From positions 1 through 30,199 of the IMG/VR virus record IMGVR_UViG_3300042312_000034: a stretch of 30,199 bases of DNA; one strand, written 5' to 3'. The translations under genes were made by a program, and so were the position numbers. A model generated the notes under the pieces. That model had not been told where the DNA came from, did not search any database, and saw only the letters and a program-made list of their open reading frames with translations. Below, piece after piece: positions 1-30,199 of the stretch. How positions within the stretch are numbered: the first letter of the stretch is position 1; every line of letters starts with the position of its first letter. The DNA is from a virus.

Positions 1-142
1 CGTTATCACGTACATAACCAGCGTCCTTGATCATATCAGTGCGTGTCAGCTCACCTCTATTAATAAGGGGCATCTTGTCATCTACGAATGATACGAGTGA
101 ATCACCCTTGAGCATAAAGATAGGTGCGGTGGTGGTGGTCAT
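1..142 (-). CDS. Small hypothetical protein, 3' end outside the window
   Basis: The ATG at 142-140 opens a frame of 47 codons that runs off the left edge without a stop, so only the N-terminus is visible. The product begins MTTTTAPIFMLKGDSL. I recognise no domain. The MTT start is shared with two other small genes just upstream (540-325 and 727-578), which suggests one set of small phage genes read leftward. No Shine-Dalgarno sequence is evident. The gene begins 36 bases after the stop of the 49-aa gene at 328-179. The reading rests on an open frame, its place in a same-strand series and a plausible composition, with no homology I can name. Confidence 0.5.
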   Translation of the reverse strand, partial: MTTTTAPIFMLKGDSLVSFVDDKMPLINRGELTRTDMIKDAGYVRDN

Positions 143-178
143 GTTAGGTCGTGTGATTGTGAATGAAAGGGACAAGAG

Positions 179-328
179 TTACTCAGCGCTGCTGATTATC
201 TCTATCAAAGCATAAGGATACATATCCTCGTACTTATCATAGTTCAACTCAGCCTCACTGTATGAATCGAATGTATCAAGGGCAATGAACTTACCCTCAT
301 CATTCATTCGTGCAATAGTGTACATCAT
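179..328 (-). CDS. Hypothetical protein, 49 aa, acidic
   Basis: This 50-codon frame has two adjacent ATGs (328 and 325). The first overlaps the TGA stop of the upstream 71-aa gene in an ATGA junction, which is typical of translational coupling. The product starts MMYTIARMNDEGKF and is rich in Asp, Glu and Tyr (for example SYSEAELNYDKYEDMYPY). I recognise no family. It is soluble-looking, with no membrane segment. The coupling to its neighbour is the main reason to accept it as a gene. It belongs to the small-gene cluster below 727 that I take to be early genes. Confidence 0.6.
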   Translation of the reverse strand: MMYTIARMNDEGKFIALDTFDSYSEAELNYDKYEDMYPYALIEIISSAE

Positions 329-540
329 TTAGTCATCCCATAAAGGTAACGGTCAACATCATCGTTGTTACGGATGAAGTCCTCTACATCACTAAGTTCA
401 TAGAACGGGTCACCATCCTGGTCACCACATCCATCAATAAGTACGAACTCTTCATAGTCATCACCCATGCGTTGAACTAAGTCATAGCTGGTGCAGTCTT
501 GCACAGCAGCACGAAGGTCATCAAATGTGTAAGTGGTCAT
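325..540 (-). CDS. Hypothetical protein, 71 aa, strongly acidic
   Basis: The frame is open up to 588, but I place the start at the ATG at 540. There the protein begins MTTYTFDDLRAAVQDCTSYD, matching the MTT starts of its neighbours, whereas the extra upstream residues look like read-through of a spacer. The product is very rich in Asp (GDQDGD, NNDDVDRY) with a predicted negative charge. Small acidic early proteins of phages are often host-protein or DNA mimics, but nothing here shows that. The stop overlaps the next gene's ATG (ATGA). No recognised domain. Confidence 0.6.
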   Translation of the reverse strand: MTTYTFDDLRAAVQDCTSYDLVQRMGDDYEEFVLIDGCGDQDGDPFYELSDVEDFIRNNDDVDRYLYGMTK

Positions 541-577
541 AGTGTTAGTTAGTGAGTGGGCAGGTAAGTGGTAACAA

Positions 578-727
578 TTAGAATTCAATCTCCTCCATAG
601 TAGGTGTAGCAGTATTAGGCTCAGTAAAGGTAGTAACGATCATGTCAAGGACAGACAAGAGATCATTACCAGTGCGTGCCTTACCAAGCAGGTCAAGCAC
701 TACCTTGCGGTCAATGGTAGTAGTCAT
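578..727 (-). CDS. Hypothetical protein, 49 aa; first gene after the long non-coding region
   Basis: The ATG at 727 has a clear Shine-Dalgarno GGAG seven bases upstream, which fixes the start. The product begins MTTTIDRKVVLDLLGKARTG and contains NDLLSVLDMIVTTF, which looks like a short helical fold, then an acidic tail ending MEEIEF. I do not recognise the family. It is the first gene after about 950 bases with no convincing gene, downstream of a good sigma70-like promoter at 957-986. I therefore read it as the first early gene of the phage. It is followed by three more small same-strand genes. Confidence 0.65.
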   Translation of the reverse strand: MTTTIDRKVVLDLLGKARTGNDLLSVLDMIVTTFTEPNTATPTMEEIEF

Positions 728-847
728 AATTAACTCCAATAGTTGTGAACGGTTGCCATGATCAATTATTTAACGTACATGTGGCTCTGCACTAATGATT
801 AGATACGTGGTCGTACAGTCAGGTCGGGTTGCAACCTATAACTGTTC

Positions 848-866
848 GCGGGAGCGCTCGCTCCGC
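848..866. other. GC-rich hairpin in the early leader
   Basis: GCG and GAGCG (848-850 and 852-856) can pair with CGCTC and CGC (859-866), with one bulged G and a tiny loop that would open to about four bases. No T-run follows on either strand, so it is not an intrinsic terminator. It lies between the predicted early promoter and the first gene. Confidence 0.4.
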
Positions 867-916
867 TAAGTCCGTCTTGTGACGACCACACATTATTAAG
901 TTGTCTAGGAGCTAGA

Positions 917-947
917 GGTGGAGAGCGACGGTCTCGCCTCCCCCACC
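917..947 (-). other. Strong hairpin at the predicted 5' end of the early transcript
   Basis: On the minus strand GGTGGGGGAGGCGA pairs with TCGCTCTCCACC across a GACCG loop, giving about 12 pairs with two single bulges. The predicted start site of the promoter at 957-986 is near 950, so the RNA would begin two to four bases before this stem. Such 5' hairpins are known to protect transcripts from 5'-dependent decay. A protective role here is inference. Confidence 0.45.
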
Positions 948-956
948 GACTCATCT

Positions 957-986
957 AACATACCAGCCCCTAGGCCGATGTGTCAA
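957..986 (-). promoter_or_regulatory. Sigma70-like promoter, leftward (candidate early promoter)
   Basis: On the minus strand a perfect TTGACA -35 box (986-981) is followed, after 18 bases, by TATGTT (962-957), which matches four of six -10 positions. It points toward the small genes starting at 727, with no gene in between. T7-like phages use host RNA polymerase for their early genes, so a host-type promoter is expected here. Confidence 0.5.
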
Positions 987-1610
987 TCCCAAGAACCCAG
1001 TGGATCCGTGTAGCCCCTTAATTGACCCTATCAGCGTTCCTTATCGATCCGAACCGTAGGGCTGCTATGTGATGCTGGGCGTGAGTGTGAACGAAGTGAA
1101 CGCATCGTGTGAATGGAAATAGTGCTACAGGTCGCGTCATAGGCGAACTACTGCAAAAAGGCTATGCACGTGAATGGTGGCTGTAAGGCTCTCTACTGGC
1201 GCTGTGGTGTCAGTATACCTAGCAACGGTTAGAGGCACCTTATAGCCGCTTCTAGGCGTGTCTCAGGGCGTTATAGCTGCGCTGTCTTACTAAGTTGGGA
1301 GGGCCAGACAGATCACTTCATATCTACCTATACACATAACTTATCATACAGCAATGATTGATTACAATACCTTATCATTGTATCTCAGTAACTCGTTGCT
1401 TATTGCGATTCATTCTCAATAAGGCGTGACTATAGATGATGACAGTGCCCCAGTACCGTGTCCAGAGTATCTGCATCAGGCACAGGTACGCTGGACAGAG
1501 GCTGCTCGCAGGCTCACAGTGGACACAGTGCTAGCAGTTAATAACTACATTGGCTGTGAGTCCTTGATCGCAAGAGGGGGGCACTGGGGGGAAATACGAG
1601 ACCCCTTGGC

Positions 1611-1638
1611 GATATAAGGCTTGTTAAATTTATGTCAA
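1611..1638 (-). promoter_or_regulatory. Sigma70-like promoter, leftward, directly after the thyX terminator
   Basis: On the minus strand TTGACA (1638-1633) is followed, after 16 bases, by TATATC (1616-1611), four of six -10 positions. The first bases of the -35 box are the last bases of the terminator T-run, so the two signals share sequence. It would start transcription near 1604, into the non-coding region. Confidence 0.4.
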
Positions 1639-1675
1639 AAATTAAGGGGCCCCTAGAACGCCCTACAAGGCCCCT
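1637..1675 (-). terminator. Intrinsic terminator after thyX
   Basis: Minus-strand AGGGGCC (1675-1669) pairs with GGCCCCT (1651-1645), seven G/C-rich pairs. TAATTTTTG (1644-1636) follows. It starts nine bases past the thyX stop, as expected for the end of the late transcription unit. The inner sequence AGGGGCCCCT is itself a palindrome and could form an alternative shorter stem. Confidence 0.7.
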
Positions 1676-1683
1676 CAACGCAG

Positions 1684-2316
1684 TTAAACAGTGAACGCAG
1701 CACACACACTAGGAAGATGCTCCTCTAGGAGCTTGTAGACACCTTCTGCGATCACCCTATGCTCCAGCTGAGTGCCATTACCACACCGCAGTTGACAGTA
1801 ATGCACCCAAGACCGAATAGTGCCATTCATGTACAACTTAGTTGGTGCAGCTAGTGGCAGTACTTCTCTAGCACACTCCTTAGCTACCCCATCTTTCAAC
1901 ATCCTCTGATACAAATCATAACACTGATTGTAAAGTTTAATTGTCTCTTCAGTGTACTGATAGTTTAACTTTAGACTTAGATCATCAGTGCTATTCTGTC
2001 GGTTCTTACTATCTTGTTTACGGAACTGTGGAGGAGCTGCTACTTCTGTTACCTCAGCATACCGTTGACTAAACTCCTGGAAGCTAAAGCTCCTATGCCT
2101 AAGGATCTGTGCTGCTATACTACGGGTAGTCTCAATAGATACACACATATTCACCATCTCAAAGGGTGACCAATGTTGATGGTCAATAAGATACTTAATT
2201 AGTTTAGCACTGGTCTCAGTGTTGTTTTGATTAGCTGGGTTAGATACCCTAGCCATGTAACTAATAAGTTCTTCAGCATTAGGTGTGATGTGTACTAGAG
2301 ATACGCTATGAGTCAT
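1684..2316 (-). CDS. thyX: Flavin-dependent thymidylate synthase ThyX
   Basis: ThyX converts dUMP to dTMP using methylene-tetrahydrofolate, NAD(P)H and FAD, and supplies thymidine for phage DNA synthesis. The family signature RHR-x7-S is complete: RHR at residues 73-75, Ser83, within ILRHRSFSFQEFSQRY. Upstream is the conserved HWSPFEM (48-54). The C-terminal part has the usual REVLPLAAPTKLYM and RSWVHYCQLR segments. At 210 aa the length is normal. It lies after terL, at the very end of the late order, separated from terL by 371 bases with possible signals, so it may be expressed apart from the packaging genes. Its stop is followed at once by an intrinsic terminator. No clear Shine-Dalgarno precedes the ATG. 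Confidence 0.97.
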   Translation of the reverse strand: MTHSVSLVHITPNAEELISYMARVSNPANQNNTETSAKLIKYLIDHQHWSPFEMVNMCVSIETTRSIAAQILRHRSFSFQEFSQRYAEVTEVAAPPQFRKQDSKNRQNSTDDLSLKLNYQYTEETIKLYNQCYDLYQRMLKDGVAKECAREVLPLAAPTKLYMNGTIRSWVHYCQLRCGNGTQLEHRVIAEGVYKLLEEHLPSVCAAFTV

Positions 2317-2353
2317 TAACAGGTGGTAGTGGAGGTTATTGGGAGAGTTAATA

Positions 2354-2503
2354 ACAGTAGTGACAGTAGTGGGAGGAGCTACGCTCCTAATCCCTCACAG
2401 TACTCACAGTATTAACCGTAAATAGTGTAGGTTAGAGGAAGTTTGTGTCTTTTGTGTTATACAGTACTTACGGTAATAACCGCCTACGGCGTGTTATACA
2501 GTA
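2354..2503. repeat. Six ACAGTA repeats, two pairs at 9-base spacing
   Basis: ACAGTA occurs at 2354, 2363, 2397, 2406, 2461 and 2498. The first two are exactly nine bases apart, and so are the next two. The last two sit in a shared longer repeat, TATACAGTA. Regular spacing suggests binding sites for a protein, or iterons. On the minus strand the copies read TACTGT. Confidence 0.55.
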
Positions 2504-2532
2504 AAGAAGATATAACCCCCCTAGAAAGACTT

Positions 2533-2561
2533 ATGTTAACTTCCCCAAGGTTAACTGTCTA
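2533..2561 (-). promoter_or_regulatory. Weak sigma70-like promoter candidate upstream of thyX
   Basis: On the minus strand TAGACA (2561-2556, five of six) is followed, after 17 bases, by TAACAT (2538-2533, four of six). The spacer contains the two GTTAAC palindromes, which could be an operator. It points at thyX, about 215 bases away. Only a candidate. Confidence 0.25.
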
Positions 2562-2595
2562 GAGAGTAATAGTAGCTGGTGAACATAGATAAAGA

Positions 2596-2637
2596 AGGAA
2601 GAGATGTGTCTTAGTTTACTAAGGCATGTCTCTTCCT
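2596..2637 (+). other. Long hairpin, 19-bp stem, TTTA loop
   Basis: AGGAAGAGATGTGTCTTAG (2596-2614) pairs with 2619-2637 along its whole length: 16 Watson-Crick pairs and three G-U pairs as + strand RNA. As minus-strand RNA the three G-U pairs become A-C mismatches, so the fold is better in the + direction, opposite to all genes here. On the minus strand a T-rich stretch (TTCTTTATC) follows, so a weak terminator behind terL is the competing reading. Confidence 0.6.
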
Positions 2638-2687
2638 AACTTCGGAGAAAGTGGTCCACCCTCCACTTCCCTTGTACGGGTGGGATC

Positions 2688-4457
2688 TCAGACCCACGTT
2701 GGTACTACTTGTTTTGTCTTTTGGCCTCTAGCCTTACGTCTTTGCTCTAAATTCATGCCAAAGACTAAGTGATTTGTAGCAGCTTGAGGGTCATCAATAA
2801 ATGTTTCAAGGATGTCTTGCCATTCCTCTTGCTTACGCATCTTAACAGCTTCATAAGCACTAATGGACATAGCATCTGTGAAGTACTTAACACCTTGTGC
2901 TAGACTATCGAGTCTATCGTCATGTTTAACTGCTCCCTTCTCACGACACATCCTAGACATTTGGTAGAAGAGCATATACAGTAAACGCTCCTCAGGTGCT
3001 GCGTCTTTATTGGAGCTATAGTCCCATTCCACCACTGACCTATCAACAATGAGTCTATGTTGGTTCATGACAGGTTCTAGGGCATCGATAATACGGTCTT
3101 CTTTACGGACATTAGCACGTACTTCCTCTACGTCTATTGCTTGTTTAGTTTGTTGCAAGTGCTTTTTAAAGAGTTCTGCGACGATACCATCTCCGAAGTT
3201 TGTTTCGATGAGGAGTTTAGTAACATTGTACCGCTTACACCCACGAAGGATGTCAAGAAGTGTATTGTCGCTATAACCGTCGCGATACGCTCGTACTTCG
3301 TGAACGTAGAGAAAGCCATTCTTTTGTGAGATGTATGTAGCTGCTGTTTCATCTGTACCCCGTCCACTGGGGTCAACAGAGCATATAGTTTCAGTGTAGG
3401 CACTCCACTCACCTTGTAACTGCATTGGAGAGTAGAAGTAATCACCAGGTAGGCCTACAGTGGGGAGGTCTTTGAGGCAGTTACGTGGGTCACTACACCA
3501 CACCACAGCATCTGGTGCCTGTGTGGGGTTAACTGATGTTACCACTAGGTCACTGAACTTAAGTGGGAACTTCTCAGCGTCACTCAAGGTTGTGTCTAGC
3601 TGGAACTGTAGCATGAAGTTACTACGACCCATAGCAGCTTCACGTTCTACTAGGTCTTCACTAGTGAAACGGTCAGGATCTGTAGGTGTCCACTCCTCTA
3701 CACCCATCTCTATGTCTTCCACGATTTGTGGTGACAAGAGACCTTCGTACTGTGATAGCTTATCTTTGCGTGGATAACGTGAGGGCCACACAAAGGGACG
3801 GTAGTTACGTTCTGCTAGCTTACGGTAGATGGTAAAGGTAGTCTGAGGTGTACCAAGGTACATAATACGACTATCTTTCTTTGGTGTTAGGATAGACTCA
3901 GCCTCAGTACATAACTGTAGGAGCTTCTCCCTCATCATCTCAGTTAAGCTATTGGACGGAACTTCTACGTCATCCAGAATCATCAAGTCAGCACGAGAGC
4001 CGGTTAACTGACCAGTAATGCCAACACTTTTAACAGAAGGAGCTTGGTGAGGGGCACAGTTAATATCAAAACTAATACGTGACCATCTAGAGGTATCAGC
4101 TTTAGGTTGCATGTGCCGTAACCAAGGTGTTTCAATAATTAGCTTTTGACAAAAAATACTAAAGTTATCGGCACGTTCTTTACTAGCACTAATTACCATT
4201 ACCTTTTTATCATTATCGTTAAACAACGTCCAAAGAACAAAGGCAGCAGTAATCCATGATTTACCAACACCACGAAAAGCCTGCACCATTAAACGTTTTG
4301 GGCCATATTGTAGATAATCAGCGATTGCATATTGAGCACGAGTTGGTGACGGTAAATCTAATTGTGCCCAAATTGCTTGAAGAAAGTACTTAAAGTCTTG
4401 TTGCAATAAAGTTAGTGAGTCTTGTTGCGATGGTGAGGAGTTCTTCTGGTGTGGCAT
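2688..4457 (-). CDS. terL: Terminase large subunit (T7 gp19-like)
   Basis: This is the DNA-packaging motor: an ATPase that drives DNA through the portal, and a nuclease that cuts the concatemer. At 589 aa it is close to T7 gp19 (586). The Walker A-type motif is QAFRGVGKSW (residues 59-68, Lys66). Walker B is LMILDDVEV (158-166). The C-terminal RNase H-like nuclease shows SVDPSGRGTDE (Asp362), LLIETNFGDG (Glu418) and, near the end, HDDRLDSLAQGVKYF, which supplies the final acidic residue. I chose the ATG at 4457 because the conserved packaging N-terminus (LQQDFKYFLQAIW) follows within 20 residues. The first 22 or so codons overlap the upstream HNH gene in another frame, which is unusual and suggests insertion of that gene. 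Confidence 0.97.
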   Translation of the reverse strand: MPHQKNSSPSQQDSLTLLQQDFKYFLQAIWAQLDLPSPTRAQYAIADYLQYGPKRLMVQAFRGVGKSWITAAFVLWTLFNDNDKKVMVISASKERADNFSIFCQKLIIETPWLRHMQPKADTSRWSRISFDINCAPHQAPSVKSVGITGQLTGSRADLMILDDVEVPSNSLTEMMREKLLQLCTEAESILTPKKDSRIMYLGTPQTTFTIYRKLAERNYRPFVWPSRYPRKDKLSQYEGLLSPQIVEDIEMGVEEWTPTDPDRFTSEDLVEREAAMGRSNFMLQFQLDTTLSDAEKFPLKFSDLVVTSVNPTQAPDAVVWCSDPRNCLKDLPTVGLPGDYFYSPMQLQGEWSAYTETICSVDPSGRGTDETAATYISQKNGFLYVHEVRAYRDGYSDNTLLDILRGCKRYNVTKLLIETNFGDGIVAELFKKHLQQTKQAIDVEEVRANVRKEDRIIDALEPVMNQHRLIVDRSVVEWDYSSNKDAAPEERLLYMLFYQMSRMCREKGAVKHDDRLDSLAQGVKYFTDAMSISAYEAVKMRKQEEWQDILETFIDDPQAATNHLVFGMNLEQRRKARGQKTKQVVPTWV

Positions 4458-4860
4458 TAGATTTAATGGTGTTAGCTTTATACGAAATTACCCAGACGTT
4501 ACCCTTAATGTAACCCTTTGATGAGTCTATGCGATCTAAGGTTGGAGAGCTTTCTTGGACACTTACCGAACCCTTACTTAGTTGTATTCCCAATAACGGG
4601 CATTTATCAGGAATCTGAATATCCTCTAATGTAATGTTATGCTCGAACCCCTTACGTTTGGCTCGGCTTTTACTTCTGTTGAGCATTGCTTGCTCAATAG
4701 TTGTGTGTTCTTTTTGATAATTACGTTGATAAGATCTGTACTCTTCGGTTCTGTATTTCTCTTTTGTACATGTAATACAGTGAGCTGTGCATCCTGCTCC
4801 CTTTTTATAGAACTCGCTTAAAGGCTTTTCCACGCCACAGGAACGGCATTGTTTGTTCAT
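4390..4860 (-). CDS. HNH endonuclease, probable homing type, overlapping terL
   Basis: The 156-aa protein begins with a zinc-finger-like part (CRSCGVEKPLSEF near 5-17, then CTAHCITC near 24-31), followed by a basic linker rich in Arg and Lys. The C-terminal half carries the HNH-like core common in phage free-standing endonucleases: CPLLGIQL, then SPTLDRIDSSKGYIKGNVWV (Asp and Asn of the motif) and YKANTIKSNATPEELL. Such genes usually spread by cutting a site in a conserved gene. Its last 68 bases overlap the start of terL in a different frame, and a strong hairpin (4881-4917) precedes its own start with no visible Shine-Dalgarno. The catalytic first His is not certain from sequence alone. Confidence 0.8.
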   Translation of the reverse strand: MNKQCRSCGVEKPLSEFYKKGAGCTAHCITCTKEKYRTEEYRSYQRNYQKEHTTIEQAMLNRSKSRAKRKGFEHNITLEDIQIPDKCPLLGIQLSKGSVSVQESSPTLDRIDSSKGYIKGNVWVISYKANTIKSNATPEELLTIATRLTNFIATRL

Positions 4861-4880
4861 AATGATAGAATATACGTGAA

Positions 4881-4917
4881 GGCACCTAGAGGCCCCTTGT
4901 AGAGGCTCCTAGGTACC
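4881..4917 (-). other. Hairpin with 16-base arms upstream of the HNH gene
   Basis: On the minus strand GGTACCTAGGAGCCTC (4917-4902) pairs with GGGGCCTCTAGGTGCC (4896-4881) across a five-base loop, with 15 of 16 positions paired when G-U is allowed. The G-U pairs exist only in minus-strand RNA, the coding direction. No proper T-run follows. It fills the spacer between the 101-aa gene and the HNH gene. It could limit HNH expression, be an RNase III site, or end part of the transcript. Confidence 0.6.
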
Positions 4918-4929
4918 GATGGTGGGGGA

Positions 4930-5235
4930 TTAGTCAGCGAGCTTAGTACGTACTCCACCAAATAGATTGGTCATACGCTCTATTTCACCAATTCGCATGT
5001 TACTAGCACGCAATTGTTGTTGTGGATCTTTTGGTCTAATACGCATCTTTGGATCGTATGAAGCACCGAGTATCTTGCCGTAATTTAATGCTGCGTTCTT
5101 GGCTGGTGTAAATGCACGACTAGCCATAGCGCTAGCTACTGGATCCTTGCCAATAGCATAAGCAATCTTAATCTTACGGATTAGTTCAAGTAGAGGGTTC
5201 GTCTCTTCCTTTTTCTTCTTTTTAGATTCTGCCAT
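4930..5235 (-). CDS. Hypothetical basic protein, 101 aa
   Basis: The product begins MAESKKKKKEETNPLLELIR and is strongly basic, with a Lys run at residues 5-9 and a C-terminal region rich in Arg, Met and Gln (RASNMRIGEIERMTN). No membrane segment. The ATG shares its A with the TAA stop of the upstream 478-aa gene (TAATG), so it is probably translated by re-initiation. I recognise no family. It lies in the poorly known block between terS and terL. Small basic proteins here could bind DNA or pack inside the capsid, but this is not shown. Confidence 0.75.
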   Translation of the reverse strand: MAESKKKKKEETNPLLELIRKIKIAYAIGKDPVASAMASRAFTPAKNAALNYGKILGASYDPKMRIRPKDPQQQLRASNMRIGEIERMTNLFGGVRTKLAD

Positions 5236-6671
5236 TACACCTCATTGCGGATAGTATTGTTAACAATCTTTTTAAGACGCAACGACGAACCACGTTCAAT
5301 CACTTGCTGTACCGATAAACCGTCACGCATCATAGCTGCATTACCACCACCAGCTCTAAACGATTCAATCTGTTGTGGCGATAAATTACCAGACAAATCT
5401 GCTTGCATACGATTTTTACTAGCAAGTCCTGGCATTGCAGCACGGAATTGCGCTACATCTTGTTGACGACGTTTATCCTGTTGTGACTGTTCTACTTTCT
5501 TTTGAAGAGGAATAGAACGACCACTTTGCCCAGCTCTATATGCTTGAGCAGCGTCTTGCAAAGTCAATGCAGTGCCAACACCAGCCACAAGAGGCATAAC
5601 TGGACCACTAGCAAGGCCTGCGGCTACTTTTGGCATTAAGTTAGTAAGACCGGCTTGAATAGCACCACCTGTAATAGCACCAGTAGCTGCAGCTTTAACT
5701 CCTTCTACTGCAGCAGTTCTCCAATCACCTTTACCTGCAGCATAAGCAGATTCAGGTGTGATGGCTTCAGTAGCAGCACCAATTCCCATACCTAAAGCGT
5801 TTTGCTTTAGATCTTTCATAGATGGTACAGGTATTGGTAGATAGCCACCGATGTTTAATGCTCCTCTTGCCTTTCCCAGTTCGTAAACATCAGGAAGTTC
5901 TGTAAGACCCAATCTACCAACATTACCAGGATCAGGTGGTACTACTCTAGCAGTAGCTTCCGACACACCTTCTAGTTCTGTTGGCAGGATAGGAAACTGC
6001 TTAGACTGTTTAGCTAAAGATTGCCTGACTTTAAGTGATTGTTTATCTGGATCAGTCATGCCCAAAGCTTCACCAGCTTTATTGACCATTAAACGCTGAG
6101 CTGGATTAGTTTCCAGATAACCTGACCTATAAACAGCATCTACAAGATCAGGATACAGTTGATCAACAACTTCCTTTGGTGTAACTTCAGTGTTTATCTC
6201 ACCCATAGTATTGGACTTAAAGTTACCACCATGTCCAATAATGCCATGTAGTGGCCTAGTGGTGTATATCAATTTATCAGGATCAGTACCTGGGGCTAGA
6301 TTAGCAGGTAACTTATCTTTAATAATTCTGATAACTTCAAGAGCTTTTTTAGGATCAGCCTTAAACAGTCTATTAGCTAACAACTTTTGATAGATAGGAT
6401 GGTGACCTTCGAGTTGTTGGTAGAAGTTACCAGCTTTAATCAGACCACCTTCTCGATTATTTAATTTACGAACTGTTTCGTCTGCTTCTATATCACCATT
6501 AAGGTACTTGTAAAGAATATCAGCAAATGCATCATCCCCTTGATTTACGACGTTAGCATAAGCTCTAACAGTAGGTGATTTAGATAGTTGTTTAGATTTA
6601 ATAAGAGGCTCGCTTTCGCTTTGCAGTTTAACTGCAGTTTCAGCCAGTAGCTGAAATAACTCCTTATCCAT
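5235..6671 (-). CDS. Unknown 478-aa protein with HNH-like histidines and Gly/Ala-rich membrane-type segment
   Basis: I do not recognise a family. Three parts can be seen. Residues 80-150 contain EGHHPIYQ (His90-His91), a later PDKLIY and RPLHGIIGHGGN (His142, His147, Asn150). A His-His followed by a spaced His pair resembles HNH/colicin-type nucleases, but the match is loose. Residues 290-382 are rich in Gly and Ala with hydrophobic stretches (AVEGVKAAATGAITGGAIQA, VMPLVAGVGTALTLQ), as in virion proteins that insert in membranes during DNA entry. The C-terminal 90 residues are charged and Gln-rich. The gene stands among terS-terL interval genes and couples to the next gene by TAATG. It could be an ejected virion protein. 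Confidence 0.8.
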   Translation of the reverse strand: MDKELFQLLAETAVKLQSESEPLIKSKQLSKSPTVRAYANVVNQGDDAFADILYKYLNGDIEADETVRKLNNREGGLIKAGNFYQQLEGHHPIYQKLLANRLFKADPKKALEVIRIIKDKLPANLAPGTDPDKLIYTTRPLHGIIGHGGNFKSNTMGEINTEVTPKEVVDQLYPDLVDAVYRSGYLETNPAQRLMVNKAGEALGMTDPDKQSLKVRQSLAKQSKQFPILPTELEGVSEATARVVPPDPGNVGRLGLTELPDVYELGKARGALNIGGYLPIPVPSMKDLKQNALGMGIGAATEAITPESAYAAGKGDWRTAAVEGVKAAATGAITGGAIQAGLTNLMPKVAAGLASGPVMPLVAGVGTALTLQDAAQAYRAGQSGRSIPLQKKVEQSQQDKRRQQDVAQFRAAMPGLASKNRMQADLSGNLSPQQIESFRAGGGNAAMMRDGLSVQQVIERGSSLRLKKIVNNTIRNEV

Positions 6672-6680
6672 TGGGATTAC

Positions 6681-7079
6681 TTAGCTCCCAACTACATTGG
6701 ACCCGCCTTTGTCCATGTTATTCTTACGCTTACGCTCCTCACGTTCCATGATCTCGCGTTGACGTTGATTACTCATCATGTCCTCACGACCTGCACCACG
6801 ACGTTGACGGGGCTTAGCCTTTGCTTTGGGTTGATCTTCTTTTTTCTTAGCCTTGTATTCACCAAAGGCAGGACCCATGTACTCCTTACCATTGGGGGCT
6901 TCTAGCATGGTAGCTGAACCACCACTAGCCTTACCTTCTAAATCCTTAGACGTAAGATTACTACGTCCTTGCATACGAGACATACGAGCAGCATCCATCC
7001 GCCTACCGAACTCTTTGATGCTCTCTGCTACGGATCCACGATTCTTGTCTTGATCCTTACCTTTACGTGTCATTGCCAT
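6681..7079 (-). CDS. Hypothetical basic, probably disordered protein, 132 aa
   Basis: The product starts MAMTRKGKDQDKNRGSVAES. It is dominated by Lys, Arg, Gln, Glu and Gly, with a C-terminal tract of charged residues (REIMEREERKRKNN). A helical segment at about 15-40 (ESIKEFGRRMDAARMSRM) is the only likely fold. No membrane segment and no known domain. It begins two bases after the HNH gene and ends nine bases before the 478-aa gene, which makes it part of one transcription unit. Similar low-complexity basic proteins of phages are often minor virion components, but that is inference. Confidence 0.75.
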   Translation of the reverse strand: MAMTRKGKDQDKNRGSVAESIKEFGRRMDAARMSRMQGRSNLTSKDLEGKASGGSATMLEAPNGKEYMGPAFGEYKAKKKEDQPKAKAKPRQRRGAGREDMMSNQRQREIMEREERKRKNNMDKGGSNVVGS

Positions 7080-7081
7080 AA

Positions 7082-7357
7082 TTAACGAATGTGTGATAGA
7101 ATTAATGTTTCCCTGTTAGTAGGACCAAATGTGTCCCTCATCCATTGTAGCCAATTACTACTTCCTTTAGCCTGATTGCATTTCCTACAGCTGGGTACCA
7201 AATTTGAAGTAAGGTCTTCGCCACCAAGACACTTAGGGCGAACGTGGTCAAGTGTAAGTTCATGTAGTTCATAAGTTTCTCCGCAGTATACGCATTGACA
7301 ATTAAAGTATTCCTTAATTGCACGACGGTGTAGCCTTTTTGCTTCAGAGCTTGTCAT
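7082..7357 (-). CDS. HNH endonuclease, small
   Basis: I chose the ATG at 7357 (product MTSSEAKRLHRRAIKEYFN) rather than the longer frame to 7408, whose extra residues look like spacer. The 91-aa product has a full HNH core with zinc-binding cysteines: CVYCGETYELHELTLDHVRP, then LGGEDLTSNLVPSCRKCN and QAKGS. Asp-His in LDHV, Asn in SNLVPSC and the CxxC pairs are all present, so it should be active. Proteins of this size act as homing endonucleases or, near terminases in other phages, help packaging nuclease activity. Here terL carries its own nuclease and a second HNH gene lies beside it, so a mobile role is more likely. Confidence 0.9.
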   Translation of the reverse strand: MTSSEAKRLHRRAIKEYFNCQCVYCGETYELHELTLDHVRPKCLGGEDLTSNLVPSCRKCNQAKGSSNWLQWMRDTFGPTNRETLILSHIR

Positions 7358-7428
7358 CGTTATTAGGTTGTGGAGGTAGTGATCAGGACTAGGAAATAGC
7401 GGTGTCACATTATTAGATTGGGAGTGGA

Positions 7429-7680
7429 TCAGCCATACTTTTTACCCTTACGTGGGCGTGTACGGTTAGCTTTAGGGGACTCTAGTTTACCTTTATTGGG
7501 ACCTGTATGGGAAGCATCCATACCATCACCATTACCGTAGGTACCAAGCTTACGGTTTAGTTTATTAGCATTAGTACGGATCTTAAGACCCTCTTTAGTT
7601 TTGTTGTATTCAGCTTGTTGCTTTAGCCGTTTGGTTTTAGCTTTAGGGTTGTTCTTGTAGTAATTAGATGTACTTTGCAT
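7429..7680 (-). CDS. Small basic protein with GTYGNGDGMDASH motif, 83 aa
   Basis: I place the start at the ATG at 7680 (MQSTSNYYKNNPKAKTKRLK). The frame is open to 7701, but the extra seven residues overlap the end of the upstream gene. The protein is Lys/Arg/Asn-rich, with YYKNNPKAKTKRLKQQAEYN near the start, GTYGNGDGMDASHTG in the middle and a basic tail (RTRPRKGKKYG). I recall proteins with the same YYKxNP...GNGDGxDASH arrangement in cyanophages, where they are conserved but of unknown role. The start overlaps the 138-aa gene by 17 bases. DNA binding or virion assembly would fit the charge. Confidence 0.75.
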   Translation of the reverse strand: MQSTSNYYKNNPKAKTKRLKQQAEYNKTKEGLKIRTNANKLNRKLGTYGNGDGMDASHTGPNKGKLESPKANRTRPRKGKKYG

Positions 7681-8080
7681 AACGATTACCAGGAGGGGCA
7701 ATTTCTAACTGTTTATCCTTTCCTGCTTTAGGCTTGGGTTTCGTTATTTTTAACATCTCAAGTAACTGTTGTAATTTTGTTTTGGTTTCTACTGGTATAG
7801 GTGTAGTACCTGGCATACGATCCTTAGTACCTGCACCAGAACCTAACATTGGACCTTGATAATCCGCTGTAGGACCTTGGCCATAAAAATTACCACGTTG
7901 GCTATAGGTAGGGTAAGGTACGTCCATGGTATAATTACGTTGAGCCATGTCACTAGTAGGTGTGGCTAGCCCTAATACCTGAAGAGCTTCTTTAATAGTA
8001 AGCTTCTTTGAATTAGTTTTAGATTTTGATATAGAAGTGCCTGGTTTTACATTTTTACCAAACGGACTATACTCTGCCAT
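7664..8080 (-). CDS. Hypothetical protein, 138 aa, Pro/Gly-rich middle
   Basis: The product begins MAEYSPFGKNVKPGTSISKS, followed by a short helical part (KKLTIKEALQVLGLA, 26-40), a Tyr/Pro/Gly-rich middle (PYPTYSQRGNFYGQGP), a second helix (TKLQQLLEMLKI) and a Lys/Pro tail. A possible Shine-Dalgarno (AGAGG) lies seven bases before the ATG, inside the end of terS. No domain recognised. Its position after terS is that of the T7 18.5/18.7 spanin genes, but there is no signal peptide or lipobox, so I do not call it a spanin. Confidence 0.75.
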   Translation of the reverse strand: MAEYSPFGKNVKPGTSISKSKTNSKKLTIKEALQVLGLATPTSDMAQRNYTMDVPYPTYSQRGNFYGQGPTADYQGPMLGSGAGTKDRMPGTTPIPVETKTKLQQLLEMLKITKPKPKAGKDKQLEIAPPGNRYAKYI

Positions 8081-8312
8081 ACAACCTCTTTTGAATAAGT
8101 TCAGGGTCTACCTTAGGCATGATGGTGGCTAGTTTATCAAGGGGGTTACCTTCATATGCAACACCGCTGATGTCGTTTTTAGTCAACCAATCACAAGCTG
8201 CTTTAATATCAGCAGTAGAGGCTTCACCGCTCTTAATTCGATCTAGAAGCTCTTTGGTTACAATGTTATGGAGTTCATTAAACATGTCCTCCGTTGCTTT
8301 CTTGTTAGCCAT
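8067..8312 (-). CDS. terS: Putative terminase small subunit (T7 gp18-like)
   Basis: At 81 aa the size fits T7 gp18 (89 aa), which recognises phage DNA for packaging. The N-terminus MANKKATEDMFNELHNIVTK and the following LLDRIKSGEASTADIKAA form a helix-turn-helix-like pair of helices of the type seen in small terminases of T7-like cyanophages (family memory). The order holin-like gene, this gene, then terL agrees with T7 17.5, 18, 19, although about 3 kb of other genes lie between here and terL. The start overlaps the holin-like gene by eight bases. Size, motif style and synteny support the call; no single diagnostic residue does. Confidence 0.65.
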   Translation of the reverse strand: MANKKATEDMFNELHNIVTKELLDRIKSGEASTADIKAACDWLTKNDISGVAYEGNPLDKLATIMPKVDPELIQKRLYGRV

Positions 8313-8550
8313 TACGCAGTACGATTTGATCTAGTTTGTTTTCGATGCGAATCATGTGATCCTCCATCTTTTGTAAGGCGTTAGCTAGCTCTTGCCTTGG
8401 GACGTATTTCTCAGCAAACCTCAATTCAATGGAATCAATACGTTTATCTAGTTGATCCATACGAGTGTTTGATTTGCTGTTCATAGCTGCAATACCGCCA
8501 CCAATGCCAATCACTAAAGACGCAACGCCTGTGATAAGGGCTTCAATCAT
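8305..8550 (-). CDS. Holin-like membrane protein with C-terminal coiled coil, 81 aa
   Basis: One transmembrane segment at residues 4-23 (ALITGVASLVIGIGGGIAAM) is followed by a charged helix with heptad spacing (MDQLDKRIDSIELRFAEKY, then LANALQKMEDHMIRIENKLD). This is the shape of small phage holins and holin-associated proteins. The gene begins inside the last four bases of the endolysin gene (ATGA), forming a lysis pair. It would let the endolysin reach the cell wall. A second small membrane protein lies on the other side of the endolysin (9518-9724), and sequence alone does not show which is the true holin. Confidence 0.65.
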   Translation of the reverse strand: MIEALITGVASLVIGIGGGIAAMNSKSNTRMDQLDKRIDSIELRFAEKYVPRQELANALQKMEDHMIRIENKLDQIVLRNG

Positions 8551-9515
8551 TTCTTTTGGTTAATGATGTTCAATAGTTTAGTGCTATAGTTGGGATCAGT
8601 GGCGTATCCCTCTTTAATTAAAAGCTTGCAACACTCCTCTATGGAAGAGGCACGGTTGACGCCTTTATATGTTTTGTAGTCCTTGTACCAGCGTTGTACT
8701 AAGTACGACACACAAGATTGTAGGTCAGGGAAGTTAAGGAACCCAGCAGTAATAGTGATCCACTTACCATCAATAAACTCTTTTGTCTCATGGTCAGTGC
8801 CAGATCCCTTGAGACCAAAGTAGTTGTTCTTACCGGAAGTATGCTTACCCCAGCCACTCTCTAGTGCCCATTGTGCAGCTACTACTTGTGGGAACTTAGC
8901 ACCTGCCTTAGAGGCTGCAGTAATGACTCCCTCCCAAGTGTTAGCAACGGTAGCGATAGGTTGCGGGGTATTGGTTGGGCGGAAGGTCATGAACCAGCCA
9001 GTACCTTTACCTTCTACTTCCCAACGCTTTAACCAGTTATGCCAGGTATACTTGACATCCTTACCACCACTGCCAATAGTGACGTAACCACCATTGACAT
9101 TATCCATCTCACCGTATGGATCGTGGAAGATACCGTGTTCTCCATCATCACCAATGAGTAGCATCCAATGACCACCACCAACAGGGTTTGATGCATGACC
9201 TTTATGTAGGATGCCAGTAGCAACTGGATAACCTGCCTTTAGTTCGTTGATTAGTGCTTGCTTAGTACCTTTTTGGTAGAAGGTAGCAAAGACACCATAC
9301 TGCTGACAGGCTTTAACTTGACTAGTAGAGGATGTAGTATCTCCATACTTAAGTACTGTACGGAGGTAATCATCATCTGCATTACTACCCTTAAGGGCAT
9401 CAGGAAGGAGATACTTGATAGCCATAGCGCATGTTGAGCTAAAGCACATCCGATCTCCGTGACCTGTTGCACTATCTGTTTGGGGGTAGTATTGTTTAAC
9501 AGGCAGCAGTACCAT
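8547..9515 (-). CDS. Two-domain endolysin: C39-like peptidase plus glucosaminidase
   Basis: The 322-aa protein should cleave the host cell wall at lysis. Residues 1-175 look like a C39-type cysteine peptidase: Cys24 in DRMCFSSTCAMAIKYL, His116 in GGGHWMLLIGDDG and Asp132 in FHDPYGE would form the catalytic triad. Residues 190-320 match the glucosaminidase family (FlgJ/AcmA type), with catalytic Glu219 in QWALESGWGKHTSGKNNYFG. No signal peptide is seen, so release depends on a holin. The neighbours are small membrane proteins on both sides. The glucosaminidase half is closely similar to residues 735-855 of the gp15-like virion protein of this same phage, at protein and DNA level. Confidence 0.88.
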   Translation of the reverse strand: MVLLPVKQYYPQTDSATGHGDRMCFSSTCAMAIKYLLPDALKGSNADDDYLRTVLKYGDTTSSTSQVKACQQYGVFATFYQKGTKQALINELKAGYPVATGILHKGHASNPVGGGHWMLLIGDDGEHGIFHDPYGEMDNVNGGYVTIGSGGKDVKYTWHNWLKRWEVEGKGTGWFMTFRPTNTPQPIATVANTWEGVITAASKAGAKFPQVVAAQWALESGWGKHTSGKNNYFGLKGSGTDHETKEFIDGKWITITAGFLNFPDLQSCVSYLVQRWYKDYKTYKGVNRASSIEECCKLLIKEGYATDPNYSTKLLNIINQKK

Positions 9516-9517
9516 AA

Positions 9518-9724
9518 CTACTTGCCTCTAAAGGTACGACGAATACGCCGCACTGTGTCATCCTCAGTACGTGTCTTACTGAAGTAAGCAGCAGCCATGG
9601 AGATGGCCTGAGTAACACTATTAGAACGACGCTTCTTAGTCATGCCGAGATACTCGGACGTGATAAAGAGAATAAAAAAAGCCAAGGTCTCATAAGAAAC
9701 CTTGACTCCGAGAATAGTGATCAT
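9518..9724 (-). CDS. Small membrane protein, 68 aa, second holin candidate
   Basis: A hydrophobic N-terminal segment (YETLAFFILFITSEYLGM, residues 11-28) is followed by a basic tail (TKKRRSN, then RRIRRTFRGK). A single membrane span with a positive cytoplasmic tail is compatible with a class II/III holin, or with a conserved cyanophage membrane protein of unknown role. It ends three bases before the endolysin start and begins 12 bases after the chaperone gene. AAAGGT, a plausible Shine-Dalgarno, lies before the ATG. No family named with certainty. Confidence 0.7.
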   Translation of the reverse strand: MITILGVKVSYETLAFFILFITSEYLGMTKKRRSNSVTQAISMAAAYFSKTRTEDDTVRRIRRTFRGK

Positions 9725-9736
9725 GATAGGTTACCT

Positions 9737-10033
9737 TTATTGTGGTTTAGGTGGCCAATTAACTGTTTCTGGAAACCCTTCTTGTTGGGGAATCATCCGC
9801 AGAAATTCGCGGTATAAAGCCCAAGCAAGCTTGCCATCAGCATCAAACGGTGCGTCTGCAATTTGGGTCCAATCGGATTCAGCAAGTAGTTTGTTCCGTT
9901 GTTGACGAACTTCCTCTGCTTTACGATCAATAGCACCTGCTTCCCATGCAGCAATCTCAGCATCTCTATGGGCTTCTTGTTCTGGTGTGAAGGGGACGCG
10001 GCCTTCTGGTGTGTCGTGGTAATACTTAGACAT
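9737..10033 (-). CDS. Tail fibre assembly chaperone-like protein
   Basis: The 98-aa product contains the arrangement seen in small phage tail-assembly chaperones (Phage_tail_APC type): RNKLLAESDWTQIADAPFD, then AWALYREFLRMIPQQEGFPE and the Trp-Pro end (NWPPKP). The N-terminal half is a charged helix (TPEQEAHRDAEIAAWEAGAI). Such proteins help the fibre next to them fold and are not part of the virion. It follows the fibre gene by 14 bases with a good Shine-Dalgarno (AAGGAG). Codon choice looks richer in GC than in the neighbouring lysis genes and like the fibre tip upstream, so the two may have moved together. Confidence 0.8.
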   Translation of the reverse strand: MSKYYHDTPEGRVPFTPEQEAHRDAEIAAWEAGAIDRKAEEVRQQRNKLLAESDWTQIADAPFDADGKLAWALYREFLRMIPQQEGFPETVNWPPKPQ

Positions 10034-10047
10034 GTCTGTAATGCTCC

Positions 10048-12342
10048 TTACGAGTTGCTGATGCCGTATAGGCGGAAAATTCCGTTCATATTGCCGGTAG
10101 AAGGCGAGAACTGAACGGCATCTACAACGCCGGTTCCCATATTCAACGAGCGACCAACGCCATGATTATTTGCAGGTGAATCTAGCTCTGCGGAGTAGAT
10201 AAGAGCCGCAGTATGCTTTCCTGAAACCGAAGCGTTTAAAAGATAGACGAAGCCAGAGACTGGGAAGTTGTCTGTTGTAACTCTGACCTGATCCGTGATT
10301 TTAATCGCAGTCTGACCTGTTCCAGCAATTATAGCAGTAACGTTTCTTGCCAACCGCACAGTATAATCGCTAGCACCAGAGAAGTAAGAACTTCCGCCAT
10401 TTGTAGAGAATCTGAGATTAAGATCAGTTTGTCCGCTAGTTGACTCAACGCCAGAAAAAGCAATAACGTAGATATCATAGGTGCTATTAATGCCGCTCGT
10501 AAAAGCAACAGAGGCACTATTACTTGCCGTTACAGAACTAATAAATCTCCAAGAGCCACTAGCAGGCGTAGCCCATTTCAAACCAGTCCCAGTCGTTGAA
10601 TCCGCAGTCAATACCTGATTATTCGACCCAACAGCAAGGCGTGAAACCGTGTCGTTAGCTGTTGCAACTAGAAGATCACCCTTGGCATCGACAAGGGACT
10701 TAGGGACTGCCGCATTTGCAAGGTCGTAAGCCGACTTGATGGCGTTAGGGGTTCCTGCTGTGGTTGTGCTTGTGCTGCTTGTGCTGTCGGTTAGTTGAAC
10801 GACACCAGCATTCGAAGTACTTGCGGCTTGGATCTTGCTAGCGGAGATTGCAGCAGTAGCACTGATGTCAGCATTCACGATGGACCCATCAATGATATTT
10901 GCAGAAGCTACCGTGATCGTGGTTGGTAGGGCACCTGTTGCAAGCTTGCTCAGACTGATGGCAGCAGTACCGCTAATGTCTCCATCGCTTATGGTGCCAT
11001 CAACAAGCATTGCGCTTGTGACAGTTCCTGTATCACCAATAGTTACAACGTTGTTACCACCTTTCGTAAGTGCTCCGCCTACATTAACATTACCAGAACC
11101 ATCAATTGTTAGCCTGGCACTACCACCAGTAACCAATACCAGCTCATTCGCCCCTGTGTGAGCGATACCTGTATCTGTGTCACCGTCAAAAGCGTAGACA
11201 GGAGATGTGACACTATTACTGTCGTCAGCCCGTAATTGGCCATTTAATGAACCACCAGAAACCTTAAAGTAACGAGTCTCAGGATCATTAGGAAAGTACT
11301 GAATCCAATTCCAGGTAGCACCTGTAGTGGTATAAACAATACGCACACTGAGACCACTGCTACCAGTAAACCCAACAGGTTTCCCAGCAAGTGGTGTAAA
11401 ACTCTCAATACCAGTTGAATCGACAACCTCTACAGCATCGTTGTTAGAAGGTGAACCAGGGATTGCTGCAACGTTAGCTACAAGGTCATACAGGATGGCA
11501 TTAGCCACAGCAGAGGCTGCAGCGTTAGCCGTGCTGATAGCAGTGTTGGCGGTGGAGAGTGCAGTGGAGGCGTTGCTGGAGGCTGTGTTAGCCGTCGAGA
11601 CAGCAGAGGAGGCATTACTGGAAGCTGTGTTAGCCGTGCTTACAGCTGCTGAGGCATTGGTAGAAGCAGTGTTAGCAGTAGAGACAGCAGCAGATGCATT
11701 GGAGCTAGCCGTGTTGGCTGTGCTCAGAGCTGTGTTGGAGGTGCTAAGAGCCGTAGCAGCATCTGCAGCAGCACTGTTAGCCGTGTTGACAGCAGTTGTG
11801 GCATTCGAGCTGGCTGTGTTTGCAGTAGACACAGCAGCACTTGCGTTGGTGCTAGCGGTGTTGGCTGTGGTTACAGCTGCACTGGCATTGGTTGAAGCAG
11901 TGGTGGCTGTTGCAGACGCTGCATTGGCCGTGCTAAGTGCAGTGTTAGCTGTTGTTGTAGCAGCATTAGCCACTGTAGTAGCTGCAGCAGCGTTGTTAGA
12001 TGACTCCTGCGTTACATAAAGACCTTGAATAAAGTTATTGTTGAGGTCCTGTGCACGAATAGCAGAGCCAGAGTAGAAGGTAGCTGCTAGATCAGTATCA
12101 TCAGTCTCTCGATAGACGACAATAGCAGCACCATTAGCTGGAGCATTACCAGCTGTGAACAATACCTGTCCACCAGTTTTAGTGGCGTAGTTAAGGCTCT
12201 GTAGGTTGTAGTGAGTACCAGCTGTCTTAAGGACACCTGCTACAGTGACCTTAATATCGGTTGACTCCAACCATTTAAAAGTAAAAGAAAATGGGCCTAA
12301 GTTAGACCCATCACCAGTGAATGTATTTTGTGTAGTTGCCAT
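10048..12342 (-). CDS. Tail fibre protein (T7 gp17-like N-terminus)
   Basis: The 764-aa fibre should bind the host surface. Residues 1-113 form the T7-type tail-attachment domain (TFTGDGSNLGPFSFTF, then SAIRAQDLNNNFIQGLYVTQ). Residues 117-285 are almost only Ala, Ser, Thr, Asn and Val in heptads, a trimeric coiled-coil shaft. After that come a collar (YDLVANVAAIPGSPSNNDAV), beta-rich segments (GDTDTGIAHTGANELVLVTG), a fibre repeat (AGVVQLTDSTSS, NAIKSAYDLANAA), the KGDLLVATANDTVSRLAVG unit common in phage fibres, and a C-terminal head ending GIFRLYGISNS. The first domain fixes the class; the tip gives no hint of the receptor. The gene lies six bases after the gp16-like gene, with its chaperone just downstream. 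Confidence 0.92.
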   Translation of the reverse strand: MATTQNTFTGDGSNLGPFSFTFKWLESTDIKVTVAGVLKTAGTHYNLQSLNYATKTGGQVLFTAGNAPANGAAIVVYRETDDTDLAATFYSGSAIRAQDLNNNFIQGLYVTQESSNNAAAATTVANAATTTANTALSTANAASATATTASTNASAAVTTANTASTNASAAVSTANTASSNATTAVNTANSAAADAATALSTSNTALSTANTASSNASAAVSTANTASTNASAAVSTANTASSNASSAVSTANTASSNASTALSTANTAISTANAAASAVANAILYDLVANVAAIPGSPSNNDAVEVVDSTGIESFTPLAGKPVGFTGSSGLSVRIVYTTTGATWNWIQYFPNDPETRYFKVSGGSLNGQLRADDSNSVTSPVYAFDGDTDTGIAHTGANELVLVTGGSARLTIDGSGNVNVGGALTKGGNNVVTIGDTGTVTSAMLVDGTISDGDISGTAAISLSKLATGALPTTITVASANIIDGSIVNADISATAAISASKIQAASTSNAGVVQLTDSTSSTSTTTAGTPNAIKSAYDLANAAVPKSLVDAKGDLLVATANDTVSRLAVGSNNQVLTADSTTGTGLKWATPASGSWRFISSVTASNSASVAFTSGINSTYDIYVIAFSGVESTSGQTDLNLRFSTNGGSSYFSGASDYTVRLARNVTAIIAGTGQTAIKITDQVRVTTDNFPVSGFVYLLNASVSGKHTAALIYSAELDSPANNHGVGRSLNMGTGVVDAVQFSPSTGNMNGIFRLYGISNS
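11490..11985 (-). repeat. 42-base imperfect repeats coding the fibre shaft
   Basis: The shaft is built from 14-residue units of the type AAVSTANTASSNAS, two heptads each, repeated about ten times with small changes (TALSTSN, TAVNTANSAAAD). At DNA level the 42-base units are clearly alike, so slippage or recombination can change the shaft length. The same repeats create a long open frame on the opposite strand. Confidence 0.85.
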
Positions 12343-12348
12343 TTAAGG

Positions 12349-15300
12349 TTAGCGATACATTTGAGTAAGTCGTTCAATCCTTGCCTTACGACGATCAGCA
12401 GCTCGTGCAGCATCATCAATACGACCTTGACGCATCATATTCTTATTAGTCAGTGACTCTTGAATAGAGCGCCACATCGGTTCATTTTCTTGCTGCATAC
12501 GAAGTTCAGCAGCCTTCTGAGCTTGAGACATGATGTCATTCATTACTGAATAGACTTCACTTTGAGCTGCTTGTATCTCCTCAGATGGACGACCTTGTAC
12601 TCGCATTGCACGAATACGATCCAACTGATCGTTATACTTTTTGTTCTTACTGAGTTTATCGAACTCCTTCCACAGTTGTTGTTCACCGATGTACTTATAC
12701 AGTACTTCACGTTCCTGTGGGGTGTATTCGTGGTTACCAGAGGAGTCTTTACGAATCATTTGGATACCATCCCAACCACTATCGATCAACCACTGACGCC
12801 AAGGCTCAGTACCTTCACTGATCTTAACTGGGTTAACAGCATTAAGAGCACGTAGGACTGGGTTATCGATATCGTTTACAGGCTTACCTGTGTAAATATC
12901 AATCTGTTCAGGAAGCTGACTGGAGAAGCCAGGCAGTCTGTTCTTAACATAACCTACAAGGTCATTGTAGATATCCTTTTGGGAACTAGTGATGGCATTA
13001 TTAACAACACCAAGAGCACCAGACATAGGGATAGCAGATCGTGTTTGATTAGCAAGATAGCGAGAGATAGCAGTCTCATCACCGTTAGCAATGGAAACAA
13101 TAGGCTCTAAACCAGCAACCCAGGTCTTATTAACAAATGTAGCAGCAAGAGTCCACGCTAATTTTTTACCAAAGTCCTCAGTCAGAGTAGAGCCGATATC
13201 ACGGGAGTAATAAGCAAGGTCGCCAACAAGAGTAAGGATAGTGTCGAGGGGTTCATAACCAGCATAGCTTACCCACTTACCAGCAACATTGATGGTTTTA
13301 GGTTGCCAGTTAAAGTTATCACGCATCTTCCTACGCTCACCATCATTAACAGGACCATTGCCACGAATGTTACCAGCAAGAGCGTATCCCATCATAGACG
13401 TAGACAGCAGTGCACCAAAGGCTACACGACCACGGTATTCAGCTTCTAGGCCCTTGAAGATAGCCATACCATTAGGTACGCCATCATAAGCAATACCGTG
13501 CTCCATAAGAGCATCTTTAATCTTGTCGATGTCATCACCAGCCCACAGTACTTTAGAGTACTTATTCATACCAGGTAGGGTGGCAATAGGAGTATAAGAC
13601 ATCGCCATCTTAACACCATTAACACCTGTACTAGGGAACATAAAGAAGCCCTTTAGGAGTGGAAACTTGTTGATACCACGTGTAATAGCAGTAGCTAGCT
13701 CACTATCCAAGTTAAGTGCAATCTCCCCAGCAGCATTCTTAGCAGCAGCATCAGTGAGGTTACCGAGAGCATCAAACGCTTCATTATAAGCAATCTTCTC
13801 AGCCTTAGCCAACTGTTGTGCTAGTTCAGATCCCCTGTAACCAATACCAAAAAGTTCATCCCATGCACGTGCACGAGCCATTTGAGAGGCTATAGTGCTT
13901 TGTACAAAAGCATCAGCACTAATCATTGCATTGGTGCCATACTTGGCCCAACGCCAGTTACCAAGGTCATACAAGAACCTAGCTGAACGGTATTGGAACA
14001 ACTGACCCCAGTTACCGTCCTTCTCCCACACCTGTTCCATATCAGCAAGGGTGTCCCAAAGGTTAGGGTTATAGTCAGTAACAAGGTCTTCACGAGCTAG
14101 TTCACGGAAGTCCATAGTTGCATCATTACCCCACTTACCGTTATTCCAGGTACGCTTGAAGGTGTCCCAAGAAGTACCAAGCGCCCGTTTATTAACAGTC
14201 AAAAATGAACCGTAAATATAGGTTGCCCTACGAAGGTCATCAACGGTGTTCCTTCCCATCAGCATACCGATACCAGTACCAAGATATGCATTGCTAGTAC
14301 GGAGCGTAAGTGATACAGTGTTACCAGTGATAGCTTTGACAGCTGAGATGCCAGACAACACATTGTTGTACACCACTGCCCATGCACCTTGTGCAAAGGC
14401 ATTCAAACCACCGTCACTATTATAGATAAGACCCATAGGGCTTGTTTGCTTAGCACTCCACTTCATCAGCTTATCAAGAGAGTCCACATCGCCCTTAGAC
14501 AATGCAAATGCATCGATAAGGGGTTGAGCAGCATCAGGACGATCACGAGCAATAGTCCTAATCATATCCCGATAGCCTTGTGCTTGCAGGTTCTTCTCTC
14601 GTACCTTAAGGTCAAACTGTTCAGTGACCTGCCTAATAGCAGACTCCTTATCAGGTGCCTCTTTGAGGAACTTCTGCCAACGGTCTTGGTTCTTAAGTGC
14701 CCAACCTGCGATGTACTTATTAAGGGCGTACTCTTCCATAAGGAAGGCTAATCGATCACCAAGCATCTCAGTGGTACGGCCAAGGTCAGCAGTCTCAGGG
14801 AATGCCTTATAGCCCTCAGCAATGTCAGCTACTTCACGTCCTACGGTATCCATAGCACGAGCTGATGTTTCAGTAACAACTTGACCGATGTACTTATCAG
14901 TCAGTTCACGCATAGCAAAGCCAATAGCTTCTGCTTGAACATCGTTAACATACTTAATAGAGCGACCATCAAGCAAGTTCTTAACATCACGGTTATCAAG
15001 GAAGAGGTTCTTGAGATCAGATACCTTATCAGTACCGATGATGTCATTGTAGATCTTCCATGCAGCATCACTCATCTGAGCCTTAGTGTACCTAAAGCCC
15101 TCTACCGTTGCATCAAAGCTACCAGTAGCACGAGTGCCTTCAGCTAGGTCTTCGATGAGGTTACGGGATACAGCATTACCTTTACTAAGGTCGTAGTAGG
15201 CACGCTCAGAAAGGATAGGAGCAGGGGTACCACCACTGTTACCAAGCTTGATAGCAGTAGTGTCAGCCATGTTACGGGCAATGTTACCAGGAGGGATGCT

Positions 15301-16572
15301 AAGAGCAGCAGTAGAACCCTCAGGGAACATGTTAGGAGTGATCATAGGATCAGTGCCGCCAGCCCCTTCAGGATCGTCCATAAGGCGCCCTTTACCTACC
15401 TCATCGATCTGACTATCACGGCTGACCTGTTGACGCTCTACAAACGATTCTAGAGGGCTCTCAGTGAGGTCTGAGGCTCCGGTATCAGCGTACTGTTTAG
15501 TTAACGTGTCTAATTCGTTTTGTAATACTTTCACTTGAGATTTTATGTCATTGACAGCAGCAAGCTTAAATGCAAAAGTTTCAGCATCATCGGCAGGTAG
15601 TTCCCTCAACCTATCTACTTCTAAATTTAATTCATCTAATTGAGTATTTATTTCAGACAACCGAGTAGCAGTAGCAGCATCAGCATTAACCATCACCTCA
15701 GAGGACATGAACTCCTTAGCTGCTGTATCATTAGGCTTAAACCAATCCATTACTCCACGACCTGCAGCAGCAGAGTAACCAATGATATCACCAACAATGC
15801 TGATACCAGCTGATTCGTAGATGTTACGTTGACGACGTTGTTCAGGAGAGTCAGTATCCTTAACGACAAGTGCATCAGGAACAGGCAACCAAGGGGCTGC
15901 TTCTTTCACAATCGTCGATACTGTCTCACCCTCAGATTGATCACTGATAGCGTTAATAGCGACATCACCAGCAACGTTAATGCCAAGTGCAGAGAGACCA
16001 CGAGCAAGAGGACCACCAGCCATACCAGCAGTAGCAACACGTGATGCAGCACCAACACCAATACTAGGTACAAGGACAGAAGACACTTCCCTTACCTTTT
16101 GAAAGCCAGGGTTCTTGAACTTTGTCTTAGCATCCCAGGCGTCATCAATCCACTCAGCACCAGGGATACGACCAATGGCATCCATACCAAAGTCAATGAT
16201 ACCCATGCCAACGGATCCAAGACCCTCAAGGGTACGTTGAGCATAGGTACCTAGATCCTCACCAAGTGTAGCGTTAGGGTCACCGCTACCATAAATGAAG
16301 CCACTACCTCGATTGAGTGGTTGTTGTGGTTGTTGAGGCTGCTGTTGACCACCACCAGTAAGCTGTTGAACGGCTTGCTGTTGAGGTGACTTAACAGGTT
16401 GTACATTACCAGCAGCTTGGTTCTGAGCTGGTGTAGCCTCCTTGTACATTGTTTCAGGAGCTGTCTGAGGACTATAAGCTGGAGCTGCCTGTTGCAAGGC
16501 TTGCTCTTCAGCAAGTGCTTCAGCTTCTAGACGCTTCAGTTCTTCTTCATCCACATAAGGGGTACTAGTCAT
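12349..16572 (-). CDS. Internal virion protein, gp16-like, 1407 aa
   Basis: By size (T7 gp16 is 1318 aa), order and neighbours this is the largest ejected core protein, which extends the tail channel across the envelope so that DNA can enter. Residues 1-90 are Gln/Pro-rich. Residues 160-215 are Gly/Ala-rich and hydrophobic (SSVLVPSIGVGAASRVATA), a likely membrane-inserting part. A coiled coil follows at about 300-360 (TRLSEINTQLDELNLEVDRL). A hydrophobic stretch around 1090 (GALLSTSMMGYALAGNIRGN) and a basic C-terminus (RKARIERLTQMYR) are also seen. I see no lytic transglycosylase motif of the kind T7 gp16 has at its N-terminus; the wall-cutting function seems moved to the gp15-like protein upstream. 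The start overlaps that gene by four bases (ATGA). Confidence 0.88.
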   Translation of the reverse strand: MTSTPYVDEEELKRLEAEALAEEQALQQAAPAYSPQTAPETMYKEATPAQNQAAGNVQPVKSPQQQAVQQLTGGGQQQPQQPQQPLNRGSGFIYGSGDPNATLGEDLGTYAQRTLEGLGSVGMGIIDFGMDAIGRIPGAEWIDDAWDAKTKFKNPGFQKVREVSSVLVPSIGVGAASRVATAGMAGGPLARGLSALGINVAGDVAINAISDQSEGETVSTIVKEAAPWLPVPDALVVKDTDSPEQRRQRNIYESAGISIVGDIIGYSAAAGRGVMDWFKPNDTAAKEFMSSEVMVNADAATATRLSEINTQLDELNLEVDRLRELPADDAETFAFKLAAVNDIKSQVKVLQNELDTLTKQYADTGASDLTESPLESFVERQQVSRDSQIDEVGKGRLMDDPEGAGGTDPMITPNMFPEGSTAALSIPPGNIARNMADTTAIKLGNSGGTPAPILSERAYYDLSKGNAVSRNLIEDLAEGTRATGSFDATVEGFRYTKAQMSDAAWKIYNDIIGTDKVSDLKNLFLDNRDVKNLLDGRSIKYVNDVQAEAIGFAMRELTDKYIGQVVTETSARAMDTVGREVADIAEGYKAFPETADLGRTTEMLGDRLAFLMEEYALNKYIAGWALKNQDRWQKFLKEAPDKESAIRQVTEQFDLKVREKNLQAQGYRDMIRTIARDRPDAAQPLIDAFALSKGDVDSLDKLMKWSAKQTSPMGLIYNSDGGLNAFAQGAWAVVYNNVLSGISAVKAITGNTVSLTLRTSNAYLGTGIGMLMGRNTVDDLRRATYIYGSFLTVNKRALGTSWDTFKRTWNNGKWGNDATMDFRELAREDLVTDYNPNLWDTLADMEQVWEKDGNWGQLFQYRSARFLYDLGNWRWAKYGTNAMISADAFVQSTIASQMARARAWDELFGIGYRGSELAQQLAKAEKIAYNEAFDALGNLTDAAAKNAAGEIALNLDSELATAITRGINKFPLLKGFFMFPSTGVNGVKMAMSYTPIATLPGMNKYSKVLWAGDDIDKIKDALMEHGIAYDGVPNGMAIFKGLEAEYRGRVAFGALLSTSMMGYALAGNIRGNGPVNDGERRKMRDNFNWQPKTINVAGKWVSYAGYEPLDTILTLVGDLAYYSRDIGSTLTEDFGKKLAWTLAATFVNKTWVAGLEPIVSIANGDETAISRYLANQTRSAIPMSGALGVVNNAITSSQKDIYNDLVGYVKNRLPGFSSQLPEQIDIYTGKPVNDIDNPVLRALNAVNPVKISEGTEPWRQWLIDSGWDGIQMIRKDSSGNHEYTPQEREVLYKYIGEQQLWKEFDKLSKNKKYNDQLDRIRAMRVQGRPSEEIQAAQSEVYSVMNDIMSQAQKAAELRMQQENEPMWRSIQESLTNKNMMRQGRIDDAARAADRRKARIERLTQMYR

Positions 16573-19568
16573 AAGGTTTTACCATGTAGGAAACTGAAAC
16601 GCCGTCCATCCGGCAGTTGAATAACCAACTTATCTCCATGTTGTGTACGAGTTTTTGATACGATACGTGCTCCATTCTGGAGGAACACTTTAGATCCCTT
16701 AGCTGTGCCGTAATCAATACCGTGAGAACCACGGGCTACATGACCAGCAAAGGTATCAGTGACAGGAATACGACTCAAAGGAACACGTCCGAATTGAGGA
16801 TCATCAACAACGACAAAGTTATCTAGTGCTTTAGATGAAAACTCCCTAGCAAATTCATTCTGTGGTGTGTTAGGGTTGTCTTGTTGTTTAACATCTAAGT
16901 GAGGACCAGTAGAGGTAGGTCCAATGTTATCTGTGATGTAAGCAAGGGTGGGACGCATAAATGCTTGGTTACGTGCAGGAGTAGCTGCAGCAGCAGGTCT
17001 ATATGGTTGATCAACGTTGACACCCATCTGTTGCATCACACGAATGATCTTACTAGGATAGGCAGCTTCACCACCAGCATAGCCACCAGCTGCAATAGCT
17101 TCGATAGCTTGACGTGGTGTCTGAGCCCTTGACAGTCCAGGTGCATACCTAGGATCAGTCATGAGGTTCATGAAATCTCTAGCAGACTCAAGAGGAGAAG
17201 CATAGTCTCTCCAATAGGAACCGTTCTTTTGTGTACCTTGACCAGGACGTGCTTTGATGTTAAAGACATTATTCTTACCTGAGGTATACTTACCCCAGCC
17301 AGACTCCAATGCCCACATAGCAGCCATTACCTGGGGGAACTTAAACCCAGATGCAGTACCAAGGGATTGTACATCAGCATATCCACTGTTACCTGTACGT
17401 ACAGTAGCAGGTGCATTACCACTACCGATGATAGTAGTGTTAAGACGGTCTTGAGTAAGAGGTTGATCCAATATACGACGCAGCACAGGATCATTAATTT
17501 GATTCAGTTGATCCCTAAATCCTGGCTGGACCCGTTGACTAAGCCCTGCTGCTGCAAGTTGAGCATTAAGGATCTGAGTAGGACTCATACCAGGTACTGC
17601 CCTAGACAAATCAGTATAGATCTGTGGAATAGAAATAGGCTTACCACTGGCAATGCGATTATCAATATCCTTGAGTAGAGCAGGGCTAGCTAGTACTTCA
17701 GTGTTAATTACATTACTGTTAGCACGTACCTTCTTAACAACTTCAGAGGTAGTGATGACGTTGATAGCAGCAGGAGCACCAGGATGTTTACCAGGTGTAA
17801 AGGCAGCATAGAAAGCTTGTGTTTGACCTGTCTTTGCTTGAGAGGAAGCAATAACAGCAAACGCACCTTTCTTAGTTTCGATAGCAGTTAGAACATCCAG
17901 TCGTGCTTTATTAGCAGCAACAGCAGGTTCCATCGTCTTAGCGTACTGCTTGAACTTCTGGTTATACAACCTAAGTGCAAAATCAGATGCACCACGTAGG
18001 CTATAGTGAGCAGCACGGTTAGTACTATCACCAATCAAGTTCTGTTTGAGAGCATCGCTTAGTTCAGCTTTGATGGTCTCTTGTTTGATACCAGAATCAG
18101 ATCGTTGCTGATCTAGCTGCTGAGCACGTGTACGCCACGTCTCACGTACTTCAATAGGTACACCAGGTTGATCAACATCATCAGCAGTGAGAGTACCTTG
18201 TTCGTATTGCTCACGGAACTGCTTACCCCAGAAGTCAGCGTTTTGCTGTTCAGTGGTGAAGGCCAGATATGCTTTGAGACGATCAGTGTTGATGCCTTTT
18301 GTTGCTGACTCTTTGATGATAGATTGGAGGGTTTCTTCATTGGGGTTGTTGTTCTTTACCCAATCAAGTAACTGATCCTCTTGCTTCTTATTCTCACGAC
18401 GCGCTTGTGCTTCAACAAGCTGGAACTCAGACTCTTTATCTTTTTGTCTGGCATTACGTAGGTCGTCAACATCACGAGGAAAACGATCATACCAGCTACC
18501 TTGATCAGTCTGTGCCTCTTTAAGCATACGCTCAGCGTCAGCATCTGAGTAACGACTGGTATCAGCGAGTTCCTTAAAGATCTCAGCTTTAGCAATTGTG
18601 TTGCCGACAGGTGTTACACCATCTTCCCTGTAGCTACGTGAGGCGGTCCTAAATGCCTCAGTAAGGCTTTCTCCAGTCTTAGTACGTGACATACCACTAA
18701 AGGCATCATCACGCATCATGGAGGACTTATTGACTACATCAGATTTCCTAGCTGCTTCAATAAATGAACCATAAACTCCCCTCATCTTCATAAGGGCAGG
18801 TGCCATGAAATCAGCACTAAGACCAAAGACACCATTATCTTTCAGGAACTGCCCAAAGATCTCCTGCATTGCTGCGGTACGTTCTGGGGCAGTAACAGCC
18901 TTCATCTCATCCAGTCTGGATTGAGCGTAGTTAGGAAACTCAGCAGTGATGATCTCCATGTGAGCCTTAAGGCGACCGTAGTCACGTGCCTTATTGCCAC
19001 TGAGTAGGTTTGTAACAACAGTAGGATTCAATCCTCTAGCTTGATATCCTTCAGCAATTTGATCCTGTGCTTCACCACTTAGCTTAAGTAGTGTCTCAGC
19101 ATTAGTTACTGCTTGCTGGCGTTCCGGTGTGAAGCCACCAGTAGCTACTTCCATGTAGCCAGCCATCATATCAGACTCCTCTTTAACCTTACGATATTCA
19201 GTAAGGCCTTCGCTAAGAGTTGTGCTGAATTTGGCTAGACTTTCAAATGTAGCTTCTGCATTCTTACCACGCTGCAGCTCACTTTGAATGAGTGTTTGTG
19301 CATTCTTACTGATAGCTTCCTGACGTTTCTCAGAAAGCTTCTTTTCCCACTGATAGTTCTGATCACGATCTCGTGCTTCGATGCTGAGCTTACGTTCAAG
19401 CCCAGCACCATACTCGTCTCTAACCTGTTTAATGTCCCTACGGTTCTCTTCCATACCACGTATGATACGGCTGTCTCGTTCTTGCATCCTAGCAAGACCT
19501 TCCGTAGGTGCTTTAATAGGATCGAAACCTATACTCCGGGCGTACCCTCTGTAATTTACTTGATCCAT
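16569..19568 (-). CDS. Internal virion protein, gp15-like, with glucosaminidase and M23-like parts
   Basis: The 999-aa protein stands where T7 has gp15 (747 aa) and is longer because of a wall-degrading end. Residues 1-700 are mostly charged helices (KQVRDEYGAGLERKLSIEAR), the ejection-core part. Residues 735-855 match the glucosaminidase family, with Glu755 in MWALESGWGKYTSGKNNVFN. Residues 883-999 look like an M23 peptidase in altered order: STGPHLDVKQ (His890, Asp892), normally the last motif of M23, comes first, and HGIDYGTAKGSKV (Asp952) and FSFLHG (His995) come last. The protein probably opens a hole in the peptidoglycan during entry. Its glucosaminidase is a near relative of the endolysin's. 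It is followed by the gp16-like gene with a four-base overlap. Confidence 0.88.
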   Translation of the reverse strand: MDQVNYRGYARSIGFDPIKAPTEGLARMQERDSRIIRGMEENRRDIKQVRDEYGAGLERKLSIEARDRDQNYQWEKKLSEKRQEAISKNAQTLIQSELQRGKNAEATFESLAKFSTTLSEGLTEYRKVKEESDMMAGYMEVATGGFTPERQQAVTNAETLLKLSGEAQDQIAEGYQARGLNPTVVTNLLSGNKARDYGRLKAHMEIITAEFPNYAQSRLDEMKAVTAPERTAAMQEIFGQFLKDNGVFGLSADFMAPALMKMRGVYGSFIEAARKSDVVNKSSMMRDDAFSGMSRTKTGESLTEAFRTASRSYREDGVTPVGNTIAKAEIFKELADTSRYSDADAERMLKEAQTDQGSWYDRFPRDVDDLRNARQKDKESEFQLVEAQARRENKKQEDQLLDWVKNNNPNEETLQSIIKESATKGINTDRLKAYLAFTTEQQNADFWGKQFREQYEQGTLTADDVDQPGVPIEVRETWRTRAQQLDQQRSDSGIKQETIKAELSDALKQNLIGDSTNRAAHYSLRGASDFALRLYNQKFKQYAKTMEPAVAANKARLDVLTAIETKKGAFAVIASSQAKTGQTQAFYAAFTPGKHPGAPAAINVITTSEVVKKVRANSNVINTEVLASPALLKDIDNRIASGKPISIPQIYTDLSRAVPGMSPTQILNAQLAAAGLSQRVQPGFRDQLNQINDPVLRRILDQPLTQDRLNTTIIGSGNAPATVRTGNSGYADVQSLGTASGFKFPQVMAAMWALESGWGKYTSGKNNVFNIKARPGQGTQKNGSYWRDYASPLESARDFMNLMTDPRYAPGLSRAQTPRQAIEAIAAGGYAGGEAAYPSKIIRVMQQMGVNVDQPYRPAAAATPARNQAFMRPTLAYITDNIGPTSTGPHLDVKQQDNPNTPQNEFAREFSSKALDNFVVVDDPQFGRVPLSRIPVTDTFAGHVARGSHGIDYGTAKGSKVFLQNGARIVSKTRTQHGDKLVIQLPDGRRFSFLHGKTL

Positions 19569-19584
19569 TTTTACTGTTAGTTAG

Positions 19585-20523
19585 TTAATCTACTCCACCT
19601 ATGGAATTAATCCGCCCACCTGCTGTAGGAAGTGTACTTGGAAGTTTACTTGGTAGTGTAAAAGGATACCTATCCTTAGAGCCGATAGCTCCAGCAATAC
19701 TAGTCAAACCTTGAGTAGCTGCTCCCATCCAAGACCCAGTAGAAGATGCCATAGCACCTTTAACAGGCTTAGGACCGAAGTCAAACGCTTTAGGTTTACG
19801 TGGCTTGAGGTACTCAGCACGTGGTGTAGTAAGAGGTTTAGGTGGTTGTGGGAGACGATCAGGACGCAGCATACGGCTAGCTTCTGCTGCAAGATCGGCA
19901 CCAAACTTATCGTTAGCAATCTTACGTAGAGCAGCTCCTGTATCAGCCTTAGCACTCAACAGTGACTCAGCAAGGATAGCTTGGTTACGACCAAGAGCAG
20001 CAAATTCAGCTTGCTCCATCTTCTCTGCACTTCTACCTTGCTGACCTTTAACAGCAGCGGTGCCTTCAGACTGTAGTGCTTTGATGACAATATCTTGGTT
20101 CTGGAAGGCCATCTCTTTCATGGTGTCTTCCAGTTTACGGTATTCAGCTTCATTGGCGGCAGCTTGTGCCATCTGGTTGAAGGTTAACTGCTGACCGTAG
20201 ATCTGCTCAGACTTAGCGTATTGCTTCATCTGAGAAGCATACTCAAAGTCTTGAATCCTTAAGTTATACTGCCAATCTTGAAGGTTGGTAGCATCCTTAA
20301 ACGCGGCTAGAGTCTCCTCGTTTTGTTCATTAAGACGCCACTGTTTAGTACTGTGACGCCAATCAGCCATGGTACTACGTCTACCATAGCGCCAAGCTTG
20401 TGTATTATATTTATGCTGAGCCTCTATGGCTGCATTCTGTGCATCAGCTTCAGCCTGACCACCTAGGCCGCCCATAACGGCACTACCTATCCCAAGGATT
20501 GCGCTAATTGGATCAAATGCCAT
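19585..20523 (-). CDS. Internal virion protein, gp14-like, 312 aa
   Basis: Order (after tail tube B, before the gp15-like gene) and form point to the third ejected protein; T7 gp14 is 196 aa. The N-terminus is hydrophobic and Gly-rich (ISAILGIGSAVMGGLGGQAE), able to enter the outer membrane. Residues 24-200 form long charged helices (DWRHSTKQWRLNEQNEETLA, MKQYAKSEQIYGQQLTFNQM). The C-terminal 90 residues are Pro- and Gly-rich (RPDRLPQPPKPLTT, then GGRINSIGGVD). A full Shine-Dalgarno (AGGAGGT) lies inside the last codons of tail tube B and decides the start. The extra length over T7 lies mainly in the Pro-rich tail. Confidence 0.85.
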   Translation of the reverse strand: MAFDPISAILGIGSAVMGGLGGQAEADAQNAAIEAQHKYNTQAWRYGRRSTMADWRHSTKQWRLNEQNEETLAAFKDATNLQDWQYNLRIQDFEYASQMKQYAKSEQIYGQQLTFNQMAQAAANEAEYRKLEDTMKEMAFQNQDIVIKALQSEGTAAVKGQQGRSAEKMEQAEFAALGRNQAILAESLLSAKADTGAALRKIANDKFGADLAAEASRMLRPDRLPQPPKPLTTPRAEYLKPRKPKAFDFGPKPVKGAMASSTGSWMGAATQGLTSIAGAIGSKDRYPFTLPSKLPSTLPTAGGRINSIGGVD

Positions 20524-20525
20524 AA

Positions 20526-22979
20526 TTAAGACCTCCTATAGAAGCCAGGTGAGTATTGTCCTTCCCACTGCATAGACACAAGACTAACAGGGAACGGAGT
20601 ATTTGAAGTTACTTTCATTGTATAGTTATCTGGCCTCTGGTAGATAGGAACTTTATAAATGTAGGCATCACGGAATGGTGAGGTATTAGCTGTATAGAAA
20701 TCAGCAATCTGTGCACCACCAATACTAGACCACTCAGGTCTACTGCGATCCCTAATACTGAAATAAACATCACCACCAAGTCCTGTATAGAATGCCATAC
20801 GGGATGTAGTGGTAACAGCAGTAAAGTCAACACCTGCTTGACCCATAGAGTAGTAGTACCTAGGGAGTGTTATCTCCATGTTGTACTCATAACCAACATA
20901 GATAAAGTTACCTGTAACATCACCAGGAATGGTGAAGTACGTACCACCACCGTCAGTTGCTAGTACAGCTACATTAGTATAACCAGATTGTGTACCAGGA
21001 CTACCTGCTTTAAGTAGACCAACCACAAACCTGATAACCTTAGTGGTGTTGAAGTATGTCGGTAGGTATACCTTAGTAACACTAGTGACGTTACTATAGC
21101 TAGGTGCAGTTGGTGGTGTAGGTGAAACCATAGTGGCATCAGTTACCTCACACCATGAATCCAGGTTAGGGTCAACAGTGTTGCCAAGGCTATTAATAAG
21201 GCCACCAGTACTTGGGGCTAGTACCAGTTTGTACTGTGATATAGTGTAACCTTCGGTACCACTAGTAAGTACGTATAGTACATCACTTTGGATGGATGTA
21301 TGGATAACATTAGATGGTAACAACCACCTAACCCAGGCAGCCATCACACGCTCGTCTGACTGCTCATAGTACCTATGAAGGTACATATACCCGGAGGTCC
21401 TACCAGAGGCCACCCACAGGCCATTCTGGGCGCTTCCTACAGTCTCTGTGATGCTCTGTGGCATCCACTCAGGTACAACCTTTGTGGTCTCAGTAACAGT
21501 AGGTGTTTCCCTTTCTCCTCTAACAAAGATCTCAAAGGCTCTAGACCAGCTTTGGTTACGACTGACATACAGTACAGTGGAGCCTAGGTCAACAGGTTTA
21601 ATGTACCGATCACACTCGTAGTTAGCAATGGTGCTGATGGAGCAGTTAGCAGGTGTCCATGCACCATTCTCTGCTTCCATTAGGAACTGTTGGCTATCAC
21701 TAAACAGCAGCAAACCTTGAGTAACTGGTACGACTGAACGAACAACAGCTGGTTTAATACTTGCACAGCTAAGATCAATAGGATCAGAGACTGTTACAGT
21801 AGTAGCTGATTTGTGGTAGAAGTTATAGTAGTCCCCAGCTTGAGACATGGAGACATTATCTTCAGTCAGGAATCCAAGCCTATTGTTGAATAGGAAGATA
21901 TCCTGAATGGTGTTGTTGACAAAGGTAGGGTGACTGTTTGATTCCTCATCACCAACCAAACGTGGCTCCCATAGCAGTGGAAGGCTGTTAATGGTCTCTG
22001 AGCCGTCCAGGAAGGTGGCTCTAAACGTAAGAGGACTAACACTAGTCCGTATCAAGGCAATGGGCATTGTAGCCTCATTTACCCCGGTACTAACGTTAGG
22101 TGCGATAGTCTCTTCCCAGTAACCCTTACCACTTGTTCCATTATCAGCAACAAACTTAAGGTAGAAGTCGTCTTGACTAGCGTTAGTATTGTTGATCTTG
22201 ACAACTTGGTTGTGATTAGCTTGTTCAGGTAACCGTGCAAAGGTATCTACTGAATCTTGGAAGACACGCAATCCTTTACCATCTGGACCAGCAAAGCCAG
22301 ATACATTGGTATCAGAGCTGAATGTCAGGTAGATGGTATTATCAATAATGGTTTTGGTAGCAAAGCCACTTGTGATAGCAGCTGATATACCAGACGTGAT
22401 AGTAGAGAGGACTAGGTGTCCCGAACCACTAGATGGTGCCGTGTAGGTAAACGTGTTTGCACCAACAGTAACCGAGTAAATGGTGCCATGCTCAACAAGG
22501 TTAACTACAATAGTGGCTTGACGCTTGGCATTCCACGTTGGTGCAGCCTTAGCAGTTACAACCTTCTCACTGTTGACGATATAGGTGAAGTCGTTAATAG
22601 TAAGAGTTTTGATGCTACGATAGTCTGTAGCAGTTAGGTAGCTTTCAATAGATGCTTGCTTACCAGCTGGAAATGTAACACTACCAGCAAGGCCTGTAAG
22701 TAGGTTCCAGACCCTGATAACACCAGCAGAAGAGACAGTAGCAATATACTTCTCTTGGTTATCTCTAAACATACTGAACCATGCAGCTGTATTAGCTGTG
22801 TTAGCAGTTATGCTTGCCAGTCTACCAAGGAACTTACCACCAGGTCTCTTGAGCATACCAAGCGTAATATCAGGGTAGCAGTTAAGAGCATCTTTAACTT
22901 GACCCAACAGCATCTTCTCATCAGCCTGTTGAGAGATACCACCGATGAAATTAGGAATACGTTGAGATACTGAAGTCAT
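20526..22979 (-). CDS. Tail tubular protein B (nozzle, T7 gp12-like)
   Basis: At 817 aa it is close to T7 gp12 (794 aa). The N-terminus is typical of the family: SQRIPNFIGGISQQADEKML, then QVKDALNCYPDITLGMLKRP and AWFSMFRDNQEKYIATV. A conserved central stretch reads FVNNTIQDIFLFNNRLGFLT followed by ENVSMSQAGDYYNFYHKSAT, and the C-terminal part contains the aromatic GQYSPGFYRR end. The protein forms the end of the tail tube and is a beta-propeller in T7. It starts in the last four bases of tail tube A (ATGA). Its 3' end carries the Shine-Dalgarno of the next gene. Confidence 0.95.
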   Translation of the reverse strand: MTSVSQRIPNFIGGISQQADEKMLLGQVKDALNCYPDITLGMLKRPGGKFLGRLASITANTANTAAWFSMFRDNQEKYIATVSSAGVIRVWNLLTGLAGSVTFPAGKQASIESYLTATDYRSIKTLTINDFTYIVNSEKVVTAKAAPTWNAKRQATIVVNLVEHGTIYSVTVGANTFTYTAPSSGSGHLVLSTITSGISAAITSGFATKTIIDNTIYLTFSSDTNVSGFAGPDGKGLRVFQDSVDTFARLPEQANHNQVVKINNTNASQDDFYLKFVADNGTSGKGYWEETIAPNVSTGVNEATMPIALIRTSVSPLTFRATFLDGSETINSLPLLWEPRLVGDEESNSHPTFVNNTIQDIFLFNNRLGFLTEDNVSMSQAGDYYNFYHKSATTVTVSDPIDLSCASIKPAVVRSVVPVTQGLLLFSDSQQFLMEAENGAWTPANCSISTIANYECDRYIKPVDLGSTVLYVSRNQSWSRAFEIFVRGERETPTVTETTKVVPEWMPQSITETVGSAQNGLWVASGRTSGYMYLHRYYEQSDERVMAAWVRWLLPSNVIHTSIQSDVLYVLTSGTEGYTISQYKLVLAPSTGGLINSLGNTVDPNLDSWCEVTDATMVSPTPPTAPSYSNVTSVTKVYLPTYFNTTKVIRFVVGLLKAGSPGTQSGYTNVAVLATDGGGTYFTIPGDVTGNFIYVGYEYNMEITLPRYYYSMGQAGVDFTAVTTTSRMAFYTGLGGDVYFSIRDRSRPEWSSIGGAQIADFYTANTSPFRDAYIYKVPIYQRPDNYTMKVTSNTPFPVSLVSMQWEGQYSPGFYRRS

Positions 22980-23635
22980 CGTGCAAGAGCCTTAAATGGT
23001 TTATAGCTGCTGTAGAATCCATCACCTTGTTTGAAGCCAAACATAGTGTAATCACCCTCATTGCATTCATACTCAAGACAGTTAGATCTACGCCATGTCT
23101 CGAATGATGCAAGGGCTTGGGTAAGGTTCACATCACCCACAAGACGAATGGCACAACGTGTAGCAGCTCGTGATGTAATGTAGTCCCTAAAGACTTGAGG
23201 AAGATCAATGAAGTCATAATACCAGACTACATCAACATCATAAGTCTTGGTTGTATCCCATACATCAGTATGGTTGATCTTATCGTACAGCCTACCATTA
23301 CGGATAACAGTATCGTAGTTACTATTAGCAATGGTATCACTAAGATCAATTTGTAGCATACTGCCAGTCAATGACAGGTAGCCGTTAGTATCAGGAGTAA
23401 GTGGGTACTCAACCTCTCGGTTAAATGTCCACCCCTCTGCCTGTACCTCCCGAGAGACTTGCATTAAGGTCTCGTAAGTAATTGCAACTTCCGGGTTGAT
23501 TACAGCTTCGACAGTAGTACCATCTTCATACGTGATGGTCTGTGCCTCGATGGTGGTAACAGGCGCCTGACCAATAGACGCCAGAATTTCATTAACAGCT
23601 TGTAGCTCAGCCTGAGCGTTATTGGTATACGGCAT
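22976..23635 (-). CDS. Tail tubular protein A (gatekeeper, T7 gp11-like)
   Basis: The 219-aa protein joins portal and nozzle and closes the DNA channel; T7 gp11 is 196 aa. Family features are the N-terminal helix AELQAVNEILASIGQAPVTT, the segment NPEVAITYETLMQVSREVQA followed by GWTFNREVEYPL, and the later FIDLPQVFRDYITSRAATRC. It is the first gene after the strong terminator at 23659-23687, as in T7, where gene 11 follows T-phi. Only 24 bases lie between the terminator T-run and the ATG, with no clear Shine-Dalgarno, so its mRNA probably comes from read-through. Confidence 0.95.
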   Translation of the reverse strand: MPYTNNAQAELQAVNEILASIGQAPVTTIEAQTITYEDGTTVEAVINPEVAITYETLMQVSREVQAEGWTFNREVEYPLTPDTNGYLSLTGSMLQIDLSDTIANSNYDTVIRNGRLYDKINHTDVWDTTKTYDVDVVWYYDFIDLPQVFRDYITSRAATRCAIRLVGDVNLTQALASFETWRRSNCLEYECNEGDYTMFGFKQGDGFYSSYKPFKALAR

Positions 23636-23658
23636 AATGATGACGTTATAAAAAGATT

Positions 23659-23687
23659 AAAAAAAAGGGACCCTCGAAAGGATCCCC
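23659..23687 (-). terminator. Strong intrinsic terminator after the capsid genes
   Basis: On the minus strand GGGATCC (23686-23680) pairs with GGGTCCC (23673-23667), seven pairs with one G-U, around a six-base loop TTTCGA. Eight T residues follow (23666-23659). It corresponds in place to T7 T-phi, which lets the capsid genes be transcribed more than the tail genes. Confidence 0.9.
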
Positions 23688-23698
23688 GTTAGAACTAA

Positions 23699-23971
23699 TT
23701 AAGCAGCAGTACGGCTAGCGTCAAGTGCCGGAACATCCGACTCAACACCAGAGTAAGAAGTACGAAGACACTGAGTCTCCGAGAACACGCCAGAGGCGGT
23801 TGCACCACCATGGGTGCGGGATACCGAGCGACGAACAGCGTGGTTGTCAGAGACAGCCAGGTTGCCGTTATCAGCATAGGTAGAAGCATATGCGCCGGTC
23901 ACAGTGCGGGTAGCGAAGTTAACGTTACCAGCAACACCGTTACCACCAGCAGCAGTAGAAAGATTAGCCAT
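23699..23971 (-). CDS. Small virion-type protein, 90 aa, Ser/Thr/Ala/Gly-rich
   Basis: The product starts MANLSTAAGGNGVAGNVNFA and has a simple composition (Ala, Ser, Thr, Gly, Val) with alternating polar and hydrophobic residues (TRTVTGAYASTYADNGNLAV), which suggests beta structure. One Cys. A GAGG sequence lies nine bases before the ATG. It is the last gene before the terminator and shares the C-ending codon style of the capsid gene, a sign of high expression. Decoration or head-completion protein is a guess from position; I know no family for it. Confidence 0.75.
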   Translation of the reverse strand: MANLSTAAGGNGVAGNVNFATRTVTGAYASTYADNGNLAVSDNHAVRRSVSRTHGGATASGVFSETQCLRTSYSGVESDVPALDASRTAA

Positions 23972-23982
23972 TAGATAGTACC

Positions 23983-24315
23983 TCAGTTGGTATAAGAAAC
24001 AGTGTCAACACGGAAGGTTGCAGAAGTTGTACCAGCAACTGACAGCACATCACCAACGCGATAACCGTCACCACCAGCAACAACAGTCTGTCCAGTGACA
24101 ACACCATCAGTTACAGTAGTTGTGATAGTACAGCCACTACCGTTAATGTTATCATCAGTAGTAGCTTTGCCGGTACCAGCAGTTTGGCCAGTACCACCAG
24201 ATGTACGAGTTACACTGACAACCGTACCACCTTCACGGCCAGGCTCAATAGGAGGACGCATGTAGGCAGTTTCACTAGTAGTGACACCTACACCGTCAAC
24301 AAGTGCGAATCCCAT
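23983..24315 (-). CDS. Small virion-type protein, 110 aa, with GGDGYRVGDVL motif
   Basis: A perfect Shine-Dalgarno (AAAGGAG, eight bases before the ATG) fixes the start, directly after the capsid stop. The product is Gly/Thr-rich. The stretch TVVAGGDGYRVGDVLSVAGT is a motif I know from many phage structural proteins, where it forms a small beta domain. The N-terminus has MGFALVDGVGVTTSETAYMR. The place after the capsid gene, good translation signals and beta-type composition make a capsid decoration or adsorption protein likely. Not proven by any diagnostic residue. Confidence 0.78.
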   Translation of the reverse strand: MGFALVDGVGVTTSETAYMRPPIEPGREGGTVVSVTRTSGGTGQTAGTGKATTDDNINGSGCTITTTVTDGVVTGQTVVAGGDGYRVGDVLSVAGTTSATFRVDTVSYTN

Positions 24316-24330
24316 TAGCTGTCTCCTTTA

Positions 24331-25350
24331 TCAGGAGCGAGCCGACTGCAGCTCAATAGCAGCAGCGGGGTTCAGGGTACCGCAGCCCATAGCCAGACGA
24401 CCCACGATCAGGTCACCCTGGTACATCACGGAGACATCACCAGAGGTAGTCTGCACAGAAGGAGCAATAGCTTCCACAACACCAGCGGCATCCTTGTAGT
24501 AGATCAGACCACAGTGGGTGCTGAAGTTACCGGAGTAATCGTTGTTCTCACCGTTGACGGAAGACACGTTACCAGCCAGGAAGGGCAGGTTGTTGGAACG
24601 CTTGATAGAGATACCAGCGATCTCATACAGGCCCTCACCAGACTGCAGGTTACCGTTGGTGTTACCATAGTCACGGTTGAGGATGTTGCTGTCCACTTGA
24701 GACACAATTGCATAGTATTGACGCGGGGACAGCACAGCAGTGCGGCCTTGCTTAGGCAGGTTCTTCTCATCGAGAATAGAAGCAGCCTCGAAGAAGGCAT
24801 CAACCAGGGCTTGAGCGTCATACTCTTTGTTAGCACCAAGTTGGATCACCGAACCGCCGGGCTCAGGACCAGGAGCGGCAGTGATAGGATGAGCTTCACG
24901 AGCAGCCTTAGCGATCTGACGGAAGATCTTCTTATCATATGCCTCAGCGAGAGCATAGCCGATCTTCTTAGCGATCTCAGAACGCAGCGAGTAGTGAGCA
25001 AGGGTCTCATCGAGATCATACACGAATGCAGAGCTGATGAGGAGGTCATCACAGACGATGGTCTTCTCTGCCACCGGAGGATCACCACTGCCCAGGATCG
25101 GAGTACCAGGCTCGTGGTAAGCCGCTTCCATACGGCCAGTGAAGATGAACTGCATAGCCTTACCGTTTTTCAGGGTACGGCTTTGCACAGTGCCCTTAGC
25201 GATCGTCGCGCCTTCATAGGCTTTGAACATCTCGCCGGAGAACAGTTTAAGATAGGTTGCGTACTTGGTATCATAAGCAGTACCAAGAGCAAGGGGGGTC
25301 GAACTAGTGTTATTAATCCGACCTACAGGAGTTACAAGAGTGTTAGCCAC
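24331..25350 (-). CDS. Major capsid protein (T7 gp10-like)
   Basis: The 339-aa product (T7 gp10A is 344) builds the icosahedral shell. Family features include the N-terminal ANTLVTPVGRINNTSSTPLA, EMFKAYEGATIAKGTVQSRT with GKAMQFIFTGRMEAAYHEPG, a helix with DDLLISSAFVYDLDETLAHY, and RSEIAKKIGYALAEAYDKKI. The only in-frame start after the upstream stop is GTG at 25350; there is no Shine-Dalgarno, but a hairpin and CT-run precede it (25361-25399). Codons strongly prefer C-ending forms, as expected for the most abundant protein. I see no slippery extension like T7 gp10B: the frame ends IELQSARS, and a Shine-Dalgarno for the next gene follows. Confidence 0.95.
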   Translation of the reverse strand: MANTLVTPVGRINNTSSTPLALGTAYDTKYATYLKLFSGEMFKAYEGATIAKGTVQSRTLKNGKAMQFIFTGRMEAAYHEPGTPILGSGDPPVAEKTIVCDDLLISSAFVYDLDETLAHYSLRSEIAKKIGYALAEAYDKKIFRQIAKAAREAHPITAAPGPEPGGSVIQLGANKEYDAQALVDAFFEAASILDEKNLPKQGRTAVLSPRQYYAIVSQVDSNILNRDYGNTNGNLQSGEGLYEIAGISIKRSNNLPFLAGNVSSVNGENNDYSGNFSTHCGLIYYKDAAGVVEAIAPSVQTTSGDVSVMYQGDLIVGRLAMGCGTLNPAAAIELQSARS

Positions 25351-25360
25351 AATAGTTAAG

Positions 25361-25399
25361 AGAGAGAGTTGTTGTGTGTAGTCTCTCTAAGCGCTTAGA
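25361..25399 (-). promoter_or_regulatory. Structured leader of the capsid gene
   Basis: A perfect 14-base palindrome TCTAAGCGCTTAGA lies at 25386-25399. Minus-strand AGAGAGA (25388-25382) can pair with TCTCTCT (25367-25361), ten bases before the GTG start and where a Shine-Dalgarno would normally be. The two structures partly overlap. The palindrome could be an operator or promoter part. The hairpin could replace or mask the ribosome site. Confidence 0.45.
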
Positions 25400-25475
25400 A
25401 TTTTTGTTGTCATTTTTTGGGTGTCGTCTCTCCGACTGTCATGGCAAAGGGTATCGGTCGTAACCGGCCTAAGCC

Positions 25476-25508
25476 AAAGAAAAGGAGGTCCTACTCTGAG
25501 GTGCCTCC
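25476..25508 (-). terminator. Possible intrinsic terminator between psbA cassette and capsid gene
   Basis: On the minus strand GGAGG (25508-25504) pairs with CCTCC (25488-25484), with a further inner CCT/AGG pairing. TTTTCTTT (25483-25476) follows. It is weaker than the terminator at 23659. If real, it would separate the photosynthesis cassette from the capsid gene. Confidence 0.45.
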
Positions 25509-25523
25509 AATCCAATTAAAAGT

Positions 25524-25703
25524 TTAGGGCCAAGTAGCAAGCGTACCAGCTTGCACCTTAACACCCTTAGGGCTCATCTCAACGAGCGTTTGATTAGCTT
25601 CACCATATGCAGTTGCAAAGGCAGGAGAAGCAGCGAGATTCGTTACGTATTGTACAGCAGATACCGAAGATACCTTCGGATCAAAAGGATTAGCGCGTGC
25701 CAT
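25524..25703 (-). CDS. Hypothetical protein, 59 aa, downstream of psbA
   Basis: The ATG at 25703 lies two bases after the psbA stop. The product begins MARANPFDPKVSSVSAVQYV and ends VQAGTLATWP. It is of mixed composition, with no membrane segment, no Cys and no known motif. The short distance implies co-transcription and co-translation with psbA. A possible terminator (25476-25508) stands 16 bases past its stop. I do not recognise it. The amphipathic middle (LAASPAFATAYGEANQTLVE) could be one helix. Confidence 0.65.
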   Translation of the reverse strand: MARANPFDPKVSSVSAVQYVTNLAASPAFATAYGEANQTLVEMSPKGVKVQAGTLATWP

Positions 25704-25705
25704 AA

Positions 25706-26767
25706 TTAACCAATGATAGGTGCAGTGTATGTAGCCAAGTCAAGTGGGAAGTTGTGAGCATTACGTTCATGCATCACTTCAAAACCAAGACCAGCTCGGT
25801 TAAGAATGTCAGCCCAAGTGTTAATCACCTTCCCTTCAGAGCTGACAAGGCTTTGGTTAAAGTTAAACCCATTCAGATTAAACGCCATAGTAGATACACC
25901 AAGAGCTGCGAACCAAATCCCTACCACTGGCCATGCAGCGAGGAAGAAATGAAGCGAGCGCGAGTTATTGAATGAGGCGTACTGAAAGATGAGTCGCCCA
26001 AAATAACCATGAGCGGCAACGATGTTATAAGTCTCTTCTTCTTGACCGAACTTGTATCCATAGTTCTGAGATACTTCTTCAGTCGTTTCACGAACAAGAC
26101 TAGACGTAACCAGACTGCCATGCATCGCACTAAACAGGCTGCCACCAAATACACCGGCGACTCCAAGCATATGGAATGGGTGCATAAGAATGTTATGTTC
26201 AGCCTGGAATACCAGCATGTAGTTGAACGTTCCGCTAATCCCCAAAGGCATAGCATCACTGAACGACCCTTGCCCAAAGGGATACACCAAGAAAACTGCG
26301 GTAGCCGCCGCCACGGGAGCAGAGTATGCGACAAAGATCCAAGGCCTCATTCCTAGTCGATAGCTAAGTTCCCACTCTCGTCCCATGTAAGCATAGATGC
26401 CAATGAGGAAGTGGAATACTGTAAGTTGGAATGGACCCCCGTTGTAGAGCCATTCATCAAGTGAATTAGCTTCCCAAATTGGGTAGAAGTGAAGTCCGAT
26501 GGCATTGCTGCTCGGAACGACGGCTCCCGATATGATGTTGTTTCCATACATTAAACTCCCAGCAACGGGCTCACGGATGCCATCAATATCGACAGGGGGA
26601 GCCGCAATGAATGCAATGATAAAACATGTAGCAGCAGCCAGCAAGCAAGGGATCATAAGAACCCCGAAGTGGCCAATATAAAGACGATTGTTTGTACTGG
26701 TTACCCAGTTCAAGTAAGAGTCCCAGGAATTAGTCCGGGACTGAGGGGCTGCAAGTGTAGCAGTCAT
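25706..26767 (-). CDS. psbA: Photosystem II D1 protein
   Basis: Phage D1 replaces the host's rapidly damaged D1 so that electron flow continues during infection. The 353-aa protein has five membrane helices and, with one residue inserted near the N-terminus, all key residues at +1: Tyr(Z)161 in [11 protein letters not shown], Asp170 in SFSDAMPLG, Glu189-His190 in [12 protein letters not shown], His198, His215 in AMHGSL, Ser264 and His272 in NNSRSLHFF, and His332-Glu333, His337, Asp342 and Ala344 in [15 protein letters not shown]. Glu stands at position 130 (GREWEL), the high-light form. Odd points are His instead of Trp32 (YIGHFGV), Thr at 155, and a C-terminal extension of only eight residues (TYTAPIIG) after the processing site, about half the usual cyanobacterial length. 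It lies between scaffold and capsid genes, after an RlpA-like gene. Confidence 0.99.
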
Positions 26768-26773
26768 GTGTAG

Positions 26774-27115
26774 TTAGTTAAGACGTGTTACTTTAACTCG
26801 CCCAACGCCAGAGGCAGTGAGACCGATAGCATCAGCCGCACCTTTACTGAGATCAAGACTCCTACCATGAATGTAAGGTCCTCGATCATTGACCGTCACC
26901 ACGGCACACCTCTTAAAGCAAGCACGTAAACGTGTGCCAAAGGGGAGTGTCTTGTGCGCTGCAGTAAGGCCGTTTTGATTGTATCGAGATCCACTCGCAG
27001 TAAGGTTACCATGGAAACCAGGACCATACCAAGAGGTAATCACCGACAGAGTAGTTAGAAGAGGTAGCATAATAAGGTAGCAAGGAACATTAATATTTCC
27101 ATCTACACCTGACAC
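26774..27115 (-). CDS. RlpA-like double-psi beta-barrel protein with N-terminal membrane anchor
   Basis: The family core is complete: SWYGPGFHGNLTASG (28-42), LTAAHKTLPFGTRLR (50-64), VVTVNDRGPYIHGRSLDLSK (72-91, with the conserved Asp76 and Asp88), and GVGRVKV near the end. In bacteria RlpA binds or cuts peptidoglycan; the Pseudomonas protein is a lytic transglycosylase. I take the GTG at 27115 as start because it gives a full hydrophobic segment (VPCYLIMLPLLTTLSVITS, 10-28) as anchor or signal peptide. An ATG at 27070 would leave a very short one. There is no SPOR domain, so septal targeting is absent. The gene sits inside the photosynthesis cassette, six bases before psbA, and is co-transcribed with it. 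A hairpin precedes it (27155-27190). It may act on the wall at late infection. Confidence 0.88.
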   Translation of the reverse strand: MSGVDGNINVPCYLIMLPLLTTLSVITSWYGPGFHGNLTASGSRYNQNGLTAAHKTLPFGTRLRACFKRCAVVTVNDRGPYIHGRSLDLSKGAADAIGLTASGVGRVKVTRLN

Positions 27116-27154
27116 GGTTCGGGACCACCCAGCAGGGTATAGGTACGGTCAGTT

Positions 27155-27190
27155 AAAGGCTCAGCACTACTCGCTAGGGGCTAAGCCTCT
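27155..27190 (-). other. Hairpin with 11-bp stem between the 39-aa gene and the RlpA-like gene
   Basis: On the minus strand AGAGGCTTAGC (27190-27180) pairs with GCTGAGCCTTT (27165-27155), two pairs being G-U that exist only in minus-strand RNA. The loop is 14 bases and no T-run follows. It lies just past the stop of the 39-aa gene. An RNase III-type processing site or an mRNA stabiliser fits as well as attenuation. Confidence 0.5.
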
Positions 27191-27195
27191 ATTGA

Positions 27196-27315
27196 TCAGT
27201 AACCCTTCTTAGAGGGCTTCATTTTAACAGGCTTACCAGCTTTAGCTGCTGCCTTCTTAGCTGCTGCTTTACCAGCAGGAGTATAAGGATACTCTTTGTT
27301 TCCGACTTTAGGCAT
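27196..27315 (-). CDS. Small Lys/Ala-rich protein, 39 aa
   Basis: The ATG shares a base with the TAA of hli (TAATG). The product begins MPKVGNKEYPYTPAGKAAAK and ends KMKPSKKGY, with repeats of KAAAK type in the middle. It is strongly basic and surely helical in part. I recall short proteins of the same MPKVGxKEYPYT form near structural genes of cyanophages, where they have no known function. DNA binding inside the capsid is possible. The conserved look of the N-terminus and the coupling with hli make it a real gene despite its size. Confidence 0.75.
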   Translation of the reverse strand: MPKVGNKEYPYTPAGKAAAKKAAAKAGKPVKMKPSKKGY

Positions 27316-27488
27316 TAGAATACTCCAGGAATGATTTGACCAGTTACGATATAAGCGCCAATAGCAGCCACAAAGCCAAGCATAGCAAGGCGACCATTGA
27401 GGAGTTCAGCACGTTCGTTATGAGGCACAGTGTAGGATTCGTCGGTATACATGGTGGGTTCTTTAGCGAAGATGTTAGTGTCGTTCAT
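27315..27488 (-). CDS. hli: High-light-inducible protein (Hli/Scp)
   Basis: The 57-aa protein has the chlorophyll-binding helix of the family: NERAELLNGRLAMLGFVAAI, with the Glu-x-x-Asn-x-Arg core (ELLNGR, residues 28-33), followed by a membrane segment to about residue 50 and a short tail QIIPGVF. Hli proteins bind chlorophyll and carotenoid and dissipate excess energy in the thylakoid, protecting photosystem II. The phage copy probably supports the D1 protein made from psbA four genes on. The N-terminus before residue 24 (MNDTNIFAKEPTMYTDESYT) is variable in the family. It couples by TAATG to the scaffold gene upstream and to the 39-aa gene downstream. Confidence 0.96.
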   Translation of the reverse strand: MNDTNIFAKEPTMYTDESYTVPHNERAELLNGRLAMLGFVAAIGAYIVTGQIIPGVF

Positions 27489-28246
27489 TAGAAATTGATG
27501 TTGGATCGTTCCAGTTTATCGGCTACATCAGCACGATAGGCTGGGTCCTTATCGTAGCGAGGGTCACTCATTGCAGCTACCAGTTCAGCTTGGGAACGGA
27601 AGGCATCACCAGTGTTACGTGGTGCATTACCAGTAAGCATCTCACCGTCATAACCAATAGCATCTTGGTAACGTGCATTCAATGCCTGAGCGGCAAAGAA
27701 CATACCAAGAGGATCACCACGATCCATCACTGCATCATACATAGCTACCTCTTGTTCAGAGAGGTTTTGACCAGCCCATTGAATCATGTTCTGGTATTCA
27801 GTAGTACCACCAACTGACTCTTGGATCTGTGCGATATCATTAGATGTAGCTTGTGGTGCTTGTTGTGTCCCTCCTTTCTCAAGGAACATATTAGCAACAT
27901 CAACAGGGTTCATACCCTCAACCGTATTAACGACTTCAGGATCCCACTCACCAGTGCGATAGGACTCCATGATCGTATCATAAAGATCGAGACCTTCTTC
28001 ATTAGGAGCTTCCTCTTGTTCAGGTGCTTCCTCTTGTGCCTCTACCTCAGGTTCTTCTTTACCACTGAGTCGCTTCTGCAGCTCAAGGTAACCACGCTCT
28101 AGCTCCTCTGCAGACTTGTATTTACCAGCCAGCAGTTGTTGCTCTTGTTCAGCTAGTTGCTCACCAACTTGCAGAGAATCAAGTTCTTCAGCAGAGAGTT
28201 CACCCTCTACTTGCTCATACGGATTAAGTGTAATTTCGTTTGCCAT
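27488..28246 (-). CDS. Capsid scaffold protein (T7 gp9-like)
   Basis: The 252-aa protein guides assembly of the capsid shell and leaves before DNA packaging; T7 gp9 is 307 aa. It is very acidic (EEPEVEAQEEAPEQEEAPNE near 62-82) and begins with a helix-rich part (LSAEELDSLQVGEQLAEQEQ). The C-terminal domain typical of the family reads SQAELVAAMSDPRYDKDPAY and then RADVADKLERSNINF, which binds the shell protein. The start overlaps the 76-aa gene by 23 bases. The stop is joined to hli by TAATG, so hli rides on scaffold translation. Confidence 0.92.
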   Translation of the reverse strand: MANEITLNPYEQVEGELSAEELDSLQVGEQLAEQEQQLLAGKYKSAEELERGYLELQKRLSGKEEPEVEAQEEAPEQEEAPNEEGLDLYDTIMESYRTGEWDPEVVNTVEGMNPVDVANMFLEKGGTQQAPQATSNDIAQIQESVGGTTEYQNMIQWAGQNLSEQEVAMYDAVMDRGDPLGMFFAAQALNARYQDAIGYDGEMLTGNAPRNTGDAFRSQAELVAAMSDPRYDKDPAYRADVADKLERSNINF

Positions 28247-28454
28247 TTGCTGTGATAACGGTTAGATTTCCAAGACCTACTGTCTTAACGAAATCGGGGG
28301 AACGACCGATGGTGGGTTCACCTACCTTAGTGCGCTTCATGTAAGGTGCAGCTTCAGTAGGTTGATCATCAACTTGGTCAACCGAAGGGACTTCCTCCGG
28401 GGATGTTGCTTTCTTGTTCGATCTCTGGGATCTCGTTGGTGTTTGTTTGTTCAT
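28224..28454 (-). CDS. Hypothetical protein, 76 aa, overlapping portal and scaffold genes
   Basis: The frame begins inside the last 77 bases of the portal gene and ends 23 bases inside the scaffold gene. The product starts MNKQTPTRSQRSNKKATSPE, a polar and basic part, and ends with PDFVKTVGLGNLTVITANGK, a likely beta segment. The overlaps fill the only space between portal and scaffold, and many T7-like cyanophages have a small gene there. I recognise no domain. A head or tail minor component is possible from its place. Confidence 0.65.
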   Translation of the reverse strand: MNKQTPTRSQRSNKKATSPEEVPSVDQVDDQPTEAAPYMKRTKVGEPTIGRSPDFVKTVGLGNLTVITANGKRNYT

Positions 28455-30003
28455 TTGATCCGTTCAATAGTTGTGGATTCTTTGTAGGATCCATCAGTGG
28501 CGCTTTAGCCATGTTGGGAGCCTGTTTAAGTGCTTCCATTTGCTGTGCTTGTTGCTGTGCTTGGTCTCGTTCTTGCTGTACCTGATCCATTGATTTAATC
28601 AGGTTCAGTACATCAATACCTTGAGCAGCAGCAAGACGTTTCACGGCCTCATCTATATTAAGGTAAGTACCAAGAGCCTCAGGTCCAAGTGTCTGAGCAA
28701 TGACCGTAAAGAACTGGGTAAGAGATTCTCGATCCTGTCCTCTACCAAGTGCATTGATACCAGCCACAATGGTTGGACGTACCAGATCCTTAGGGATACG
28801 TGGGATGTCTTGGTTCTTCTGTAGTACTGAGAGCTTACGGTTAAGGTAAGGAACAAGGAACTCAACAGTAAGCAGTGAGAATAACCCACCAAGCTGTTGC
28901 TCCAGTTCCATCTGAGTCATGCGTACTTCCTCAGCTGTAGTACGTTCGCTGTTCCTTACGTTAAGGATAAGGAAGGCTTCACTGAGACGACGCTCAAGTG
29001 TTGCAGCCATCTCCATAGCAGTACGGAAGTCGGCTGTCTTACCAACTTGCACCACAGAGATGTCATCAGGACGACCCTGAATGATGGCTCCGTTCCCCGC
29101 AGCAGAGAGTGTCTGCGGCTTAGTAGTACTAGATGGGGAGACGGTGAAGACCACCTTAGCGGCGACTGCAGAGCCCTCTACGAGTGCTTGCATAAGAGCT
29201 TCAAGTGAACGGAGATCACCAAGGAACTCCTCCACTCTACCACGTCCAAAGGCCTCACCATCAACAACATTAAACCTAAGCACTAGCCAAGGATTAGTTT
29301 CAAGTGGTGCCTTACCTTGGGAGCCAGGGATGATCTTATCGAATACTTCTTGATGCCATACGAGTCGATTGTTATCTCGTCTGACATGTGTGTAAACATC
29401 TACATCTTCCTCGTTGTCAGCTCCCTCTTCCCCAGGTGGGTTAACAGGAAGACTGGCATTAAGGATAGGTGCTAGTAGTTTACGGCTGATGCGTTCACGT
29501 GTAACAATCTCTAGGATGTCACCGTTACCATCTCGATCTACGACATACCTGTTCAATGGATACAGCTTTAGTCCCTTGGGACCCATGTAGATCAATGCGT
29601 TACCACCAACCACAAGATGCTTGAGGGCTTGGTGTACAGTAACGCGATCACTTGATGCTGCAATGATTTCCATGACAGACCTTTCCATCTTAGCGAAGGA
29701 GATGTCCAGGTCTGATCGTGCCTCTGGTGGAAGATCTACACCGATCTTTGAATCATCAATCTGTAGCTTAAAGAAGCTGGTTTGTGGGGGAAGAAGAGCA
29801 AGCATCAATTTAGATGCAAGTGTAACAACCCCCTTAGCGCCAACGCTTTGCCATGGTGTAGTCAACTTTAGATTAGTTGACCTACCCACATCATCATCTT
29901 GTTGGATAAGAGTAGGTAGTGTCAACTCAGAGCACTGTACAGCTGTGTCTAGAAACGTGGAACGATACTTACTTAGATAATCGTATCTTGTTTTAGCTGA
30001 CAT
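28378..30003 (-). CDS. Portal / head-tail connector protein (T7 gp8-like)
   Basis: At 541 aa it matches T7 gp8 (536). Twelve copies form the ring through which terL pumps DNA and to which tail tube A binds. Family features are MSAKTRYDYLSKYRSTFLDT, then PTLIQQDDD and TPWQSVGAKGVVTLASKLML, the LPPQTSFFKL stretch, VGGNALIYMGPKGLKLYPLN, and the tunnel-forming ERTTAEEVRMTQMELEQQLG with LGGLFSLLTVEFLVPYLNRK. The C-terminus is Gln-rich (QQERDQAQQQAQQMEALKQA), then Asn/Pro-rich. Start and length agree well with the family. The gene follows the 61-aa gene by three bases. Confidence 0.96.
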   Translation of the reverse strand: MSAKTRYDYLSKYRSTFLDTAVQCSELTLPTLIQQDDDVGRSTNLKLTTPWQSVGAKGVVTLASKLMLALLPPQTSFFKLQIDDSKIGVDLPPEARSDLDISFAKMERSVMEIIAASSDRVTVHQALKHLVVGGNALIYMGPKGLKLYPLNRYVVDRDGNGDILEIVTRERISRKLLAPILNASLPVNPPGEEGADNEEDVDVYTHVRRDNNRLVWHQEVFDKIIPGSQGKAPLETNPWLVLRFNVVDGEAFGRGRVEEFLGDLRSLEALMQALVEGSAVAAKVVFTVSPSSTTKPQTLSAAGNGAIIQGRPDDISVVQVGKTADFRTAMEMAATLERRLSEAFLILNVRNSERTTAEEVRMTQMELEQQLGGLFSLLTVEFLVPYLNRKLSVLQKNQDIPRIPKDLVRPTIVAGINALGRGQDRESLTQFFTVIAQTLGPEALGTYLNIDEAVKRLAAAQGIDVLNLIKSMDQVQQERDQAQQQAQQMEALKQAPNMAKAPLMDPTKNPQLLNGSNEQTNTNEIPEIEQESNIPGGSPFG

Positions 30004-30006
30004 TTA

Positions 30007-30192
30007 TCAGAGTCCAAGTGTATTATATGTGGGGGATACTCGCTGAGAACCTAGTCCTTGTGCGCGAGGTCCTGCTGTTTTACGGCTACTTCTCTTAGCT
30101 TTAAATCCTGTAGCCCAGCTGGCTACGTCAACACCAAATCCCCCGAAGCCTGACCCAACAGTGCTAGCTTCTTTCATTTGCTCTGGAGTCAT
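30007..30192 (-). CDS. Small Gly/Ser-rich protein at the T7 gp7.3 position, possibly 5'-truncated by the window edge
   Basis: The first ATG in the window is at 30192, seven bases from the edge, so an upstream start cannot be excluded. The visible 61 residues begin MTPEQMKEASTVGSGFGGFG, continue with VDVASWATGFKAKRSSRKTA and end SPTYNTLGL. Directly before the portal gene T7 has gp6.7 and gp7.3, small virion proteins. The Gly-rich amphipathic part and this position suggest the same kind of protein. No family residue proves it. Confidence 0.7.
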   Translation of the reverse strand: MTPEQMKEASTVGSGFGGFGVDVASWATGFKAKRSSRKTAGPRAQGLGSQRVSPTYNTLGL

Positions 30193-30199
30193 AGGAGTG

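Follow-up and report, generated by a model that had tools for sequence, protein, structure and literature searches.

M23 peptidases belong to the most common wall hydrolases. The question raised by the locus examined here is whether the end of a gp15-like internal virion protein, in which motifs of that family appear in a changed order, represents a circularly permuted M23 domain, and whether such a domain is likely to function. The window (the whole 30,199-nucleotide stretch of DNA that was analysed, IMG/VR record IMGVR_UViG_3300042312_000034) derives from a psbA-bearing T7-like cyanophage, in which the gp15-like gene occupies a T7-type position between probable gp14-like and gp16-like genes:

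12349-16572, minus strand: gp16-like internal virion protein (phrog_6651, E 1.5e-298)
16569-19568, minus strand: gp15-like internal virion protein, a 999-aa ORF (PHROG 24152, E 2.5e-284)
19585-20523, minus strand: probable gp14-like protein, 312 aa (by position; phrog_20153; weak match to phrog_15746, 'internal virion protein')

The 999-aa protein is homologous to proteins of S-CBP1 and P60 that are annotated as hypothetical or as internal virion protein. No transglycosylase, nor any Pfam domain above cut-off, was found in the gp16-like protein. Elsewhere in the window, psbA (photosystem II D1) lies at 25706-26767 and a ThyX-type thymidylate synthase at 1684-2316, both on the minus strand. A DPBB_1 (RlpA/expansin-like) protein of 113 aa (26774-27115, minus strand) adjoins psbA and is possibly also wall-active, and a likely endolysin of 322 aa (8547-9515, minus strand) combines a C39-like peptidase domain with a Glucosaminidase domain, the latter sharing 33% identity over 123 aa with its counterpart in the gp15-like protein.

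The preliminary description had pointed to GPTSTGPHLDVKQ at residues 883-895, resembling the final motif of M23 peptidases, followed rather than preceded by SHGIDYG (948-954) and FSFLHG. The first two were found in the ORF exactly as described; the third is also present, at residues 991-996 and not 992-996 as first given. The order H(x)nD, then His, then HxH that characterizes M23 is thus absent from residues 874-999, where it is circularly permuted. The C-terminal region is laid out as follows, all on the minus strand:

17025-17336: Glucosaminidase domain PF01832, residues 745-848 (E 6.8e-17; 62.7 bits, above the Pfam gathering cut-off of 30.2)
16950-17024: linker, residues 849-873, between the Glucosaminidase match and the permuted domain
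16572-16949: circularly permuted M23 domain, residues 874-999 (rotation tests; AF2 model)
16881-16949: N-part, residues 874-896, the normally last M23 segment (...IGxxSTGPHLD..), with His890 and Asp892
16782-16880: linker that connects what were the C- and N-termini, residues 897-929, of varying length among members
16572-16781: C-part, residues 930-999, the normally first M23 segment (HxxRGSxGxDY ... FLHG), with His943, Asp952 and His995

Permutation was assessed with an HMM built from 25 canonical M23 domains, used to score each sequence after rotation at every position. For each of the 36 cyanophage members the best rotation point lay, within one residue, at HLD or directly behind it, and ahead of the RGS motif. 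The gain for single sequences is small in many members, the domain of the window rising from 14.5 to 15.5 bits. Profiles were compared as well: in native order the 36-member cyanophage profile matched canonical M23 with a score of 41.0 over columns 8-61, half of its length and corresponding to the C-part, and after rotation with a score of 55 over columns 8-93, nearly full length, at 96% probability. This rise to 55 was obtained only with cuts in the linker, between HLD and HxxRGS. Against PDB, the best match of the family profile was a solved M23 peptidase (E 6.3e-7), and the 26 matches listed were all M23, lysostaphin-type or M23-carrying phage proteins; the two halves were swapped in every alignment shown, with the N-part placed after the C-part along the solved M23 chains. 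PF01551 recognized 20 of the 36 cyanophage members unprompted (best E 4.2e-4); it gave no match above the Pfam cut-off to the domain of the window itself, native or rotated. With that domain in isolation, Pfam, PHROGs and NCBIfam yielded no specific family beyond PHROG 24152, and a single-sequence search of PDB yielded chance matches only.

Since native order gives a strong match for the C-terminal half alone, it might be argued that M23 homology is limited to this half and that the STGPHLD segment is a chance or convergent look-alike. That explanation, which we hold to be very improbable, appears already disfavoured by profile evidence: shuffling the columns of the N-part abolished the gain (41.3 +/- 0.9, maximum 49.2, with none of 100 shuffles reaching 54), and the N-part of a second group of permuted domains, in tape-measure proteins, aligned by itself to canonical columns 75-97 at 93.9% probability. 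Aligned without the cyanophage sequences, these tape-measure relatives proved collinear with the cyanophage family (96.4%, E 1.2e-9), and their score against canonical M23 rose from 55 in native order to 95 when rotated. In one of them (L485) the end of the PF01551 profile comes first in the native sequence, and the rotated sequence passes the curated Pfam cut-off (30.0 against 28.7). The circular permutation proposed in the preliminary description is thus strongly supported at the level of sequence profiles, by rotation, shuffles, alignments of the family profile to PDB chains and the tape-measure relatives alike.

Relatives gathered from IMG/VR and phage records include related permuted domains in hundreds of phage sequences. 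The motif order recurs in 118 distinct domain sequences; these come from internal virion proteins of cyanophages and from tape-measure proteins of Acinetobacter, and 23 of them are of the Acinetobacter type. A sequencing artefact was rejected as an explanation, the same order being present in three isolates (P60, S-CBP1 and DSL-LC07) and in many independent contigs. The same permuted domain is present in tape-measure proteins from phages of Acinetobacter and Moraxella and from Moraxellaceae genomes, with further copies in Moraxellaceae phages and prophages. These domains (L168, L174-L255, L474-L486), whose proteins have no annotation beyond tape measure or tail protein, share the order and opening point of the cyanophage family, and many share its HLD; they differ in their H(x)3D spacing, in the HLH of some members, and in being embedded in tape-measure proteins. 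In one (L474) an SLT-like stretch, as read by eye, comes after the permuted domain. A first genome scan using the cyanophage alignment gave no matches. A search of Pseudomonadota located permuted copies only in Moraxellaceae, the other matches examined being canonical, and tblastn matches in Acinetobacter phage Ab1656-2 and Vibrio phage L3 were dismissed as chance. A free tree separates the cyanophage and tape-measure groups; a single origin is not rejected (p-AU 0.10), and with 107 columns only and several long branches the tree is compatible with either one or two permutation events.

An AF2 model of residues 856-999 is confident and mainly beta (mean pLDDT 86.8, pTM 0.80), and a second AF2 model reached a pLDDT of 78.9. 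The 50 best PDB matches listed by Foldseek, a method that depends on chain order, include no M23 fold for either model. Under an M23 assignment the larger half might have matched in part, and that it did not counts against the assignment. The viral models retrieved were all of homologous internal or tape-measure proteins. The confident single-chain model bears also on a different arrangement, in which each chain would contribute two incomplete half-domains that complete one another between subunits of a gp15 ring. Rings are indeed formed by gp15-type proteins (PMC8954989), and half-domains could pair between subunits in such an assembly. However, the linker is long enough for a closing domain within one chain, the domain is also embedded in tape-measure proteins, and in one carrier (L363) another domain follows it. 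Such swapping therefore strikes us as hardly credible. The following domain in L363 is apparently of lysozyme type, as read by eye, and the permuted domain thus need not end a protein.

In canonical M23 peptidases the metal is held by the H(x)nD pair and the second His of HxH, while two further histidines, the first one of HxH and one lying upstream, act on water; n varies, being 3, or 7 in phi29 gp13, or 12 in LasA (PMC9662197). The corresponding positions of the permuted domain, on the minus strand, are:

16899-16901: His890, equivalent of the general base LytM His291; invariant in the 36-member alignment
16893-16895: Asp892, at the place of LytM His293, the third metal ligand; HLD in 95 of 95 distinct cyanophage domains of permuted order
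16740-16742: His943, put forward as first metal ligand, in H(x)8D; present throughout the 36-member alignment, 95 of 118 overall
16713-16715: Asp952, equivalent of the metal ligand LytM Asp214; 118 of 118
16584-16586: His995, equivalent of LytM His260; 118 of 118

The 36-member alignment, in which identity falls to 37%, retains 23 invariant columns, among them STGxHLDVK, His943, Arg946, Ser948, Gly950, Asp952 and His995. An H(x)nD pair is therefore available as His943-(x)8-Asp952, and His995 supplies the catalytic His of YxHL. Four of the five residues suggested earlier as a metal site (His890, Asp892, Asp952 and His995) are invariant in cyanophage members. The fifth, His949, had been put forward as a stand-in for the first ligand beside Ser948, and was abandoned because this residue varies among the 118 sequences (H in 73, K in 23, F in 9 and Y in 9). 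The conserved first ligand is more likely to be His943, six residues before it, whose H(x)8D spacing is near the H(x)7D of phi29 gp13; the 23 sequences lacking His943 are of the Acinetobacter type, with H(x)3D.

The replacement of the second His of HLH by Asp892, noted in the preliminary description, is real, with His890-Leu-Asp892 giving HxD in every cyanophage member examined; the count of 95 refers to domains selected on the C-half only, seven of them read from printed rows. The sole HLH case in that selection was a Microbacterium tectivirus protein of canonical order, with the same HxxKGSxGID spacing as cyanophage members. HxD in place of HxH, a motif that helps define M23, counts against assignment as an M23 metallopeptidase, as does the His-Asp-Asp metal site that would result, which would be unusual for a lysostaphin-type fold. 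A rival reading is that the permuted M23 fold no longer catalyses and serves as a peptidoglycan-binding or structural module, much as degenerate LytM factors such as EnvC and NlpD do. The third-ligand His has become Asp892, the first metal-His position is Ser948, and degenerate M23 folds serving other functions have been described (PMC9662197). We nonetheless consider this unlikely, in view of the invariance of the candidate metal and catalytic residues down to 37% identity, with His943 in place of the displaced His. Asp at the third ligand occurs in many, not all, tape-measure relatives; four permuted ones (L475, L484, L485 and L486) keep HxH, and members with HxD and HxH are neighbours in the tree (L474/L483 beside L475/L486), which suggests that Asp does the job of the third-ligand His. 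In addition, some carriers possess no other wall-cutting domain detected by Pfam. Of the two outcomes suggested earlier for metal binding, altered or lost, the first fits better, given the conservation of the candidate residues and the purifying selection on the domain; these patterns favour a site that works in altered form.

That selection is strong, with dN/dS of 0.04-0.11 for the permuted domain, the lowest among regions longer than 100 codons in five of six comparisons. The domain is the best conserved part between distant carriers, and in P60 the only part that aligns; the preceding linker (849-873) is the least conserved stretch in some comparisons (for example, 45-50% identity). Its companions vary, including Glucosaminidase in the window, SLT, and Phage_lysozyme2 in P60 (below cut-off), and Pfam found no glycosidase in three carriers (L384, L166 and L388). 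In a close relative (L083:1052-4363) SLT precedes the permuted M23 domain and the Glucosaminidase region has no Pfam match, possibly an enzyme swap in progress.

Overall, residues 874-999 are probably a circularly permuted M23 (lysostaphin/LytM-type) metallopeptidase that would cut the wall at entry. This seems the best reading in light of the purifying selection, the conservation, the company of glycosidases, a gp16-like protein without transglycosylase, and the precedents of hydrolase swapping and of A-4L discussed below. In this reading the chain is opened after the 'YxHL' His motif, so that the normally last segment comes first, with linker 897-929 joining the old termini. The sequences show the motif order, the homology, the conservation, the purifying selection and the domain company; what we infer, namely the metal set, activity, bond specificity, timing and periplasmic delivery, would run as follows. 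The site would probably take the M23 form: His943 and Asp952 would make up the H(x)8D pair, Asp892 would stand where a third His ligand is usual, and His890 and His995 would activate water. The T7 gp15-type protein presumably reaches the host periplasm during ejection. There its Glucosaminidase domain would cleave glycan strands, and the permuted peptidase stem peptides or cross-bridges, clearing a way through the wall for the DNA tunnel. A bolder proposal, quite unlikely in our estimation, is that permuted M23 domains form a separate active lineage with a His-Asp-Asp site, perhaps permuted more than once, and that they were selected for because their new termini would suit an enzyme bound to unfold, pass through the portal and refold in the periplasm.

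Several known systems offer points of comparison. With M23 itself (PF01551; LytM, lysostaphin, ShyA) the rotated profile matches over nearly the whole domain, and the domain has H(x)nD together with the catalytic His that lies upstream in M23 and the first of the two histidines of HxH; the differences are the permuted order, HxD for HxH, the H(x)8D spacing of the first ligand, and a score below the Pfam cut-off. The internal protein of Anabaena phage A-4L, identical to PDB chain 9k2v_E, is a cyanophage internal virion protein with M23 and transglycosylase, but its M23 domain is canonical, collinear with other canonical chains. That of Mastigocladus phage CHP58 likewise contains M23, but in canonical order with HLH. 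The T7 ejection proteins gp15 and gp16 are alike in position and size class, although in T7 the transglycosylase resides on gp16. K1E gp35 is a gp15-like protein that also has a wall hydrolase, and swapping of hydrolases between gp15- and gp16-like proteins has been described, with no M23 domain mentioned for T7 gp15/gp16 or K1E gp35 (PMC8954989). A precedent comes from the NlpC/P60 family, which has wall hydrolases among its members and also enzymes whose catalytic domain is circularly permuted (PMC6403190), although theirs is an unrelated cysteine-peptidase fold. No description of a circularly permuted M23 domain was found in the open-access literature searched, and its novelty is provisional since the search covered open-access papers only.

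Annotation that depends on motif order misses permuted M23 domains, and carriers among isolates are labelled 'hypothetical', 'tape measure' or 'internal virion'. The change from HxH to HxD among close relatives offers a natural test of the extent to which an M23 metal site can be altered and apparently still function. For the T7-like cyanophages, the permuted M23 domain points to a likely enzyme of entry.
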